A DNA stretch of 64,000 bases from Methylocapsa acidiphila B2. GTDB taxonomy: Bacteria; Pseudomonadota; Alphaproteobacteria; Rhizobiales; Beijerinckiaceae. Numbering within the stretch: the first letter of the stretch is position 1; every line of letters starts with the position of its first letter. The DNA is taken from positions 3,092,504-3,156,503 of the forward strand of contig NZ_KE386496.1 in NCBI RefSeq assembly GCF_000427445.1, read 5' to 3'. Shown here piece by piece: positions 1 through 64,000 of this stretch. Position numbers and translations under genes: made by a program. The notes under the pieces are model-generated. The model searched no databases. It saw only the letters and a list, made by a program, of their open reading frames with translations, and was not told the DNA's origin.

Positions 1-32
1 CTGGCCGTGTCCAAGCTGGTCCCGCGTCGATC

Positions 33-530
33 TCAGGCGACCGCGCCTGTTGCGAGCTCCGCCAAGGCGCGGAGCTTGGCGTCGAGTTTGAGAGCTGCGG
101 CGGAGACGTCTTCGTTGTGGAGCCGGCTCATCAGAGATGACGGCAGATCATAGGCCAGACGAACCTCGCCAGTCGTCGTTTGGAAGATCACGACTCTTAT
201 CGGAACGTTGAGGCCGACGCCGGGATCATGTGTGATCATGGTCTGAGCCACCAGCGGATTGCCAATGACATACGAACGGATTTTGGCTTCAGCGCCTATC
301 TTCGCCATCCAGGCGCCGTGATCGTTCGTCAGGAAGCGCATGAAGCCGCTTCGGCCCTCGTAACCCCCGATGCGGGTCTCGAAGTCGCCCCGACTCGCGG
401 CCGCAGCGACTTCCCGCGGGAGCGCGCCGTCCTCGACCGTCCCGAGCTCAGCCTCGAAGGCGGCGACGACGCTCTCGAAGGAACGCTGGCTGACATGCTC
501 ATAGTGCTGAACGGTGAAGCTATCGATCAT
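33..530 (-). CDS. DUF302 family protein
   Basis: Soluble protein of 165 residues that I assign to the DUF302 family, whose biochemical role is not established. The ATG at 530 is preferred because a GAGGCGG stretch lies just upstream; an earlier in-frame ATG would add six residues. No signal peptide or membrane segment is visible. The family-like part is the hydrophobic core around VGLNVPIRVVIFQ and the following RLAYDLPSSL. The gene is divergent from the MarR-type regulator at 654, and the two promoters enclose one palindrome, so repression by that regulator is likely. The family call rests on recognition of the pattern only. Confidence 0.75.
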   Translation of the reverse strand: MIDSFTVQHYEHVSQRSFESVVAAFEAELGTVEDGALPREVAAAASRGDFETRIGGYEGRSGFMRFLTNDHGAWMAKIGAEAKIRSYVIGNPLVAQTMITHDPGVGLNVPIRVVIFQTTTGEVRLAYDLPSSLMSRLHNEDVSAAALKLDAKLRALAELATGAVA

Positions 531-595
531 TGCCGCCTCGCAGCGCATTCGCCGTGCCCGCCCGACATCTCATCGACCTTCAGGACAGGCTCAAC

Positions 596-646
596 TTGAC
601 ATAGCCGCATATGCAGGTATATTAGCTCCTATAATGAGCTTGTCAA
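596..646. promoter_or_regulatory. Face-to-face promoters with a palindromic operator
   Basis: Plus strand: TTGACA at 596-601 and TATATT at 618-623 (16 bp spacer) drive the MarR gene. Minus strand: TTGACA (read from 646 to 641) and TAATAT, also 16 bp apart, drive the DUF302 gene. The stretch 624-640 has inverted arms AGCTC and GAGCT, the usual arrangement for a MarR dimer site. Occupancy would block both promoters. The boxes are seen directly; regulation is inferred. Confidence 0.65.
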
Positions 647-653
647 GATTGCC

Positions 654-1091
654 ATGACTCTCGCCCCTCCTGAGTTCTGCACCTGCTTGGCGCTACGCCA
701 GGCGGCCCGTCACGTGAGCCAGTTCTACGATCAGCATCTGGCTCCCTCAGGACTGCGGATAACGCAGTTCTCGATTCTCGCTAAGTTGAAGGCGAGGGGA
801 CCGTTGACCATCAATAGCCTTGCCGAGGCGTTAGTGATGGACCCGACGACCCTCGGCCGAAACATTCTTCCCCTGCAGCGAGACGGACTCATCGCCGTTG
901 TTCGAGGGGTGGGCGACCGCCGGAGCAAAGAACTGCGCCTGACCGACATCGGGCTGGAGCGACTCAATGAGGCCTGGAAATATTGGGCTGCGGCCCAGGC
1001 AGGGTTCGACGCCGCCTTTGGCAGCCGTCAGGATTCGGAATTGCGAACGCTGATGCGAACCGTTGCGTCGACCGAGCTTGTGGCTGAGTGA
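654..1091 (+). CDS. MarR family transcriptional regulator
   Basis: Winged-helix dimeric DNA-binding regulator of 145 residues, a typical MarR length. The recognition helix region is SLAEALVMDPTTLGRNI (about residues 55-71), followed by the wing VGDRRSKELRLT (about 86-97); N- and C-terminal helices would form the dimer interface. It is divergent from the DUF302 gene and its own promoter contains a palindrome, so it probably represses both genes until an aromatic or phenolic ligand or an oxidant is sensed, as is common in the family. The N-terminal FCTCLALRQAARHV contains two cysteines that could be redox-sensitive, but this is speculation. The ligand cannot be inferred. Confidence 0.85.
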   Translation: MTLAPPEFCTCLALRQAARHVSQFYDQHLAPSGLRITQFSILAKLKARGPLTINSLAEALVMDPTTLGRNILPLQRDGLIAVVRGVGDRRSKELRLTDIGLERLNEAWKYWAAAQAGFDAAFGSRQDSELRTLMRTVASTELVAE

Positions 1092-1112
1092 CGATCGAAA
1101 GCATCCGCGCAT

Positions 1113-1618
1113 CTACCTTGCCGACTCCGCCAGGCGAAGCGCGTTAATGTCATTGTTGAAACTCGCCCAATCCACAATGGATGGATCGGCGGAAAGCGCG
1201 ATCGGATCAGTCGCTGCCAGGCCGACGGCAGTGAGGTGGTCAGCTGGCGCGGACACGCCCGAGCCACTCTGTGTGGGCGCTTTTGCGCCGGCGAAAGTCA
1301 GATAGCTCCCGCCGACATCGAGCTGCGCCGGCGTCTGCGTCCTGTTGCCGCCCGGTTGGCTGTAGCCGTCGAGTTGCGGAGCGCCGAAGTTGGTCGTTCC
1401 AGTTGGATTGACCCGAATGGTCCCTGCAAGGCGGAGGCACCCTTGCTGCTGACTCACGCCAGAGGAGCTGCGCATCCAAAGTAGCTTGGATAGCCAAAGG
1501 TCAACGTAGTTTGCGCATATCGGAGACTTGGGTCACCATATATGCCGCCATAGGGATCGCTGAGTCGCAGATTCTCTTGAAAGGCATTTGCACCAACAGC
1601 GCCCGAGGTTAAAGCTTT
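1113..1618 (-). pseudogene. Remnant of a protein with repeated Gly/Pro/Asn-rich segments
   Basis: Two minus-strand frames read as parts of one protein. The upstream frame includes RLSDPYGGIYGDPSLRYAQT and ends in a stop near 1480; a second frame continues with QPGGNRTQTPAQLDVGGSYL and DPSIVDWASFNNDINALRL and stops at 1113. I do not recognise the family. The composition suggests a secreted or structural protein, and it lies directly downstream of a type I secretion adaptor remnant. The frame change and lack of a start indicate decay. Confidence 0.4.
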
Positions 1619-1651
1619 TAGAAGTTAAAACCACTTTGCATCGAAGCTGTA

Positions 1652-1990
1652 TTACGTGTTGAATTGCATGATCGGCGAGAGCAAATATTCGATCACGCGG
1701 CGATCTCCGGTTTTGATCTCGGCCGAGACGCGCATGCCGAGTTGGATCGCCTCCTTCAAGTCATCGGCGAGAATCCAGGCCTACGACAGGCTGATCTTCG
1801 CGAGATAGGAGAGGTCCTGCGCCTGCGCGCCGCGGCCGTTAGCCGTCGCGGCTTGCAGCGGCGCGAGCGCGGCGGCGAGCCCCGCCCGGCTCCGTGGGCC
1901 TCGCCGCCGCGCCTCTTGCCACGCGAAGCAGCCGGCAAAGCCTTGCATAGGTGGGCAGATCGGTCGGAGAGTTGAGGACGGACATGTCAT
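1652..1990 (-). pseudogene. HlyD-family type I secretion adaptor, C-terminal remnant
   Basis: Only the last ~110 residues of a membrane fusion protein of the HlyD/PrtE type remain. The diagnostic piece is GMRVSAEIKTGDRRVIEYLL followed by SPIMQFNT and a stop at 1652. Upstream in the same frame is DLSYLAKISLS, then an in-frame TAG, then AWILADDLKEAIQL. Intact family members have 400-plus residues with a membrane anchor and a coiled-coil hairpin, none of which is present. The gene once joined an ABC exporter to an outer membrane channel. Nothing else recognisable lies between it and the CIS operon (1990-2241). Confidence 0.7.
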
Positions 1991-2241
1991 CGGTTCGGTC
2001 GAGGCGAGAGTCTACGATTGGGCCGAGTCCGGTCTCCTTCGCCGGCTCATAGGCGCGAACAAGCCAGGTTGTTCGGTCGAGAAGGCAGGTCCCGTTTCGC
2101 CAACCGACAGGAGATTGCGCCGACGCCTCCGAGACTATATCCTGACCTTGACAATGGCCTCGCGAGACGTCGTTGATTGCTGCGCCGAGCGCGTCCTGCG
2201 CCCCGACGTCCAGGTGTTCGATCCTCGCTCGGGGGAAGGCT

Positions 2242-2985
2242 GTGGCGCAAACAGTCGGCGATCTGACGGCGGCATTTCTCGAATGGTTGGGGACGCGCGC
2301 GGCGTCGACGACGGTGCGGCTGGTCGCGCCCTCGGCCGGGCCTCTTCCCGAAGGCGCGGGCGTCCTTCTCCACCGCGTCAGCCCTCGTGGCGCCGAACGA
2401 AGATGCGGCGAAGCGCAGGCCATCGAGGTTTCGCTTCTGATCGTCGTGAACCATGCCGACGCCCTCGAGGCGGCGACCATCGCCGGCGAACTGGCCTTTG
2501 GCTTGTCCGACGAAATCTGGATCGACGCGGAGGGCGTCGCGCGTCATTTCATCATTGCGCAAGGCGATGATGCGGACACGGCGCGTCGCGCTCTCGGCCT
2601 CCCGGCGTGCCTCGCCACGCTCATTCGCCTCCCGCTGGTCCGCGAACGCCCGCGGCGCGCGGTCAAGCCGGTGCTCGAACCTCTCAGGGTCGAAATGGTC
2701 GAGTTCGGCGCAATGGAAGGCGCGATCATGGGCGAAGTTTCTGGCGTCGATCCACGGCCGGTCATGGACGCGCGCGTCGAAGCCGAGGCCTATGGCCGAG
2801 AGGCGCGAACTGATCGGAACGGCCGCTTCCGGTTGACGGGAGTGCCGGCGCAGGGGACAGTCGCGTTGACGGTCACGGCCAAAGGGCGATCGCGCTCTTT
2901 TTCCGTCAAAGAAAGATCCGGCGTCCTCTTGCGCCTGCCGATAAACGGGGCCGACGAAGAGCCAGTTGAGGGGAGGTCGAAATGA
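2242..2985 (+). CDS. DUF4255 (Pvc16-like) contractile injection system protein
   Basis: First gene of the CIS operon, 247 residues from the GTG at 2242. That start places the sequence AQTVGDLTAAFLEWLG at the N terminus, where DUF4255 proteins begin; an upstream ATG at 2173 would add 23 poorly fitting residues. The N-terminal two thirds match the Pvc16/DUF4255 pattern; in the Photorhabdus virulence cassette and antifeeding prophage this protein caps the sheath and tube. The C-terminal part (FRLTGVPAQGTVALTVTA) looks like a small carboxypeptidase-regulatory-type beta domain. Its stop overlaps the sheath start by four bases (ATGA), so translation is coupled. No strong promoter was found upstream apart from a TTGACA near 2147. 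Confidence 0.75.
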   Translation: MAQTVGDLTAAFLEWLGTRAASTTVRLVAPSAGPLPEGAGVLLHRVSPRGAERRCGEAQAIEVSLLIVVNHADALEAATIAGELAFGLSDEIWIDAEGVARHFIIAQGDDADTARRALGLPACLATLIRLPLVRERPRRAVKPVLEPLRVEMVEFGAMEGAIMGEVSGVDPRPVMDARVEAEAYGREARTDRNGRFRLTGVPAQGTVALTVTAKGRSRSFSVKERSGVLLRLPINGADEEPVEGRSK

Positions 2986-4172
2986 GCCTGAGCTACTCGT
3001 ATCCCGGCATCTACATCGATGAGAAGGATACCGGCGCGCGCCCGATCCAGGGCGTGACGACGACGACCGCCGCCTTCATCGGCCTCGCGCCCAAGGCCGA
3101 CGCCAACCGGCTGAAGGTCAAGCCGGTCAACAGTTTCGGCGAATTCTGCGACGTCTTCGGCGCAACATCCGAGACTCCCAATATCCTCGCCAACGCAGTC
3201 TACGGGTTTTTCGCGAATGGCGGGTCCCGCTGCTATGTGGTGAATCTCGGCGACGACGGTCCGATCGATCCGGCGCTCGAGCTCATCGAGCCGCTCGACG
3301 AGGTCGCGATGGTGGCGGCGCCGGGGCGATCGGATATTGCGTCGACGTCTACGTTGCTGGCCTATTGCGAAAGAGTCGGGGATCGTTTCGCGATCCTCGA
3401 CGCGCCGGGGCCCGATAAGGTCGATCTCGATGCGCTGGTGCGGGTCGGGCAGGAGAAAGGTTCCGCGACGGCGGTAGGGGACGCGCCGGCGGGGGAAGCT
3501 CCGGGCCTCCGGCCGCCGATCTCCCAGCGCGGCTTCGGCGCTCAATATTTTCCCTGGCTGCTCGGCCGCGACGCTCTGAACCCGAGCCGCAGGGACCCGA
3601 TCCGGATGCCGCCCTCCGGCCATGTCGCCGGCATCTATGCCCGGACCGACACGCAGCGGGGGGTCTTCAAGGCGCCGGCGAACGAGATCGTCCGAGGTGC
3701 GACGGGGCTCGCCCAAAGCCTGACGAATTCGGAGCAAGGCAAGCTCAATCAAGCCGGAATCAATTGCATCCGCTATTTCTCGACGCAGGGCATCCTCGTC
3801 TGGGGCGCGCGCACGCTCGCGCCGCAAGGCTCCAACTGGACCTATGTGAATGTGCGCCGTCTCGTCCTTTTCATCGAGCAATCGATCTATCGCTCGACCG
3901 GATGGGTTGTGTTCGAGCCGAACGACAGGCCCCTGTGGAAGTCGCTTCGGCGCGACGTCTCGGCCTTTCTCACGCTTTTATGGCGGAGAGGCGCGCTCAT
4001 GGGCGCGACGGCGGAGCAGGCCTTCTTCGTGAAATGCGACGAGGAGACCAACCGGCCCGAAAATGTCGATCGCGGGATCGTCACGACGGTCATCGGCATA
4101 GCTCCGGTGAAGCCCGCCGAATTCGTGGTATTCGAAATCGGCCAGATGGCGGGGCCTGGAGCCGGGCAATGA
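2982..4172 (+). CDS. Contractile tail sheath protein
   Basis: Sheath subunit of 396 residues. The N terminus YPGIYIDEKDTG and the strand TTTTAAFIGLAPKAD are the signature of T4 gp18/Pvc2-type sheaths; the C-terminal domain (NVRRLVLFIEQSIYRSTGWV and RRDVSAFLTLLWRRGALMG) is the conserved part that forms the interlocked mesh. The sheath contracts and drives the inner tube outward. Only one sheath gene is present, whereas Pvc and Afp clusters carry three, so this particle is of the simpler one-sheath type. It overlaps the DUF4255 gene upstream and is 23 bp from the tube gene downstream. Confidence 0.93.
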   Translation: MSLSYSYPGIYIDEKDTGARPIQGVTTTTAAFIGLAPKADANRLKVKPVNSFGEFCDVFGATSETPNILANAVYGFFANGGSRCYVVNLGDDGPIDPALELIEPLDEVAMVAAPGRSDIASTSTLLAYCERVGDRFAILDAPGPDKVDLDALVRVGQEKGSATAVGDAPAGEAPGLRPPISQRGFGAQYFPWLLGRDALNPSRRDPIRMPPSGHVAGIYARTDTQRGVFKAPANEIVRGATGLAQSLTNSEQGKLNQAGINCIRYFSTQGILVWGARTLAPQGSNWTYVNVRRLVLFIEQSIYRSTGWVVFEPNDRPLWKSLRRDVSAFLTLLWRRGALMGATAEQAFFVKCDEETNRPENVDRGIVTTVIGIAPVKPAEFVVFEIGQMAGPGAGQ

Positions 4173-4195
4173 AACGTCGGACCGGAGATTGAGCG

Positions 4196-4657
4196 ATGGC
4201 AGACGAGCAAGCGAAAGGCGCCGCGGCGACGGCGGCTGTGGATCCCTACCGCAATTTCAATTTTCGGCTGGACATCGGCGGGGTCGCCGAGGCCGCCTTT
4301 TTCTCGGTGCAGGGCATCGCGATGCGGGTGCATCCGATCCGATTTCGCGAGGCCGGCAATGCGCAGATCGTGCGGTCTCTGCCCGGACCCGTCGAATATG
4401 CCGAAGTGACGCTCCGCCATGGCGTCACGCGCTCCACCGGCATGTGGCAATGGATCAGTTCGATCGCCAAGGGCCGGATCGAGCGGCGCAATGTCTCGAT
4501 CCTGTTGCTTGAAACCGATGGCTCCACGGAAGCGATCCGCTGGAACCTCATTAACGCCTGGCCCTGCGAATGGCATGGGCCTTCTCTCGACGGGCTCGGA
4601 CGGGAGATCGCCATCGCGGAACTCAAGCTTGCCTACGACGAGTTGCAGCGCGAGTAG
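4196..4657 (+). CDS. CIS inner tube protein (gp19/Pvc1-like)
   Basis: Tube subunit of 153 residues, the normal length. It begins with NFNFRLDIGGVAEAAFFSV, has the middle segment MWQWISSIAKGRIERRNVSI and ends IAELKLAYDEL, all typical of the Hcp-fold T4 gp19-like tube family. Hexamers stack into the hollow tube that is pushed out by sheath contraction and may carry cargo in its lumen. The start is supported by a GGAG about nine bases upstream. Only one tube gene is present. It lies between the sheath and the linker protein, the standard CIS order. Confidence 0.93.
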   Translation: MADEQAKGAAATAAVDPYRNFNFRLDIGGVAEAAFFSVQGIAMRVHPIRFREAGNAQIVRSLPGPVEYAEVTLRHGVTRSTGMWQWISSIAKGRIERRNVSILLLETDGSTEAIRWNLINAWPCEWHGPSLDGLGREIAIAELKLAYDELQRE

Positions 4658-4661
4658 CGGC

Positions 4662-5684
4662 ATGTCTGCCTGGCTGATCTTCGTTCGCGCCCCGATCGCC
4701 GCCGTCGTGCGGTGGATGCGGCGTCTGCTCGGCCGCGGCGACGCGGCGAGCGCTGCCCGCGCCTCCGGGGAAATTCCGAACGCCGTCATCGAACGGCTCC
4801 GCGAGCGCTATCCCGACGCCCCCCTCCCTTGGCTCGAGATCGTCGCCCGAAATGCGCCGCGCGAAAAGGAGGAAAAGGCGGGCTTCGAAACCGACAAAGG
4901 ACAGCGCGGAGATTTTTCCGCGGCGTCCGCAGCAAAGGCGCCTTTTAAACATGCGCGGGTGGTCGCCGACAGATCCGCATCAAAACAAGATTTCGGCGTG
5001 ACGGACCATGCGAACCTTGGGCCGACGCATCGCGGGACGTCGCCTCGCTTCGTCCTTAAATCAATTGAACGCCTCGAACCGCGTCGACCGTTCGAGAGGT
5101 TGAGGGCGTCGGCAAGCAGCGCCGCCGAGCGGGCAGGAGAGCCGTCGGACGCGGCCCACGGCTGGGACTCCACGCGGCGCGCTCACTCTGCCGCTTCTAG
5201 GCCGATGCCGGTTGATCAACCGCGCCGCGGCGTCGACGACCGCCCCTCCGCATTGTTTGACGCCGGCGCGGCTGTCGGCCCTCCGCATGGGACCATCGGA
5301 GGATCTCGCTTCGCGCAGGAGAGCGCCCCGCGCGCGAGTTCCGGAGCGATTGGGGTGCGTGAACTCCATTGGTCGCCGGGGTTGGGGCGCGCGGCTGAGG
5401 CGGCGGCGCCGTCCCCATTGAGGAGCGCCCGGCCTCGAGCCCCGGTCTCGGATATGCCTCCTCTATCGCCCGTGGATGCGGCGCGAGGGGACAAGCCGCC
5501 GGAGCCGAAACGAGGGATCTTGGAACGCGCGCGCGGCTATGAGTCCGCCGCCAGCTTGTGGTCGGATCGGCCGAGCGGCGATCTTTGGCCGGCGCTTGCC
5601 GAGGAACCCGCCGAGACGGCCGCTGCTCCCCACTCGGATCATGACCGCGGGCGGCGGCTGGCGCGCATCCAAGAGGCCTTGTGA
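4662..5684 (+). CDS. Arg/Pro/Ala-rich CIS-associated protein, Pvc6 position
   Basis: Protein of 340 residues with no recognised domain. I start it at the ATG at 4662, four bases after the tube gene; the open frame extends upstream only because it overlaps the tube gene. The N terminus is amphipathic (AWLIFVRAPIAAVVRWMRRL) followed by RLRERYPDAPLPWLEIVARN. The middle 200 residues are low-complexity and probably disordered. The C terminus carries a short conserved-looking motif, SGDLWPALAEE, then HDRGRRLARIQEAL. Similar short WPxLPE motifs occur in linker proteins of other CIS operons. It lies between tube and tube-initiation genes, which suggests an assembly or adaptor role. Its stop overlaps the next start (TGATG). 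Confidence 0.7.
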   Translation: MSAWLIFVRAPIAAVVRWMRRLLGRGDAASAARASGEIPNAVIERLRERYPDAPLPWLEIVARNAPREKEEKAGFETDKGQRGDFSAASAAKAPFKHARVVADRSASKQDFGVTDHANLGPTHRGTSPRFVLKSIERLEPRRPFERLRASASSAAERAGEPSDAAHGWDSTRRAHSAASRPMPVDQPRRGVDDRPSALFDAGAAVGPPHGTIGGSRFAQESAPRASSGAIGVRELHWSPGLGRAAEAAAPSPLRSARPRAPVSDMPPLSPVDAARGDKPPEPKRGILERARGYESAASLWSDRPSGDLWPALAEEPAETAAAPHSDHDRGRRLARIQEAL

Positions 5685-6538
5685 TGCAGCGGGTTTTGTT
5701 CCTCATTGAGCAGACCGGCGAGCGGATCTCGGCGCTGCTCAACCCGGAGCGGCTCGAATTTACACGACGAAGCGGGTTTCGCGCCGCGTCGCACGCGACC
5801 GGCGCGATCACCGGCGTCGGCCTTTCCGATGATCTCGTCATTGCGACCGGCGGCGGGGCGACGGAACTGACGCTCGACCTTTTGTTCGACGTCGATCTGA
5901 CCGAAGCCTCCATCGGAGAGGGCGTAGGCGCGTCTGCCGCGCTCGACGGGTTTGCGGTTGATTCCAACGGGCAGGGGCTTGGTCTTCAGGCGACCGAGGA
6001 CATCGGGCGTCCGGTCGATGTGCGCGAGCTGACCCGCCCGTTTTGGAACCTTTCGGAGAACTCTTTCGCGCAGGGCCGGCGCGGCGCGCCCCCTCAGGTG
6101 CGGTTCATCTGGGGGCGCTCCTGGAACGTGCCGGGCGTCATCGTCGCGATCGCGGAGCGTTTCGAACGATTCGACGAGGAAGGTCGGCCGCGCCGATCAC
6201 TCCTGCGAATGCGGCTTCGACGCGTCGCCGAGCTCGACGTGGACACCGGCAAGGGCGTCGGAACTGGCTTGCCGAGCCCGAGCACTAGCGTCACTCCTTT
6301 TTTTGAGCCGCCGACGGCTCCAAGCCCAGAACTTCTCGAGGCGGCGGATCGCATCGAGATTTCGACCGATGAAAATGGGCTTCCCAATCTCCGGCTCGAT
6401 CAGCTCGCCGCCGAGGTCTATGGGGATCCATCGTTATGGCGCTATGTCGCCGCCTTCAATGGAATTGAGGATCCTCTGCATCTCACCGGCGGAATGGCGA
6501 TCGCCGTCCCACAGATCGGCGGAAAGGCCTCGACTTGA
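5684..6538 (+). CDS. LysM-containing CIS tube-initiation protein (Pvc7/gp53-like)
   Basis: Protein of 284 residues. The N-terminal domain (LLNPERLEFTRRSGF, later ELTLDLLFDVDLTEAS) is the contractile injection system tube-protein domain; the C-terminal ~50 residues (GLPNLRLDQLAAEVYGDPSL then WRYVAAFNGIEDPLHL) form a LysM-like module. In known CIS this protein bridges the hub and the first tube ring. The ATG at 5684 overlaps the previous stop; a GTG one codon earlier is possible. The stop overlaps the following TTG start. Confidence 0.85.
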   Translation: MQRVLFLIEQTGERISALLNPERLEFTRRSGFRAASHATGAITGVGLSDDLVIATGGGATELTLDLLFDVDLTEASIGEGVGASAALDGFAVDSNGQGLGLQATEDIGRPVDVRELTRPFWNLSENSFAQGRRGAPPQVRFIWGRSWNVPGVIVAIAERFERFDEEGRPRRSLLRMRLRRVAELDVDTGKGVGTGLPSPSTSVTPFFEPPTAPSPELLEAADRIEISTDENGLPNLRLDQLAAEVYGDPSLWRYVAAFNGIEDPLHLTGGMAIAVPQIGGKAST

Positions 6539-8055
6539 CCGCGGTTTCGCTGACCAGGCTCCGTCCGGAGGTGTCGCTTGCGGGCGCGCCGCTCGAGCCG
6601 ACGCTGCATCGCCTTGTCGCCTCGATCGTCATTCGGCAGATCTTCGGCGCGCCGGCCCTGGCGGAAATCGCGATTGAAGCTCCCTTTGAAGGACTGGAAA
6701 ATCGATTGGCCGCCGGAGTGGAACTCATGGTGTCGGTAGGCCCGGGACCTGCGATGTTCGCGGGCCGGATCACTGGCCTCGAGCATGAGTTCGGCGCCGA
6801 CGGACGGCGAGTCCTGCGGGTGCGGGCCCATGACGCCCTTCACGGCTTGCGCGTGAGGCGGCGTTTTCGCGTGGTCGAGGAAGCCTCGGCGGCGAGTCTC
6901 TGGTCAGAAGCGGCGGTGGAGCTCGGCCTCGATTTCGACGCGGTGGAGACCGGACCGACTCGAAGGATCGTCCAGGCTGGGACGAGCGACCTCGCCTGCC
7001 TTGTCGCCGCGGGCCTCGAGGAGGGCCTGCATCCGACGATCAGGGAGGGAGTCTTGCGCCTTGTCTCTCTCGCCGGCTTCGGCGAGCCGATCGATCTCGG
7101 CTGGGGCGAGGCCTTGCTCGCGGCGCGCATCGACGAGGCGGGCGAGCGGGCGGCGCGTTCGAGCCGGGCGGAAGGATGGGACCCTTTTTCGGCGAAGGCA
7201 TATTCCGCATCCGCCGCGCTTTCGCGGCAGGACCAAGAGGTCGAGCTTCGCAGCTTCGGGCTCGGGGCGCTCAACGCCGACGAGGGCGCGCTTTTTGGCG
7301 TCAATCGCGTCGCGAGGTCCGAGGCGCAGATTGCGGCGGACGCCCAGCAGGCGTTCGATTGCAATGCCGCCGCGGAGACTGTGGTCACGGGAACCGCCTG
7401 GGGCGACCCCGCGCTCGGGCCAGGAGTCCGCGTCACGCTGAGCGGGCTCGCGCCGAAAGAGGCCTTGACCGTCGTCCTTGCCCGAACGACTCATAGTTTC
7501 GACGTCGCGACCGGTTATACGACCGAGTTCTCGACCGAACCGCCGCCGCGGAGAGCGCGTGCGGAGACGCCGATCGTCACTCTCGGCCAGGTCGTCGATA
7601 TCCGGGACCCGGATGGCGGCGCCCGCTGCAAAGTGAAGCTTCCGGCCTTCGGCGACGCGACGGTCGGTTATCTTAGCGTTTTGATCGCCGGCGCGGGTCC
7701 AGGAAAGGGCGCAGCCGCGCTTCCCGACGTTGGGGACGAGGTCGTCGCGCTCTTTCCGACCGGGGATCTCGCCGAAGGCCTGATCCTTGGCGGCCTTTAT
7801 GGCGGGGCTCGCCTTCCGCGTGGCGTGACCACGCAGGATCCCCGCGCGGTCGTCCTGGCCTCAGGCGGAGACCAGCGGCTCGTGCTGGGCGGACGCCAGA
7901 AGACATTATCGCTTTCGACCAGTCGCGGCGATACGCTCGCCCTCGGCGGGGCGCAGGGGCAGCTTCTGGTCGCCGGCGACCTGACTATCTCGGCGGTCGG
8001 CGGAACGATCACGATCAAGGCGAACAAAATCAAATTCGAACGGGGCAACGCATGA
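6535..8055 (+). CDS. VgrG-like/gpD spike hub protein (Pvc8-like)
   Basis: Spike hub of 506 residues starting at a TTG that overlaps the previous stop (TTGA). Residues 1-330 correspond to the phage late control gpD/gp27-like barrel (for example VLRVRAHDALHGLRVRRRF). Residues ~345-450 form a gp5-type OB fold (VVDIRDPDGGARCKVKLPAF and PDVGDEVVALFPTGDLAEG). The remainder is a short spike stem, with LVLGGRQKTLSLSTSRGD-type repeats ending KANKIKFERGNA. Trimers connect the tube to the puncturing tip. No extra enzymatic domain is visible, so this is a structural spike rather than an evolved effector-bearing VgrG. Confidence 0.88.
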   Translation: MTAVSLTRLRPEVSLAGAPLEPTLHRLVASIVIRQIFGAPALAEIAIEAPFEGLENRLAAGVELMVSVGPGPAMFAGRITGLEHEFGADGRRVLRVRAHDALHGLRVRRRFRVVEEASAASLWSEAAVELGLDFDAVETGPTRRIVQAGTSDLACLVAAGLEEGLHPTIREGVLRLVSLAGFGEPIDLGWGEALLAARIDEAGERAARSSRAEGWDPFSAKAYSASAALSRQDQEVELRSFGLGALNADEGALFGVNRVARSEAQIAADAQQAFDCNAAAETVVTGTAWGDPALGPGVRVTLSGLAPKEALTVVLARTTHSFDVATGYTTEFSTEPPPRRARAETPIVTLGQVVDIRDPDGGARCKVKLPAFGDATVGYLSVLIAGAGPGKGAAALPDVGDEVVALFPTGDLAEGLILGGLYGGARLPRGVTTQDPRAVVLASGGDQRLVLGGRQKTLSLSTSRGDTLALGGAQGQLLVAGDLTISAVGGTITIKANKIKFERGNA

Positions 8056-8408
8056 CCTATGTCGCGATCGAGACGGCGCAGTGCCATTGTACGCATGGCG
8101 GCACGATGCGGATGGAGCATTCGCAGGACTGGGTCACGATCGACCGGACGCCCATCCTCGTGAAGGGCGATCTCGATCATCGCCCCGTCGTTGGTTGCAG
8201 CGCCGGAGCGGAGCCGGTCGGCGTGGTGCGTTGCCGAACCATCGCCACGGTTGACGACAAGCCCAGCCATTCCGAGTTTCTGACGATCGACGGCAAGGGC
8301 GTCGTGCTTTCGAGCGCCAATGGCGCGACCGATTATAGCAGCGTCAATCTATCTCCATGGTCCATGGCGTCGCCGGGCCAGGACTGGGTCGAGATCGTGG
8401 AGGGATGA
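8052..8408 (+). CDS. Candidate PAAR-like spike tip protein
   Basis: Protein of 118 residues overlapping the spike hub gene by four bases (ATGA). It contains QCHCTHGGTMRMEH near the N terminus, further cysteines (VVGCSAGAEP, VVRCRT) and several histidines that could bind a metal, as at the tip of PAAR cones. The position between the VgrG-like hub and the gp25-like gene is where Pvc10-type tip proteins are encoded. I do not recognise a classical PAAR motif, so the function is inferred mainly from position and size. Confidence 0.5.
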   Translation: MTYVAIETAQCHCTHGGTMRMEHSQDWVTIDRTPILVKGDLDHRPVVGCSAGAEPVGVVRCRTIATVDDKPSHSEFLTIDGKGVVLSSANGATDYSSVNLSPWSMASPGQDWVEIVEG

Positions 8409-8412
8409 GGCG

Positions 8413-8871
8413 ATGGCCGCGTCGGGATGGGCGTTCATGGGGCTGTCGCGTTTCGTCGCTCCGGATCTGGGGGGTGTTCCCGACCGCGGTCCAGCGCTCG
8501 CGCCGACAGGATCGATCGCGCTTGTCTCGGGCGACGACAATGTGCGCCAGTCGATCCTCATTCTTCTTTCCACGCGCCCGGGCGAACGGGTGATGAGGCC
8601 GAACTTTGGTTGCGCCATCCACCGTCTGGTCTTCAGCCCCAATGACCCGACGACGGCGGGGCTCGCCATTCATTATGTCCGCCAGGCCTTGCTGCGCTTC
8701 GAGCCCAGGATCGACATCTTGCGGCTCGACGCGGGTCCGACGTCCGGCTCCGCTGATCGAGCCGACGATGCGGGCGTCACGCTGTTCATCACCCTGGACT
8801 ATTTGGTTCGCGCGACCAGGCGGGCGGAACGGCTCGGGTTCGAGCTCGATTTGAGCGGCGAACGGCCATGA
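8413..8871 (+). CDS. gp25-like baseplate wedge protein (Pvc9-like)
   Basis: Baseplate wedge subunit of 152 residues with the gp25/IraD-type core: VRQSILILLSTRPGERVM, then RPNFGCAIHRLVFSPND. The RPGER motif is almost invariant in this family and links baseplate to sheath. I start at the ATG at 8413, five bases after the previous gene; upstream extension to 8320 would overlap the tip gene. The C terminus contains one further strand (VTLFITLDYLVR). The stop overlaps the next start (ATGA). Confidence 0.92.
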   Translation: MAASGWAFMGLSRFVAPDLGGVPDRGPALAPTGSIALVSGDDNVRQSILILLSTRPGERVMRPNFGCAIHRLVFSPNDPTTAGLAIHYVRQALLRFEPRIDILRLDAGPTSGSADRADDAGVTLFITLDYLVRATRRAERLGFELDLSGERP

Positions 8872-11501
8872 CGATCAAGCTTCCAAATCTCGACGACCGC
8901 AGCTTCGCCGACCTCTTGGGCGAGGCTATCGCTCTCATCGACGAGCGCTGTCCGCAGTGGAATGATCGGACGCCTTCCGATCCGGGCATGACGTTGGTCG
9001 AGGTCTTCGCCTATCTCACCGAGATCCTGATCTACCGCGTGAACCGGATGCCCGAGAAGGCGCATTTCGCTCTTCTCGACCTGCTCGGCGTCGCTCCGCT
9101 GGCTCCTGCGCCGGCCGAAGCGACTGTGACCTTCAGCCGCGCTCAAGTCGACCGTGACGCAGCGCCTTTGACGATTCCGGCTGGAACCCTCGTGACCGAC
9201 CGAGCGGGGACGCTGACGTTTTGCACGCTGGAGGATGCGATTTTGCCCGGTTGGGCGATCCCGGAGCGGCCAGCGCCAAGCGTCGATGCGAAGGCGCTCA
9301 ATGCGGAAAAGGTCGTGGGAGAACTGATTGGGCGAGGCGGCGGCGAGCCAGGCCAGTCCTTCCTCGTTCAACGCGGCCCCATCCTGCGGCGGCCATCCGA
9401 ACCGAATTCTCTTATTGTGGGCGTCGAAGTGCGCGACGGCGATCCGCCCGCGGGCGCCGAGCTTCGCAGTTTCGCCGGGAAGACATTCGCCACATGGCGC
9501 GAGGTGAACGCCCTCGCCGGCTATGGCCCTTCGGATCCCGTATATGTGGTCGATCGGGCGAAAGGCATGATCGTCTTTGGCTCGAGCGACGCGGCGAGCG
9601 ACGGCGCCCGCAGCGCCGGCGCGGCGCCGGGCGCTGGACTCGAGATTCGCGCCTGGTATCTTCGCGGCGGTGGCCGGCAAGGAAATGTCGCGCCGGGGAC
9701 GCTGACCGTGCTCAAGACGCCGATCCGCGGGGTCGAAGCGACCAATCGCGCGCGTGCGTCAGGCGGCGAGGATATGGAGCCAATCGAGCGCGCGCTCGCG
9801 CGGGGGCGGGAGGCCGTGCGTGTGCTGCGCGCCGCTGTGACCGCCCGCGACTTCGAGAATGTCGCCTGCGAAACTCCTGGGATCGCGCGGGCGCGGGCAT
9901 ATGCGCAGCGCGACGTCTGGCGGGCCTTTGGTCGTCCGGGCGTCGTCGACGTTCTGGTCGTGCCGCGCATTGATCCGGCCGTCGCGGCGCAGGGCGTCGA
10001 CTCCGCCACGCTCTCCGCGCATCAGACGAGCGAGCTTCTGGCCAATGTGCGCGACCTCGTCCGCCGCCGCCGCCCGGTCGGCGTGGACGCGCGCGTGGAT
10101 TGGGTTCGCTGCCGGCCGGTCGATATTTCGGCGCGGGTCGTGCTGTCCGCCATCGAGGACCGCGACCTCGTCTCGGCGCGTCTCGCGGGCCGGTTGTATA
10201 AACTTCTCGCTCCGGATGGAGATTGGCCATTCGGGCGGCCCTTGCGGGCGTCCGATGTCTACGAGGCCTTTCTTGCGGAGCCAGGGGTTCGCTACGCCGA
10301 AAATCTCACCTTCCACATCGCCGACGCGCCGTCCTCCGACATCAAGGACATTCATCGCGACCAATGCCAGGAGACGACATTCTATGCCGCCGGCCGGGCC
10401 CTTTACCGTAGCCTCGATGGCGGCGACAGCTGGGCGCCTATCCTGGAGCGGGAGGGCGAGGTCTTCCTCGGCGTGCGGACCGCCGCCATTCTGCCAGGCT
10501 TCGTCGCCGCCTTTTCGCGCCGGCTCAACGGCGAGCAGACCAATTATGTCGTCTATGTCTCGGAAGACGGCGGCGAGAGCTGGATCGACCGGAGGGGACC
10601 GAGCGACGCCGCCCCGGAGGACCGGATTCTGCGCCGGGTCTTCGGATTCGAAATCAGGGACGTCGCCTGGACCGAAGGCTTGGGCGGCGCGCCTGTGCTC
10701 GCCATCGCCGGCAGAGCCGCGTTGCAGCAGATCCGCTTCAGCGAGCGCGTCATGACCGAGATCGTGGCGGTCCGCGGCGCCACCGAGGAGGCCCAAAGGG
10801 ACGACCAGCGCGGCTTCGAGGCGGTTGCTTCGATCCGGCATGTTTCAGGCCTGCGCTTCGTCGCGGTCGCGGCGCGCGAGCGACTCGGAGTCTTTGTCGC
10901 CAGCGGCGTCGGTCCGTTCAGCCTGCTGCCTGGAACGACCGGCAAGAACATCCGGGTTCTCGCTTTCCAGCAGCAGGGGAATGAAACTTTCCTTTGGGCT
11001 GGGCTGTCGGCCGACAAAGGCGAGCCGGGCAAGGGCGCGATGCGCATTGGGATGCGCGTCGACGGCAGCTATGATCCGACTGGGTGGGAAACTTTTGACG
11101 CCAATTGGTCGAGCGGCTCCTGCGAGGCTCTCGACTTTTGGGGCGATTTCGTCGCCGCTGGCTCAAACCGGGGCGGAATTTTGCTGTGGCGGATCGGCAA
11201 GTCGCAAAAATGGAGCGATCCGCCGGCGCTCTCCTGCGGCCTGCCGCTCGTGGATGAACGCCGGAGCCTGGCGCCGGCGTTCGGGGTTGGCGTCGGCCCC
11301 GGAGCTGACGCTGATAGGCCTACAATCCTCTTCGGCGGGGATGGGGGCGCCTTCAGAAGCGAGGATCTCGGCCGCACCTACAAGCCCAATGGCCGCACCG
11401 ACTTCGAGGATCGGGCGCCGCTTCCGCTCAACTGGCTCTTCTGCAGCGGCAAGATTGAGCTCGACGTCGCCGTCGAATCCGCTGGGGAGACTGGAGGATG
11501 A
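8868..11501 (+). CDS. gpJ/gp6-like baseplate protein (Pvc11-like) with Asp-box repeats
   Basis: Large baseplate protein of 877 residues. The N-terminal ~490 residues are baseplate J/gp6-like: LPNLDDRSFADLLGEAIAL, PGMTLVEVFAYLTEILIYR, and later AVTARDFENVACETPGIARA. The C-terminal ~370 residues differ from the phage family and contain three Asp-box motifs, SLDGGDSW (~514), SEDGGESW (~564) and SEDLGRTY (~829), typical of beta-propellers of the BNR/sialidase-like fold. The propeller may contact a receptor or stabilise the particle rim. Overlap of four bases with both neighbours shows a coupled operon. The fusion boundary is approximate. Confidence 0.88.
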   Translation: MTIKLPNLDDRSFADLLGEAIALIDERCPQWNDRTPSDPGMTLVEVFAYLTEILIYRVNRMPEKAHFALLDLLGVAPLAPAPAEATVTFSRAQVDRDAAPLTIPAGTLVTDRAGTLTFCTLEDAILPGWAIPERPAPSVDAKALNAEKVVGELIGRGGGEPGQSFLVQRGPILRRPSEPNSLIVGVEVRDGDPPAGAELRSFAGKTFATWREVNALAGYGPSDPVYVVDRAKGMIVFGSSDAASDGARSAGAAPGAGLEIRAWYLRGGGRQGNVAPGTLTVLKTPIRGVEATNRARASGGEDMEPIERALARGREAVRVLRAAVTARDFENVACETPGIARARAYAQRDVWRAFGRPGVVDVLVVPRIDPAVAAQGVDSATLSAHQTSELLANVRDLVRRRRPVGVDARVDWVRCRPVDISARVVLSAIEDRDLVSARLAGRLYKLLAPDGDWPFGRPLRASDVYEAFLAEPGVRYAENLTFHIADAPSSDIKDIHRDQCQETTFYAAGRALYRSLDGGDSWAPILEREGEVFLGVRTAAILPGFVAAFSRRLNGEQTNYVVYVSEDGGESWIDRRGPSDAAPEDRILRRVFGFEIRDVAWTEGLGGAPVLAIAGRAALQQIRFSERVMTEIVAVRGATEEAQRDDQRGFEAVASIRHVSGLRFVAVAARERLGVFVASGVGPFSLLPGTTGKNIRVLAFQQQGNETFLWAGLSADKGEPGKGAMRIGMRVDGSYDPTGWETFDANWSSGSCEALDFWGDFVAAGSNRGGILLWRIGKSQKWSDPPALSCGLPLVDERRSLAPAFGVGVGPGADADRPTILFGGDGGAFRSEDLGRTYKPNGRTDFEDRAPLPLNWLFCSGKIELDVAVESAGETGG

Positions 11502-12019
11502 GAGCGGCTGAAATCGCGCGGCTTCTGCCCGAGATTTATCAGGATGCGCTCGACGCCAGTCCCGCGCTCTGCACGATCCTGGATATTATGGAGCGCCTGC
11601 ACGCGCCGGACGAGAGGGTCGTCGCCAACATTGACGCGTATTTCGACCCTCGCCGAGCGCCTGACGCCTTCGTCGAAATGATGGCGCGTTGGCTCGCCCT
11701 CGGACCATATCTGGAGCGAGATCCTCTCGGCCAGCGGCGCGCGGCCGTCGGCCCTGCAGCCTTGCGCGATCTCGTGGCTGTCGCGGCGGAACTCGCGCGT
11801 TATCGCGGCACGGCCGACGCGATGATCGCTTTTCTCGAGCGCGCCACTGGCGTGACCGGCTTCACCATCGAGGAAAACCCGCCGGATTCGGCCGGTCGTC
11901 CCCAGCCGTTCCATATCCGGGTGGGCGTCCCGCCGGCAGCGGCCGCGAAAAGGGATCTTGTCAGCCGCATCGTCGCGGGCGAAAGGCCTGCCTGGGTCAC
12001 ATTTGAACTGTGCCCGTAG
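11498..12019 (+). CDS. gpI-like phage tail/CIS baseplate protein (Pvc12-like)
   Basis: Baseplate subunit of 173 residues resembling phage tail protein I: it begins RLLPEIYQDALDASPALCTI, continues HAPDERVVANIDAYFDP and has the LARYRGTADAMIAFLERATG segment common to this family. In Pvc and Afp, the equivalent region is fused into a larger protein (Pvc12); here it is a small separate gene. It overlaps the gpJ-like gene (ATGA). It is the last recognisable particle component: no tape measure, fibre or AAA+ ATPase gene follows. Confidence 0.85.
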   Translation: MRAAEIARLLPEIYQDALDASPALCTILDIMERLHAPDERVVANIDAYFDPRRAPDAFVEMMARWLALGPYLERDPLGQRRAAVGPAALRDLVAVAAELARYRGTADAMIAFLERATGVTGFTIEENPPDSAGRPQPFHIRVGVPPAAAAKRDLVSRIVAGERPAWVTFELCP

Positions 12020-12063
12020 ATCGAATTCCGATCGACGGACGAAATGCTTGAGCCGAGTGAGCA

Positions 12064-12873
12064 ATGCAGAGTTTTCAGATCACTGATCCATCGTCAACCG
12101 CCGCTTTGGCCGACGTCGGAGAGGCGGGGCGTCGCGTGGGGGGCGGCTCGATCACTTTTGTCGTCGAGAATCTGACCAACGCGAACCGGACCGCATCGCT
12201 CTCTATCCTGCCGGAGGTCGAGGCCGATCTTCCTTTGTTCAAATTGGTCGAGGCGGCTCCGACGACGCCCTCCATGCGGAGCGTCGACCTGGCGCCGCGC
12301 CAGGTTCTGAATGTCATCGTCGCGATCAAGGCTCCCCTCGGTCCCGAGCCGCGGCGGGTTATCTTTCGGCTGCGCGCTGCGCTGGAAAGCGATCCAGACA
12401 ATGACGCTGTTGACAGCCGGCCTGTCGCCATTGAAATCAACAGGGCTTCTGCGGCCGAACCGCCGCCGCCAAAAAAGCCGTTTCCGTGGCTAGCGCTCGC
12501 CGCCGGAGCGCTGTTGTTGATAGCAGTTGGCGGTCTCGCGGCCTATGTCCTGAAATCTCGACCAAAGCCGCCGCAGACGATGAGCTTCGATGAGTTCATC
12601 GCCTTTGCGCAAGCCCAGCATGACGCCTTCATCTCGATTCGCGGCAAATTGGACTTCAATGCTTGCAACGGCTCGCAATCCGTCGCCCGGGATCCGACGC
12701 GCGCCGATCTTTACGTCATAACTTATGGCGTCAAGATTGATCCTCCCTGCTTGCCGTTCACGCCAGAAGAGATGAACATGTTCGACAAGCGGAAAGTCGT
12801 ACAAAAGCGGATGGAAAAAATCGTGGCTGCGGCCGATCATGTCAAAATCGACGGAATCGAGCCTACGGAGTAA
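12064..12873 (+). CDS. Single-pass membrane protein A, paralogue of the next gene
   Basis: Protein of 269 residues, 44 bp after the gpI-like gene and probably in the same operon. Residues 1-125 form a beta-rich domain (QSFQITDPSSTAALADVG, GGGSITFVVENLTNANRTAS, FRLRAALESDPDNDAVDSRP). A proline linker leads to one membrane helix (WLALAAGALLLIAVGGLAAY, ~144-163). The last ~100 residues (SFDEFIAFAQAQHDAFISIR, CNGSQSVARDP) match nothing I recognise. With no signal peptide, the N-terminal domain should be cytoplasmic and the C-terminal domain periplasmic. The shared N domain with the next gene and the position suggest a CIS accessory or membrane anchor. No function is established. Confidence 0.75.
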   Translation: MQSFQITDPSSTAALADVGEAGRRVGGGSITFVVENLTNANRTASLSILPEVEADLPLFKLVEAAPTTPSMRSVDLAPRQVLNVIVAIKAPLGPEPRRVIFRLRAALESDPDNDAVDSRPVAIEINRASAAEPPPPKKPFPWLALAAGALLLIAVGGLAAYVLKSRPKPPQTMSFDEFIAFAQAQHDAFISIRGKLDFNACNGSQSVARDPTRADLYVITYGVKIDPPCLPFTPEEMNMFDKRKVVQKRMEKIVAAADHVKIDGIEPTE

Positions 12874-12921
12874 TGAGCGCGATGCGGCCGGTTGCTGCTC
12901 AGCGCGACAGAGGGGATGAAA

Positions 12922-13761
12922 ATGGCCAGCTTCCAAATCAGCGATCCGTCGACGAAGCTTATCCTTACAGATGCGATGGAATCCGGCCGGCCGGTCTCGA
13001 AGGGAACGGTCACCTTCGTCGTCGAAAATTTGACGGGAATGAACCGCACGGCGAGCCTCCAGGTCCAGCCGCAGGACCCTATGGAGATCGCCCTCTATCA
13101 GATCGCCGGGAGCGCGCCGACGAATCCTTCGATCCGCAGCGTGGATTTTGGTCCTCGCGAGGTTCAGAACGTCGAAGTGACGATCACGGCGACGCGCGGC
13201 TCCGCGGCGAAATCCGCTTCGTTCCGTCTCAGGGCCGCGCTCGAGGACGATCCCGACAATGACGCCATCGACAGCCGCCCGATCGCTTTCGACATCCCGG
13301 CCGCGCCGCCGTCGCCGCCGCCCGCAAAGGCGCCGTTCCCGTGGTGGGCGGTGGGCGTCGCAGTCGCGCTCGTCGCCGTGATCGGCGGCGGCGCATGGTA
13401 CGCCTTGCGCGGGCATTCCACGCCGACGCCTCCGCCTCATCCCAATCCACCGCAAATAGCGGGGACATGGATCAATCTCGATCCAAATACGCGGAGCATC
13501 CCGCAACTTACTGTCGCGAATAACCAATTGCATGTTTGGGGTGCCTGCCATCCTACGAACTGCGATTGGGGGGTGACCAATCTGAATTCAGGACCAACGG
13601 CTGGCGTTTATACGGCCAGCTACAATCAAGGCTTTTCAATTAAAAATGTAACCCTGAGCCTTAATGCAGCCGGTCAACTCACCGTTACGACGGCGACGCA
13701 TTTTACGGACAATAGCGGTAGACCGGATTACAGTTCCAGCGATCGATTTAGAGCTCAGTAG
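12922..13761 (+). CDS. Single-pass membrane protein B with CHPTNCDWG-type domain
   Basis: Paralogue of the preceding protein, 279 residues. I start at the ATG at 12922 because the resulting N terminus (MASFQISDPSTK) aligns with MQSFQITDPSST of protein A and AGAGGGG lies seven to twelve bases upstream; in-frame ATGs at 12892 and 12916 are alternatives. The N domain (~1-120) is clearly homologous to protein A (EDDPDNDAIDSRPIAFDIP). One membrane helix follows (WWAVGVAVALVAVIGGGAWY). The C-terminal domain is different: GTWINLDPNTRSIPQL, VWGACHPTNCDWGV and a run of beta strands. Shared base and divergent C terminus suggest modular accessory proteins exposed to the periplasm. Confidence 0.75.
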   Translation: MASFQISDPSTKLILTDAMESGRPVSKGTVTFVVENLTGMNRTASLQVQPQDPMEIALYQIAGSAPTNPSIRSVDFGPREVQNVEVTITATRGSAAKSASFRLRAALEDDPDNDAIDSRPIAFDIPAAPPSPPPAKAPFPWWAVGVAVALVAVIGGGAWYALRGHSTPTPPPHPNPPQIAGTWINLDPNTRSIPQLTVANNQLHVWGACHPTNCDWGVTNLNSGPTAGVYTASYNQGFSIKNVTLSLNAAGQLTVTTATHFTDNSGRPDYSSSDRFRAQ

Positions 13762-13903
13762 AGCGCTACTTCTCCGGCTCTCTCGATCGCAATGTCTGCT
13801 AGGGGCGCAGAATGCTGGAGCATTCGAGCGGTTGGCGTTTAGAATTAAGTTCGCTAGGCGCCAAGTAAGTCCCATTGTCGCCTTTAGGCTATGAGTTACA
13901 CCT

Positions 13904-14413
13904 ATGCGTCCGCTTGTGATTATTCTCATCGTCCTGGGCGCGCTGTCGATCCTCATGCTGATCGGCGGGGAGTTTGCTGCCCCGTCCACCGATCTCCGCT
14001 CGTCTTGGCGCGACAGGATCGAGACAGACGGTCCGCCAAGCTGGACCTCGGTTCTGGGCTTTCTGCTGTCGCCCTTCAGTCCCAAGGTCGCGTTCGAGCC
14101 GTCGCGCAACCGATGCGCGGCGCCGGACGATAAATTCGCGCCGGCGGCTGGGACGCGCTACCGCGTCGCCCATGCGCGGTTGGCGGGAGGCGAGGGCGCG
14201 AAAATTATTTTCAACGGCCGGGAGGCGCGCATGGACCATAAGAATTGGCCGCTCGTCCTTTGCCTCAAAAGCCCGTCCTCGGCTTTGCCCGCGCCGGGCG
14301 ATTGCGAGAATGCGTCTCCGCAACCGAAAGCTTCGCTCGCCATTGGTCCAAAGGGCGGCTGCGTATCGGTTCAGCCCTTCGGCAATCCGCCTGGCGTCGT
14401 GTCCTGGGAGTGA
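13904..14413 (+). CDS. Hypothetical membrane-anchored protein
   Basis: Protein of 169 residues, not recognised. The N terminus is one hydrophobic helix (PLVIILIVLGALSILMLIGG); a second moderately hydrophobic stretch (WTSVLGFLLSPFSP) follows. The rest is polar with four cysteines (RNRCAAPD, LVLCLKS, GDCENA, GGCVSV), which suggests an exported, possibly disulfide-bonded domain. It is 142 bp from the second paralogue; that gap holds nothing I can identify. It is convergent with the next membrane protein. It could belong to the CIS locus, but only proximity supports this. Confidence 0.6.
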   Translation: MRPLVIILIVLGALSILMLIGGEFAAPSTDLRSSWRDRIETDGPPSWTSVLGFLLSPFSPKVAFEPSRNRCAAPDDKFAPAAGTRYRVAHARLAGGEGAKIIFNGREARMDHKNWPLVLCLKSPSSALPAPGDCENASPQPKASLAIGPKGGCVSVQPFGNPPGVVSWE

Positions 14414-14434
14414 TGACGGCGGTAAGCCCGCCGC

Positions 14435-15112
14435 TTAGGCCGGGACAAGCCCGCGCAAGAAGCGCACAAGCGAGAAGACGCCGCCTATCAGAAGAAGGAC
14501 CATCCAGATCGTTGCGACGATCCCGAAGATGATCGCGGCGATCGCGTCGACGATCGAGACGAGCGGATTTGGGACGAATCCGTGGAGAAAGCTCAAGCCG
14601 AAGGTGAAAGCCAGCGACGTCGCCGTTAGCACGACGAGTCCCTTGTTGCTGAAGATCGTCGGAGCGGCGAGGATGATCATGACCACTCCCGCGATCTTGA
14701 TCGTCATGATCATGCCTAGGATCGTGCGGCTGGCGTCCGTGTCGAAGATTCCGTAGAGCGCCATGTAGACGATCGTGCCGAATGGGACGGCCAGAAACAA
14801 CGCAATCATCACGTTCAGCAGAGCGATCGCCGCCGTCACCAAGGCGATCCCGAACACGATCCCGAGGAGCGATGTGATCAGGGCGGCGAGCCATTGCAAC
14901 CGCCCGCTAATGGCGCCGAGCCCGACGACCTCGAGGCCCAGCATCACATAACTGTAGATCACGAGAATGTCGAAGAAACAGAGGGCGGCAAGCCCGAGCC
15001 CCGGCCGCGCGTCGCCTTGCGCGACGCCGAGAGCCAAGGCTGACCCGCCGCTGACCGAGGCGCCAATGATCAGACAAAATATGCCGAGAAGAAGAAGCGG
15101 TGTCTTGATCAT
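14435..15112 (-). CDS. Multi-pass membrane protein of unknown function
   Basis: Polytopic inner membrane protein of 225 residues with about six hydrophobic segments, among them LLLLGIFCLIIGASVSGGSA, LAALITSLLGIVFGIALVTA, TIKIAGVVMIILAAPTIF and AIIFGIVATIWMVLLLIGGV. I start at the ATG at 15112 (MIKTPLLLLG); an upstream frame to 15151 adds a poorly fitting polar extension. No catalytic or transport motif is recognised. It is convergent with the preceding gene, 22 bp apart. It may be part of the CIS accessory region or unrelated. Confidence 0.65.
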   Translation of the reverse strand: MIKTPLLLLGIFCLIIGASVSGGSALALGVAQGDARPGLGLAALCFFDILVIYSYVMLGLEVVGLGAISGRLQWLAALITSLLGIVFGIALVTAAIALLNVMIALFLAVPFGTIVYMALYGIFDTDASRTILGMIMTIKIAGVVMIILAAPTIFSNKGLVVLTATSLAFTFGLSFLHGFVPNPLVSIVDAIAAIIFGIVATIWMVLLLIGGVFSLVRFLRGLVPA

Positions 15113-15389
15113 GTCCCGGAACCTGTGGGGGCCGCAGCCTCGCGGAGCCAATGAGCGGGCGACTAGCCCGCATGCGTTTGCAAATGAGGCAAACGGATCA
15201 TGTTCGTGATTTGATGTCGACGCAATCCAAAATCACAAATACGAGCGATGTCGCCGCTCTGGCGCCAAAGCAGGCCCGACGGCTCTGGCGGTTCTTATCA
15301 GTTCCCGCGGCCTCTATCTGGCTACGCGACGATAATCGAGGCCTGGGCGAGATTTGACGTCGTGACGCAGCGTCGGGCCGGGCCATGAA

Positions 15390-15810
15390 TTCAATGCAAG
15401 CTGATTTCGAGCAAGCTTCCTGCCGGCTAAAGCTGCGGCGATGGCTGCCGAACTGGCGAAGTATGCCGACCGGCTCGTCGGCGGCGCCGACAGCTTTGTA
15501 GTCATCGACGACATGCGCCTGCCCAGGAAGCGGACGCATTCGGTCGGCGTCACGTCGCAATATGCGTCGATGCTCGGCAAACGGGCCAACAGCCAGACGT
15601 TGGTTTCGCTGACGTTGGCGCGCCATGAGGCGCCGGTCGCAGTGGGGCTGCGGCTGTTCCTGCCGGAGAGGTGGACGAGCAATCCGAAGCGCATGGACAA
15701 GGCCGGCTTCCTGAAGCGTCTCAGAAGGCGCTCACCAAGCCGGAGATTGCGCTTGAGGGATTGATCACCTGATCGGGCAAGGCGTGCGTGTCGGCCTCGT
15801 TCTCGCGCCA
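15390..15810 (+). pseudogene. IS701-family transposase, N-terminal/central remnant
   Basis: The frame from ~15436 reads ELAKYADRLVGGADSFVVID, HSVGVTSQYASMLGKRANSQ and VAVGLRLFLPERWTSNPKRM, which is the central part of an IS701-type DDE transposase (the VIDD segment holds the first catalytic acid). At ~15715 the frame changes to ASQKALTKPEIALEGLI and then GVRVGLVLA before decay. N-terminal and C-terminal parts are missing. A matching C-terminal portion lies on the opposite strand at 30.5-31.1 kb. The stretch 15113-15389 upstream holds nothing I can identify. Confidence 0.75.
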
Positions 15811-15922
15811 ACGCCCAACAATCGTTCGATCCCGTTGCTTGGGTCGCTCACGCGGCGGTCTGACGATGGCTCGGTCGGGCGCCCCATCTTTGGCGCGGCC
15901 CGACCCAATGCTCAGGGCGCTG

Positions 15923-16167
15923 GGTTGCCGCTAGTGCCATCCGGAAAGGCGCCGAAATACGGACTGACATATTCCCAAACGATGGCGCCCTTGGGCGTGA
16001 CTTGAAAGAAACGTCCATTGTAGCCTTCGTCGATCAGCGTATTTCCGTTGGGAAGCCGCCGCGCGCTGCTGATGAAGCTCGATCTGAAGGTCCAGCCCGG
16101 CTGTCCCGAGCTTTCTCCGGTATATTCCCAAACGATCTCTTGCTTGATCGGATCGATCTCCAAGACC
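15923..16167 (-). pseudogene. Fragment copy of the arylsulfotransferase gene at 55 kb
   Basis: This 245 bp stretch aligns without gaps to 55294-55538 (constant offset 39371) with about four mismatches. It encodes the same internal peptide (EIDPIKQEIVWEYTGESSGQ, LPNGNTLIDEGYNGRFFQVT). It has neither the start nor the end of that gene, so it is a dead partial copy. It lies directly beside the IS701 remnant. From 16168 to 16522 no gene is seen apart from the promoter-like element of dsbD. Confidence 0.9.
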
Positions 16168-16367
16168 AAGTGCAAAGGGACAGCCCGATCGCGGAAGGAT
16201 GTTTTCGGCGGCTAACGCAAAGGCACTACGATTGAAGACGAGGATTTTTTGCCTGTCCTGCGGCTCCGACTCATGGGGGCGGAGAACCGAATGAACCTAA
16301 TCGGCTTACGAACAAGAAAGACGTTTCGCAACTTCGGACGTTTTCCGCGCCTCGGAGCGGGGTTCGC

Positions 16368-16394
16368 TTGACATGGCTAATTTCCTTCTATTTT
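16368..16394 (+). promoter_or_regulatory. Possible promoter for the DsbD-type gene
   Basis: TTGACA at 16368-16373 is followed 15 bp later by TATTTT (16389-16394) in a locally AT-rich stretch. The spacer is short, so the -10 choice is uncertain. It would give a leader of about 120 bases before the GTG at 16523. Confidence 0.4.
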
Positions 16395-16522
16395 TGTAGG
16401 TTATTAGAATGCCCTTCAATACGGGTCCGGGTGGGCTCGCCACTTTTGAGGCATGCTGTATTGTCGACGGTGGGGCCAATGCTATTCCGGTCCATAAGCT
16501 ATCGAAATGTAAGAGGCGCTGC

Positions 16523-18631
16523 GTGTTGAAAGCCTTAATTGTTTTGACGTTTGGCCTGTTGTGGCTCGCCGGAGCCGAAGCGCGTGAAAGCAGGCCCGTC
16601 ACGACCTCTCACGCCATCGTCTCCCTTGTCAGCAACGTCGACAATTTTGAACCGGGCAAACCTTTCCGGATTGGACTGCGGTTCCAGATGGCGAAAGGGT
16701 GGCATATCTATTGGCTCAATCCCGGCGACGCCGGCGAACCGCCGCGTCTCGAACTCAGCATGCCCTCCGGGGCCGCCGCCTCAGAAATCGACTGGCCTGC
16801 GCCCTTTCGCGTCCCCGAAGGGCCAGTGATGACCTATTCCTATATTGACGCGGTCACTTTGCCCGTCACAGTGACTCCGCCGGCGTCTGCAGCGTCCTTT
16901 GCAATCGAAGCCAAGGCGACGTGGCTGATTTGCGAGAAAATCTGCGTTCTCGAGCAGGGCGGCCTCCTGCTCGAGATGCCAAGCGGCGCGCCGAGTCCAT
17001 CGAGGGAGGCCAGTTACTTCGCCGCCGCGGATCAAAGGATTCCACGCCTTTCCCCTTATTCCGCTCAGTTGTCGCCCAATGCGACGCTAGTCATTTCAGG
17101 AGCCGATATCTCTCCGAGTTCTATTAAGGCCGTAAGCTTTTTCCCAAGTAAATGGGGCAGCATCGACGACGCGGCGCCGCAACGCCTCAGCGTTGACCAC
17201 GGAAGTTTTGCGCTTGCTTTCAAGCCAGCTCAAAGTTTTGATCCCTTCTCCCCGCTGTCTGGCGTATTACGCATCGAAGATGTAGACAGCGCCGAGCGAT
17301 TTTTCTCCATCGTAGCTACACCAGCGGAAATGGTGGGGACCTCAAACGATCAAAATCTCGCACTTGCTTCAATCGCAAAAAGTGATGCGTCGACCAATTC
17401 TCAAGCAAGCGCCGACATCGGCGTTGCGACCATGCTGTTCTTTGCGTTTCTGGGCGGCCTCTTTCTTAATCTCATGCCATGTGTCTTCCCTATTCTTGCG
17501 ATTAAGGCTCTTTCGATCGTGAAGCTTTCCGGTCATGAGCGCGGACTCGTGCGCCGACAAGCCGCCGCCTATACGGGTGGCGTGCTGCTTTCGTTTGTGG
17601 GACTCGGGACGCTTTTGCTTTTGCTCAAAGCGGCAGGCGCCGCCGCCGGCTGGGGTTTCCAATTTCAGTCGCCAATGTTTGTCGCCGCAATGGCCTTTTT
17701 GTTTTTGCTCCTCGGCCTCAATCTCTCGGGCGTTTTTGAGCTTGGCGGTCGATTTGTTGGAATAGGCGACAGGCTCGCCGGCCAAGGCGGAGTCGTCGGC
17801 AGTTTTTTCGCAGGCTTTCTTGCAGTGCTTGTAGCGACGCCCTGCACCGCGCCTTTCATGGGAACTGCGATCGCGGCATCCCTTGCCATGTCTCCTATCG
17901 CAACGATCGGAGTCTTGCTTGCGGTTGGGCTCGGCTTGGCGACGCCCTATCTGCTGCTTGCCCTTGTTCCCAGCCTTGCCTCTCTATTGCCGAGGCCCGG
18001 AGCGTGGATGACGATTTTCAAGCAAGCGCTTGCTTTCCCAATGTATGCCAGTGCGGCGTGGCTCGTTTGGGTTCTCAGTCAACAGGCGGGCCCGGATGGC
18101 GTCGCAGCGACGATGACGGGCCTTGTGCTTGTTGGTCTGGCCGCGTGGGCGATCGGCTTAACGCAACGCGAGCCTGAGCGCATTTGGTGGTCTGAGCGCG
18201 CAATCGTCGGACTCGCCGCGCTCGGCGCCGGCGTCATTCTCTACAGCCTTGGAGAGGCGCCTCTCGCCCCCATTGCGGCCGACAGGGTCGAGCAAGCTTA
18301 TTCGCCCGCAAGGCTTGCAGCCTTGCGGGCGAATGGACAAGCTGTTTTCGTCAACTTGACCGCCGCCTGGTGCATCACCTGCAAAATCAACGAACGGGTC
18401 GCTTTGACGTCCGATGCAGTCAAGGCGGCATTCGCCGCGCGTAATATCGCCTATCTCAAGGGAGATTGGACGCGCGCAGACCTCTCCATTTCCGAATTGC
18501 TGCAGGAGCACGGCCGCGACGGCGTGCCCCTCTATCTATTCTATCCGACTCGGGGACGAGGGCCGATTGTTCTGCCTCAGCTTTTGACGGCGGGCGTCGT
18601 GCTCGACGAACTCGATCGCGCCGGAAGCTAA
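16523..18631 (+). CDS. DsbD/ScsB-type thiol:disulfide interchange protein
   Basis: Inner membrane protein of 702 residues that moves electrons from cytoplasmic thioredoxin to periplasmic thiol proteins. The GTG at 16523 is chosen because AAGAGG lies seven bases upstream and the signal peptide LKALIVLTFGLLWLAGAEA begins there. The periplasmic N domain contains WLICEKICVLEQG, a C-x3-C pair. The central eight-helix domain has the conserved pairs MPCVFPILAIKAL and ATPCTAPFMGTA. The C-terminal thioredoxin domain carries AAWCITCKINERVAL. The extended N domain fits the ScsB branch rather than E. coli DsbD. The next gene encodes a redoxin-like secreted protein, a plausible partner, but it is frameshifted. 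Confidence 0.9.
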   Translation: MLKALIVLTFGLLWLAGAEARESRPVTTSHAIVSLVSNVDNFEPGKPFRIGLRFQMAKGWHIYWLNPGDAGEPPRLELSMPSGAAASEIDWPAPFRVPEGPVMTYSYIDAVTLPVTVTPPASAASFAIEAKATWLICEKICVLEQGGLLLEMPSGAPSPSREASYFAAADQRIPRLSPYSAQLSPNATLVISGADISPSSIKAVSFFPSKWGSIDDAAPQRLSVDHGSFALAFKPAQSFDPFSPLSGVLRIEDVDSAERFFSIVATPAEMVGTSNDQNLALASIAKSDASTNSQASADIGVATMLFFAFLGGLFLNLMPCVFPILAIKALSIVKLSGHERGLVRRQAAAYTGGVLLSFVGLGTLLLLLKAAGAAAGWGFQFQSPMFVAAMAFLFLLLGLNLSGVFELGGRFVGIGDRLAGQGGVVGSFFAGFLAVLVATPCTAPFMGTAIAASLAMSPIATIGVLLAVGLGLATPYLLLALVPSLASLLPRPGAWMTIFKQALAFPMYASAAWLVWVLSQQAGPDGVAATMTGLVLVGLAAWAIGLTQREPERIWWSERAIVGLAALGAGVILYSLGEAPLAPIAADRVEQAYSPARLAALRANGQAVFVNLTAAWCITCKINERVALTSDAVKAAFAARNIAYLKGDWTRADLSISELLQEHGRDGVPLYLFYPTRGRGPIVLPQLLTAGVVLDELDRAGS

Positions 18632-18687
18632 AGGAGCCGGAGCGCCGGGACATGTAAAATGCACGATTGGCGTAATAGGAGACGACG

Positions 18688-19316
18688 ATGCCCCGTTTGC
18701 TTTCGCATTCTATGATATTGGCTTTGGCTCTTGCCACATCGAGCGCCGGCATTATGCCGAGCGTTGCGGACGCGCTCCACATTGGGCAACCCGCGCCGGA
18801 TTTCATCGGCACAGACAGCTACGGAAAAACGCTCCACTTGAGTGATTTGAAGGGCAAAGCCGTTGTGTCGAATGGACCAATGATGGCTGCCCCTATGTCA
18901 AGAAATGGTATTCGAGCGGCGCCATGCAGAAGTTGCAGCGGGATGCGGCCGCCTCCGGCGTCGTGTGGCTGACGATCGTGAGTTCGGCACAGGGAGAGCA
19001 AGGCTTCGTCGACAGAGCGCAAGCCAATGCAGACACTGTAAGCCGGAACGCGGCGCCCGCCCATGTGTTGCTGGATCCTGCGGGCACAATCGGACGCCTC
19101 TATAGCGCCGAGACGACGCCGCATATTTTTGTTATCAACCAGGATGGCGCGCTCGCCTATATGGGGGGGGCCGACAGCATCGCCTCAACTCGCGTCGGGG
19201 ATATCGACAGAGCAGAACCCTATGCTCATGACGCTATAGAAGCTGTCGCAGCTGGCAAGCCCGCTCCTCATCCGATCACGCGTCCATACGGCTGCTCAGT
19301 CAAATATTCGAGCTAA
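18688..19316 (+). pseudogene. Secreted redoxin (AhpC/TSA-like) interrupted by a frameshift
   Basis: The first frame gives a signal peptide (SMILALALATSSAGIMPSVADA region) and the redoxin start ALHIGQPAPDFIGTDSYGKT. After LKGKAVV the reading must shift by one base near 18870 to continue as EWTNDGCPYVKKWYSSGAM, which carries the active-site cysteine, and then runs to GCSVKYSS. With the shift corrected the protein has about 209 residues, the normal size of this family. AGGAGA lies five bases before the ATG. It probably received electrons from the DsbD-type protein 56 bp upstream. A sequencing error at one base would restore the gene. Confidence 0.8.
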
Positions 19317-19516
19317 GGGATTTCGCGCTGATCTCCCTCTTCGCGTATGCCATGGGGACAATGCCGTCGAATCGATCTAAAAGAGAGAGATAAGGCCGCA
19401 TGCGAGGCGCTATGACCTGTGCGTGATGGCGAGCGGGCGGAAGCAAACGATGGTCTGCCCACTTAACGTGATCCATCTCTATTATTTGGCCTGGGGCCAC
19501 TTTTGATGATGGAGAG

Positions 19517-19890
19517 ATGGCAAGGAAGCGGCAAAAGCCCGAAGAGATCGTCGCGAACCCGCCGCAGGCGGTTGTCCCGGCGGCGCTGGGCAAGTTTTAT
19601 TGCCGAGGTGGTGACGATCGACGTATTTTCGCTGGCGGGTGGCGTACGGCGGGATGAAGAGCGATTAAGCCAACGGCTCAAAGAGTTGGAGTTAGAGAAC
19701 GCTTGCCTGCGACGGGCGGTGTCAGACCTGACCCTGGACAAGCTGTCCTTTGTCGAGGCCGCGCGATGAAACCTTTAAGCCCCGCCCGTCGCCGCGACTG
19801 CGTGGAAAAAGTCAGGGCCGCACTGAAAGTGTTGGAGCGGCAAGCCTGTGCGGCCCTGGGTCAGCCTCGATCCCCTCGGCGGTTTTTCAA
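19517..19890 (+). mobile_element. IS3-family (IS407-type) element, decayed remnant
   Basis: The start ARKRQKPEEIVA is the N terminus of an IS407-type OrfA. After a frame disruption the sequence resumes as RLKELELENACLRRAVSDLT followed by LDKLSFVEAAR, the leucine-zipper end of OrfA. Overlapping it, KPLSPARRRDCVEKVRAALK is the start of OrfB, cut after about 40 residues near 19890, just past the stop of the SulP gene. The integrase catalytic domain is absent. The 200 bp between the redoxin remnant and this element hold nothing recognisable. Confidence 0.75.
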
Positions 19891-19895
19891 CAGGA

Positions 19896-21710
19896 TCAAA
19901 CTAGATAGTATGCAACCTTGGCCGCGCTGACGTCATCCCAATTATCAGGCTTCCCAGCCGCTTTTGCGTCGATAGCCGCGAGGGCATAGGCTCGCCGGAT
20001 CGCTTTAAGCGTTGCCGAGTAATCCTCGGCTTCTTCCGTAAAAATGAACTCCGGCGGATGCTGTTCTATAATGCCAATTTGCGTGAAGGCGGCGAATAGA
20101 GATGGGCGCACACCCGCGAGCAACACCGCCAGCCCCCGGCGGCGCGCGTCGTTCAAAAAAATATCCAGCACCTCAAGAGCCACAGCATCCGGATTGCGCA
20201 CCCTTTTGAGACGCAAAACAATGTATTTTATGTTCCGAGATCTCGCCTCCTGGCCGATCCGCACGAGATAGCGTTCGAAATCCGGAGCGGCCCCAAAGAA
20301 GAGCTCGCCTTCGAAGTCATAAATCAGGACGCCGCGACTCTCGGGATCCGCGGGAACGCGCTCCCGCACGACCCGCTCAGGAGTAACGATAAGTTCAGTT
20401 GCCTTTAGTTTCGCTGCGCGAGTCACATACCATGCAATCGAAACCGCCGAGCCGATGAGAATGGCGAATTCAATGTTGATTGCAATAGCAGAGATTGCGG
20501 TGGCAAGCAGCAATACGGCGTCATATAACGACCCGCGCAGAATATAGCGGAGGCGTTCGATATCGAACAAGCGCACCGCGGCGACGATAAGCAGCCCAGC
20601 AAGCAACGCCTTGGGGACATAGGAGGCCAGGGGAGCAAAAAGCATGACCGTCACGGCGACGACGGCGGCAGTGAAGACGCCAGAAAAACGTGTGACCGCG
20701 CCCGCCTGGTAGTTGATGGCGGTTCTCGAAAGTGAACCCGCGCCCGGCATGCAGCGGAAAAATCCACCGACGAGATTGCCGAGGCCCTCCGCTAGAATTT
20801 GCCGATTATAGTCAAGCCGCTGGCCGGACTTGACCGCTATGGCTTTGGCGATCGCTAAAGCCTCAAGTAGGCCGAGAATCGCAATTGCGGCGGCGCTGGA
20901 GGTGAAATCTAACGCCCATTCGAGTTTTACCTCGGGAATGTGCAACTTTGGTAAGCTGGAGGGAACGGTTTCGATCATCGAGATGGCGGATTTGTCGCCG
21001 GCGGCGTTATTGGACCAGCCAAGAAAATAGGCGACCAAAGTCAATGCTACAAAAACAAACAATGTATCTAGCTGAGGCAGTTTGAATCGCCGCACCAAAT
21101 GCCGCGACAAAATCGCCAGAACGATCGCGCCGCCGCTGATCGCCACGGCCTTGAGGTTGAACGGCGCTTCCTGCGTCAAGGTCAGATAGAGCCGATAGAG
21201 CACATGCTGATGACCTGTCCCCTGAGATTTAATCCCGAACGCGTTTGCGACTTGCCCAATGATCGTAAGCGTCGCCGCACCTACAATGAAGCCGGTGACC
21301 ACGGATTCGGAAATGTAGCGGGTAAGGTCACCGAGCTTCGTCACCGCGATCGCGATCTGGACGATCCCGATCATGATCGCGAGCAGGAACATCGCTTCGA
21401 AGGAATCGAGTCTCGCTTCCGGCTCGAAAATGGCTAGGGCGCTGAACACTACGAGAGAGACTGCCCCCGTTGGGCCGTTGACAAGATGCCGAGACGAGCC
21501 AAAAACACCAGCGACCGCCGTGAATACAATTGCAGTATAGAGGCCGAAGCGCGGGTCAACGCCAGCGAGTAGTGCGTATGCCATGCTTTGCGGCAGCGAG
21601 AGCGCGGCTACGGTCACTCCCGCAAGGAAATCCTTGCGAATTGTCCGGAGCGCGTGGGCGCTGAGCCAGTTCGCGTCCGAGGCGGGTTTCGAGATGTCCG
21701 CTTCTGTCAC
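19896..21710 (-). CDS. SulP family anion transporter with STAS domain
   Basis: Inner membrane transporter of 604 residues, probably for sulfate, though bicarbonate is possible in this family. The SulP signature near the N terminus is seen in KDFLAGVTVAALSLPQSMAY and ALLAGVDPRFGLYTAIV; NGPTGAVSLVVFSALAI and RCMPGAGSLSRTAINYQAGA are further conserved substrate-site segments. About 10-12 membrane helices end near residue 420. A cytoplasmic STAS domain (~445-560; GVLIYDFEGELFFGAAPDFE) regulates transport. It lies 123 bp downstream of a sulfate-binding protein gene on the same strand, which supports sulfate as substrate. Its 3' end abuts an IS remnant but is intact. Confidence 0.9.
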   Translation of the reverse strand: MTEADISKPASDANWLSAHALRTIRKDFLAGVTVAALSLPQSMAYALLAGVDPRFGLYTAIVFTAVAGVFGSSRHLVNGPTGAVSLVVFSALAIFEPEARLDSFEAMFLLAIMIGIVQIAIAVTKLGDLTRYISESVVTGFIVGAATLTIIGQVANAFGIKSQGTGHQHVLYRLYLTLTQEAPFNLKAVAISGGAIVLAILSRHLVRRFKLPQLDTLFVFVALTLVAYFLGWSNNAAGDKSAISMIETVPSSLPKLHIPEVKLEWALDFTSSAAAIAILGLLEALAIAKAIAVKSGQRLDYNRQILAEGLGNLVGGFFRCMPGAGSLSRTAINYQAGAVTRFSGVFTAAVVAVTVMLFAPLASYVPKALLAGLLIVAAVRLFDIERLRYILRGSLYDAVLLLATAISAIAINIEFAILIGSAVSIAWYVTRAAKLKATELIVTPERVVRERVPADPESRGVLIYDFEGELFFGAAPDFERYLVRIGQEARSRNIKYIVLRLKRVRNPDAVALEVLDIFLNDARRRGLAVLLAGVRPSLFAAFTQIGIIEQHPPEFIFTEEAEDYSATLKAIRRAYALAAIDAKAAGKPDNWDDVSAAKVAYYLV

Positions 21711-21833
21711 TTACGATCCTTGAATGCCGCTAGTGCTATCACTGCGGAGACTGCTGTTCATCTTGGAATATTGCGCCGAAGTGAGAGCGCGGCGCCCTGT
21801 CGATCAAACCAGCGTCGCTTCATTCCGACGCCT

Positions 21834-22877
21834 CTAATCTGTTCGAAGCTCAGTGCGAGGCTTCGGGGTGTAAACTGCATCGATGATTCCATTGTCGGCA
21901 AAAAATCGTCGCTGTGCGTCGGTCCAATCGTGGGCTATGGCGGTGATGGAAAACAAATCAATTTTGCCAAAGTGTTTAGATTGCTTCTTGAGGATTTCCG
22001 CATTGAACGGCCTATAGCCCTCGCGAGCGATAATCTCTTGTCCTTCGTCGGCGAAGAGAAATTCCAGGTAGGCCCGCGCTAACGTCGAGCTTTCATGTTT
22101 GTCTACATTTGCGTCGACCCAGGCGACGGTTGGTTCGGCAAGAATACTGACAGGCGGGTAGACGACCTCAAGTTGTCCGGCGGATTCGTTAGCTTCACGC
22201 AAGGCTTCATTTTCCCACGCAAGATGAACGTCCCCTTTCTTTTCGACGGAGAAAGCGATGCCTGCTGCTCGGGCCGCCGGATCGAGGAACGGTGCATGTG
22301 CATAAAGGGATTTCAGAAAATCGTGGGCTTCACTCTCATTGCCGCCGCGCGTGATGACGGCCCCCCACGCGGCAAGTGCGGCGAGCTTGCCGTTGCCGGA
22401 TGTCTTGGGGTCCGGTACGATGACGTCGATTCCGTCCTTTAGGAGATCGGGCCAATCGTAAATGGCATGAGGATTTCCGCGTCGCACCACAAAGACGATG
22501 GTCGAAGTGTAGGGCCGGGATTGGTTGGGCAAGCGCTGTTCCCAACCATCTGGTATCAACCCTTTGTTATGCAGTGCTTCGACGTCCGAGGGCAGGCCAA
22601 GCGTGACGACGTCTGCTTTCAGCTCGCCGGAGGCGACGAGCTTCGCCTGATAGGACGAGCCTGCATGTGACTGCTTGATCGCGACGCTCGATCCGGCTTC
22701 TTTCTCGTATTTTTCGGCAAAACGCGGATTAATGCTTTGATAGAGCTCGCGTGTTGGATCATATGAAGCGTTTAGGATTTGGTGCGCGGCGTGCCCCTCT
22801 CTGTTTTTCACGACAAGCAAGGCAACCGCCACCACGACAGCAGCCATAGCGCCGACATTAATCCATGAGACGCGCAT
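21834..22877 (-). CDS. Sulfate ABC transporter substrate-binding protein
   Basis: Periplasmic binding protein of 347 residues with the Sbp/CysP hallmarks: NASYDPTRELYQSINPRFAE near the N terminus, SHAGSSYQAKLVASGELKAD, and DVIVPDPKTSGNGKLAALA, which contacts the oxyanion. The N-terminal hydrophobic segment (INVGAMAAVVVAVALLVV) is a signal peptide or anchor. I prefer the ATG at 22877, preceded closely by AAGGGG, over a GTG six codons earlier. No CysT, CysW or CysA gene lies beside it, which is unusual; the SulP gene follows instead, so the binding protein may work with an ABC system elsewhere. Upstream is an AT-rich promoter with TTGACA on the minus strand. Confidence 0.9.
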   Translation of the reverse strand: MRVSWINVGAMAAVVVAVALLVVKNREGHAAHQILNASYDPTRELYQSINPRFAEKYEKEAGSSVAIKQSHAGSSYQAKLVASGELKADVVTLGLPSDVEALHNKGLIPDGWEQRLPNQSRPYTSTIVFVVRRGNPHAIYDWPDLLKDGIDVIVPDPKTSGNGKLAALAAWGAVITRGGNESEAHDFLKSLYAHAPFLDPAARAAGIAFSVEKKGDVHLAWENEALREANESAGQLEVVYPPVSILAEPTVAWVDANVDKHESSTLARAYLEFLFADEGQEIIAREGYRPFNAEILKKQSKHFGKIDLFSITAIAHDWTDAQRRFFADNGIIDAVYTPKPRTELRTD

Positions 22878-23034
22878 CAGCCCCTTAAGCTCCACAGAGA
22901 GAACCGACGCGCCACTCGCCCCGCAACGCCGCAGATTTCGAGACCGTCCACGATCCTAAAAGTCCATTAATCGTATAGACTTTATCGAACTTTCAGGGTG
23001 TGTCAACGAGACGGTCTCTAGCGTACAAAAAAAG

Positions 23035-23796
23035 TAACAACCCTTGCGCTGACCTCAGCTTGATCGCGAACTCAACGAGCATCTCGATGGGAAGCCCGCA
23101 ATGACCCCCGTCAGTCGCCCCTGCAGGGCGAAGGAGATCCCAACCCGAACCCGCTGCGGCGCTTCGCGGGTCATGCCCATCGTCATGGCGATCGCATCGG
23201 CGGTCCGAAAGCCGATCCCCTTAATGGCGCGCGCGAGCCTATAAGGGGCCTCAGTCATGACCTGAATGGCGTCATGGCCATAGGTCCTGAAGATGCGGAC
23301 CGCCCGCGACGTGCTGACGCCATGGGAATGCAGGAAAGCCATGATGTCGCGGACCGCCTTCTGCTGGGCCCAGCCCGCGGCGATTTTCCCGGCGCGGAAT
23401 TCGCCGATGCCGGGAACCTCCCTCAGCTTTTCGGGACTGGCTTCGATAATTTCGAGGGCCGCATCGCCGAAGGCCCCGACGATCCTTTGGGCGAGCGGGG
23501 GGCCGAAGCCGCGAACCATGCCGGAGCCGAGATATCTCTCGATGCCTTCGGCCGTCGTCGTTGGAGTCGTCTTAAGGAGATCGGCCTTGAACTGAAGGCC
23601 GTGCGTGCGATCGGTGAGCCTGACGCCGACGGCATGGATGAATTCGCCAGCCGAGATCGAAGCCGCATGGCCGACGACGGCGACGAGATCACGCCGCCCG
23701 CGCGCCTTCACCTTCAGGACCGCAAAGCCATTCTCCTCATTGTGAAACGTCACCCGCTCGACGGAGCGGCGGGGACGGCCGGTTTCAAGACTTCAT
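23035..23796 (-). pseudogene. RecD2-type helicase, N-terminal fragment
   Basis: The frame begins around VERVTFHNEENGFAVLKVKA, the usual N-terminal OB-like domain of RecD2, and continues through helix-hairpin-helix motifs (LREVPGIGEFRAGKIAAGWA, LARAIKGIGFRTADAIAMTM). After VGISFALQ a frame change leads to GGHCGLPIEMLVEFAIKLR, then homology ends at ~23035. The helicase motor (about 500 further residues) is missing, so the gene is dead. It sits at the edge of a region of broken genes. Confidence 0.8.
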
Positions 23797-23929
23797 TCCT
23801 TTTGCTGTAAGCGTACCGGCACGCTACACAAACGACGCGTTCAGCGCGCTTTCAAAAGGGCCGCGATCCCGAAAATGAGGCCTCCCACCCGGGCGTCAAT
23901 TTCGGCCTCGATGCGAGCGGCGCGGAAGG

Positions 23930-24585
23930 TCAAACCTCTTCGCTCTTGTCGGGCATCTCCACCTTGAACTGGAACCCCTCGTAACCTGCCAATATTCGGC
24001 CAAAGTCCCCCCAGCCGATCTCGCGGCCATCGATGACGAAAAGCGGCGCGCGACCATCGGACGCTTCGTCCCATTCGATCAGGCCTCGCAGGATCAGAGG
24101 ATCGGCGATCCGCTATCCGAACTCGCCTTCCTCGATATGCTTGAGAGCGAGGGCGCGCCGTATTTGTTCGATCAACCGGCCGACCAACGCGGTCAAATCA
24201 TCGTCCGGATCCGCAGTTATCTGGAATTGATAACCCGACGGAGACCCGTCGCGAAGCTCGAAGGCGTCCAAAGCCGTGATCGGTCCATACAAATGATGCG
24301 AAAGTGGAATTCGTGGGAATTTCCCACGCTGTCCATCAGCGCAACCTGTTGGAACTCGACATGCTCGAATTTGCCCAAACCACTTAAATTGGCCCCCTCG
24401 GCGTTGAAGCAGCGGCTGCACAACTGCTTATAGCCTCTTACCATCGAACCGAAGTCGACGATATCGTGGACCGCCGTTGGCGGCATCCTTCGCGCTGAAT
24501 TTGCTGCATCGAAGTGGAACCTATGACCGTCGAGACTTCGAGAATGCGGAACAGCAACCATAAGTTGTCCTGTGCGGAGGACCAA
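23930..24585 (-). pseudogene. Broken gene for an unknown soluble protein
   Basis: Three minus-strand pieces read as one protein: YKQLCSRCFNAEGANLSGLG in one frame, then after a shift near 24300 LDAFELRDGSPSGYQFQITA and ALVGRLIEQIRRALALKHIE, then after an in-frame TAG at ~24115 IADPLILRGLIEWDEASDGR and a last stretch ending DKSEEV. The pattern (CSRCFN at the start, regular alternation later) suggests a conserved family that I cannot name. One frameshift and one nonsense change make it non-functional. No neighbour gives context. Confidence 0.55.
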
Positions 24586-24733
24586 ATGTCGCGCCGCGGG
24601 GCATCGAGATGCCGGGTGAAGAGAGGCAATGCGTCCCGGTCTTTGTGGACGGCTTTGGTAGGAACGTTTCTATCTGCGCCGATTCGTGCGAAACTTGCTA
24701 CCTTCGTGCGCTCTAACAATCTCGAGGGCCGAC

Positions 24734-24951
24734 ATGACGACCGGAAAGAAAGTTGCGTCGGACGCCGCGAAGATGTTTCGCGATTCGAAAGCTACGAAGA
24801 AGGAAAAGGAGCTGCGGGCTCTGACTTGGCGCGAGCCAAGCCCAAGACAAAAAGCGCAGGCAAGGGCAAGAAGTGGTCTTTTGAACCTGACTTGCGGGTT
24901 AGTTTCTGCTCCAAAAGACGGCGGGGAATGGCTCGTCACGTGCTCGAATAG
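24734..24951 (+). pseudogene. Small lysine-rich protein, frame-disrupted
   Basis: The ATG at 24734 opens TTGKKVASDAAKMFRDSKAT and KKEKELRA; a shift of frame then gives SDLARAKPKTKSAGKGKKW. Both halves are lysine-rich and resemble small basic proteins seen in rhizobia. Either the gene is short and ends early or a one-base change has disrupted it. From here to 25161 nothing else is recognised. Confidence 0.35.
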
Positions 24952-25161
24952 AGACCGCCATTGCCGTCTTTTCGCGCCGCCGCGGGGGTCCTTGACGAAC
25001 TGGGCAGATCAACGAACGGCGTTGGTAGTTCGCCCTCACGACCGCTTTTTCGAACGCTTCCCTTTCGGACACTGCGCATGGCGCCTCGATCACCGGCGTG
25101 CGGGCGTAGACGCTTAGTTTTGTGAGCTGACGCAGCGCATTGTTGCTCACATTTCTCATTG

Positions 25162-26040
25162 ATGCGCCAATGCCGGTTTACTCGCCTCACGCTGAAGGTC
25201 TCCGATATCGGCCCTGTTCTCATCACCGGCTGTTCGAGCGGCGTCGGCCATGCCGTCGCAAGGGCGTTTCGCGCTGCGGACTTCGAAACATTCGCCACCG
25301 CGCGGGATCTCGGCGCGCTGGAAGAGCTGCGCGCTATTGACTGCCAGACTCTCGCTCTCGACGTGACGGATGAAGGTTCCCGACGTGCCGCGGTCGAAGC
25401 AGTTGAGAGGCAGTTCGGCGCGGTCGGCATTCTCGTGAACAATGCGGGCTACGGCCAGTACGGCCCGATCGAAGAAATATCTCTCGACGACATGCGCCGC
25501 CAGTTCGAGACTAATGTGTTCGGCGGGGTGCGTCTTTCGCAGCTCGTCTTGCCCGCGATGCGGCGCGCCGGCAAGGGCCGGATCGTCAATGTGAGTTCAG
25601 TCGCGGGGCGCGTCAGCGTCATGGGCGGCGGCGCCTATCACGCAACCAAATTCGCCCTCGAGGCCATCGCCGACGCGCTGCGCCCCGAAGTCAAACCCTT
25701 CGGCATTGAAGTCGTAAGCGTGCTTCCGGGGCCGATCGCGACCCATTTTGAGGCGACGCTCCTGAAAACCATCCCGGACGCCGACGCCCATAGCCCGTAC
25801 GCGCCCTTCAAGAAAGGCCTTGCGCGCCGGATGCACGCATTCCTCGCGCCGGGCGGCTTCGGCGTGATGACTGCCGACCATGTCGCAAGAGTCGTTTTCA
25901 AGGCCGGCACGACGTCGCGTCCACGCACGCGCTACAGCGTAGGCTTCATCGCCAAATTCGGCCCGTTTGGCCGCGCACTCGCGCCAGATCGCCTGGTGGA
26001 CGCCATGACCCGTTCCGTCATCTCGAACAGCGCAGGCTGA
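25162..26040 (+). CDS. Short-chain dehydrogenase/reductase (SDR)
   Basis: NAD(P)-dependent oxidoreductase of up to 292 residues with the classical SDR motifs: cofactor loop TGCSSGVGHAVA, LDVTD at the adenine pocket, NNAGYGQYGPIEE, catalytic serine in VNVSSVAG, and the catalytic pair in YHATKFALEAIAD. The C-terminal extension to NSAG is typical of this single-domain group acting on retinol-, steroid- or ketone-like substrates. The first ~15 residues before VLITG are poorly conserved, so the true start may be slightly downstream. It is one of few intact genes in a decayed stretch and has no operon partner. The substrate is unknown. Confidence 0.9.
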   Translation: MRQCRFTRLTLKVSDIGPVLITGCSSGVGHAVARAFRAADFETFATARDLGALEELRAIDCQTLALDVTDEGSRRAAVEAVERQFGAVGILVNNAGYGQYGPIEEISLDDMRRQFETNVFGGVRLSQLVLPAMRRAGKGRIVNVSSVAGRVSVMGGGAYHATKFALEAIADALRPEVKPFGIEVVSVLPGPIATHFEATLLKTIPDADAHSPYAPFKKGLARRMHAFLAPGGFGVMTADHVARVVFKAGTTSRPRTRYSVGFIAKFGPFGRALAPDRLVDAMTRSVISNSAG

Positions 26041-26198
26041 CGTCTTTCGCTATGGCGCGCCAGCGTTCTCAATCTAGGCTGTGCGGCTGGGGCAGCGGCG
26101 GAAGCGGGTTCGAGGCGAACCGCTTCTCGAACCACGCGTTTGCCACCTCTAGCCCGGCAAGCTTCTTCGCAATTTCGCCGGGCGGAGACCGCTGAGGA

Positions 26199-26423
26199 CT
26201 ATGCCTTTTTCAGGAATTCAGTTCTAAGCACGAGCCCCTTCACCTGCTTGGTGCTGCACTCGATTTCGTCGGGATTACCTGTGAGGCGAATATTCTTGAT
26301 CAAAGCGCCGCGCTTCAGCGTCTCGGATGTGCCTTTCACCTTCAAATCCTTGACCAGCGTCACGGAGTCCCCGTCCGCAAGCTTTGTACCGTTGCTGTCC
26401 TTCACGATAATCTCGTCTGTCAC
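26199..26423 (-). CDS. PhnA-like (YjdM C-terminal domain) small protein
   Basis: Protein of 74 residues equivalent to the C-terminal domain of PhnA/YjdM proteins: VKDSNGTKLADGDSVTLVKD, LKVKGTSETLKRGALIKNI and NPDEIECSTKQVKGLVLRT. The N-terminal zinc ribbon of the longer form is absent, as in many alphaproteobacterial members. Despite the old name it has not been shown to metabolise phosphonates. A GAAAGGGA stretch precedes the ATG. No genes for phosphonate breakdown are nearby. Confidence 0.85.
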   Translation of the reverse strand: MTDEIIVKDSNGTKLADGDSVTLVKDLKVKGTSETLKRGALIKNIRLTGNPDEIECSTKQVKGLVLRTEFLKKA

Positions 26424-26874
26424 ATCGTTCCCTTTCTGACGCCCGCGTGGGCCATGCCTGTCGCTGCCTTGACGATCTCCAGAGAAAGAGGCTCGGCGAT
26501 CCTTGGTCCCCGCTTCTTCCGATGATACGGGATGCTGCCGGCGTTAGCCAAGGCGCATGGAAATTCGTGAGTGCGTGATGTATCGGCCAAGCGGCAATAG
26601 AGCCGCCTTGTATTTTGACAATTTGATCTGACCGAGCGCAGGCATGACTGGAGGATTAAACCGGTGGTAGCCAAGAAATCGGCTGCTGGAAAGAAGGAGT
26701 CGCAAAGAGGGAAAATTACGGAAGCCTAAAAGGCGCATCCGTCAAACCTCTGCGGTCTTGCCCTTTTCATTTCGCCGCATGTCCAGCGGAAAATCGAGGC
26801 AAGCTTTTTTTCAGAAGATGGTCTGGGATCGCTGAGTCGAATTACGGCCGGTCTGCGCGGCGACAGTTTCACTG

Positions 26875-27060
26875 CGACGCAGTCATTAGCTCAAGCAAAT
26901 GACCGTCTGGCGTCCTGAAATAAGCGCCCCGGCCGCCATTCCAAATCGTTGAGCTTGCCATCGTCGAGGCTCCACGGAGCGCTACCATAGGCCAATCCAG
27001 CCTCCTGGAAACGATCCAGAATGGCGTCGAACTCGGTGTTTGTCCGTCGTCAGAGTTTTT
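26875..27060 (-). pseudogene. VOC/glyoxalase-like protein, C-terminal fragment
   Basis: The minus strand reads ...GGRGAYFRTPDGHLLELMTA and stops near 26880, the typical end of vicinal-oxygen-chelate proteins, where the glutamate of LLELM is a metal ligand. Upstream the frame breaks within a few dozen codons. Between 26424 and 26875 I see only a short basic peptide frame near 26664 and no convincing gene. Confidence 0.55.
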
Positions 27061-27117
27061 GAGACAGAAGGCGGCGTGATTTAACGGAGCACGCGGCTCA
27101 TCTTGAGATAGAGTTTA

Positions 27118-28043
27118 TTATGCGGCTTGCTTTTGGTGCATCAAGCGGCGATTTTGGATTGTGGCTCGTTTGATCCTTTCTCGTTCGAGCAGGATGGTTT
27201 GGGCGCGTTTGAAATAGACATCGGCCGGCGTGAGATTTCCCAGGCTTTCGTGATAGCGCCGATGGTTGTAGTGCTCGACGAACTTGTCGATTTTCGCTTC
27301 GAGATCGCCGGGCAGATAATAGTTCTGGGCAGGATGCGGTTCTTGAGCGTCTGACGCTAGCGCTCGATCTCGCCCGGTGTCTGCGGATGGCAGGGAGCGC
27401 CGCGCACGTGACCCATATTGCGTTTGTCCAGCCAGTCAGCTAGGTCGGCCGAGATATAGGACGGGCCATTGTCCGACAGCAATCGGGGGCGATGAACGAT
27501 TTTGGCGTGATCGAGCCCGGAGGCTTGCTGCGCCAGGTCCAGCGTTTCCGTGACGTCCCCGACCTTCATCGTCGTGCAGAGCTTCCCGGCGATGATGTAG
27601 CGCGAGAAGTCGTGCAAAATCGTGCTGAGGCAGAACCAACCCAAGCCGATTATTTTGAAATAGGTGAAGTCGGTCCGCCAGAGCTGGTTTAGCACCGTGG
27701 TCTTGTCCTTGAACTCATCCGCGGCTTTCATGACGATGTAGGCTGGACTGGCGATCAGATCATGCGCCTTGAGCAAGCGATAAACTGAGGCCTCTGGGAC
27801 GAAATAGCTTTTCGTATCGGCGAAACGCGCCGCCAGCTCCCGCGGCGACAGCTCCGGCTCATCCAGAGCCAGTTGCACGATCTGGTCCCGAACATTGTCA
27901 GGAAAGCGGCTCCAGTTCGGACGAACATACGCCAGGTGCTCGGCCGTACCCTCGATCGTCTTGGTGATGATGAGGACATTCCGCAGGTGGCCGCCGCTCC
28001 ACAGCTCCTGCTTGATTTCCCCTTCCAGTAACCCTTTCGCCAA
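27118..28043 (-). mobile_element. IS3-type transposase gene, interrupted by stop and frameshift
   Basis: An integrase-core transposase of the IS3 superfamily. The intact part includes an HTH-like N region (ELSPRELAARFADTKSYFV) and the catalytic residues in LWRTDFTYFKIIGLGWFCL, LLSDNGPSYISADLADWL and HPQTPGEIER. Directly after GEIER a TAG (27357-27359) replaces the tryptophan expected there, and a one-base shift soon after is needed to read YLPGDLEAKIDKFVEHYNH to the end at 27118. The element is therefore inactive. Terminal repeats were not resolved. Confidence 0.8.
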
Positions 28044-28204
28044 GGGCTACTCCCGCTATCCGCTACCACGTCAGCGTCCTCTGGCATCGGCAGCTCTCGC
28101 GCCGGAGCCAGCGCGGACGGGTGTCGTCGGAGCGGATGGCGAAGCTGGCCGACGAATTTCTCCCCAAGCCGAGAATCCTTCATCCCTGGACGAGCGTTCA
28201 CTTC

Positions 28205-28315
28205 TCCGCCAGACACCCGAGGTACGAGCCGTATGCGGGAATTCTGCTCGTACGCATCTGTCCGGGGGGCGCTCGGAAATGAGCGTTCCTACCGGGAACG
28301 CTGACCTTTTCTTTG
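28205..28315. other. Cluster of perfect inverted repeats (possible structured RNA remnant)
   Basis: Within 80 bases there are three hairpins: GTACGAGC (28222-28229) with GCTCGTAC (28246-28253); CGCTC (28270-28274) with GAGCG (28281-28285); and GCGTTCC (28283-28289) with GGAACGC (28295-28301). The run CGTACGCATCTGTCCGGGGG resembles sequences associated with bacterial group II introns, but no reverse transcriptase is present. It lies between the IS transposase and the sulfite dehydrogenase genes. The rest of 28044-28437 holds nothing recognisable. Confidence 0.45.
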
Positions 28316-28437
28316 TTTCGTTTGCGCCCTCGGCGCGACAGTTGACCCCTGCTGCGGTGTAACCCAAGCTTTTTTCCGGCCCGAGCACGAAGGCCAAAAT
28401 CTGCAAAAGGCTTGAAATCCGTCCGAAGTGCTCGCTC

Positions 28438-28983
28438 TCATTGGCCGCGGGCAAAGGGGACAAAACCCTCTCGATTGGGCATTTTGATCCGCGGCAGGCT
28501 CTGCGCGTCGATGATCTCGCCGTCGGAAATGATCCCGTTGATTTTCAAAAGATAGGCGACGACCGCATAGACTTCGTCGTGGGTGAGCGATTTCGGCTCA
28601 TTGATCGGCATTGCCCGCCGCACATAGTCGAAGATCGTTGTCGCATAGGGCCAGTAGCTTCCGACCGTCTTGACAGCCGGTTGATCGGAGGCGAGGGTTT
28701 CCCGCCCGCCAGCGAGCCGATCATTGGGCTTGCCGGCGCCTTTCTCCCCATGGCAGCCGACGCATTTTGCCAGATAGACGGCTTCGCCTGTCTCGGCTGT
28801 CCCGCGCCCCGGCGGCAAGCCTTTTCCATCCGGTCCAATGCTGACGTCCCAGGCTGCAACGTCCTCGGTCGTCGCAGTACGGCCGAGAGCGGGATGAGCG
28901 ACGCGCGTCCCGCCCGCCGCCATTGCAAGGCCGCCGAACGCGAGGATCGCGAGCGTAATGGCGACGAGGCTACGCATAGACAT
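28438..28983 (-). CDS. Cytochrome c subunit of a SoxC-type sulfite dehydrogenase
   Basis: Periplasmic mono-heme cytochrome c of 181 residues. Signal peptide: RSLVAITLAILAFGGLAMA. Heme-binding C74-V-G-C77-H78 lies in YLAKCVGCHGEKGAG; the distal ligand is probably Met125 in RRAMPINEPKSLTHDE, and AVVAYLLKINGI is the C-terminal helix of class I cytochromes. It overlaps the soxC-type gene by 14 bases on the same strand, so the two are co-translated and the cytochrome should take electrons from the molybdenum centre. The sequence resembles the cytochrome domains of SoxD. Functionally a SorAB-like assignment is also possible. Confidence 0.87.
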   Translation of the reverse strand: MSMRSLVAITLAILAFGGLAMAAGGTRVAHPALGRTATTEDVAAWDVSIGPDGKGLPPGRGTAETGEAVYLAKCVGCHGEKGAGKPNDRLAGGRETLASDQPAVKTVGSYWPYATTIFDYVRRAMPINEPKSLTHDEVYAVVAYLLKINGIISDGEIIDAQSLPRIKMPNREGFVPFARGQ

Positions 28984-30262
28984 GGCTCACCTTGCCGTCC
29001 CCGCTGACGCCCCAGCTCGCGATGGCGTTGAAATGATAGATCGCTCGGGACCCTCGGCGGGTGATGAGCGCATCCCGAGTCGGCTGTCTGTAGCCCGTTT
29101 CATCGGTGACGCGGCTTTGCAGGATCGCCGGCCCGCCGCTCCATTGCCAGGCCATGCGAAAGCGCGTCAGGGCCATGGGCAACACTGGTTCCTGAAGGAC
29201 CGCCTCACCCCAACTTTGGCCGCCATCAGCGGAAACCTCGACCTTGCTGACTTTTCCATAGCCGGACCAAGCGAGACCGGAGATTTCATAAAACCCAGTC
29301 TCTTTCAGATCGAGGCCGGGGGAAGGCCGAGTGATCACCGATTTCGCCTCAACCGGAAAAACGAATTGAAGCGCCTTCCCGTCCGGCGTCAGCAAGGTGT
29401 ATTTCGAAGTTTCATCCCTGGTCATGGTCGGTTCTTCGGTGAGCTTGATGCGCCGCAGCCATTTCACTTGCATATTGCCTTCATAGCCGGGAAGCAGCAG
29501 CCGCATTGGGTAGCCGTTCGAGGGCCGGAGCCGCTCTCCATTCTGGTAAAGCGCGATCAAGCTGTCCTCCATAGCTTTCGCGAGCGGCGCGCTGCGGCTC
29601 ATGCCGGATGCATCCGCGCCTTCCGCCAGAATCCATTTTGCTTTGGGATCGATTCCGGCTTCGTCGAGCAGAATCGATAATCGAACCCCGGTCCATTCGG
29701 CGCAAGAAAGAAGCCCGTGCAAACCCTGCGCATCGAGATCCGCAGGCTCCTTTTGATAGAGCGCGCCGCTGTTGCCGCCGCATTCGACAAAGGCGATCTG
29801 CGATTCCATCGGATAGCGTGAGAGCGTCTCGGGCGAAAAGACGAGCGGCCGCTCGACGAGGCCATGTATCAAAAGCCGGTGCGCATCTGGATCGATGTCC
29901 GGCACGCCATTGTGACTGCGCTCGTAATGCAGGCCGTTGGGCGTGATCGCACCGTTCAATCGATGCAAAGGCGTGCGGGCGGAGCCGGTCCCTCCGGTGT
30001 TTGGCGCGCTCACAAAAGTGCGGACAACTTTTGCTTCGAAGCGCGAGGGCCGGCCATAGCCTTCGAAAGGCGCGCCTGGAGTCGTCATCCACGGTTCAAT
30101 GTTCAGTTCGCCAGCCTTGGCCAGGAGAGGCAAGGCCGCCGACGCCCCGGCGAGTCCTACTGCGAGGAGATGACGACGATCGAGAAGGCCATTACCCGCG
30201 ACCAGATGCGTGTCTAGGGATGGCTTGCGTGTCTGACGGCCCACGAGAAACCTCTTTTGCAT
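28970..30262 (-). CDS. SoxC-type sulfite dehydrogenase, molybdopterin subunit
   Basis: Periplasmic molybdenum enzyme of the sulfite oxidase family, 430 residues from the ATG at 30262. The leader contains LLDRRHLLAVGLAGASAALP, a Tat-type signal. SoxC features are NGLHYERSHNGVPDIDPDAH, the molybdenum-ligand cysteine in AFVECGGNSGALYQKEP, GYEGNMQVKWLRRIKL and the C-terminal dimerisation domain ending YHFNAIASWGVSGDGKVS. It oxidises sulfite or sulfur bound to a carrier and passes electrons to the cytochrome. No soxXYZAB genes are visible, so it probably works as a free sulfite dehydrogenase rather than in a full Sox complex. A longer frame to 30358 is possible but lacks a signal. Confidence 0.88.
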   Translation of the reverse strand: MQKRFLVGRQTRKPSLDTHLVAGNGLLDRRHLLAVGLAGASAALPLLAKAGELNIEPWMTTPGAPFEGYGRPSRFEAKVVRTFVSAPNTGGTGSARTPLHRLNGAITPNGLHYERSHNGVPDIDPDAHRLLIHGLVERPLVFSPETLSRYPMESQIAFVECGGNSGALYQKEPADLDAQGLHGLLSCAEWTGVRLSILLDEAGIDPKAKWILAEGADASGMSRSAPLAKAMEDSLIALYQNGERLRPSNGYPMRLLLPGYEGNMQVKWLRRIKLTEEPTMTRDETSKYTLLTPDGKALQFVFPVEAKSVITRPSPGLDLKETGFYEISGLAWSGYGKVSKVEVSADGGQSWGEAVLQEPVLPMALTRFRMAWQWSGGPAILQSRVTDETGYRQPTRDALITRRGSRAIYHFNAIASWGVSGDGKVSHVYA

Positions 30263-30384
30263 CCGAACTTTCACAAGTTTCGTTCGAGATGGCCCCAGCG
30301 ACGGTTCGCTTGATTGACCCCACGAGAAGCGGCGCACGGCCTGAGTGGGCGCACACAAGCTTAAGACCTCCGGGCGCCCAGAGC

Positions 30385-30432
30385 TTGAAACCTACAATTT
30401 CTATCTATAATACCTAATATTGGGCATATTCA
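30385..30432 (-). promoter_or_regulatory. AT-rich promoter region upstream of soxC-type gene
   Basis: Read on the minus strand, TTGAAT is followed about 17-18 bases later by TATAGA within TATTATAGATAG, in an AT-rich island inside GC-rich DNA. This gives a leader of about 130 bases before the ATG at 30262. Box assignment is tentative. Confidence 0.4.
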
Positions 30433-30511
30433 AGCGGTCCTCCAGCGAATACCGGGTTTGGATCGTCAGTTCGTTCTCCATTCCGGATAAAGGTCACCCA
30501 CCGTCGAAGGT

Positions 30512-31115
30512 TTAACCGCGGCCAATGCGGTTTAGCACTACTTTGGCAGAATCAATTCGAGCGATGTCGGATGCGCATTCGGCAGTGCGGACATGTTCAA
30601 AGATTTTCATGCGCGTGTACGACAAGACTTTGATTACGACTCGGCGGACCTCCGGTAGAGTCGGCTGCGGCGGCCCCGATGAGATTCTTTTTTCCCGCTG
30701 CACTGTTTTCAGGCGATAATGTTGGAGAAAGGCGTAGGCGATCATCGTCATCAGCGCGTGCCTGTGCAGCCCTTTCCTTGATCGTCCCTCGAAGCGATCG
30801 AGGCAGGGGTTCCTGCTTCATCTGCTGATGGCCCTGTTCGCAGACCCAGCGCGCCTTGATGGCGGCGACGAGCTTTTTCAGGCCCGCGGCCGCTGGCAGA
30901 TTGGAAAGATAGTATTTGCGCTCGCCGGATGAGCGCCATTCGCAGATCAGACCACGCCTCCTCGCCCAGCAAGTGCTGCCGGCCCCTTTTCGACAATGGG
31001 CCTTTGACGCCGCGCCGCCAGCTGATCTTCTCCCATTTGGCCGAAGCCAGAATCGTCTCGGTGGCGGCGGAGAGTTGGCCGGGAATGGGAGTCGGCCGCG
31101 TTTCGACAAAGGGTG
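30512..31115 (-). pseudogene. IS701-family transposase, C-terminal remnant
   Basis: Several minus-strand frames together read as the end of an IS701-type transposase: ETILASAKWEKISWRRGVKG, then WRSSGERKYYLSNLPAAAGL, KARWVCEQGHQQMKQE and finally MTMIAYAFLQHYRLK. The conserved glutamate region (CEQGHQQ) is present but at least two frame changes separate the pieces. It is fused at its upstream side to a porin remnant. The part of the transposase present here is complementary to the part at 15.4-15.8 kb. Confidence 0.7.
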
Positions 31116-31562
31116 GATCAGCGAGCCGTCGGCGGCCGTCGCCAACAGCGTAGCCAACCCGAACCGTCGAAAATTTGTCGTAGCCATTATTGCCGACATA
31201 GCTGTTCCCGAAATGAGAGAAAGCACCCCCCCGGTCGCGTAAAACAAGGCCAAGCGATTCCAGGCGACGCCAATCCGGCCGCGCACGGAACCCTCGATGC
31301 ACTGGCGTATCGTTTGCGCGATTCCTTCATCTATAGTCGACCGATTGTAGCCCGCGCCGTCGACGTCTCCTTCAATGCCGAACACAAATTGGATGATTTG
31401 CTCGCTATAGCGGATATGCGCGCCTCCGACCACTCGAGTTGCGTCGAAGATCGGATCGGAGAGCAGGAAGCCCCAGGTCGTCGTCAAGAAAATGATTCGT
31501 ATAGGAGGTCCACCATTGGTAGCCGCCCATTGTGATCGTTTGTCTGGCCGCCGGTGTGGCAT
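31116..31562 (-). pseudogene. Outer membrane beta-barrel porin, decayed paralogue
   Basis: The reading GGAHIRYSEQIIQFVFGIEG, then SVRGRIGVAWNRLALFYATG matches the corresponding segments of the intact porin at 31635-32381 (GGAHIGYNLQIKQFVVGLEG and SIRGRLGVVGSERWLLYATG). N-terminal signal and C-terminal strands are missing, and the frame runs into transposase sequence. It is evidently a decayed tandem duplicate of its neighbour. Confidence 0.7.
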
Positions 31563-31634
31563 TGCCCGGCCCCGCCGATGGGCGGGACCCTACCGATGAT
31601 GGCTCCTTATAAGTAGAAGCTTGGGCCTATTGGC

Positions 31635-32381
31635 CTAATATTTCGCGACGACAGAGGCCGGAGCCACAAGGTCGAATTTGTAGCTGAAGCCCGCCTGTAT
31701 CTGGTTTTCCGTGAAGCGGCGATTCACAAAGGCTCCGGGCGCGGCCGCAGCGCTGAGGACCGTCGGGTGGAACGTCTGTCCGCTGAAGTCCGAATAGCGA
31801 TATTCGACGCGAGCTGACCAGTTGGAGGTTCTGGCGTATTCGAGACCACCGCCGAGCGTCCAGCCGACGCGCGTATTTGACTTCCCATCATAGCTGAAAG
31901 GCGACGCAAGGGAGGCGTTTATGCTAGCGAAAGCGGCGCCGCCGGTGGCGTAGAGGAGCCAGCGTTCAGAGCCCACGACGCCGAGACGCCCCCGGATCGA
32001 GCCCTGGACACGCGAACTCTGCGAATAGTAGACGGGCAAAAGCCCGACATTGGTCGAAAGCGATCTGTTGAGGTTCAGGCCGTCGACAGAGCCTTCGAGG
32101 CCGACGACGAACTGTTTGATTTGCAGATTGTAGCCGATATGCGCGCCGCCGATGACGCCGTGACTCTCATAGCCATAGCTGGCGTAATGGGGGCCGTAAC
32201 CGATCGAGCCGTTATTGTTGCCCTGACCCCAGCCGATCTGGCCGCCAACATAAACGCCGGTCCAGGTGAATTGCGGAGGGACATAGCCCGGCGGCGGCGC
32301 AGGCGACGGAAGGTCGGCCGCAAGCGCCGAACTCGCCGTCATGGCGGCGCTGACCGTGGCGAGAAGCAGGCGACGAATCAT
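31635..32381 (-). CDS. Outer membrane beta-barrel protein (Omp31/opacity porin type)
   Basis: Outer membrane protein of 248 residues. Signal peptide RRLLLATVSAAMTASSALA is followed by ADLPSPAPPPGYVPP and the first strand TWTGVYVGGQIGWGQGNNN. Alternating glycine/aromatic strands follow, including RVGWTLGGGLEYARTSNWSA and the terminal QIQAGFSYKFD. This is the small eight-stranded porin family abundant in Rhizobiales. AAAGGAG precedes the ATG. A decayed paralogue lies immediately downstream. It probably supports membrane integrity or small-solute passage; no specific substrate can be assigned. Confidence 0.88.
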   Translation of the reverse strand: MIRRLLLATVSAAMTASSALAADLPSPAPPPGYVPPQFTWTGVYVGGQIGWGQGNNNGSIGYGPHYASYGYESHGVIGGAHIGYNLQIKQFVVGLEGSVDGLNLNRSLSTNVGLLPVYYSQSSRVQGSIRGRLGVVGSERWLLYATGGAAFASINASLASPFSYDGKSNTRVGWTLGGGLEYARTSNWSARVEYRYSDFSGQTFHPTVLSAAAAPGAFVNRRFTENQIQAGFSYKFDLVAPASVVAKY

Positions 32382-32483
32382 AAGGTATCTCCTTTCAGGG
32401 GGGCTGTTTCCATTTATTGCTGCGGAATGGCGCGAGAAAATGCGGCCTAACGATGCGAATCCGCCTGCGCATCAGGACCTTTG

Positions 32484-34985
32484 TCAGAGGGTGACGAACA
32501 GTGTTCCGCCAAACGTGCGGGGCCCCATCGTCGAAATGCCGACGGTTGTCGGCGCCGTGGCCGAGCCCGCGGCATAGGAGGTGTAGGGCCGCGCGTTGAA
32601 AATGTTCTTCGTCCAGAAGGTCAGGCTGTATTTCTTGTCGTCCGTGCGCACCCCGCCGCCGAAGTTCACGATCGTATACGCCTGCTGCCAATACTGGTCG
32701 TATGCGAGCGGGCTCGTGAGCCGCGTCTTGGAGTACCAGTCGAAATCGCCGTAAGAGAACCAGGAGAGCGGCGCCGACCGCAGCTCGGGTCCAAGGTAGC
32801 TTGCCCAGTCGCCCAGTTGATTCAGCGTCAATCCGAGCGGGTGCTCATATGTGACGCCGCCAGCAACGCTCCACGGTGGAATGCCCTCGACGCGGGTGTT
32901 GGAGCGCGACGCCGTTGAACTGGTTGACTGTGCATAATCGGCCGGCGCCGGCGCATCCGGGTAAGTGATGTAGAAAAATCCGTTGTAGGCGCCCGTGACG
33001 TGGAAAGCGAGATGGTCTATGGGTTCCCAGCGATTGACGAACTCGACGCCCTGCAGCCGAACATGCGGCACATTGCCGAGATAGCTCTGGAGGACCTGCG
33101 TGCCGCCAATCTGGAGCACATTCGTGGCGGTAGTCTGGTAATTATAGATGTCGTTCCAGTAGAAATTGACATTGGAAATGAGCCTCATGTCGGGCGTGGA
33201 CGCCTTGAAGCCGATTTCATAATCCAACGACGTCTCCGGCTTCGTGAACATCGGCGCCCAACTGACAATGCTGGTGCGGGTCGAGTTGAAGACCGGGGTG
33301 TCCTGCGTGTTCACGGAAGGCGATTTGTCGCCATAACCGAAAAGCGCGTAGACTTGAAGATTGTCATTGAACTTGTATTGCGGATTAACAATGCCGACGA
33401 CGCCGTTGTGATAGTTGGTGAAGCCGCCCGAATCGACGTTGCCATAATAGCCGACGGCCCTCATCGCGGTAGCCTGCTGCGCGCAGGTGTATTTCGTGCC
33501 GGTAACGCATTGGGCAATATAGGTCGATGAGCCGTAACGTATCTCATAGCCGTCGCGCAGACCTGTGGTGACGGCCAGATGCTCGTCGAAATGCCACGTT
33601 CCCTGGGCATAGGCCGCAATCTGGAAGTCCTTCGCTTTGGTCCACCATTTGTCTATTGCGCCGGCGAGCAACGCCGGCTGGTTGTAAAAAGCAGCAGTGT
33701 CCGCGCCTGCGGTGGCGTGGTGCATCTTGTCCCAGAGATTCTCGTAGAAGGAGTAAAGGCCGACCGTCCATTCGAATTGCTTGTCCTTTGGCGAGGACAG
33801 GCGGAACTCCTGCGAGATCTGGCCGCCATAGGTGTCCATGTTGCCGGTGCCGAAGCCGTATTGAAGATTTTGGTTGTCGGAGAAGTCATGGTTCTGCCAA
33901 CTGCCATAGCCGCCGGCCGTAATCGAAGTGAAGGTGTTCTCGCCCCACTGAATATTGGCCTCGTTCGACAACTGGTAGATCTGCAGGGGATCGCGTCCAT
34001 TGCGCGCGAGATAGGGCGCATAGGGGTTTGTCGTCAGCACCGGCCTGTTGAGCCTCGACGCGACCCGCTGAAAGAATGTCTGCCCCGTGTACGGCTGGCC
34101 ATTGTTGTAATTGAGGGTCGTGTCGCCGATCGTGCCGGTCAGATAGCCGTCGTGCTCATTCGCGCCCGTGAAGGTGAAAATGAGGCGGTCCGTAACGCCC
34201 TCGCCCACCGCAAGCAACTGGATTCTGGCGCCGCCGCGATTAGTGTCGAGAGTGGTGCCGCCGGCGGACCCGTAATTATGAATCCAGCCGTCGCCGTGGT
34301 CGGCGTAAATGGTGACGCGATAAGCGAGGACGCCGTCGATCAGCGGCCCGGTCGAGATGATCTTGTCGGTGAAGGTGTTGTAGCTGGAGAAGCTCGTCTC
34401 TAAGGTCGTCAACTGAGTGAAAGAGGGCGGGGCGGTGTGAAGGCGGATGGCGCCGACATTGGTGTTCTTGCCTCCATTGGTGCCCGTGGGTCCGAGCTGG
34501 ATCTCGAAAGCGCTCAGGTCGACGACGTCGCCGAAAGTGAAGCCGGCAAAACCCCAGTAAACATTATCGACGAAATAGCCCGTGGACGAGGCGGAGCCCG
34601 TGCCGCCGGAGGCGCCGGTGCCAATGCCGCGGATGGCCATGCGCGACTGGCGAGGCGTGGTGGTGTTCGGCCTGTAGCTGGGCACGAGCTGCGACAGTTC
34701 GTTCAGCGTCTTGATCTGCTGCTCCTGGATCGTGGCGCCGGTGACCACGTCGCCCGAGCGCGGGCGTTTCGTCATCACCTCGTCCATCAGCTTCTCGCCG
34801 GGACTCTGGTCGTTGCCCATTGCGTCGTCGGTCACCACAACATCCGCGACCGAACCTTCGATCGCCGGCGCATCTTGGGCGCGCGCTTGATATGTTGGGA
34901 AGCCGAATGCGACGCCCATCGCGTAAGGCGCCAATGAAGCGCCCGAAAACAACCATCTTCTGAATTGTTTAGACTTTCCGGCCAT
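32484..34985 (-). CDS. TonB-dependent outer membrane receptor
   Basis: Receptor of 833 residues from the ATG at 34985, chosen for AAGAGGG two bases upstream and the cleavable leader SLAPYAMGVAFGFPTYQARA. The plug domain has TIQEQQIKTLNELSQLVPSY, MAIRGIGTGASGG and FEIQLGPTGTNGGKNTNVGA, a variant of the usual plug end. The ~22-stranded barrel runs to RTFGGTLFVTL. Such receptors import chelated metals, vitamins or other large nutrients with energy from TonB-ExbBD. A 9 bp inverted repeat lies about 105 bp upstream, and metal efflux genes are divergent from it. The substrate cannot be named; no siderophore or methanobactin genes are in view. Confidence 0.88.
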   Translation of the reverse strand: MAGKSKQFRRWLFSGASLAPYAMGVAFGFPTYQARAQDAPAIEGSVADVVVTDDAMGNDQSPGEKLMDEVMTKRPRSGDVVTGATIQEQQIKTLNELSQLVPSYRPNTTTPRQSRMAIRGIGTGASGGTGSASSTGYFVDNVYWGFAGFTFGDVVDLSAFEIQLGPTGTNGGKNTNVGAIRLHTAPPSFTQLTTLETSFSSYNTFTDKIISTGPLIDGVLAYRVTIYADHGDGWIHNYGSAGGTTLDTNRGGARIQLLAVGEGVTDRLIFTFTGANEHDGYLTGTIGDTTLNYNNGQPYTGQTFFQRVASRLNRPVLTTNPYAPYLARNGRDPLQIYQLSNEANIQWGENTFTSITAGGYGSWQNHDFSDNQNLQYGFGTGNMDTYGGQISQEFRLSSPKDKQFEWTVGLYSFYENLWDKMHHATAGADTAAFYNQPALLAGAIDKWWTKAKDFQIAAYAQGTWHFDEHLAVTTGLRDGYEIRYGSSTYIAQCVTGTKYTCAQQATAMRAVGYYGNVDSGGFTNYHNGVVGIVNPQYKFNDNLQVYALFGYGDKSPSVNTQDTPVFNSTRTSIVSWAPMFTKPETSLDYEIGFKASTPDMRLISNVNFYWNDIYNYQTTATNVLQIGGTQVLQSYLGNVPHVRLQGVEFVNRWEPIDHLAFHVTGAYNGFFYITYPDAPAPADYAQSTSSTASRSNTRVEGIPPWSVAGGVTYEHPLGLTLNQLGDWASYLGPELRSAPLSWFSYGDFDWYSKTRLTSPLAYDQYWQQAYTIVNFGGGVRTDDKKYSLTFWTKNIFNARPYTSYAAGSATAPTTVGISTMGPRTFGGTLFVTL

Positions 34986-35089
34986 AGCCCTCTTACCCCT
35001 GCTTTTTTGTTTTCTTGATTTCACGCCGCGCCGGGCCTCGCACGGCCCGGATGGGAGCGCGCGCAAGCCTCGCCATAATCCTAGTAAGT

Positions 35090-35117
35090 TTATCTAGTCC
35101 ATAAAATAACTAGATAA
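35090..35117. promoter_or_regulatory. Perfect 9 bp inverted repeat upstream of the TonB receptor
   Basis: TTATCTAGT (35090-35098) and ACTAGATAA (35109-35117) are perfect inverted arms around a 10 bp AT-rich spacer. It lies between the TonB receptor gene and the divergent cus-type operon and looks like an operator for a dimeric regulator. No regulator gene is adjacent. The remaining 35118-35398 is AT-rich and holds no gene. Confidence 0.5.
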
Positions 35118-35398
35118 TATATGCAGCTAAGAAAAGGAAAGTCGGAGAGTCAATAGGGCTGGCTGGAAAGGGCGGCGGCACTTACCGAACGCTAAGACAC
35201 TAATATATTGAGTTATAATGGTTTTCTCATTTCGATCGTCGAATGCCTTGGCCGACATCGGCGTAAAAATGGCCGTACGTGGTAATTTTGTCACATGATA
35301 AGTCGAACGGCAGCGTCAAAATTCAGCTTATTTGCCCAGCTACGCGCCGCTTAGATCGCCAGTTTCGCTTCGAACGCGGACGCGCTAGATGGATGCAA

Positions 35399-35431
35399 TT
35401 GACATAAATACGATAGAATTAATATATTAAT
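35399..35431 (+). promoter_or_regulatory. Promoter with 14 bp palindrome for the cus-type operon
   Basis: TTGACA at 35399-35404 is followed after 16-17 bases by AATATA/ATATAT, giving a good sigma-70 promoter toward the adaptor gene at 35558. The -10 region is embedded in the perfect palindrome ATTAATATATTAAT (35418-35431), a likely repressor or activator site, for example for a metal-sensing regulator. The leader of about 125 bases includes a small hairpin just after the palindrome. Confidence 0.55.
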
Positions 35432-35557
35432 GCCGACGGCGGCAAATGACGCTCGATGGGTCATATCGGAGCCGGCGCAACGAACGTAGCGAGGGGGATT
35501 GGCGCAGATCAGGCGCGACCCTCCCTCCGCATACGCGAGGCATAAAGAAGCTTGGCC

Positions 35558-36904
35558 ATGAACAAAATCGCCGGGACAAGGCTCTCCCCAAGCTGGATTG
35601 CGAGTTTGAAGTCACGATTGATTTTGCTTTGTCAAAGCAAACTCAACGCGCTTGGGATTTACCCAGATGCCGGCAAAGCTGCGGCCCTGTGCCTAGCCGC
35701 AGTCTTGGCCGCGGGAGCCGGCGGCTACTGGGCGGGACATTATGGCTTCGGGCCGCCTGGAGCCTCGAAGTCGTCCGAGAACGCGAGCGCAGCGGACTCG
35801 TCGAAAGCGGCTGGCAATGGCGAAAGGCGCATACGTTTTTACCGCAATCCCATGGGCCTTCCAGATACCTCAACGACGCCCAAGAAAGACTCGATGGGAA
35901 TGGATTACATTCCCGTCTTCGACAACGAGGACGACGACGGGTCCATCATCAAGCTCTCGCCCGGCAAGCTGCAGCGCAGTGGGGTGCGCTCCGAAATCGT
36001 CGCCAAACATGTGCTCTCCCGCCCTTTGCGCGCGCCTGGCTCGGTCCAACTCGACGAACGTCGTGTCTCGCTGGTGTCCACAAGATCCGACTCTTTCATC
36101 GAACAAATCGAAAATGTCACGACTGGAGATCGAGTCCGCAAGGGGCAGGCGCTGATGCGCCTTCACTCTCCGGAAATTCTGGCCGCATCGACGCAGTTTA
36201 TCTCAAACATCGGGTCGGAGAGCGCCAGGCGCCGTCTCGAAAATCTGAATGTTCCGGCGGAAGCGATCTCCGAGATGGAGCGCTTGCACAAGGTTGCCTA
36301 TTCGCTCAGCTGGATCGCGCCACGCGACGGAATTGTGCTCGAACGCAAAGCTGTGGAGGGCATGAAGGCCGCTGCCGGCGATGCACTTTTCCGCATCGCG
36401 GATATTTCGACCATTTGGGTCATCGCCGACGTTCCCGAGCATGAATTGAATTTGGTCAGGATCGGCGCCGCGGCTCAGATTCGAGTCCGGGGCCTGCCGG
36501 ATCGGGCCTTCGGCGGGCGCGTCGGCCTCATCTATCCGCAGGTCAACAGTGCGACGCGCAGCGCGCGCGTCCGCGTCGAAATCGCCAATCCGGATGGGCT
36601 TCTGCTGCCGGACATGTACGCTGAAGTCGAGATCGCCACAGGACGGCCGGTGCCGGTGGTCGCAGCGCCCGACAGCGCCGTGATCGACACTGGCCTGCGC
36701 CAGATCGTCATCCTCGACAAGGGCGAGGGCCGCTTCGAGCCGAGGGAAGTAAAGGTTGGAATGCGTGGCGCGGGGCTAACCGAGATTCGGGAAGGCTTGG
36801 AGAGCGGAGAGAAAGTCGTCATCGCGGCGAACTTCCTGATCGACGCGGAAAGCAATCTCAAGGCCGCACTCAGCGGCATGAGGGCCGCGGACGCCGCACC
36901 ATGA
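35558..36904 (+). CDS. CusB-type RND efflux periplasmic adaptor
   Basis: Periplasmic membrane-fusion protein of 448 residues. After an N-terminal membrane helix (AAALCLAAVLAAGAGGYWAG) comes a heavy-metal-binding segment, FYRNPMGLPDTSTTPKKDSM then GMDYIPVF, the degenerate form of the YxCPMHP...GMxLVP motif of Cu/Ag adaptors; methionines replace the cysteine. Lipoyl/barrel-sandwich parts are RPLRAPGSVQLDERRVSLVS and YSLSWIAPRDGIVLERKAVE; the beta-barrel includes IWVIADVPEHELNLVRIGA. The ATG at 35558 is used; a TTG two codons earlier is possible. Its stop overlaps the pump gene (ATGA). No TolC-type outer membrane gene is adjacent. Confidence 0.9.
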   Translation: MNKIAGTRLSPSWIASLKSRLILLCQSKLNALGIYPDAGKAAALCLAAVLAAGAGGYWAGHYGFGPPGASKSSENASAADSSKAAGNGERRIRFYRNPMGLPDTSTTPKKDSMGMDYIPVFDNEDDDGSIIKLSPGKLQRSGVRSEIVAKHVLSRPLRAPGSVQLDERRVSLVSTRSDSFIEQIENVTTGDRVRKGQALMRLHSPEILAASTQFISNIGSESARRRLENLNVPAEAISEMERLHKVAYSLSWIAPRDGIVLERKAVEGMKAAAGDALFRIADISTIWVIADVPEHELNLVRIGAAAQIRVRGLPDRAFGGRVGLIYPQVNSATRSARVRVEIANPDGLLLPDMYAEVEIATGRPVPVVAAPDSAVIDTGLRQIVILDKGEGRFEPREVKVGMRGAGLTEIREGLESGEKVVIAANFLIDAESNLKAALSGMRAADAAP

Positions 36905-39900
36905 TTGCGATGCTCATCCGCTGGTCCGCCCGCAACCTTGTCCTGATCTTTGTTGGGACGGCTTTCGCCATCGCGGCCGGTCTTTATGCGCTGCGCAATC
37001 TTCCGCTCGACGCCATTCCGGACCTGTCGGACCTTCAAGTCATCGTCTACACGACCTATCCAGGTCAGGCGCCGCAAGTGGTCGACGACCAGGTGACCTT
37101 TCCATTGACCAACGCCATGTTAACCGTGCCCCGCTCCAAGGTGGTCCGCGGCTTTTCGTTCTTCGGCGCATCTTTCGTCTATGTCATTTTCGAAGATGGC
37201 GTGGACCCTTATTGGGCGCGTAGTCGCGTGCTTGAATATTTGAACGCGGCTACGCAACGCCTGCCATCCGGCGTCACTCCAAGCCTCGGGCCGGACGCTA
37301 CCGGCGTTGGATGGGTCTACCAATACGCCCTCATGGCGAAGGACATGACCTTGGCGGAACTGAGGTCGCTGCAGGACTGGGTTCTGCGCTACGAGGCGTC
37401 CAAGGCCGAAGGCGTGGCGGAGGTCGCAAGCGTCGGCGGCTTCGTCAAGCAATACAACATTGTGGTCGATCCGCTTCGACTTCGCGCTCAGGGGATCTCG
37501 CTGCAGAGGCTCCGCGATGCGGTGCGCGCTAGCAACATGGATGTCGGCGGCCGCACGGTCGAACTATCCGAATTCGAATTCATGATTCGCGGCCGAGGTT
37601 ATTTGAAAAGCAGCGCGGACATAGAGGATATCGTCCTGAAAGCCGATCGAGGGGCCCCTTTGCGCCTCAAGGATGTCGCGCGCGTGGAAATCGGGCCGGA
37701 TGAGCGGCGGGGAATCACGGAACTCAATGGCGAGGGCGAGGTCGTAGGCGGCATCGCGATGCAACGGTTCGGCGCCAATGCGCTCACCGTCATCGAGAAC
37801 GTCAAAGTGCGTCTCGCAGCAATCGCGGCCAGCCTGCCGAAAGGCGCCGAGATCGTTCCGGTTTATGATCGCTCCCGCCTCATCGGGGCGGCGATCGAAA
37901 CGCTCCGCAGCGCGCTCGTCGAGGAAAGCCTGATCGTTGCTTTGGTTTGCGTCGTCTTTCTGCTCCATCTGCGCAGCGCGCTCGTCGCGATCTTCATGCT
38001 GCCGGTCGGCATCCTGCTCGCCTTCACGGCCATGCGGTCGATCGGCCTCGGCTCCAATATCATGAGCCTCGGCGGCATCGCCATCGCGGTTGGCGCGATG
38101 ATCGACGCCGCTATTGTCATGATCGAGAATGCGCACAAGCATCTCGAACGGGCGCCAAAAGACAAGCGGCGCGTCGACATCCTGGTCCAAGCCTCGGTTG
38201 AAGTCGGTCCGGCCTTGTTCTTTAGCCTTCTCGTCATCACCGTCTCCTTCCTGCCGATCTTCACGCTTGAATCACAGGAAGGCCGGCTCTTCGGTCCGCT
38301 CGCCTTCACTAAGACTTTCGCGATGGCTGCCGCGGCGCTGCTTTCGGTCACGCTGGTTCCCGCGCTCATGGTCGTCTTCGTGCGCGGAGAGATCATTCCG
38401 GAGCGCAAGAACCCGATCAACCAGTTGCTGATCGCAATCTACCGCCCTGTCATTCGAGGCGTGTTGAGAGTGAAGGGCCTCACCATCGTCGCGGCGCTGG
38501 TCATCATCGGCGCAAGCCTATGGCCGGCGAGCCGACTCGGTAGCGAGTTCATGCCGAGCCTCGACGAAGGCACGCTCATGTATATGCCGACGACATTGCC
38601 GGGGCTCTCCATCACAAAGGCGGCGGATCTGCTCCAAATGCAGGACAGGATCATCAAATCCTTTCCTGAAGTAGAATCGGTCTATGGCAAGGCCGGCCGA
38701 GCGCTAACGGCGACCGACCCGGCGCCGACCGAAATGTTCGAGACGATCATCAATCTAAAGCCCAAGGCCGCATGGCGGACTGGCGTCACGATCGAGAGTC
38801 TCAAGGGGGAGATGGACAGAGCCCTGCAATTCCCAGGGATCTCGAACGCCTGGACCATGCCGATTCGGGCTCGCATCGACATGCTCTCCACCGGCATCCG
38901 CACGCCGGTCGGGGTCAAGATATTCGGCGCCGATCTCGTTCAGATAGAAAAGATCGCGCGCGAGGTCGAGGCCGTCTTGAAACGAGTTCCGGGCACGGCA
39001 AGCGCCTACGCCGAGCGGGTGGGCGGCGGCTATTTCCTCGACATTTCGCCTGACCGTCAGGCGCTCGGCCGCTATGGCCTCACCGTCGGCGACGTACAGG
39101 ATGTTGTGGCCACCGCCCTCGGCGGCGAGGCTGTCGCCACAACCGTGGAAGGCCGCGAAAGATATAGCGTCAATATCCGCTATCCGCGCGAGTTGCGCGG
39201 CACCCCGCAAGCAATCGCCGATGAGATCGATGTTCCCCTGCCGGATGGGGGAACCGTGCCGCTCGGCGAAGTCGCCAGCGTCAAGCTCGCCCGAGGCGCG
39301 ACTTCGATCCGCACCGAAAACGGTCAGCTCGCCGTCTATATCTTTATCGACATCAAGGATCGCGATCTCGGCGGCTATGTCGCCGAGGCCCAAGACGCGG
39401 TGGCGAAATCAATCGAACTGCCAACAGGCTATTCCATTGGCTGGAGCGGGCAGTTCGAATATTTGCAGCGGGCGGAGGCGCGACTAAAGATCGTCGTCCC
39501 GGTGACATTGCTCATCATCTTCCTGCTGCTCTATCTCAACTTCCGGACGCTTGCCGAGACGCTCACTGTGATGCTCTCACTGCCTTTCGCTTTAGTTGGC
39601 GGAATCTGGCTCATGTGGCAGCAGGGCTTCAACATGTCGGTCGCGGTGGGGGTCGGGTTTATCGCGCTTGCGGGCGTCGCGGCGGAGACCGGCGTCGTGA
39701 TGTTGATCTATCTTAATCAGGCCATGAAGGAGCTCAAAACCTCACGGTTGGCGGCCGGACGGCCTTTCACCCAAACCGACGTCACGGAGGCGATCATGCT
39801 CGGCGCGGTCGAGCGGGTGCGCCCGAAATTGATGACTGTGGTCGCGATCATGGCGGGCCTCGTCCCTATCCTTTGGAGCACGGGCGCGGGCTCGGAGGTC

Positions 39901-40137
39901 ATGCAAAGAATTGCCGTTCCCATGATCGGCGGCATGATATCCTCAACCATACTGACTCTCGTCGTCATTCCCGCCATCTTCGGCCTGATCGAGGGCTGGC
40001 GGCTTTCCAACAGCGCTGCAGCGGCGCCGGGCCGCGCCGAACTGAAGGGCATTGCCGCCCGCACGCGACGAAGTCCGGCGTTTCCCTCCGCAAAGAGTTC
40101 CAGCCCATTGCAGCTGTTGGGGAAGGGAAAGCAGTAG
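36901..40137 (+). CDS. CusA/CzcA-type heavy-metal RND efflux pump
   Basis: Inner membrane proton-driven efflux pump of 1078 residues. HME-RND features: RNLPLDAIPDLSDLQVIVYT at the N terminus, GVGWVYQYALM, the transmembrane proton relay around GGIAIAVGAMIDAAIVMIEN and SEFMPSLDEGTLMYMPTTLP. The copper/silver branch is supported by GRALTATDPAPTEMFETII and by AWTMPIRARIDMLSTGIRTP with methionines in the porter cleft, as in CusA. Twelve membrane helices in two blocks are visible. It follows the adaptor with a four-base overlap and likely expels Cu(I) or Ag(I) from the periplasm. The C-terminal ~50 residues (after GLIEGWRL) are a variable cytoplasmic tail. Confidence 0.92.
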   Translation: MIAMLIRWSARNLVLIFVGTAFAIAAGLYALRNLPLDAIPDLSDLQVIVYTTYPGQAPQVVDDQVTFPLTNAMLTVPRSKVVRGFSFFGASFVYVIFEDGVDPYWARSRVLEYLNAATQRLPSGVTPSLGPDATGVGWVYQYALMAKDMTLAELRSLQDWVLRYEASKAEGVAEVASVGGFVKQYNIVVDPLRLRAQGISLQRLRDAVRASNMDVGGRTVELSEFEFMIRGRGYLKSSADIEDIVLKADRGAPLRLKDVARVEIGPDERRGITELNGEGEVVGGIAMQRFGANALTVIENVKVRLAAIAASLPKGAEIVPVYDRSRLIGAAIETLRSALVEESLIVALVCVVFLLHLRSALVAIFMLPVGILLAFTAMRSIGLGSNIMSLGGIAIAVGAMIDAAIVMIENAHKHLERAPKDKRRVDILVQASVEVGPALFFSLLVITVSFLPIFTLESQEGRLFGPLAFTKTFAMAAAALLSVTLVPALMVVFVRGEIIPERKNPINQLLIAIYRPVIRGVLRVKGLTIVAALVIIGASLWPASRLGSEFMPSLDEGTLMYMPTTLPGLSITKAADLLQMQDRIIKSFPEVESVYGKAGRALTATDPAPTEMFETIINLKPKAAWRTGVTIESLKGEMDRALQFPGISNAWTMPIRARIDMLSTGIRTPVGVKIFGADLVQIEKIAREVEAVLKRVPGTASAYAERVGGGYFLDISPDRQALGRYGLTVGDVQDVVATALGGEAVATTVEGRERYSVNIRYPRELRGTPQAIADEIDVPLPDGGTVPLGEVASVKLARGATSIRTENGQLAVYIFIDIKDRDLGGYVAEAQDAVAKSIELPTGYSIGWSGQFEYLQRAEARLKIVVPVTLLIIFLLLYLNFRTLAETLTVMLSLPFALVGGIWLMWQQGFNMSVAVGVGFIALAGVAAETGVVMLIYLNQAMKELKTSRLAAGRPFTQTDVTEAIMLGAVERVRPKLMTVVAIMAGLVPILWSTGAGSEVMQRIAVPMIGGMISSTILTLVVIPAIFGLIEGWRLSNSAAAAPGRAELKGIAARTRRSPAFPSAKSSSPLQLLGKGKQ

Positions 40138-40139
40138 AA

Positions 40140-40500
40140 GGCTGTCTCGATCCGGGGGATCAAGTGGTGGACGGGTTTGTCATGAAATGCGATCCGCAAA
40201 TACCTGCGGTCAGACAGGGTGGAGCCAAAGATCAAGGTTCCCGATCGGCCAAGCAAATTGGACCCATTTGCCGAGAAGCTGGCAGGTTGCCTACAGCAGG
40301 AAGCAGGCAAGTCGCGCAAGCAGAAAAGGACACGAGGCGTCTGCATGCCGACCTTGTCGCGCTGGGCTATGACGGCTCCTATGGTGAAGGTTTTCGGATG
40401 CTTTCAGGCGTACGAAAACCGCCCAAGCACGAACCCGCGGGCCTACGGCAACGGTCTATGGGGATTTCGGGTTTTGCCTGCGGGCGATGACGGCTCCGCC
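40140..40500 (+). mobile_element. IS21-type IstA transposase remnant
   Basis: Two frames together read LEPKIKVPDRPSKLDPFAEK, QQEAGKSRKQKRT and RLHADLVALGYDGSY, the N-terminal DNA-binding part of an IS21 IstA transposase. The catalytic domain is missing. Further right, the sequence around 40717-40770 (TTTTCGCTTCGAACTGACCC) resembles IS21-type terminal repeats. The interval 40500-40845 has no gene. Confidence 0.65.
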
Positions 40501-40845
40501 GGGGCGGCGACGGCGCGGACGAGGACGCGGCGAGTGATATGAGACTTTGCGCCAGGCGGTCGTTTGATTGTGAGTTGGCGGCCTGCGAGGTTCAAGTCTT
40601 TTGTCATGGAGTTGGCGAAGGGCGTGCAGATGGCGGTCGCCGGAACAAGGGACGTTGCGGCGCGAGGTAAGCGTAGGCCGTGGGGCGGCGCGCGCGGCTG
40701 CATCCAGCGTTCAAAGTGACGATTTTCGCTTCGAACTGACCCGGGATTTTCGTTGAGAAGTGATGGAGTGGATGCCCCCTCCCGCCGGCATCGTGATGTG
40801 CCAAAGTGATGTTCGCAGGAACGTCACTCAGAGGAGGAAGCATCC

Positions 40846-41875
40846 ATGAAGGAAGTTAGCATCGTTGGGCTGGACCTTGCAAAACGGGTTTTCCAAGCCC
40901 GCGGAGCCCGTGCCGACGGCAGCGTGGCGTTCCGCAGGAAGCTTATCACGTGGTCAAGTCCTGGCCTTCTTCAGGGGGCTGCCCACGTCCGTTGTCGCAA
41001 TGGAAGCTTGTGCGACCGCACATTATTGGGCGCGGGCGATCGGCAAGCTCGACAATGAAGTTCGTTTGTTGCCGCCAGCTTATGTAAAGCCTTTCGTCAA
41101 ACGGCAGAAGAATGATTCGGCAGACGCCGAAGCCATCGTCGAAGCTGCGAGCCAGCCCTCAATGCGGTTCGTCGCGCCCAAGACCGAAGGCCAGCAGGCT
41201 CACTCGATGATCTTTCGGACGCGCGATCTTTTCGTCCGCCAGAGAACTCAACTCATCAATGCCGTTCGCGCGCATTTAGCGGAGCATGGGTTCATTGCAC
41301 CGCAAGGAATTACGAACCTTGCCGCACTGACAGCGATCATCGAAGATACCAATATCGGTCTCGAACTCATCGTCGTTGAAACCGCGCGGCTTTATCTTGA
41401 GCAGATCGACATGCTCTCCTCTCGTATCGCCAGTTTGGAAAAGACGCTTAAGTCGGAAGCTAAACGCTCGGAGAGCACAGCCCGGCTGATGTCTATGCCT
41501 GGCATGGGGCCGATCACTGCCATGGCAATCGAGGCGTTCGCGCCGAGCATGACGGTATTCCGAAAAGGACGCGATTTTGCAGCGTGGCTTGGCCTGGTAC
41601 CCAGGCAGTATTCGAGTGGCGGCAAGCAGGTGCTCGGACGAACCTCGAAGATGGGCCAGCGCGACATCCGGGGGCTTCTGATCATCGGCGCCATGACGGT
41701 GATCCGTTGGGCCTGCCGCAAGGCGCCGGCCGAGACCTCATGGCTGGCGCGGATGTTAACGCGTAAGTCGCGCATGCTCGTTGCCATTGCCCTCGCCAAC
41801 AAAATGGCGCGCTCGATCTGGGCGATGATGACGAAGAACGAAGATTACAGAGATTCCGGTCTGGCTGCCGCATAA
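40846..41875 (+). mobile_element. IS110-family transposase with N-terminal frameshift
   Basis: The gene starts at 40846 after AGAGGAGG with KEVSIVGLDLAKRVFQARGA, carrying the first acidic residue of the IS110 DEDD nuclease. Near 40945 the frame must shift by one base to continue as SRGQVLAFFRGLPTSVVAME. The remaining parts are complete: KPFVKRQKNDSADAEAIVEA, the C-terminal LMSMPGMGPITAMAIEAF, and a Ser-containing GLVPRQYSSGGKQVLGRTSK. With the shift it would have about 343 residues. It is inactive unless frameshifting or a sequencing error intervenes. It is inserted within IS21 debris; 41876-42179 is its 3' flank with no gene. Confidence 0.85.
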
Positions 41876-42179
41876 TCAAAACCAGCAGCAGAGACCGGAA
41901 CGGCGGTGTGTGAGGAGGTCATCGAAGGGTAAGGACAAAGATCGGTGAGAGTGGATCTGGAAATGCATCCGGCTCAAAGAGCCTTGAGCCCGCAGAAGTG
42001 ATTTGCACCAGGTCCGGGTAGCTCCATACCGGCCAGCGGTCTAAATCGAGCCGCAAGAAAAGGCCTGATACATGACCGCACCCGATCACACGTTCGAGCC
42101 ATTCGAAGAAAGCCTTGCATGAACCGGGGCATCCATACATGACCCGGGTGGATGTTGTGTCCCGCGTTGCGGGCGAGGG

Positions 42180-42695
42180 TCAAGCGGCGGATTTTTCCTT
42201 TCGTGTTTTGGGAGCTGCGGCGCTTGCTTTGAACCGGTAGCTGTCGTTGCCTGTCTCAAGGATATGGCAATGGTGGGTCAGCCGGTCCAGCAGCGCGGTG
42301 GTCATCTTGGCGTCGCCGAACACCCTGGCCCACTCGCTGAAGCTGAGATTGGTGGTGATGACGACGCTGGCGCGCTCGTAAAGTTTGGTGAGCAGGTGGA
42401 ACAGGAGGGCGCCGCCTGATGGGCTGAACGGCAGATAGCCGAGCTCGTCGAGGATGATGAGGTCGAGACGCAGCAGGCGTTCGGCCAACTGGCCTGCCTT
42501 GTTCATGGCTTTTTCCTGCTCGAGCGCATTGACGAGGTCGACCGTGGCGAAGAAGCGGACCTTTTTGCGGTGATGTTCGGCGGCCTGGACGCCAAGGGCG
42601 GTGGCTATGTGAGTTTTGCCGGTTCCAGGCCCGCCAATCAGCACGACATTGTCGGCGCTCCCCATAAACTCGCCGGACGACCAGCGCGCGTCCAC
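42180..42695 (-). mobile_element. IS21-type IstB helper ATPase, N-terminally truncated
   Basis: The frame includes Walker [16 protein letters not shown], Walker [20 protein letters not shown], the sensor [20 protein letters not shown] and [20 protein letters not shown], all typical of IstB. The first ~90 residues are missing; upstream the sequence runs directly into a GNAT toxin gene at about 42690. The 171-residue remnant cannot support transposition without its IstA partner. Confidence 0.85.
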
Positions 42696-43093
42696 CGATA
42701 AGGCTCGCGGCAGTCACGGAACGAAGGAGCGCATGCTTCAACAGACCACCGCCAACTCCTTTGCCAGCCCAACTCTGGTCAGTCGCCAGTTGGCCCAGGA
42801 GCAAGCAGGGAACGGGGTCTGGCGGTTGGCCGGCGGATTGAACGTGGCAGGACGGATGGTGTGACGGACGTCGGAGCGACGCCGTAATAGCCGACGACTT
42901 GATGGTTCTCATCGACGACAAGCACCGCCGTGAACCCCTTCCGCTGGTTCGATAGCGCGCGGGTCTTCAGCCAGTTGTCGAGGGCGGGCTTGCCACAAGA
43001 GAATGCGGAAACATCATGTGTCTCCGTTATCGGCTCGGGCGCTGAAAGGGCCAAGGCGTCCGCGCTTACTTTCTCGAACCGGCTTCTTCCCAA
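42692..43093 (-). pseudogene. GNAT-type toxin (TacT-like), frameshifted and cut by IS21
   Basis: The first frame reads PEPITETHDVSAFSCGKPAL, DNWLKTRALSNQRKGFTAVL and VVGYYGVAPTSVTPSVLPRS, the start of a TacT-type acetyltransferase toxin that acetylates charged tRNA in known cases. A shift near 42850 leads to LLLGQLATDQSWAGKGVGGG and [20 protein letters not shown], the acetyl-CoA site, which then abuts IS21 DNA. The last ~35 residues are absent. It overlaps the antitoxin gene. Confidence 0.8.
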
Positions 43094-43383
43094 GGCGCTG
43101 GCCGCTTAATGATCTCCACAACCTCAGGCACTGGCATGGCCGGCCCGGAAAGCGCCGCCATGAACGCGTCGAAATCGCCGTGGGTCATGCGGATGGGGGT
43201 GTTTTCCATCAGCACTTCTTCGGCGGCCGGGACCGCGGCCTCACGGACGAAATCCGTCCGTGACCGCCCACGAAGACTCACGGCGCCTTCGGTGTGGGCG
43301 GCCGTCTCTTGATATCCATTGATGTCGGTCTTATAGCGGGCAAGCGGATTCACTGGAAGTAGGGGATATCCAATTCGCGCCAT
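43066..43383 (-). pseudogene. DUF1778 antitoxin, N-terminus altered
   Basis: The C-terminal two thirds match TacA/DUF1778 antitoxins: RTDFVREAAVPAAEEVLMEN, TPIRMTHGDFDAFMAALSGP and VPEVVEIIKRPAPWEEAG. The N-terminal ribbon-helix-helix that binds DNA (normally RISLRV...) is not visible; instead the frame reads YPLLPVNPLARYKTDINGYQ, unrelated sequence. It overlaps the toxin start by 28 bases. The antitoxin therefore probably lost autoregulation or is dead. Confidence 0.65.
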
Positions 43384-43924
43384 GAGCTGGTACAGGTTTC
43401 CTTGAATCTGTTGCCACGCGCCCGTTCACGGCGAGGTCGATCAAGCGACCAGCGTAAGGGAGCCTTCCGTCGTCGGCATTTCCAATACGGCCTTCTACGA
43501 TCAGGCTCGATCGAGCGGTGGGCAACCGTTTCCGCGAGCGCCCAAAATTGTGTCGTCGATGCGTCGCCGGCCGTGGCTCGACGATCGTGGCGGAGACGCG
43601 GTCGTCCGGCCGGCTCCACTTTGTTTTGCTGAAGTTTCGCCTGGTGGATCCGGAGATGCGACGACCGTTCCCTTGGGGCTACGGATAGGGCTTTGCCGGG
43701 ATCGTCGGGCCGCCGGCAAATCGCGCAGCTCTTTCTTTAGTGCGAAGAGGTCGCGCGCGTTTTTCGACAATCTTCCTGGGGTATCGGCGTCATGCCAGGT
43801 TTGATAAGTGACGGGGCCCGCTGCCGCGCCGAAACCTTGAATTGCCGACAACGGCGAGAGCGACGACTGGAGGCGACGTCGCTCTCGCGTCAAGGGGGGC
43901 GAGGAAGGGCGATCGCGCTTCGCG
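43384..43924. other. Interval without a convincing gene
   Basis: Open frames exist on both strands, but none resembles a known family or has supporting signals. One minus-strand reading (TTQFWALAETVAHRS, then EGRIGNADDGRLPYAGRLID) has a protein-like look over two frames and may be a decayed gene. Confidence 0.4.
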
Positions 43925-45328
43925 TCAATGCGAAAGCGTCGTTTTCGCCGCCTCGAAATCCTTCACGACGCCGCCATTCTTCTTGGCGAAGTCTTCCGCG
44001 TCGCCCTTCAGCAGAAAGGCGTCGATCTGGCCCGAGCGTGTCGCGACGAACCAGGCCTGGCCGGCGAGGAGCTTATTCCCCGTCAGGCGATCCTGAGCAT
44101 AGACCGCGCGCGGCGCCTTGCCTTGTTTTTCGAGAGCGGAGAGCGCCTTGAACGCCGCCTCCGGCGACGCGTAGCGCCTCACTTTCGGCTCATCCTTTAA
44201 CCAGATCTCGGCGACGCGGCTCACATCCTTGATGGGCTTGCCCGTCGACGCGTCCGTCGCGACGAGCGGCAAAGGGGAATAGTCCACCAGGCGCGCCTCG
44301 TAGTCGAGTCCCGAGGCCTTGAAGGCGGCGCGAATGAATTTGTCGTCGATGAAGGCGTCAAGGTCGAGATCGGTGTCCGCGCGCTTGAGCAGCTTCAGCG
44401 TCTCGACCGAAGTTGCGACGTCCTTGCGATATTCCGGCTTCCAGGTCATGTCGCGGGTTTGCAGGCCGAGCGGTCCATGGAAGAGATAGTTGACCGAAGC
44501 CTCGACGCCCGCGACCTTGGCGATGAGCTCGCTGTATTTCTCGGCGTCTGCCTTCAGGAGACTGTCGGCTTCGATCGCGGCGCGCAGAAAAGCGACGACG
44601 ACCTCGGGATATTTCTCGGCGTAATCGGCGTCTACCAGAACGCCATGAAAGGTCGGGACATTGGCTTGCGAGCCGTCGAAAATTTTGCGGGCGAAGCCGC
44701 GGGCGGGGAAAAGCTCGGCGAAGGGAACGAAATCGGCGTGCGCGTCGACCTGCGCGCTTTGAAGCGCGGAGCCCGCGACTTCCGGCGCCTGGGAGATGAT
44801 CTTCACGTCATTCTCGGGATCCCAGCCGAGCGTCCCAACGGCGCGGAGCAGCATGCCATGCGCGGTCGAAGCGAAAGGCACGGAGATCGTCTTGCCCTTC
44901 AGATCCGCGAGGGATTGCGCTTTCGACGCGATCGGCACGACGACCCCGTTGCCGCTTCCTCTCACGCTGCCCGACAGGACGCTGATGAACAGGCTGCGTC
45001 GGCCCGCTTTCTTGAAGGCGACGCCGTTCAAGGAGCCGGGGAAGTCCGCCATCACGCCGAAATCGAGCTTCCCCGCGACCATCTCGTTTGTAATCGGCGC
45101 GCCGCTCGTGAAATTCTTCCACTGCACGTCATAGGTCGCGTCTTTATATTTCCCGTCGCGCGGAAGATATTTCGTCAACAAGTTGAGTTCGCGGATGAGG
45201 AGTCCGCCTGCGGCGCAATTGATGGTCGTGTCCTGCGTGCCGACGCCGACCCGTATCGTTTCGGCTTGCGCCGTCGCCGAGAGGAGAAACGCTCCGAGAA
45301 GCGAGCAGAGAAATTGGCGTGCGCGCAT
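43925..45328 (-). CDS. ABC transporter substrate-binding protein (SsuA/NMT1-like)
   Basis: Periplasmic binding protein of 467 residues, longer than SsuA or TauA (~320). Signal peptide FLCSLLGAFLLSATAQA is followed by ETIRVGVGTQDTTINCAAGG. Features of the nitrate/sulfonate/taurine family are NEMVAGKLDFGVMADFPGSL, LADLKGKTISVPFASTAHGM and QVDAHADFVPFAELFPARGF. The extra C-terminal ~120 residues (from about DYSPLPLVATDASTGKPI) are uncommon and contain their own aromatic-rich pocket-like region. It is the last gene of the operon ATPase-regulator-permease-binding protein. The substrate is unknown; an organosulfur compound is suggested only by context. Confidence 0.88.
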   Translation of the reverse strand: MRARQFLCSLLGAFLLSATAQAETIRVGVGTQDTTINCAAGGLLIRELNLLTKYLPRDGKYKDATYDVQWKNFTSGAPITNEMVAGKLDFGVMADFPGSLNGVAFKKAGRRSLFISVLSGSVRGSGNGVVVPIASKAQSLADLKGKTISVPFASTAHGMLLRAVGTLGWDPENDVKIISQAPEVAGSALQSAQVDAHADFVPFAELFPARGFARKIFDGSQANVPTFHGVLVDADYAEKYPEVVVAFLRAAIEADSLLKADAEKYSELIAKVAGVEASVNYLFHGPLGLQTRDMTWKPEYRKDVATSVETLKLLKRADTDLDLDAFIDDKFIRAAFKASGLDYEARLVDYSPLPLVATDASTGKPIKDVSRVAEIWLKDEPKVRRYASPEAAFKALSALEKQGKAPRAVYAQDRLTGNKLLAGQAWFVATRSGQIDAFLLKGDAEDFAKKNGGVVKDFEAAKTTLSH

Positions 45329-45389
45329 GTCTGTCCCATTGCTTTCGTTGAAGACTTCATGGTTGGGGCCGGTTGACCCAGGCCAAACG

Positions 45390-46253
45390 TCAATTCGGCG
45401 CTTGCCACGGCGTCAAGGCCCGGCCGATCTGGCGGACGGCCGCGCTGCTCGACATTCCGAGCACGCCGATGACCAACATGCCGACGACAATATCGGCGTA
45501 GTTTTGCAGCGTGTAGGCTTCCCATGTGTAGTAGCCGACGCCGAACTGGCCGGAGATCATTTCGGCCGTCACGAGGCAGAACCACGACGTTCCCATGCCG
45601 ATGGCGAGGCCGGTGAGGATGCTCGGCGCGGCGCCGGGAATGACGACCTCGAACAAGATGTCGCGATCCTTCGCGCCGAGGCTTCTGGCGGAGGCGATCA
45701 ACCGGCTGTCGATCCCAGCGACGCCGAGAATTGCGTTGAGCAGGATCGGAAAAAGCGCCCCGATGAAGGTGATGAACACCATCGAGGCTTCCGCCGAGGG
45801 AAACATCAATATGGCGAGCGGGATCCAGGCGACCGCGGGGATCGGGCGCAGCAATTCGAGCGGCGGCATGAGCAGATCCTCGGCGAGGCGCGCCCGCGCG
45901 ATGGCGAGACCCAGGGCGACGCCGACCACAGCGGCGAGCGCGTAGCCGAGGAAGACCCGCGCAAGGCTGCTTCCAAGATGCGGGAGGAGCTTTCCCGAGC
46001 CCGCGAGCGTGACAAAGGAGCTGAAGACGTCCGCTGGCGAGGGGACGTTGGCGAAGGTCACGAAGCCCAGATGCAAGCGGGTCGACGACGCATATTGCCA
46101 GGCCGCCGTGAAGACCAGGAGAGAGGCGAGTCGCAACAGCCAACGTCCCGCCAGTTTCTTGAGAGAGGGCGTGGCGGCTCCCGCCGCGGCGGCTCGAAGC
46201 GGGGCCGCCCAGGCGCCCGCCCGCTGGAGCCGCGGGAATCGGGCGAGGCTCAT
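45390..46253 (-). CDS. ABC transporter permease (SsuC/TauC-like)
   Basis: Inner membrane permease of 287 residues with about six helices, for example FVTLAGSGKLLPHLGSSLAR preceding the core and FLGYALAAVVGVALGLAIAR. The EAA loop that binds the ATPase is SARSLGAKDRDILFEVVIPG followed by AAPSILTGLAIGMGTSW. It is of the type that works as a homodimer with one ATPase. Its ATG overlaps the stop of the Crp/Fnr-type gene (ATGA), and 61 bp separate it from the binding protein gene. Confidence 0.9.
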   Translation of the reverse strand: MSLARFPRLQRAGAWAAPLRAAAAGAATPSLKKLAGRWLLRLASLLVFTAAWQYASSTRLHLGFVTFANVPSPADVFSSFVTLAGSGKLLPHLGSSLARVFLGYALAAVVGVALGLAIARARLAEDLLMPPLELLRPIPAVAWIPLAILMFPSAEASMVFITFIGALFPILLNAILGVAGIDSRLIASARSLGAKDRDILFEVVIPGAAPSILTGLAIGMGTSWFCLVTAEMISGQFGVGYYTWEAYTLQNYADIVVGMLVIGVLGMSSSAAVRQIGRALTPWQAPN

Positions 46254-47047
46254 GGCGACCTCACGCGCATGGATTCATCGCGCCTCCGCGCCGGAGCCGC
46301 GCCGCCGATCTCGTCGACATGGCCGGCGAAACGGCGAAGCCTGGACTCGTCGAGGATGACGAGGCGGGTCCGGCGGATTCCGATCGCGCCCTCGCTCTCC
46401 AACCGCTCGAGAGTCGTCGTGATCCACTGGCGAGTCGCGCCGACGAGCTTCGCCATATCGTCATGGGTGAGCGTGCGAGCGATCGAGACGCCGGCTTTCG
46501 TGCGTCGCCCGTCGCGCTCTGCCATGAGCAGCAGCATTTGCGCAAGGCGCTCGGAGGCCGAGCGCGTGCCGAGCATGTGGATCATCGCCGAATAGCATTT
46601 GCCCTTGTGCTCGAGAGCCTCGACGAGGCCGATCGCGAGATTCGGGATCGTCGACATCAGGCGGCGCAACTCGCGGCCGCGCACATGGAGGACCTGGGTC
46701 GCGCGCATGGCCCGTCCCGACCATATGTGGCGGCCGCCGCCAAAAATGACCGGTCCGCCGACAAAATTGCCCGGAGACCAATAGGCGAGCGTGATCTCGC
46801 GTCCGGAAGGACCGATGTAGTAGGTCCGCACTTCGCCCGAGCGAATGATGAACATCCCCTGATGCGGATCGCCCTGACGAAAAACGTCCTGTCCGGCGGA
46901 GAAGGACAGAACGGAAGAGGCGTTGAGCAGCAGCCTGAGTTCGTCGGGCGCGAGGTTCGCCAAGAGGTCTGGAGCGCCCGCCTCGCGCTCGTCCTCGCGC
47001 AAGAAGAGCGAGGACGAGCGCGTTTCCTGGCCGTCGCGGGAACTCAT
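46250..47047 (-). CDS. Crp/Fnr family transcriptional regulator
   Basis: Regulator of 265 residues from the ATG at 47047, preceded by GGAGGACA; the frame upstream to 47110 overlaps the ATPase gene. The N-terminal cyclic-nucleotide-like domain is LNASSVLSFSAGQDVFRQGD, FIIRSGEVRTYYIGPSGREI and LAYWSPGNFVGGPVIFGGG. No Fnr-type cysteine cluster is seen, so oxygen sensing through an iron-sulfur cluster is unlikely. The DNA-binding helix-turn-helix is RTLTHDDMAKLVGATRQWIT then TTLERLESEGAIGIRRTR. It sits inside the ABC operon with four-base overlaps on both sides, which is unusual and suggests it senses a state linked to the transported substrate. Confidence 0.9.
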   Translation of the reverse strand: MSSRDGQETRSSSLFLREDEREAGAPDLLANLAPDELRLLLNASSVLSFSAGQDVFRQGDPHQGMFIIRSGEVRTYYIGPSGREITLAYWSPGNFVGGPVIFGGGRHIWSGRAMRATQVLHVRGRELRRLMSTIPNLAIGLVEALEHKGKCYSAMIHMLGTRSASERLAQMLLLMAERDGRRTKAGVSIARTLTHDDMAKLVGATRQWITTTLERLESEGAIGIRRTRLVILDESRLRRFAGHVDEIGGAAPARRRDESMRVRSP

Positions 47048-47865
47048 GCGAATTGTCCTCCCTGTCGCTCGAAGGCGCGCCGGCTCTCCTGGCGGATGAG
47101 GCGAAGACATTGTTTCTTGGCGTCGGCGAAGGCGGGATCCGCGAAAGAATCCTCCGGGCGCGGTCGCGGCAGGGCCACGGCGAGGTCGAGCAGAACGCGC
47201 CCCGGAGCGGCGCTGAACAGGATCACCCGGTCGGCGAGCAGCAGCGCTTCGTCCACGTCATGCGTCACGAAGAGAATCGAGCCGCCTATTTCGTCCCATA
47301 GCCGCAGCAGGGTTTCCTGCATGAAGCCGCGCGTTTGCGCGTCGAGCGCGCCGAAAGGCTCATCCATCAGGAGCACGCCCGGGCGATTGATCAAGGCCCG
47401 GGCGATTCCGACCCGCTGCTGCATGCCACCCGAAAGCGTCGCTGGATATTTGTCCGCGACGCCGCCGAGCCCGACAAGCTCGAGATGCTCGCGCGCCGCC
47501 CGACGCGCCTCCGCGCGCGCCGCGCCCTTCATGCGCGGTCCGAAGGCGACATTTTCAAGCACGGTTTTCCAGGGAAAAAGCGAGTATTGCTGAAACACCA
47601 TGCCTCGGTCCGCGCCAGGGCCTAGCACCGGTTCGCCGTCGACGGTGACCGAGCCCTCGGGCGTCCGCACGAAACCCGCCACGGCGTTCAAGGCGGTCGA
47701 CTTGCCGCAGCCCGAGGGGCCGAGCAGGCAAACGAACTCTCCGGGCTCGACCGTCAGATGGAGCCGCTCCAGCGCCGCATGACCGTCATAGCTCACCGAA
47801 AGGTCACGAATTTCCACGCGCCCGCGGGCGGACGGCCTCGCGCGTCGCATGGCCTGAATATCCAT
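47044..47865 (-). CDS. ABC transporter ATPase (SsuB/TauB-like)
   Basis: Cytoplasmic ATPase of 273 residues and first gene of the operon. Walker A LLGPSGCGKSTALNAVAG, Q-loop VFQQYSLFPWKTV, signature YPATLSGGMQQRVGIARALI, Walker B PGVLLMDEPFGALDAQT and the switch histidine in FVTHDVDEALLLADRVI are all intact. It belongs to the nitrate/sulfonate/taurine importer class. The region between it and the divergent flavoprotein gene (47866-48031) holds the shared control region. Confidence 0.92.
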   Translation of the reverse strand: MDIQAMRRARPSARGRVEIRDLSVSYDGHAALERLHLTVEPGEFVCLLGPSGCGKSTALNAVAGFVRTPEGSVTVDGEPVLGPGADRGMVFQQYSLFPWKTVLENVAFGPRMKGAARAEARRAAREHLELVGLGGVADKYPATLSGGMQQRVGIARALINRPGVLLMDEPFGALDAQTRGFMQETLLRLWDEIGGSILFVTHDVDEALLLADRVILFSAAPGRVLLDLAVALPRPRPEDSFADPAFADAKKQCLRLIRQESRRAFERQGGQFA

Positions 47866-47907
47866 GTGGCCCCTCTTTAAAATCCTCGGATCATTCAGTC
47901 AGCCCAT

Positions 47908-47950
47908 TACTTCTATAGACTAAAATTTCAAATGGAGGCAATTTATTGCC
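47908..47950. promoter_or_regulatory. Shared control region with palindrome, ABC/flavoprotein genes
   Basis: The AT-rich run TTCTATAGACTAAAATTTC (from ~47911) lies centrally between the divergent genes, and the inverted repeat GGCAATTTATTGCC occupies 47937-47950 (arms GGCAAT/ATTGCC, two-base centre). The palindrome is a plausible site for a dimeric regulator such as the Crp/Fnr-type protein of the operon. No canonical Crp or Fnr half-sites are present, so the assignment is inferred. Confidence 0.45.
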
Positions 47951-48031
47951 AGACATGCGCGTCGTCGCGGCGGATTGTCGGCGATCTGGCTGGCGGCCTC
48001 CCGCTGGCGGCAAGCAAAAGTGACAGCGCGA

Positions 48032-49768
48032 ATGGCCAATCTCGACGACGACGCCAGCTTTTTCGAGGCCGACATTCTCGTCATCGGCGGCGGCACGGCC
48101 GGCCCGCTCGCCGCCTTTAAGGCGAAGGCCGCCAATCCGGCGCTCAGGGTCGTGCTGTTGGAAAAAGCCAATGTGAAGCGCTCCGGCGCCATCGCCGTCG
48201 GCATGGACGGGCTGAACAACGCCGTCGTGCCGGGTTTCGCGACGCCTGAGCAATATGTCCGCGAGATCACGATCGCCAATGACGGCATTGTTTACCAACA
48301 AGCCATCCTCGCCTATGCGCGGCGCTCCTTCGACATGATCCGCGAGCTCGACGATTGGGGCGTCAAGTTCCAAAAGGACGAGAACGGCGATTATGACGTG
48401 AAGAAGGTCCATCATCTTGGAACCTACGTCTTGCCCATGCCCGAGGGCGGGACGATCAAGAAGGCGCTCTACAGGCAGCTCCGCAAGGCGCAGGTCCTGA
48501 TCTCTAATCGCTTCATGGCGACGCGCCTGCTGACGAGCTGGGACGGGCGGGCGGCGGGCGCGATCGCCGTCAACAGCCGCACGGCGGAGCTTCTCGTCAT
48601 TCGCGCCAAGGCCGTGATCCTCGCGGCGGGCGCGGCCGGGCGGCTCGGGCTTCCAGCTTCGGGCTATCTATGGGGAACCTACGAAAACCCCACCAATTCG
48701 GGCGACGGCTACGCGATGGCGCTTCACGCGGGCGCCGAGCTCACAAATCTCGAATGCTTCCAGATCAACCCGCTGATCAAGGACTATAACGGGCCGGCCT
48801 GCGCCTATGTCGGCGGCCCTTTCGGCGCCTACACGGCGAATAGCGACGGCGCGCGCTTCATCGAATGCGACTATTGGTCGGGCCAGATGATGCTCGAATT
48901 CTACAAGGAGCTCGAGGGCGGCAAGGGGCCGGTGTTCTTGAAGCTCGATCATCTCGCCCCCGAGACGGTGACGGAAGTCGAGAATATTCTCCATCGCGTG
49001 GAGCGGCCGTCGCGCGGCCTTTTCCATCAGGGGCGCGGCGCCGATTATCGGAAAGACATGGTCGAGATGCATATCTCGGAAATCGGCTTCTGCTCGGGCC
49101 ATAGCGCATCGGGCGTTTGGGTCGACGAACATGCGCAAACGACGGTTCCCGGCCTCTACGCCGCCGGCGACATGGCGAGCGTGCCGCACAACTACATGCT
49201 CGGCGCCTTTGTGAACGGCGCCATCGCGGGCGAGCATGCGGCCCAATTCGTCGAAGAGGTCCCGCTCGCCGATTACGATCAAGGCCAGGTCGAGGCGGAG
49301 CGCGCGCGCGTGACGGCGCCTTTGCGCAACGAGACGGGGTTGCCGCCCAATCAGGTCGAATATAAGATTCGCCGCTTCGTGAACGATTATTTGCAGCCGC
49401 CGAAGGTCACGCGCAAATATGAGATCGCACGGAAGCGCTTCGCCGAGATCAGGGCCGATCTGCCGCGTCTGGCCGCGCGCGACCCGCATGAATTGATGCG
49501 GGCGCTCGAGGTCCACTCCATTCTCGATTGCGCCGAGATGGCCGCCGCCGCCTCGCTCTATCGCACGGAGAGCCGATGGGGGCTCTATCACTACCGCCTT
49601 GATTATCCCGAAACCGACGATCGCGACTGGTTCTGCCATGTCCAGTTGACGAGCGACGGGAAGGGGGGATTCGTCCTTCGCAAACGCCCTGTCGATCCCT
49701 ATGTCGTTCCCGTCAAGACGACGGAGCGCGACGCCTATCACCGCCTGCGCATTCCCACGCCAGCCTGA
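48032..49768 (+). CDS. AprA-like flavoprotein (fumarate reductase/adenylylsulfate reductase superfamily)
   Basis: FAD-dependent oxidoreductase of 578 residues. The dinucleotide site is ADILVIGGGTAGPLAAFKAK near the N terminus; KRSGAIAVGMDGLNNAVVPG and ELTNLECFQINPLIKDYNGP are typical of the AprA branch, and the second FAD contact is GLYAAGDMASVPHNYMLGAF. The helical C-terminal domain runs from VEYKIRRFVNDYLQPP onward. I start at the ATG at 48032; a GTG four codons earlier is possible. It is followed nine bases later by a two-cluster ferredoxin, mirroring the AprA/AprB pair, but sat/aprM and other dissimilatory genes are absent. The substrate may be an organic or inorganic sulfur compound; this cannot be decided here. 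Confidence 0.85.
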   Translation: MANLDDDASFFEADILVIGGGTAGPLAAFKAKAANPALRVVLLEKANVKRSGAIAVGMDGLNNAVVPGFATPEQYVREITIANDGIVYQQAILAYARRSFDMIRELDDWGVKFQKDENGDYDVKKVHHLGTYVLPMPEGGTIKKALYRQLRKAQVLISNRFMATRLLTSWDGRAAGAIAVNSRTAELLVIRAKAVILAAGAAGRLGLPASGYLWGTYENPTNSGDGYAMALHAGAELTNLECFQINPLIKDYNGPACAYVGGPFGAYTANSDGARFIECDYWSGQMMLEFYKELEGGKGPVFLKLDHLAPETVTEVENILHRVERPSRGLFHQGRGADYRKDMVEMHISEIGFCSGHSASGVWVDEHAQTTVPGLYAAGDMASVPHNYMLGAFVNGAIAGEHAAQFVEEVPLADYDQGQVEAERARVTAPLRNETGLPPNQVEYKIRRFVNDYLQPPKVTRKYEIARKRFAEIRADLPRLAARDPHELMRALEVHSILDCAEMAAAASLYRTESRWGLYHYRLDYPETDDRDWFCHVQLTSDGKGGFVLRKRPVDPYVVPVKTTERDAYHRLRIPTPA

Positions 49769-49776
49769 GAGTCGCC

Positions 49777-50010
49777 ATGTCCTTCGCGGAAAACCCCTCC
49801 GAATTCCCGGTCACGATCGACGCGGAAAAGTGCATCGCCGACAAGGGCTGCACCGTATGCGTCGACGTTTGTCCGCTCGACGTGCTGCGCATCAATCCAG
49901 AGACCGGCAAGGCGCATATGCGTTATGATGAATGTTGGTACTGCCTGCCTTGCGCCCTCGACTGCCCGACCAAGGCCGTCACGGTCGCTATTCCCTATTT
50001 GTTGAGATGA
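49777..50010 (+). CDS. Two-cluster [4Fe-4S] ferredoxin (AprB-like)
   Basis: Ferredoxin of 77 residues with two cysteine sets: KCIADKGCTVCVDVCPLD and ECWYCLPCALDCPTKAVT, each completing one [4Fe-4S] cluster. The spacing C-x5-C-x2-C-x3-C in the first set matches AprB-type ferredoxins rather than bacterial 2[4Fe-4S] ferredoxins; the AprB C-terminal tail is shorter here. It should carry electrons to or from the flavoprotein encoded directly upstream. Its stop overlaps the ATG of the HEAT-repeat gene, so the three genes are coupled. Confidence 0.9.
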   Translation: MSFAENPSEFPVTIDAEKCIADKGCTVCVDVCPLDVLRINPETGKAHMRYDECWYCLPCALDCPTKAVTVAIPYLLR

Positions 50011-50987
50011 TCGCCATGGCTGGGCAGGGTATTTTCGAAACGCTCTCGGCCGATCTCGCGGAGATCGAAACGCGCCTTGCGAGCGCGGACCCCGCGGAGC
50101 GCCGCGTCGCGATCATCGAACTTGCCGAAAGCGCGGAGGCAGCCGCCCAGCCGATGCTGATCCGGGCGCTTGCGGACCCGGACGCCGATGTGCGCCGCGA
50201 GGCCGCCTCCGGGCTCGATCAATTTGATGGATTGGAGACGGCGACCGCTCTCGCGGGCGCCTTGCTCGACCCGGACGCGGACGTCGCCGCCGCCGCCGCT
50301 TCGAGCCTCGCCGAGCTGAAATCACCGGGCGCCGCGCCGCCGCTTTTGACTCTCATCGTCCACGAGCGAGCTGAGGTCCGCGCGGCGGCCTGGCGCGGCT
50401 TGCGCGGCCTGAAGGTGAAGCCGGCGCTCGCGCCGGCGATCGAGGCGCTGAAGGACGTCGATCCGCGCGTTCGCCGCGAAGCGGTCGGCGTCCTCGCCTA
50501 TCTGAAAAACGAGGCCGCGCTCCCCGCGTTGATCGAGGCCGCGCGCGACCAGGACAGCGACGTGCGCCGCGCGGCGATCTCGGCCCTGGCCTTCGCTCCC
50601 GGGGCGGTCGCCGCGGAGGCTGCGCGCGGCGGTCTCGCCGATGAGCATTGGCAGGTCCGCGAAGCCGCCGCCGCCCTTTCGGGGAAGATCAGCATCGCTG
50701 ACGCGGCGCCATCGCTCATGCTCGCGCTCGATGACGCGTTTTGGCAGGTGCGCGGAAAGGCGGCGCTCGCCCTTGGAAAGCTGGCTTCCGTCGAGGCTAT
50801 TCCAGCGCTCGGGGCGCTGCTGTCGCATTCCGTCAGCAATCTGCGCAAGGACGCCGCGACCGCGCTCGGCGACATCCGCCATCCGGACGCCTTGCCTTTT
50901 CTCGACGCGGTCGCCGACGACGCCGATCCCGACGTTCGCAAGATCGCGCGCTGGTCCGCTCATCTCATTCGCTCGTCCGCCGGGTGA
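50007..50987 (+). CDS. HEAT-repeat (PBS lyase-like) protein
   Basis: Soluble helical-repeat protein of 326 residues. Repeats of about 31 residues are visible from residue 40 to the end, such as ADPDADVRREAASGLDQF, DVDPRVRREAVGVLAYLKN, DQDSDVRRAAISALAF, DDAFWQVRGKAALALGKL and SVSNLRKDAATALGDIR. The DxxxVRxxAxxAL pattern is that of HEAT/PBS-lyase repeats, used as protein-binding scaffolds. It is translationally coupled to the ferredoxin (ATGA at 50007; an ATG at 50016 is the alternative), so it may hold or mature the flavoprotein-ferredoxin complex. No catalytic residues are seen. Confidence 0.88.
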   Translation: MIAMAGQGIFETLSADLAEIETRLASADPAERRVAIIELAESAEAAAQPMLIRALADPDADVRREAASGLDQFDGLETATALAGALLDPDADVAAAAASSLAELKSPGAAPPLLTLIVHERAEVRAAAWRGLRGLKVKPALAPAIEALKDVDPRVRREAVGVLAYLKNEAALPALIEAARDQDSDVRRAAISALAFAPGAVAAEAARGGLADEHWQVREAAAALSGKISIADAAPSLMLALDDAFWQVRGKAALALGKLASVEAIPALGALLSHSVSNLRKDAATALGDIRHPDALPFLDAVADDADPDVRKIARWSAHLIRSSAG

Positions 50988-51003
50988 CGGCGCCGATCCG
51001 GGC

Positions 51004-52374
51004 CTATAGATCGCGCAGCGAGTCGAGGCGGCGCAAGGGGAAGGGTTGCGCCCTCTCGAAGGCCGCGGACGCGCGCAGCACCGCAGCGTCGCCATATTGC
51101 GGACCGACGAGCTGAAGCGCGATGGGCAGTCCGTTCGCGTCGAAGCCTATGGGAATTGACGCGGCGGGCTGCTGGGTGATGTTGAACGGAAAGGCGAATG
51201 GCGTCTGCGGCGTGGTTCCGACGCGCGGGGTGAGGGAGGCCTGCACGGGCGAGGCCAAAAGATCGTATTTTTGATGGAAGCGCCGCATCAAGATTCCAAG
51301 TTCGAGGCGGCGCTCATTCGCCTCGACGACTTGATTCAACGTTTGCCGCTCGAGAAGCTCGACCCTTTCCCTGATGCCGGGATCAATCAGGGCCAGCCCC
51401 GCCTCGCCAATGTCCTTCCGCAGGCGAATTGCGCGCTCGGAATTGATTGCGTCGATGATCTCCGCGGGGTCCTGAAAGCCGGGATCGACCTCTTCGACGA
51501 TCGCCCCTAGATCCGCCAGGCGCGCTACAGCGCGATCGACCACGGAGACGATCGTCGGATCGACGATGAGATAGCCGAAGTTTCGGCTGTAGGCGATGCG
51601 CAGGCCTTTGACGCCTGATTCGAGATTCACCGTCCAATCTGCGCCGTCGCTCGGCAGGCTTGTCCAATCGCGCGCGTCGGGCTTTGCGATCGCATTGAGC
51701 AGCAGCGCCGCATCGCTCACCGTCCGCGAGATCGGACCGATATGGAACAGGCTCCCATTGTGGGGGTAGCCCGCCACGCGGCCGAATGTCGGCTTGAAGC
51801 CGAAAACGCCGTTGGTCGCCGCGGGGTTGCGGATGGAGCCGCCGCCATCCGTCCCGACCTGGAGAATTCCGAGGCCGAGAGCGGCCGCGACCGCCGCGCC
51901 GCCGCTGCTGCCGCCGCTGGCATATTGGCGGTCCCAGGCGTTGGGCGTCACGCCGCCGAGGCGGGTCTCGGTCAGGCCCTTCAGGCCGAATTCAGCGGTT
52001 TGAGTCTTGCCCAGAATGATCGCCCCACCTTCGCGCAAGCGCGCGGCGGGGGGCGAGTCCTCCGCCTGGATACTGTCCGCGCTCGCGAGGCTCCCCTTGC
52101 GCGTCGAAAACCCCTTGACGTTCAGGAGATCCTTGAAGCCCGTGGGCGCGCCGTCGAGGGGGCCGAGCGGCTCACCGCGCGTCCAGCGCGTTTCCGAGGC
52201 TCGCGCCTGAGCCAGCGCCGTTTCGGCGTCGATGGCGCGATAGGCGTTGAAATGCGGCTGCAGCAGCTGGATTCTCTCTAAGACCGCCTTGACGACCTCG
52301 ACGGGCGAGAATGCTTTCTTGCGATAGCCGGTCGTGAGTTCGAATGCGCCTAGCTGCGTCAGGTCAAAAGTCAT
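51004..52374 (-). CDS. Amidase signature family hydrolase
   Basis: Hydrolase of 456 residues with the Ser-cisSer-Lys triad of the amidase signature family: Lys81 in GFKDLLNVKG, the cis-serine in YASGGSSGGAAVAAALG (156/157) and the nucleophile Ser180 in VGTDGGGSIRNPAA. The length and the presence of GFKPTFGRVAGYPHNGSL fit the AtzE/GatA-like amidases; it is unlikely to be GatA because no gatB or gatC is present. It is convergent with the HEAT gene (16 bp apart) and has its own promoter. It could release ammonia or an acid from an amide taken up by the nearby importer, which would tie the locus together, but this is an inference. Confidence 0.9.
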   Translation of the reverse strand: MTFDLTQLGAFELTTGYRKKAFSPVEVVKAVLERIQLLQPHFNAYRAIDAETALAQARASETRWTRGEPLGPLDGAPTGFKDLLNVKGFSTRKGSLASADSIQAEDSPPAARLREGGAIILGKTQTAEFGLKGLTETRLGGVTPNAWDRQYASGGSSGGAAVAAALGLGILQVGTDGGGSIRNPAATNGVFGFKPTFGRVAGYPHNGSLFHIGPISRTVSDAALLLNAIAKPDARDWTSLPSDGADWTVNLESGVKGLRIAYSRNFGYLIVDPTIVSVVDRAVARLADLGAIVEEVDPGFQDPAEIIDAINSERAIRLRKDIGEAGLALIDPGIRERVELLERQTLNQVVEANERRLELGILMRRFHQKYDLLASPVQASLTPRVGTTPQTPFAFPFNITQQPAASIPIGFDANGLPIALQLVGPQYGDAAVLRASAAFERAQPFPLRRLDSLRDL

Positions 52375-52415
52375 GTCAAGATCCGAGGCAATGCCGAAAA
52401 TTTTTGTGCAGTTTT

Positions 52416-52443
52416 ACTATAGATTTTATATACTATATGTCAA
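52416..52443 (-). promoter_or_regulatory. Promoter of the amidase gene
   Basis: On the minus strand, TTGACA (52443-52438) and TATAGT (52421-52416) are separated by exactly 16 bases, a near-consensus sigma-70 promoter, about 42 bases upstream of the ATG at 52374. The surrounding AT-rich island contrasts with the GC-rich genes. Confidence 0.7.
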
Positions 52444-52546
52444 TTCCCTGCCCCGCCTCGACCTGGCGCGGGGCCGAGCCATGAGGCCAGCGATCACGCT
52501 CGTCGGCATTCAGGCCAATCGAGGCTGGCGAACGCGGACAATTCCA

Positions 52547-53353
52547 TCAACATAACTCCGGGTAGCCTATTTCGGCCGCCTCGCGCTCGATTCGCAGAAG
52601 CGATTGGTAGTCCTCGTCTTTCGCCGAGGCGAAACCTGCGATCAGCAGAGACTTTCGAATCGGCTCGAGTTCTGGATCGCTCGCCACTTCCTCGAGAATC
52701 TCGTATAGCAAGCGCAAAACTTCCGCGTTCGTTTCCCTGGCGGTAATGAATGGCGGAGCCGGCGCAAGCGCCGATTGACCGATCGTCTTGACCCGAACCG
52801 TGAGGTCGGTCCGTAGCTGCTTCAGGTGAGCGAAAGTCACGCAATCGATCGAGGCCAGATCGACAAGCCCTTCCGCGACGGCCTCGACGCTGGCCAAATG
52901 AGATCCGGTGACTTCGATCGAGCTGAAAAAGGCTTGCTTTCGCGCGATCGGCGCAATCGCCGCCCGTAAAAGATTCATGCCGGTGTTGCTGTCGAATCCA
53001 TTGATCGCGCAGGCGCGGCCGCGCAGATCGGCCAGCGTCGCGAACGAGGCCCGGGCGTTGACGATGAAAAAGCTGCGATGTTGCGGCCCCAGGCAACCTT
53101 CGGCAGCGTATATCGGCGTCGCTATGGCGCGCGCCCTATTCCTCAAATGTTTCGCAAACGGATAGCCGCAAGCCTGTCCCAATAGAAGGCGCGGATGCCG
53201 CCAGATCATCTGATAGTCCGGCGACCTTGTTAGCTCGTTCGGAACACCGTCTATGCCCGCATCTTGCAGTCGCGTTCGGACCGCCCGCCAAAATCGGTCG
53301 GTCTCAGGTTCGATTGCAACAAACTCGTACATGGGCAAAGCGGCGATGCGCAT
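52547..53353 (-). CDS. PhnD-like substrate-binding domain protein
   Basis: Protein of 268 residues related to phosphonate/phosphate-binding PhnD proteins. I start at the ATG at 53353 (RIAALPMYEFVAIEPETDRF), preceded by CGGAG six bases upstream; the longer frame to 53425 overlaps the desaturase. The typical segments are PRLLLGQACGYPFAKHLRNR, SFFIVNARASFATLADLRGR and ACAINGFDSNTGMNLLRAAI. No signal peptide is visible, so it may be cytoplasmic or a sensor domain rather than a transporter component; no permease or ATPase is adjacent. It follows the desaturase gene on the same strand, 35 bp apart. Confidence 0.82.
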   Translation of the reverse strand: MRIAALPMYEFVAIEPETDRFWRAVRTRLQDAGIDGVPNELTRSPDYQMIWRHPRLLLGQACGYPFAKHLRNRARAIATPIYAAEGCLGPQHRSFFIVNARASFATLADLRGRACAINGFDSNTGMNLLRAAIAPIARKQAFFSSIEVTGSHLASVEAVAEGLVDLASIDCVTFAHLKQLRTDLTVRVKTIGQSALAPAPPFITARETNAEVLRLLYEILEEVASDPELEPIRKSLLIAGFASAKDEDYQSLLRIEREAAEIGYPELC

Positions 53354-53388
53354 GGACGACTCCGATCGGCCTTCTGCCGCTCCCCACT

Positions 53389-54285
53389 TCAAGGCGAGAA
53401 CGGATGAATTGGATCGCGGCGCCACATGAACGCATAGCGCCTGGCGACTTCAAAATAGCCATTATACACAAGTCCGCCGTTCTTTTGCAGAATCAGGACG
53501 CGATGATCGCGATACCAACCCGGAATGCGGTACCAGGGCAAAGCTGGATGATCGTGGTGAACGACATGAAGATTGTTGAACAGAAAAAGCGCGCCGAGCA
53601 GCCTTGCGTTTTCAACGATGGCGGTTCGCTCGGCGATTTTATTCGCTACGCGGTGCTCGGCGAAAGACCGAAGCAGCGACAACGCGTTCGCCGGATATAC
53701 GATTGCGAAGAGATAGAGCCAAATACTCATACGGCAGACGGCGACGATCCAGAAAAAAGTCACTGTGCATGCGAGCAGGTGAGGAAACCACACCTCGACC
53801 GAGCGCCTTGGGTGCGATCGCGCCGCCCTCAACTCTCCTATGAACAAACCCATGGGAACCCATATGGGGCCGAGCGCCAGGCGCCCCACGAGGGTCGACT
53901 GCGCGCGAACGGCGAAACGGGCGAGAGGCCCTAAGCGAGACCAGTCCTCGCATGTCCAATATCGAGATTCCGGATCCTGGCGGGGATCCGTTAATGCGTC
54001 GTCCTTGTGATGAGCGAGATGAGTTGAATGATAAACGTCATACGGCAGCCAAAAGGCCAGCGGGGCGAAGCCGAGCGCCCGGTTGACGCCTCGCCAGGGA
54101 GTCGGATGACCATGAAGAAGCTCATGTTGCAGCGACGAATGCCAGGCGACCAGCCATGCGCCCATCGGCGCCAGCAGCCAAACAGGAAGCTGCGACTGAA
54201 AATACGTCGCCGCCAGCCAACCGCCATAGATCACGGCCGCGAGCCCGATCGTCGGCCATTCGATAATGGGCAACCTTTGCTCCAA
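53389..54285 (-). CDS. Membrane fatty acid desaturase/hydroxylase-type protein
   Basis: Di-iron membrane enzyme of 298 residues with the three histidine boxes: HSSLQHELLHGHPTP, YHSTHLAHHKDDAL and NNLHVVHHDHPALPWYRIPG. Hydrophobic segments (TIGLAAVIYGGWLAA, VWLLAPMGAWLVAW, LLACTVTFFWIVAVCRM, SIWLYLFAIVYPA) place the active site at the membrane. Such enzymes desaturate or hydroxylate fatty acyl chains or related lipids. It is transcribed from an AT-rich promoter region (54290-54340) and is followed by the PhnD-like gene. The substrate is unknown. Confidence 0.9.
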   Translation of the reverse strand: MEQRLPIIEWPTIGLAAVIYGGWLAATYFQSQLPVWLLAPMGAWLVAWHSSLQHELLHGHPTPWRGVNRALGFAPLAFWLPYDVYHSTHLAHHKDDALTDPRQDPESRYWTCEDWSRLGPLARFAVRAQSTLVGRLALGPIWVPMGLFIGELRAARSHPRRSVEVWFPHLLACTVTFFWIVAVCRMSIWLYLFAIVYPANALSLLRSFAEHRVANKIAERTAIVENARLLGALFLFNNLHVVHHDHPALPWYRIPGWYRDHRVLILQKNGGLVYNGYFEVARRYAFMWRRDPIHPFSP

Positions 54286-54372
54286 AATATATTTATTATT
54301 TCCATAGAATAACTATATTATAAGCCTCGGGTCAACGTGGAATGTCGCTGACGCTTCAAATGGAGGATCGTC

Positions 54373-54756
54373 TTAAAACGCCGTGAATTTCTCGCCGGCA
54401 TCGGAGCCGTCGCCTCTTCGCCGTCCTTGGCGGCGCATGCCGAGGCCGAAGGAAAAGTCGCTACCGCGCTTTATGTCGTCATTGAAGCCAAGCCCGACGA
54501 GGGGGAGGAGGTTGCCGAGTTCCTGCGCCAGAGCAAGGCCTTGGTCGACGCGGAGCCCGGCGCAACGGCCTGGTTCAGCATTCAGTTCGGCCCGACGACA
54601 TTTGCCATCTTCGGCGCCTTTCCAGACGAAGCCGGCCGCCAGGCGCACCTATCCGGCAAGGTGCCGGCCTCCTTGTTCGCGAAGGCCGGTTATTTGCTCG
54701 CCGCGCCGCCGACGATTCATAAGGCGGACGTTCTAGCGTCCAAGCTGCCGGGCTGA
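54373..54756 (+). CDS. ABM-domain protein with Tat-like leader and no normal start codon
   Basis: The reading frame encodes an antibiotic-biosynthesis-monooxygenase-fold protein: GKVATALYVVIEAKPDEGEE, FLRQSKALVDAEPGATAWFS, IQFGPTTFAIFGAFPDEAGR, ending DVLASKLPG. Upstream it continues as KRREFLAGIGAVASSPSLAA, a Tat/Sec-type leader, back to a TTA at 54373 that sits six bases after GGAGG, exactly where a start codon is expected. Either a TTG has mutated to TTA, or initiation is at a TTG at 54427 without the leader, which lacks a ribosome site. Members of this fold act as small heme-free monooxygenases or have unknown roles. Confidence 0.65.
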   Translation, partial: LKRREFLAGIGAVASSPSLAAHAEAEGKVATALYVVIEAKPDEGEEVAEFLRQSKALVDAEPGATAWFSIQFGPTTFAIFGAFPDEAGRQAHLSGKVPASLFAKAGYLLAAPPTIHKADVLASKLPG

Positions 54757-54935
54757 TGTGGACCTCGCCAAGCGACGTCCTCCGGATCGAGGGCTTCGCA
54801 AGGCGACTGATAGCTTTGTCAGACCGGAGATACGACATCATTCCGGACGTCGAAGGCTCGAGCGCCGTCACCGACGCGGGACCGCCGAAAATTCCAGGCG
54901 CGCCTTGGCCGACGTCGTGGAGCAAATTAGAATGA
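54756..54935 (+). CDS. Possible small protein coupled to the ABM gene
   Basis: An ATG overlaps the stop of the ABM gene (TGATG) and opens 59 codons: WTSPSDVLRIEGFARRLIAL, SDRRYDIIPDVEGSSAVTDA and GPPKIPGAPWPTSWSKLE. Coupling by overlap and the absence of rare-looking codons speak for translation, but I recognise no family and the size allows chance. The stretch 54936-55168 holds nothing recognisable. Confidence 0.35.
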   Translation: MWTSPSDVLRIEGFARRLIALSDRRYDIIPDVEGSSAVTDAGPPKIPGAPWPTSWSKLE

Positions 54936-55168
54936 TATTTGAAGCGTTCGTTTGTGCGCGGACTGGAGTGGAAGCCGGAAATCGATTGTCCTCCCGTATC
55001 GGATTGTTTGCACTGAAACTGAAATGGCTCCGTCGGCGTCGGCTCGCCTGAGTCGCCCACGCGAAGCGACAGCGGCGCTAGGACAGGCGCGAGCCAAAAG
55101 CCGCTTCTTCTGGATGCTACATTTGAGATAGGACGGCGCGGGCGGGCGTTTGGTCGTTGCGCGGCGGA

Positions 55169-56593
55169 TCATGGCGCTGAGGTAATCTTGAATTCGGTGA
55201 GTGCCGGAGGAATGACTGGCTTTTCTGAATGCGGCGTTCCCTCTGGCGCCCAATCATAGGGCACGGGTTGAGCGCGGTAGACCCAATTGCTTTGGTTGCC
55301 GCCAGTTCCATCCGGAAAGGCGCCGAAATACGGACTGACATATTCCCAAACGATGGCGCCCTTGGGCGTGACTTGAAAGAAACGCCCGTTGTAGCCTTCG
55401 TCGATCAGCGTATTTCCGTTGGGAAGCCGCCGCGCGCTGCTGATGAAGCTCGATCTGAAGGTCCAGCCCGGCTGTCCCGAGCTTTCTCCGGTATATTCCC
55501 AAACGATCTCTTGCTTGATCGGATCGATCTCCAAGACCCGGGAGCCGCCGATCACCGACAATGTCGCCGGCGGGTAGCCGCCCTCGCCCTGGTTGTCGAA
55601 GAGGAGCAGATTGCCCGCGCCCGGCAGGCCCTCCGGAATCAAATGTGCGTCATGTTGGCCGGAGATCTGGTCGACTGGGCGGGGAACGGTCTTCTTGCCG
55701 ATCGTAAGTTCGTCCACGCGCGGATAATGTGGTCCCAGCGTCCAAACAACCTTGCCGGTCTTCTTGTCGACGATGGCCGTGAAGTTGGCGTTGCGGGAGT
55801 CGATGAGAACATTGTCAGGATCGAACCGCTTGTCGCCAGCGGCGAACCAGCGATTGGGGCCGAGGACGCTAAGGTTATTGACGTGGAGATAATCGGCGGT
55901 TTTCGCGTTGCGAACGAGATCCAGTTCAGCCGGCGAGAATCCAAATTCCGTGAGATGGTCCGAGGCGATCCACGTCCAGGCAATTTCGCCGTTAGGCTTG
56001 ATTTCATAGACCACGTCATCGAGAATTTGGGGTTGCGAGAAGCCCGCGACGGGATGAAGCAGATTCGCGAGGATCAAGGTATTGCCATTGGGGAGCCGTC
56101 GCCAATCGTGATGTTGCTGCGCCGCGCCGCCCGGAGCCTGATCGCCGCCCCATTCCCAAACTGTTTTTCCGTTCCAATCGATTTCGCCGATCGTCTTTGA
56201 GATGTCGAGATTGGCGCGGCCGGGCACGGCGCCGATTCCTTTGGCGTCAATCGTCGACAAGGTGACGAGGAGATGGCCCCTCGCGCCGCCGACGAGGGCG
56301 GGATCGAGAGCAAGACTCGGAAATCCAGGATATTTCCACGCGCGCGCGACGACGCCATTGAGATCGATCAGACGGGTGATTTTGTCCGCCCCAGAGAAAA
56401 TAACAAAGCTGTTGTACGCCTGCGTCGGATCGTAGCGCGTCACCCCGGTTGGATAGACGCTCGGCTCCGCGGTGGCCTGATTGGGGGGAGCAACGAGCAG
56501 AAGGTGTGATAGGAGGAGGAACGCAGCCTTCTTCATGGCCGCGCGCGCGCGGCGTGTTTCGCTGTAGCCTTGACCTGCAATGGCGTCAGTCAT
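55169..56593 (-). CDS. Arylsulfotransferase (ASST) family protein
   Basis: Secreted beta-propeller protein of 474 residues. The long N region and hydrophobic core (KKAAFLLLSHLLLVAPPNQA) form a signal peptide. Propeller repeats show the family pattern, for example KTIGEIDWNGKTVWEWGG, QQHHDWRRLPNGNTLILANL, DDVVYEIKPNGEIAWTWIAS and SSARRLPNGNTLIDEGYNGR. His residues in GGAAQQHHDWRRLP and SGQHDAHLIP are candidates for catalytic roles in PAPS-independent sulfotransfer between phenols, known for this superfamily. The ATG at 56593 has AAGGGG ten bases upstream; a later ATG at 56536 lacks one. Part of this gene (55294-55538) exists as a dead copy at 15.9 kb. Confidence 0.83.
   Translation of the reverse strand: MTDAIAGQGYSETRRARAAMKKAAFLLLSHLLLVAPPNQATAEPSVYPTGVTRYDPTQAYNSFVIFSGADKITRLIDLNGVVARAWKYPGFPSLALDPALVGGARGHLLVTLSTIDAKGIGAVPGRANLDISKTIGEIDWNGKTVWEWGGDQAPGGAAQQHHDWRRLPNGNTLILANLLHPVAGFSQPQILDDVVYEIKPNGEIAWTWIASDHLTEFGFSPAELDLVRNAKTADYLHVNNLSVLGPNRWFAAGDKRFDPDNVLIDSRNANFTAIVDKKTGKVVWTLGPHYPRVDELTIGKKTVPRPVDQISGQHDAHLIPEGLPGAGNLLLFDNQGEGGYPPATLSVIGGSRVLEIDPIKQEIVWEYTGESSGQPGWTFRSSFISSARRLPNGNTLIDEGYNGRFFQVTPKGAIVWEYVSPYFGAFPDGTGGNQSNWVYRAQPVPYDWAPEGTPHSEKPVIPPALTEFKITSAP
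55294..55538. repeat. Source of the 245 bp duplicated segment
   Basis: This internal portion of the arylsulfotransferase-family gene is repeated in the same orientation at 15923-16167 with about four differences. Both copies code for the same peptide on the minus strand. This copy is within an intact reading frame and is taken as the parent. Confidence 0.9.
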
Positions 56594-56670
56594 AGTGGTG
56601 CGCCCCTTACTTCACTTGCAACGAATGGCCGCGATCGTCTTCATTATATATAGAAGATGGAATTAATAGA

Positions 56671-56699
56671 AATATTCGCTGGCGTCTTCCCCTTGTCAA
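56671..56699 (-). promoter_or_regulatory. Promoter of the arylsulfotransferase-family gene
   Basis: On the minus strand TTGACA (56699-56694) and AATATT (56676-56671) are 17 bases apart, about 80 bases upstream of the ATG at 56593. Between here and the nasT gene (56700-56894) I see no gene, though one minus-strand frame around LNRKAQARAIEKYLAANGPA is protein-like. Confidence 0.6.
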
Positions 56700-56894
56700 G
56701 CTCTCACGCAATCTTGATTGCGTCATCGTCGTGCTCGGAGGCAAGGCCAAGGGTGCGGGCCCATTGGCGGCAAGATATTTTTCGATGGCTCGCGCCTGCG
56801 CCTTCCGATTGAGGGCGAAAGATTTTTCCCCGTCCCGTCATTCCGTGAGTTCGGGAATTGTCGTGTTTTTGGGTCTGAAATATGATGGCGATTG

Positions 56895-57500
56895 ATGGCT
56901 CTCAAGATATTGCTCATCGATACGGACCCCGAACGCGCATGCGCGCTTGAGGAAAAGCTTTCCGAATCCGGCTTTGCCGAAATCCTGCGCGCGTCCGACG
57001 ATTTGAACCTCGTGGAGACCGTGGAGCGCGCGAAGCCGGATCTGATCATCATCGACATGGCGCTGCCTGATCGTGACGCGCTGGAGGATATCCGCGCTGT
57101 GTCCGCCGCCCATCCGATCGTCATGTTCGCCGGCGGAGACGATCCCGCTTTCGCCGAGGAGGCGATCGCGGCCGGCGTCTGCTCCTACAATCTCTCAGGG
57201 GTCGCGCTGCAGGACGTGAAGCCGATCATGGCTTCGGCCATCGCCCTGTTTCGCCGATACAGGCGCGTCGAGGAGGAGCTTACCGCCGCGCGGGCGATGC
57301 TGGAGGAGCGCCGCCTTGTCGAGCGCGCCAAGGCGATCCTCATGCAAGGCCGCAAGATGACGGAGCCGGAGGCCTATCGCTGGCTTCAGAAGAAGGCGAT
57401 GAATGAAAATCGCAAGCTCGCGCATATCGTGGCGGAGTTCGTGGAACGGCACGACTCCGATGTGACGGCGGGGACGCCGGCAGGGAGACAACAGCCATGA
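56895..57500 (+). CDS. nasT: NasT-type ANTAR response regulator
   Basis: Antiterminator of 201 residues. The N-terminal receiver domain has the acidic pair in LLIDTDPERACALEEKL and a phosphoacceptor-like Asp54 in PDLIIIDMALPDRDALE; FAGGDDPAFAEEAIAAGVC is the next conserved part. The C-terminal ANTAR RNA-binding domain is ERRLVERAKAILMQGRKMTE then PEAYRWLQKKAMNENRKLAH. In known nas systems NasT binds leader RNA with two hexanucleotide hairpins and prevents termination when nitrate has removed NasS. The ATG at 56895 is used. Its stop overlaps the nasS start (ATGA). Confidence 0.93.
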   Translation: MALKILLIDTDPERACALEEKLSESGFAEILRASDDLNLVETVERAKPDLIIIDMALPDRDALEDIRAVSAAHPIVMFAGGDDPAFAEEAIAAGVCSYNLSGVALQDVKPIMASAIALFRRYRRVEEELTAARAMLEERRLVERAKAILMQGRKMTEPEAYRWLQKKAMNENRKLAHIVAEFVERHDSDVTAGTPAGRQQP

Positions 57501-58717
57501 CCGATGTGGCCTCGTTCTCGGCGGCGCGCGGGTCGCGCGCGCCCAGGATGCGCATTGGCCTGCTGCGCCTCACGGATAGCGCGCCGGTCATCGCCGCACA
57601 TGAGTTCGGATTCTTCGCCGATGAGGGTCTCGAAGCGGACCTGATGCTGGAGCCTTCCTGGGCCAATATCGCCGACAAACTCGCCTTTGGCTTTCTCGAC
57701 GCCGCCGTAATCGTGCCGCCTCTCGCCTTCGCTGTCCAACTCGGCCTCCGCGGCGCGGCGCAACCGCTCATCATCCCCTATGCCGTCAGCGCAAGCGGCA
57801 ACACGGTCACGCTCGGCCGTTCCCTCGCGCAGGAGACCCATGAGCGCGCCAACAGCGAAAGCATCTCGATCGTCGCGGCGCTGGCGGCCTGCTTGCGGGC
57901 GCGGCGTGCGACGCTCGGTGTCGTCCATGCCTATTCCACGCATAATCTCTTGCTGCGGTATTGGCTCGCCACGGCGGGACTCGAGGCGGAACGCGACTTC
58001 AAGCTCGCCGTCGTCCCGCCGGCCAGCGCGGTCGAGGCTCTGGCCTCTGGGCAAATTGTCGGATTTTGCGCGGGGGCGCCGTGGGGCGACGTCGCACGGC
58101 GCGCCGGGATTGGCGCGACGATCGCCACCTCGCGCGATATTTGGCGCCATGCGCCAGAAAAGGCGCTCGCCATTCGCGCGCGTTGGGCGGAGGAACGGCC
58201 AGAAGCGCTTGCTGGCGCGATCCGCGCCTTGCTTCGCGCCGCGAAATTCTGCGACAGTCCAGAAAACGCTTCTTACACCGCCGCTCTGCTGTCGCGACGA
58301 AGATATCTGGACGTCGATCCGCACGCCATACTCGCCGGCCTGCCTGGCGGAACAGCGCCCGATAAGGGGTGCATTTTCTATCGGGGCGCGGCGACCTTCC
58401 CCTGGCGTTCCCACGGGCTTTGGTTTCTGAGCGAGACGCGGCGCTGGGGATTGATCGACGAGAGCGTCGACCTGCGCGCGCTGGCCGAGCGCGTCTATCG
58501 TCCCGATCTTTATCGAACGGCAGTCATGCAACTCGGCGAAGCGGCGCCCCTCGCGGACTGGAAACGCGAAGGCGTCTATGACGACGCCTGGCAGGTCGAA
58601 GCGACGCCCGCGCCCATCGAAATGCCAGCCGACAGCTTTTGCGACGGCGCCGTTTTCGATCCGGCCGCGGTTCCTGACGCGATCGCGCCTACGAAAAACG
58701 CGCTGCACAACCTTTGA
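57497..58717 (+). CDS. nasS: NasS-type nitrate/nitrite sensor protein
   Basis: Cytoplasmic member of the NrtA/CmpA binding-protein family, 406 residues, without a signal peptide, as expected for NasS rather than a transporter component. It begins MRIGLLRLTDSAPVIAAHEF, has ANIADKLAFGFLDAAVIVPP and VGFCAGAPWGDVARRAG, and further on APDKGCIFYRGAATFPWRSH, which matches nitrate-binding members. NasS holds NasT inactive until nitrate or nitrite binds. It overlaps nasT by four bases, typical of the nasST pair. Downstream is the leader of the transporter gene. Confidence 0.92.
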   Translation: MTDVASFSAARGSRAPRMRIGLLRLTDSAPVIAAHEFGFFADEGLEADLMLEPSWANIADKLAFGFLDAAVIVPPLAFAVQLGLRGAAQPLIIPYAVSASGNTVTLGRSLAQETHERANSESISIVAALAACLRARRATLGVVHAYSTHNLLLRYWLATAGLEAERDFKLAVVPPASAVEALASGQIVGFCAGAPWGDVARRAGIGATIATSRDIWRHAPEKALAIRARWAEERPEALAGAIRALLRAAKFCDSPENASYTAALLSRRRYLDVDPHAILAGLPGGTAPDKGCIFYRGAATFPWRSHGLWFLSETRRWGLIDESVDLRALAERVYRPDLYRTAVMQLGEAAPLADWKREGVYDDAWQVEATPAPIEMPADSFCDGAVFDPAAVPDAIAPTKNALHNL

Positions 58718-59072
58718 TCGGATTTGTGCAGTGTTTAAGCACGACCCGTGGCCGCCGCGCGAAACGGCCCTTTTGGAATGGCGGGTCTTTTCAGGCGGGG
58801 GCAGGATCGAACGGCGCCAGAAAAAAGCACGATAAAACAAGGGCGGCGCCATTCTCGGCTGGAGGAAGTCTTCCCCTCCGCCTAGTTGCGCAAAGTTTTT
58901 GGCGCCGACCTTGCTTTAAATTGATGCATCGGCGCGCGAATTCAAACCCGCCGATCGAAAGTCGCGCAATGGCGGGCGACAGTCGCAGCAATTCGTTTTT
59001 CAGCGAGCTAATGGCGGTTCGCATCCGGATGGGATCCGGCAGCGCTAGGCGCTGAAGCTGCGAGCCATAACT
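58718..59072 (+). promoter_or_regulatory. Structured leader of the nitrate assimilation genes (candidate NasT target)
   Basis: This 355 base gap has several inverted repeats. GACCCG (58743-58748) pairs with CGGGTC (58782-58787), enclosing a nested GGCCG/CGGCC stem (58750-58754, 58765-58769), and TTTT follows at once, which is terminator-like. GGCGCC occurs at 58813-58818 and 58845-58850, and a GGAGG/CCTCC stem lies at about 58860-58880. NasT-controlled leaders contain paired hairpins and a terminator, so this fits, but the conserved hexaloops could not be assigned with certainty. Confidence 0.55.
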
Positions 59073-60278
59073 ATGAAAAGCGCGTTTCTGAAGTCGGGAC
59101 ATCTCCCCACTCTCGTCGCCTGTTTCCTCTATTTCGATGTGAGTTTCGCGGTCTGGGTTCTGCTCGGCCCGCTGGCCGTGTTTATCGCCCAAGACTTGCA
59201 TCTCGACCCCGGCCAGAAGGGCCTAATGGTCGCGACGCCGGTTCTGGCGGGGGCTCTGCTGCGGATCGTCAACGGAATTTTGGTTGGCCAATGGAATGCG
59301 CGGCGGACCGGTCTCGTCATGCAGCTTGTCGTGATCGCGGGCCTGCTCGCCGCATGGCGGCTCGGGCTGCACGGCTTCCCACAGGTTCTCGCGCTGGGCC
59401 TCGCGCTCGGCGTCGCCGGCGCCTCTTTCGCCATCGCTTTGCCGATGGTGTCCTACTGGTATCCACCTCAGCAACAGGGAATTGCGCTCGGGCTCACAGG
59501 CGCCGGCAATTCCGGGACGGTGTTCGCCTCGCTGTTCGCGCCGGCGCTCGCTGTCGCTTTCGGCTGGCGCAACGTGCTCGGCCTCGCCGCGTTGCCGCTC
59601 CTCGCGGTTTTCATTTTCTTCCTCTTTGCCGCCAAAGACAGTCCCAAATCGCCGCCGCGCAAAACCCTGGTCGATTATGCGCGCCTGCTGCGCAAGTCTG
59701 ATGCGTGGTGGCTGATGTTCTTCTATAGCGTCAGTTTCGGCGGATTCGTCGGTCTCGCGTCCTTCCTGCCGATCTACTTCCACGACCAGCACCAGCTTTC
59801 CGCGGTGACAGCGGGCTATTTCACGGCCGGTTGCGTCTTTGCAGGCTCGTTCGCGCGGCCCTTCGGCGGCGCGCTCGCCGATCGCGTCGGCGGCACGCGC
59901 GCGCTTTCGGTGATTTATGCCGTCGTCGCGGTCACTTTATTCACGGTGGCTAAAGGCGCGCTGCCCGCCTTTGCCGTGCTCGCAACCGTCGTCGTCGCGA
60001 TGACGGCGCTCGGCATGGGAAATGGAGCGGTGTTCCAGCTCGTGCCTCAGCGCTTCGGACGCGATGTCGGCCTGATGACTGGATTGGTCGGCATGACCGG
60101 CGGCGTAGGCGGCTTCTATCTCGCCGCGAGTCTTGGCTACGCCAAACAGTTTAGCGGCAGCTATGACGTCGGCTTTGGCGTGTTCGCGGTTCTGGCCATA
60201 GCGGCGTGGGGCGGCGTCGCTGCGGTGCGCCTTCGCTGGCGGGAGGACGCCGCGATGCTCGCCGGCGTCCGCGTTTAA
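59073..60278 (+). CDS. NarK/NasA-type nitrate/nitrite MFS transporter
   Basis: Inner membrane transporter of 401 residues with twelve helices of the nitrate/nitrite porter family. The nitrate signature segments are seen in TGAGNSGTVFASLFAPALAV and MGNGAVFQLVPQRFGRDVGL followed by MTGLVGMTGGVGGFYLAASL. FDVSFAVWVLLGPLAVFI is the first conserved helix with the arginine-containing GALLRIVNGILVGQWNARR downstream. It imports nitrate for assimilation. It follows the structured leader and precedes nirB by 13 bases. Confidence 0.92.
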   Translation: MKSAFLKSGHLPTLVACFLYFDVSFAVWVLLGPLAVFIAQDLHLDPGQKGLMVATPVLAGALLRIVNGILVGQWNARRTGLVMQLVVIAGLLAAWRLGLHGFPQVLALGLALGVAGASFAIALPMVSYWYPPQQQGIALGLTGAGNSGTVFASLFAPALAVAFGWRNVLGLAALPLLAVFIFFLFAAKDSPKSPPRKTLVDYARLLRKSDAWWLMFFYSVSFGGFVGLASFLPIYFHDQHQLSAVTAGYFTAGCVFAGSFARPFGGALADRVGGTRALSVIYAVVAVTLFTVAKGALPAFAVLATVVVAMTALGMGNGAVFQLVPQRFGRDVGLMTGLVGMTGGVGGFYLAASLGYAKQFSGSYDVGFGVFAVLAIAAWGGVAAVRLRWREDAAMLAGVRV

Positions 60279-60291
60279 GGAGGGCGTCGAC

Positions 60292-62754
60292 ATGAACATG
60301 ATCTCAGATCCCCGCGAACGACTCGTCGTCATCGGCAACGGAATGGCCGGGATGCGCACGGTCGAGGAGCTGCTGAAGCGCGAGTCCGGGCGACGGTACC
60401 AGATCACCGTGTTCGGAGCCGAGCCGCACGTCAACTACAACCGCATCATGCTGTCGAGCGTCCTCGCAGGCGACAAGACCGTCGATGAGATCGTCATCAA
60501 TTCACGCGAATGGTATGACGACAACGGCATACGCCTTTTTGCCGGCGACGCGGTCGCCGCGATTGACCGGAATGCGAAAACAGTCACCGCCGTGAGCGGC
60601 CTCTGCGTTCCCTACGATCGCTTGTTGATCGCCACCGGCTCGCGTCCGCTGGCCCCGGCGATTCCGGGCCTCGGCTTGCCCGGCGTCTGCGCATTCCGCG
60701 ATCTCGCCGATGTCGACAAAATGCTGGCGGCCGCGCGCGTGCATAAGCGCGCGGTCGTGATCGGCGGCGGGCTGCTCGGCCTTGAAGCAGCCTGGGGCCT
60801 CAAGCAGCGCGGCATGTCGGTGGCGGTTGTTCATCTGATGCCGACGCTGATGGAGCGTCAGCTCGACGCTGCCGCCGGGCAGCTCCTGCAACGCGATCTC
60901 GACCGCCGAGGCATCTCGTTCTTCACCGACGGCCAGACCGAAGAGATCATGGGCGTCGCGCGCGCCGAAGGCGTGCAGCTCGCGGACGGCCGCGTCATTC
61001 CCGCCGATCTGGTTGTCCTCGCCATTGGCATCCGGCCCAACATCGATCTGGCGCGCGCGGCGGGACTCGAGGTCAATCGCGGCGTCGCCGTCTACGACGA
61101 TATGCGCACCAGCGACCCGGACATCTTCGCGGTGGGCGAATGCGTCGAGCATCGCGGCGAGGTGTTCGGCCTGGTCGCGCCTCTGTGGGAACAGGCGAAG
61201 GTCTGCGCGGCGCAGCTCGGCGGCGACGAGACCGCGGCGTTCGCGAGCCAGGCGCTTTCGACCAGCCTCAAGATCACCGGCGTCGATGTTTTCTCCGCCG
61301 GCGCGCTGATGGCCGCCGACGAGAACGACGACGAGATCACGCTGCGCGACGACTCCCGAGGTCTCTACAAGAAGATCGTGTTGCGCGACGGCAAGCTGGT
61401 CGGCGCCGTGCTCTACGGCGACGTCGCCGACGGGCAATGGTATCTGCAGCTGATGCGCGACAACGTGGATGTGGCGGAATTGCGCGAGCGTCTCGTATTC
61501 GGCCGCGCCGTCGCCGAGGCTGTAAGCGCCAAACCTATTGGCCCAGATTTCGCCGCCATGCCGGATGACGCGCAGATCTGCGGCTGCAATGGAGTCTCCA
61601 AGGGCGCTATCGTCGGCGCCATACGGGGAAAAAATCTGGCCTCTCTGGAGGACGTGCGCGCCCACACCAAAGCCTCCGCCTCCTGCGGCCAATGCACTGG
61701 CCTCGTCGAGCGCCTGCTCGGCTTTGCCGCGGGTGCCGCCGCCAAACCGGCCAAAAAGACGCTGTGCGATTGCGCGGACGCCGGCCATGACGAAATTCGC
61801 CATGCGATCGTCGCGCAAAAGCTCAAGACGATGCAGGCGGTGCGCGAAGCGTTCGGCTGGAAAAAAAGCGAGGGTTGCCACAAATGCCGGCCCGCGCTCA
61901 ACTATTATCTCCTCTGCGCCTGGCCCGACGAATATAAGGACGATTCGCGCTCGCGCTTCGTCAATGAGCGCGTGCACGCCAACATTCAGAAGGATGGCAC
62001 CTTCTCGGTAGTGCCGCGCATGTGGGGCGGGCTCACGACGCCGGCCGAACTGCACGCCATCGCCTCGGTTGCGGAGAAATTCAACATACCGACCGTTAAG
62101 GTGACGGGCGGCCAGCGCATTGACTTGCTCGGCGTCAAGAAGGACGACCTGCCCGCCGTCTGGAGCGATCTCAACAAGGCGGGCCTAGTCTCCGGCCATG
62201 CCTACGCCAAGGGCCTACGGACGGTGAAGACTTGCGTCGGCAGCGAATGGTGCCGGTTTGGCACGCAGGACTCGACGGGTCTCGGCGTCAAGCTCGAGAA
62301 GATGTGCTGGGGGTCGTGGACGCCGCACAAGGTCAAGCTCGCGGTTTCGGGCTGTCCGCGCAATTGCGCCGAGGCGACGATCAAGGATCTCGGAATCGTT
62401 TGCGTCGAGGCGGGCTACGATATCGTGGTCGGCGGCAATGGCGGCGTCGAGGTGCGGGTCTCGGACTCCTTAGCGCGCGTCGCGACGGAAGAGGAAGTGC
62501 TGGAATATGCCGGCGCCTTTCTCCAGCTTTATCGTGAGGAGGCGCATTATTTCGAGCGCACGGCGCCCTGGATCGCGCGCGTCGGAATCGCCTATGTGAA
62601 GCGACGTCTCGTCGAGGACGGCGAGGGCCGGTGCGGTCTTCATGCGCGCTTCCTGCATTCCCAGACCTTCGTGCAGCACGATCCCTGGGCCGATCGGGCG
62701 AAGGGCGCCGACGCGCATGAATTCGCGCCGCTCCTAGCGCTCGCGGAGGCGTGA
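60292..62754 (+). CDS. nirB: Assimilatory NADH nitrite reductase large subunit
   Basis: Cytoplasmic nitrite-to-ammonia reductase of 820 residues. AAGGAGGG lies upstream of the ATG. The FAD domain starts RLVVIGNGMAGMRTVEELLK and the NAD site is RAVVIGGGLLGLEAAWGLKQ. Two bacterioferritin-associated-ferredoxin-like modules follow: QICGCNGVSKGAIVGAI with CGQCTGLVERLL, and LCDCADAGHDEIRHAI with GCHKCRPALNYYLL. The siroheme/[4Fe-4S] ligands are in TCVGSEWCRFGTQDS and SGCPRNCAEATIKDLG. The domain order and length match NirB. NirD follows after one base. Confidence 0.95.
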   Translation: MNMISDPRERLVVIGNGMAGMRTVEELLKRESGRRYQITVFGAEPHVNYNRIMLSSVLAGDKTVDEIVINSREWYDDNGIRLFAGDAVAAIDRNAKTVTAVSGLCVPYDRLLIATGSRPLAPAIPGLGLPGVCAFRDLADVDKMLAAARVHKRAVVIGGGLLGLEAAWGLKQRGMSVAVVHLMPTLMERQLDAAAGQLLQRDLDRRGISFFTDGQTEEIMGVARAEGVQLADGRVIPADLVVLAIGIRPNIDLARAAGLEVNRGVAVYDDMRTSDPDIFAVGECVEHRGEVFGLVAPLWEQAKVCAAQLGGDETAAFASQALSTSLKITGVDVFSAGALMAADENDDEITLRDDSRGLYKKIVLRDGKLVGAVLYGDVADGQWYLQLMRDNVDVAELRERLVFGRAVAEAVSAKPIGPDFAAMPDDAQICGCNGVSKGAIVGAIRGKNLASLEDVRAHTKASASCGQCTGLVERLLGFAAGAAAKPAKKTLCDCADAGHDEIRHAIVAQKLKTMQAVREAFGWKKSEGCHKCRPALNYYLLCAWPDEYKDDSRSRFVNERVHANIQKDGTFSVVPRMWGGLTTPAELHAIASVAEKFNIPTVKVTGGQRIDLLGVKKDDLPAVWSDLNKAGLVSGHAYAKGLRTVKTCVGSEWCRFGTQDSTGLGVKLEKMCWGSWTPHKVKLAVSGCPRNCAEATIKDLGIVCVEAGYDIVVGGNGGVEVRVSDSLARVATEEEVLEYAGAFLQLYREEAHYFERTAPWIARVGIAYVKRRLVEDGEGRCGLHARFLHSQTFVQHDPWADRAKGADAHEFAPLLALAEA

Positions 62755-62755
62755 C

Positions 62756-63097
62756 ATGGATCTTGTCTGGAAGAACATCGGTGCGCTAAGCAACATCCCG
62801 GCGCAGGGAGCGCGGCGACTCTGCATCGGCAAAAGTGGACCGCCGATCGCCGTTTTCCGAACCGGCGAGGACCGTGTCTTTGCGCTTATCGACGAATGTC
62901 CGCACCGGCGTGGGCCGCTCTCGGAAGGCATTGTTTCCGGAACGACTGTCGCCTGTCCCCTCCACAATTGGGTGATCGATCTGACGTCGGGCCTCGCCCT
63001 TGGGCTGGACGAGGGCGGCACGCCAATTCTGCCGATTCGGATCGTGGCTGGCGAGGTGCATGTCGGCTTGTCGCTCGCGGCCGGTGAGTCGGCGTGA
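62756..63097 (+). CDS. nirD: Nitrite reductase small subunit
   Basis: Rieske-type small subunit of 113 residues. The cluster ligands are in ECPHRRGPLSEG and ACPLHNWVIDLTSG (C-x-H and C-x2-H), both intact, so a [2Fe-2S] centre is expected; some NirD proteins lack these residues. It starts WKNIGALSNIPAQGARRLCI. It stabilises NirB or passes electrons to it. Its stop overlaps the start of the nitrate reductase gene (GTGA). Confidence 0.92.
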   Translation: MDLVWKNIGALSNIPAQGARRLCIGKSGPPIAVFRTGEDRVFALIDECPHRRGPLSEGIVSGTTVACPLHNWVIDLTSGLALGLDEGGTPILPIRIVAGEVHVGLSLAAGESA

Positions 63098-64000
63098 CGA
63101 CGCTCCAGACCACCTGCCCATATTGCGGCGTCGGATGCGGCGTTGTGGTGGAGAACGGCGCGCTCGGGGGCGATCGCGGCCATCCGGCGAATTTCGGGCG
63201 GTTATGCTCGAAAGGCGCGGCGCTCGAGCATACGCTTGCGCTGCCCGATCGACTCACCGTGCCGTTGATGCGTGGCCGGGAGGCGAGCTGGGACGAGTCG
63301 CTCGACTTCATCGCGGCGGAGTTCACGCGCATCCGCGAAACGCATGGGCCGGATGCGATCGCCTTTTATGTCTCCGGCCAGTTCCTCACCGAGGATTACT
63401 ATGTCGCCAACAAGCTGATGAAGGGCTTCATCGGCTCGGCCAATATCGACACCAATTCACGCCTTTGCATGGCGTCGTCGGTCGCAGGCCATGTGCGCGC
63501 TTTCGGGGAAGACATTGTGCCCGGCTGTTACGAGGATCTCGAGGAAGCCGATCTTGTCCTCCAGGTCGGCGCCAACATGGCCTGGTGCCATCCGGTGCTC
63601 TACCAACGCCTGATGGTTGCGCGGGACATGCGCGGGACGAAGATCGTCAATATCGATCCGCGCCGCACCGTCACCGCCGAAACTGCCGATTTGCATTTGC
63701 CGCTTGCTCCGGGGACGGACGTGCTGCTGTTCAACGGGCTTCTAACTCATCTCGCCGAAGTGGGCGCGCTGGACCACGATTGGCTCGCAGCACATGTCTC
63801 TGGCTTCGACGAGGCGCTTGATGCGGCGCGGCGCTCGGTGCCGTCGATTGCGTTTGTAGCGGCGGCGGCGGATCTCGCGGCCGAGGATGTGCGCGCCTTT
63901 TACGATCTCTTCGCTCGGACCGAGCGGGTGGTGACGCTCTATTCGCAGGGCGTCAATCAATCCGTGAGCGGCGCCGATAAAGTCAACGCGATCCTCAACT
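63094..64000 (+). CDS. Assimilatory nitrate reductase catalytic subunit, 5' part
   Basis: Molybdopterin nitrate reductase starting at a GTG that overlaps nirD and running beyond the window end; 302 residues are visible of a family usually near 700-900. The [4Fe-4S] ligands are in TTCPYCGVGCGVVVENG and FGRLCSKGAALEH. The molybdenum-ligand cysteine is in NIDTNSRLCMASSVAGHVRA. QVGANMAWCHPVLYQRLM and TKIVNIDPRRTVTAETADLH are conserved pterin-binding parts. In this gene order (narK-nirB-nirD-nasA) it reduces nitrate to nitrite for the NirBD enzyme. The C-terminal BFD-like extension found in some members cannot be checked. Confidence 0.93.
   Translation, partial: MTTLQTTCPYCGVGCGVVVENGALGGDRGHPANFGRLCSKGAALEHTLALPDRLTVPLMRGREASWDESLDFIAAEFTRIRETHGPDAIAFYVSGQFLTEDYYVANKLMKGFIGSANIDTNSRLCMASSVAGHVRAFGEDIVPGCYEDLEEADLVLQVGANMAWCHPVLYQRLMVARDMRGTKIVNIDPRRTVTAETADLHLPLAPGTDVLLFNGLLTHLAEVGALDHDWLAAHVSGFDEALDAARRSVPSIAFVAAAADLAAEDVRAFYDLFARTERVVTLYSQGVNQSVSGADKVNAILN

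What the first reader, a model, noticed from the sequence alone, without database searches (positions are those of the whole stretch)
12064..13761. Tandem paralogues with shared N domain and membrane helix but different periplasmic domains
Both proteins open with an SFQI(T/S)DPS-type beta domain, share the EDDPDNDA-like motif, have a proline linker and one membrane helix, then diverge completely. The second ends in a domain with GTWINLDPNTRS and CHPTNCDWG. Lying directly behind the CIS genes, they could dock the particle to the inner membrane from the cytoplasm and present variable periplasmic modules. I know of no described role for this arrangement.
Basis: inference. Interest (0 to 1): 0.65.

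Follow-up and report, generated by a model that had tools for sequence, protein, structure and literature searches.

The report
Membrane proteins paired with injection machines
Two neighbouring genes make membrane proteins that share an inner (cytoplasmic) domain but carry different outer domains; relatives in several bacterial phyla sit beside one kind of phage-tail-like injection machine and may tie that machine to the state of the cell envelope.

Summary
In detail: window 12064-12873 and 12922-13761 encode tandem paralogues with an Ig-like N domain (55% identical), PFPW linker, one membrane helix and unrelated C domains. The N domain marks one clade of contractile injection systems (CIS). 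In a genome scan that ignores neighbours, 20 of 21 loci have it next behind the baseplate gene Cis12, three after a 0.5-0.6 kb gap; the other contig begins at the gene. All 16 close Cis12 relatives found are followed by it (6 not seeds). C domains vary: PASTA, Kelch, an avidin-like barrel, others. The nearest solved machine is the Streptomyces coelicolor cytoplasmic CIS, where the membrane adaptor CisA has the same position, so 'no described role' is wrong. A second counterpart is Sco4256-4258, single-TM proteins reported as effectors; a Streptomyces-like pair fitting that description is Ig-Ig-TM-X and remotely similar. I favour a CisA-like receptor/adaptor (0.5) over effector cargo (0.3). New here: a family across three phyla, module swapping (the window's barrel recurs on a kinase-FHA-Ig-Ig-TM protein in a distant Chloroflexota CIS), and co-occurrence with a Cis11 extension.

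The parts
12064..12873 (+). Paralogue 1 (269 aa): Ig-like N domain, PFPW linker, one TM helix, C domain unlike the other members
   Evidence: no Pfam or PHROG match, NCBIfam only a hit far below cut-off
12064..12438 (+). Ig-like N domain of paralogue 1 (residues 1-125)
   Evidence: AF2 blocks pLDDT 80-98; VIA rows to Ig/PapD-like folds, Z 9-10
12487..12558 (+). TM helix of paralogue 1 (residues 142-165 in the model)
12571..12870 (+). C domain of paralogue 1, two Cys; no match among the C parts of the 32 family members compared
   Evidence: model poor here, pLDDT blocks about 35-75
12922..13761 (+). Paralogue 2 (279 aa from ATG 12922): Ig-like N domain, PFPWW linker, TM, beta-barrel C domain
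12922..13296 (+). Ig-like N domain of paralogue 2 (residues 1-125)
   Evidence: AF2 blocks pLDDT 91-98
13342..13407 (+). TM helix of paralogue 2 (residues about 141-162)
13462..13758 (+). Eight-stranded beta-barrel C module with GTW and CHPTNCDWG motifs
   Evidence: pLDDT blocks 82-93; streptavidin 4jnj_C Z 9.9, rmsd 3.1, 95 aligned; same module in L008, L019 and at the end of a kinase-type protein, L087
2173..2985 (+). First gene of the CIS operon (only CarboxypepD_reg matched; cap role guessed from position)
2982..4172 (+). Sheath (Cis2)
   Evidence: Pfam; best PDB match 8bky E 1.6e-89, a sequence also present in 9gtp
4196..4657 (+). Inner tube (gp19 family)
5681..6538 (+). CIS tube protein; LysM-like end seen by eye only
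   Evidence: PF19266
6535..8055 (+). VgrG-like spike
8320..8871 (+). gp25 baseplate wedge (Cis9)
8868..11501 (+). Baseplate J (Cis11), 877 aa, with long C-terminal extension
   Evidence: S. coelicolor baseplate chain 9gtp_1K E 6.7e-48
10350..11498 (+). Cis11 extension (residues 495-877, weak BNR/Asp-box match; propeller is a guess)
   Evidence: fold not modelled
11498..12019 (+). Tail_P2_I baseplate gene (Cis12), the gene directly upstream of the pair
   Evidence: profile of the family finds 9gtp_E E 3.5e-12
13904..14413 (+). Conserved small protein with one N-terminal TM, follows the pair
   Evidence: relatives in 17 locus records, 15 distinct loci, one of them weak
14435..15151 (-). Conserved protein with six hydrophobic segments next to this CIS clade
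   Evidence: relatives in 16 locus records, 15 distinct loci

Best explanation
The pair are bitopic inner-membrane receptor/adaptors for a cytoplasmic-type CIS. The Ig-like N domain stays in the cytoplasm and binds the baseplate, most plausibly the C-terminal extension of Cis11; one helix crosses the membrane; the C domain samples the periplasm or cell wall. Binding of a ligand, or envelope damage, would recruit or license the particle to fire at the producer's own membrane. Two paralogues give two inputs. Shown: CIS linkage, shared N with different C, recurrence of the same C modules in different settings, sequence signs of topology. Inferred: cytoplasmic mode of this CIS, binding to the particle, the Cis11 contact, sensing and firing.
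For: N-domain gene next behind Cis12 in 20 of 21 loci, three after a 0.5-0.6 kb gap. 26 of 28 matches in 21 whole genomes lie at CIS loci. All 16 Cis12 relatives with E below 1e-50 are followed by it, 6 of them not profile seeds. CisA lies just downstream of the baseplate genes in S. coelicolor (passages), and is N-in/C-out and needed for firing (sections 7 and 9). The window's Cis11 and the Cis12 profile find only the S. coelicolor baseplate 9GTP among solved CIS chains. A profile of two CisA-like C domains finds nothing in the N-domain loci. Cys: 7 of 4207 residues before the helix, 83 of 6541 after. C modules recognised are PASTA, Kelch and an avidin-like barrel. Kinase-FHA-Ig-Ig-TM-X proteins behind Cis12 in distant Chloroflexota CIS look like receptors, and one ends in the window's barrel (28% identity, E 9e-14). 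Precedent: in the thylakoid CIS a Cis11 C-terminal extension contacts Cis13, which has a TM helix (passages).
Against: No interaction was tested (two structure jobs, both single chains). Proteins of the same plan, Sco4256-4258, are reported as effectors: the triple mutant has mostly empty tubes and no nisin-induced death. The Cis11 extension and the N domain belong to one clade (100/100), so their co-occurrence counts as one event. Flanking charge is only mildly asymmetric (+1.97 before, +0.44 after the helix). One N-domain gene (L056) has no recognised CIS gene within 1.5 kb, and one fragmented genome, G438, has the N domain but no Cis12 match. More distant Cis12 relatives mostly lack it: of 26 such Chloroflexota loci looked at, one had an N-profile match in its 1.5-kb flank, and none of 3 Actinomycetota ones.
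Confidence: 0.5

Rival explanations
1. The pair are effectors of the Sco4256-4258 kind: the Ig-like N domain is a loading or packing module and the protein is carried in the tube and released on firing.
For: Casu 2023 section 11: three such proteins, single TM, highly similar N termini, ricin-type C domains in two, toxic in E. coli, triple mutant tubes about 85% empty against about 97% filled in wild type. A Streptomyces-like pair of that description (L128) is Ig-Ig-TM-X with ChW or ricin lectin ends. Its Ig1 matches the kinase-type Ig1 (hhalign probability 99, E 1e-18), which matches the window's N domain (probability 95, E 3.7e-8); directly probability 62, E 7.6e-5.
Against: Different position: the Streptomyces-like pair lies beside the sheath gene on the other strand, these lie behind Cis12 where CisA lies. 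No toxin enzyme was recognised among the C modules scanned, although the Kelch one also scores above cut-off for an epimerase family. Relatives carry a whole kinase and FHA domain or a Kelch propeller, unlikely tube cargo (inference).
Confidence: 0.3
2. The anchor is the neighbouring conserved multi-TM protein (14435-15151), as proposed for the archaeal T6SS, and the pair only sense the envelope or regulate the system.
For: Relatives of the six-segment protein in 15 distinct loci. Hbor_38620, six TM helices with a cytoplasmic domain, is a putative anchor of haloarchaeal T6SS (passages, PMC11566945); no sequence comparison was made.
Against: The gene is on the opposite strand in the window, lies upstream of the sheath in Paracoccus and Cereibacter (L006, L012, L014), and was not found in the Chloroflexota loci searched, several of them short.
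Confidence: 0.12
3. They are tail-fibre replacements: particle-bound parts that act after release, the hydrophobic helix inserting in a target membrane.
For: Tail fibres usually lie directly behind the baseplate genes (stated in PMC12237407).
Against: A single mid-protein helix followed by PASTA and paired Cys fits an inner-membrane protein better; no fibre-like component was seen in the S. coelicolor particle.
Confidence: 0.05

Closest known systems
CisA (SCO4242), Streptomyces coelicolor cytoplasmic CIS (PMC12237407: abstract, sections 7 and 9, passages)
   Same: Gene just downstream of the baseplate genes; bitopic; extracytoplasmic C domain proposed to sense stress; its machine is the nearest solved relative (9GTP).
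   Different: CisA has a largely unstructured N terminus, here a folded Ig-like domain; CisA-like C domains were not found in these loci (proxies used); here often two tandem copies with varied C modules.
Sco4256-4258, CIS effectors of S. coelicolor (PMC10066040: section 11 and passages)
   Same: Several copies in one cluster, single TM, similar N termini, differing C domains; remote similarity of the Ig-like domain, mainly through the kinase type.
   Different: The Streptomyces-like pair compared has two Ig domains, lies beside the sheath gene on the other strand, and coexists with a CisA-like gene.
Cis13 of the thylakoid-anchored CIS (PMC8894136: passages)
   Same: Baseplate-binding N domain plus a membrane helix; contacts a Cis11 C-terminal extension.
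   Different: Fibre-like trimer with a C-terminal helix; no variable outer domain mentioned in the passages; no CIS chain matched the N-domain profile.
Roseiflexus CIS (PMC12998442: passages)
   Same: Chloroflexota CIS of the lineage that includes Streptomyces; distant Chloroflexota loci here carry Ig-TM-X proteins near Cis12, one with the window's barrel.
   Different: Those have kinase and FHA domains before two Ig domains. The paper reports no close cisA homologue, and its main text has no occurrence of 'kinase'. That my loci are Roseiflexus was not checked.

Membership tests
CisA membrane adaptor | Gene directly behind the baseplate genes | tested here: met
   CisA position from passages
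CisA membrane adaptor | Bitopic, N terminus in cytoplasm, C terminus outside | tested here: inconclusive
   one TM; Cys and PASTA distribution agree; no reporter assay possible
CisA membrane adaptor | Largely unstructured N-terminal region | tested here: not met
   folded Ig-like domain, pLDDT blocks 80-98
CisA membrane adaptor | Conserved C-terminal domain | tested here: inconclusive
   profile of two CisA-like C domains (L115, L125; never compared with CisA itself) finds none in the N-domain loci
Sco4256-4258 CIS effectors | Single TM, shared N terminus, differing C domains | tested here: met
Sco4256-4258 CIS effectors | Homologous N terminus | tested here: inconclusive
   direct hhalign probability 62, E 7.6e-5; stronger through the kinase type; compared with a presumed relative, L128, not with Sco4256-4258 themselves
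Sco4256-4258 CIS effectors | Needed for a filled tube and for cell death | not testable with these tools
   needs mutants and cryo-ET
Thylakoid CIS Cis13 | Sequence relation to Cis13 | tested here: inconclusive
   profile search of PDB sequences found no CIS chain up to E 10; remote homology not excluded
CIS related to the S. coelicolor cytoplasmic CIS | Cis11 and Cis12 closest to S. coelicolor among solved CIS | tested here: met
CIS related to the S. coelicolor cytoplasmic CIS | Particles act in the producer's cytoplasm | not testable with these tools
   needs cryo-ET

The most novel reading that the evidence does not exclude
CIS of this wider group are governed by one superfamily of envelope receptors (cytoplasmic Ig-like domain, with or without kinase and FHA, one TM, exchangeable outer sensor) that docks to the baseplate and decides when the machine fires. 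The reported Streptomyces effectors Sco4256-4258 would be members of it, acting partly as receptors, and the Cis11 extension of this clade would be the Ig domain's docking site.
Probability: 0.3. Interest if true: 0.85.

Novelty: new variant of a known kind. Interest (0 to 1): 0.62.

Why it matters
How free cytoplasmic injection particles find and fire at a membrane is open for most CIS; in the papers seen here it is addressed for Streptomyces (CisA), thylakoid CIS and an archaeal T6SS. This family offers a candidate answer for a CIS clade found in Alphaproteobacteria, Chloroflexota, Actinomycetota and some Gammaproteobacteria. Its kinase-type cousins offer one for distant Chloroflexota CIS, a group in which a recent study of Roseiflexus found no close cisA homologue. 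Exchangeable outer domains suggest that different species wire the same machine to different envelope signals, which can be tested in laboratory Caulobacter.

Tried and rejected
Named-family searches of the pair: Pfam gave only hits below cut-off, PHROGs and NCBIfam likewise nothing convincing. Phage records hold no N-domain match at E 0.01; plasmids hold one record, in Paracoccus. N domain against PDB sequences: nothing credible. Foldseek and VIA rows for the N domain are generic Ig/PapD-like folds and say nothing about function. The barrel module is not widespread where looked for: 1 of 151 Chloroflexota genomes (G603, locus L126, not resolved further: one search printed no frame for it), one copy in the window's genome, none in plasmids; whether G666, which holds one, was in that sample is not shown. 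The C domain of paralogue 1 was modelled poorly and remains unidentified. Linking Ig2 of the kinase type to the window's N domain: probability 21, dropped. Paper searches combining CIS terms with PASTA, Ig-like and kinase, Caulobacter, Alphaproteobacteria or Chloroflexi returned 0 papers each; they cover only the held open-licence library. PMC13314943 was seen in search listings only. That G666 is a Roseiflexus strain is a guess from my recall of a genome length, unchecked.

Full report
Observation. Two adjacent genes on the + strand, 12064-12873 and 12922-13761, directly follow a CIS operon. Every motif in the finding is present. The parts before the membrane helix are 55% identical (E 3e-46); the parts after it show no match at E 1e-3. 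The two copies are the only N domains found in this genome. AlphaFold2 gives both N domains as an Ig-like sandwich at high confidence, paralogue 2's C domain as an eight-stranded barrel (pLDDT blocks 82-93), and paralogue 1's C domain at low confidence. In VIA-align the barrel's best row is a streptavidin monomer, Z 9.9, rmsd 3.1 over 95 residues. I read this as an avidin-like arrangement, not as homology.

Is it a CIS family? The genome-contig scan with an N-domain profile does not use neighbours, though it needs one of two short motifs. It matched 90 stretches, of which 21 encode relatives. In 20 of these 21 loci the N-domain gene comes next behind the Cis12 (Tail_P2_I) gene of a CIS operon, with a 0.5-0.6 kb gap in the three Ktedonobacteraceae loci (L022, L025, L027); in L023 the contig begins just before the gene. 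Organisms: Pseudochelatococcus, Frigidibacter, a Bauldia MAG, five Caulobacter, Cereibacter, two Paracoccus, Polymorphobacter, an unassigned alphaproteobacterial MAG, two gammaproteobacterial MAGs, five Chloroflexota, one Pseudonocardiales MAG; a Paracoccus plasmid adds another. Over the 21 whole genomes there are 28 matches: 26 at a CIS locus, one undetermined (L023's genome) and one, L056, with no recognised CIS gene within 1.5 kb. The family is rare: 2 of 99 genomes of the window's family and 2 of 385 of its class, own genome included. The second genome of the class sample, G438, is fragmented and carries the same sequence as L023; it gave no Cis12 match.

Reverse test. A Cis12 profile (A5) found relatives with E below 1e-50, a line drawn after seeing a gap down to about 1e-22, in 4 of 251 Chloroflexota genomes, 2 of 246 Actinomycetota, 7 of 75 in the Caulobacter genus and 2 of 198 in the Cereibacter family, plus the window's genome, the only one of 385 in its class at E 1e-10. 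All 16 are followed by an N-domain gene. Ten are profile or scan seeds, the window included; six are not (G616, G522, G884, G1009, G1004, G1141). The weaker relatives differ: of 41 Chloroflexota places 30 gave loci; besides the 4 close ones, 1 of 26 had an N-profile match in its flank (L071, E 7e-6), and 0 of 3 Actinomycetota ones. A Cis12 tree of 46 rows (duplicate loci left out beforehand) puts the 25 N-domain rows on one side of a branch with support 100/100. So the linkage is tight but is one inheritance.

Anatomy across the family. Of 496 pairs among 32 proteins, 474 match before the helix and only 85 after it; the C parts fall into clusters of 21, 4, 4, 2 and 1. Pfam was run on four members of the cluster of 21: PASTA above cut-off in three, below it in L021. 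One member of the cluster of 2 (L027) is Kelch, scoring above cut-off also for the N-acetylneuraminate epimerase family; L022 of the Ktedonobacteria cluster has no match. One cluster of 4 is the barrel type (one member, L019's first protein, is mainly linker). Paralogue 1 of the window stands alone. Cysteine: 7 of 4207 residues before the helix, 83 of 6541 after it; the Fisher P of 2e-11 overstates the case because the sequences are related. Net charge is +1.97 in the 15 residues before and +0.44 after. These signs favour N-in/C-out, which remains a prediction.

Cis11 extension. The window's Cis11 has about 380 residues after its core, with a weak BNR/Asp-box match. Of 23 other distinct N-domain CIS with this region in the fetched DNA, 22 match the extension; L015 has a tail of similar length without a match. 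Of 20 CIS taken as lacking the N-domain gene (17 Chloroflexota, 3 Actinomycetota), 0 match, with 29-54 residues after the core. One of the 20, L097, has weak N-profile matches (E 9e-7 and 2e-4), so the split is not quite clean. Because both traits belong to one clade, this names a candidate partner and does not test it. In the thylakoid CIS a Cis11 C-terminal extension contacts the membrane-anchored Cis13 (PMC8894136, passages).

Related arrangements. I fetched 18 of the more distant Chloroflexota CIS loci. An Ig1 profile, built from four of these loci, matches proteins in 12 of the 18: downstream of and near Cis12 in ten, upstream in L088, 6.7 kb downstream in L105. In L087, L093 and L101 Pfam confirms kinase and FHA domains in front of the Ig-like region, the TM and a variable end; L094, L095 and L098 look alike by start, length and helix. 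These genes follow Cis12 directly except in L087, where one unrelated gene intervenes. No such protein was found in L090, L091, L092, L096, L102 or L106, some of them short pieces. L087's first protein ends in the window's barrel module (28% identity, E 9e-14; 19 invariant columns in four). L097 has tandem Ig-TM-X proteins about 1.1 kb behind Cis12. The kinase-type Ig1 and the window's N domain match at hhalign probability 95, E 3.7e-8.

The known counterparts. The window's Cis11 and the Cis12 profile find only one solved CIS, 9GTP, the S. coelicolor baseplate; the sheath's best match, 8bky, is a sequence also in 9gtp. In S. coelicolor, CisA lies just downstream of the baseplate genes, is bitopic with a cytoplasmic N terminus and is required for firing (PMC12237407, sections 7 and 9 and passages). 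In two Actinomycetota loci (L115, L125) the gene behind Cis12 encodes a zinc ribbon (below cut-off in L125), a disordered-looking stretch, a TM and, in L125, an F5/8C-type match below cut-off; these look CisA-like but were not compared with CisA. The L125 genome carries, beside the sheath gene on the other strand, a tandem pair, 83% identical over 294 residues, Ig-Ig-TM with ChW in one and a ricin lectin in the other. This fits the published description of Sco4256-4258, reported as effectors (PMC10066040, section 11). Its Ig1 matches the kinase-type Ig1 at E 1e-18 and the window's N domain at E 7.6e-5, probability 62.

Judgement. Position, absence of a CisA-like C domain, binding-type outer modules and kinase-bearing cousins favour a receptor/adaptor. 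The published effector phenotype of proteins with the same plan is the strongest counter-evidence. I put adaptor/receptor at 0.5 and effector at 0.3. With its folded N domain it does not meet CisA's described features; it may work like CisA.

Noticed in passing
window 10350-11498: Baseplate J protein carries a long C-terminal extension with weak BNR/Asp-box similarity, matched only in N-domain-clade CIS among the loci compared.
   Followed up: partly
window 13904-14413 and 14435-15151: A small protein with one N-terminal TM and a protein with six hydrophobic segments are conserved neighbours of this CIS clade.
   Followed up: partly
L087 4852-14000: Distant Chloroflexota CIS followed by four reading frames that match the Ig1 profile, the first two with kinase, FHA and one TM.
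   Followed up: partly
L056 1297-1923: An N-domain gene (208 aa) without a recognised C module and with no recognised CIS gene within 1.5 kb in the Anaerolineae genome.
   Followed up: no
window about 4659-5684: Proline-rich reading frame between the tube and CIS_tube genes, no family match; a similar-sized proline-rich gene lies there in Paracoccus.
   Followed up: no
window 2173-12019: None of the ten operon reading frames scanned matched an AAA+ ATPase or a tape-measure family; the rest of the genome was not searched for them.
   Followed up: no
L006 (NZ_CP067227.1): A CIS of this clade, with an N-domain protein annotated as PASTA-containing, sits on a 67-kb Paracoccus plasmid.
   Followed up: no
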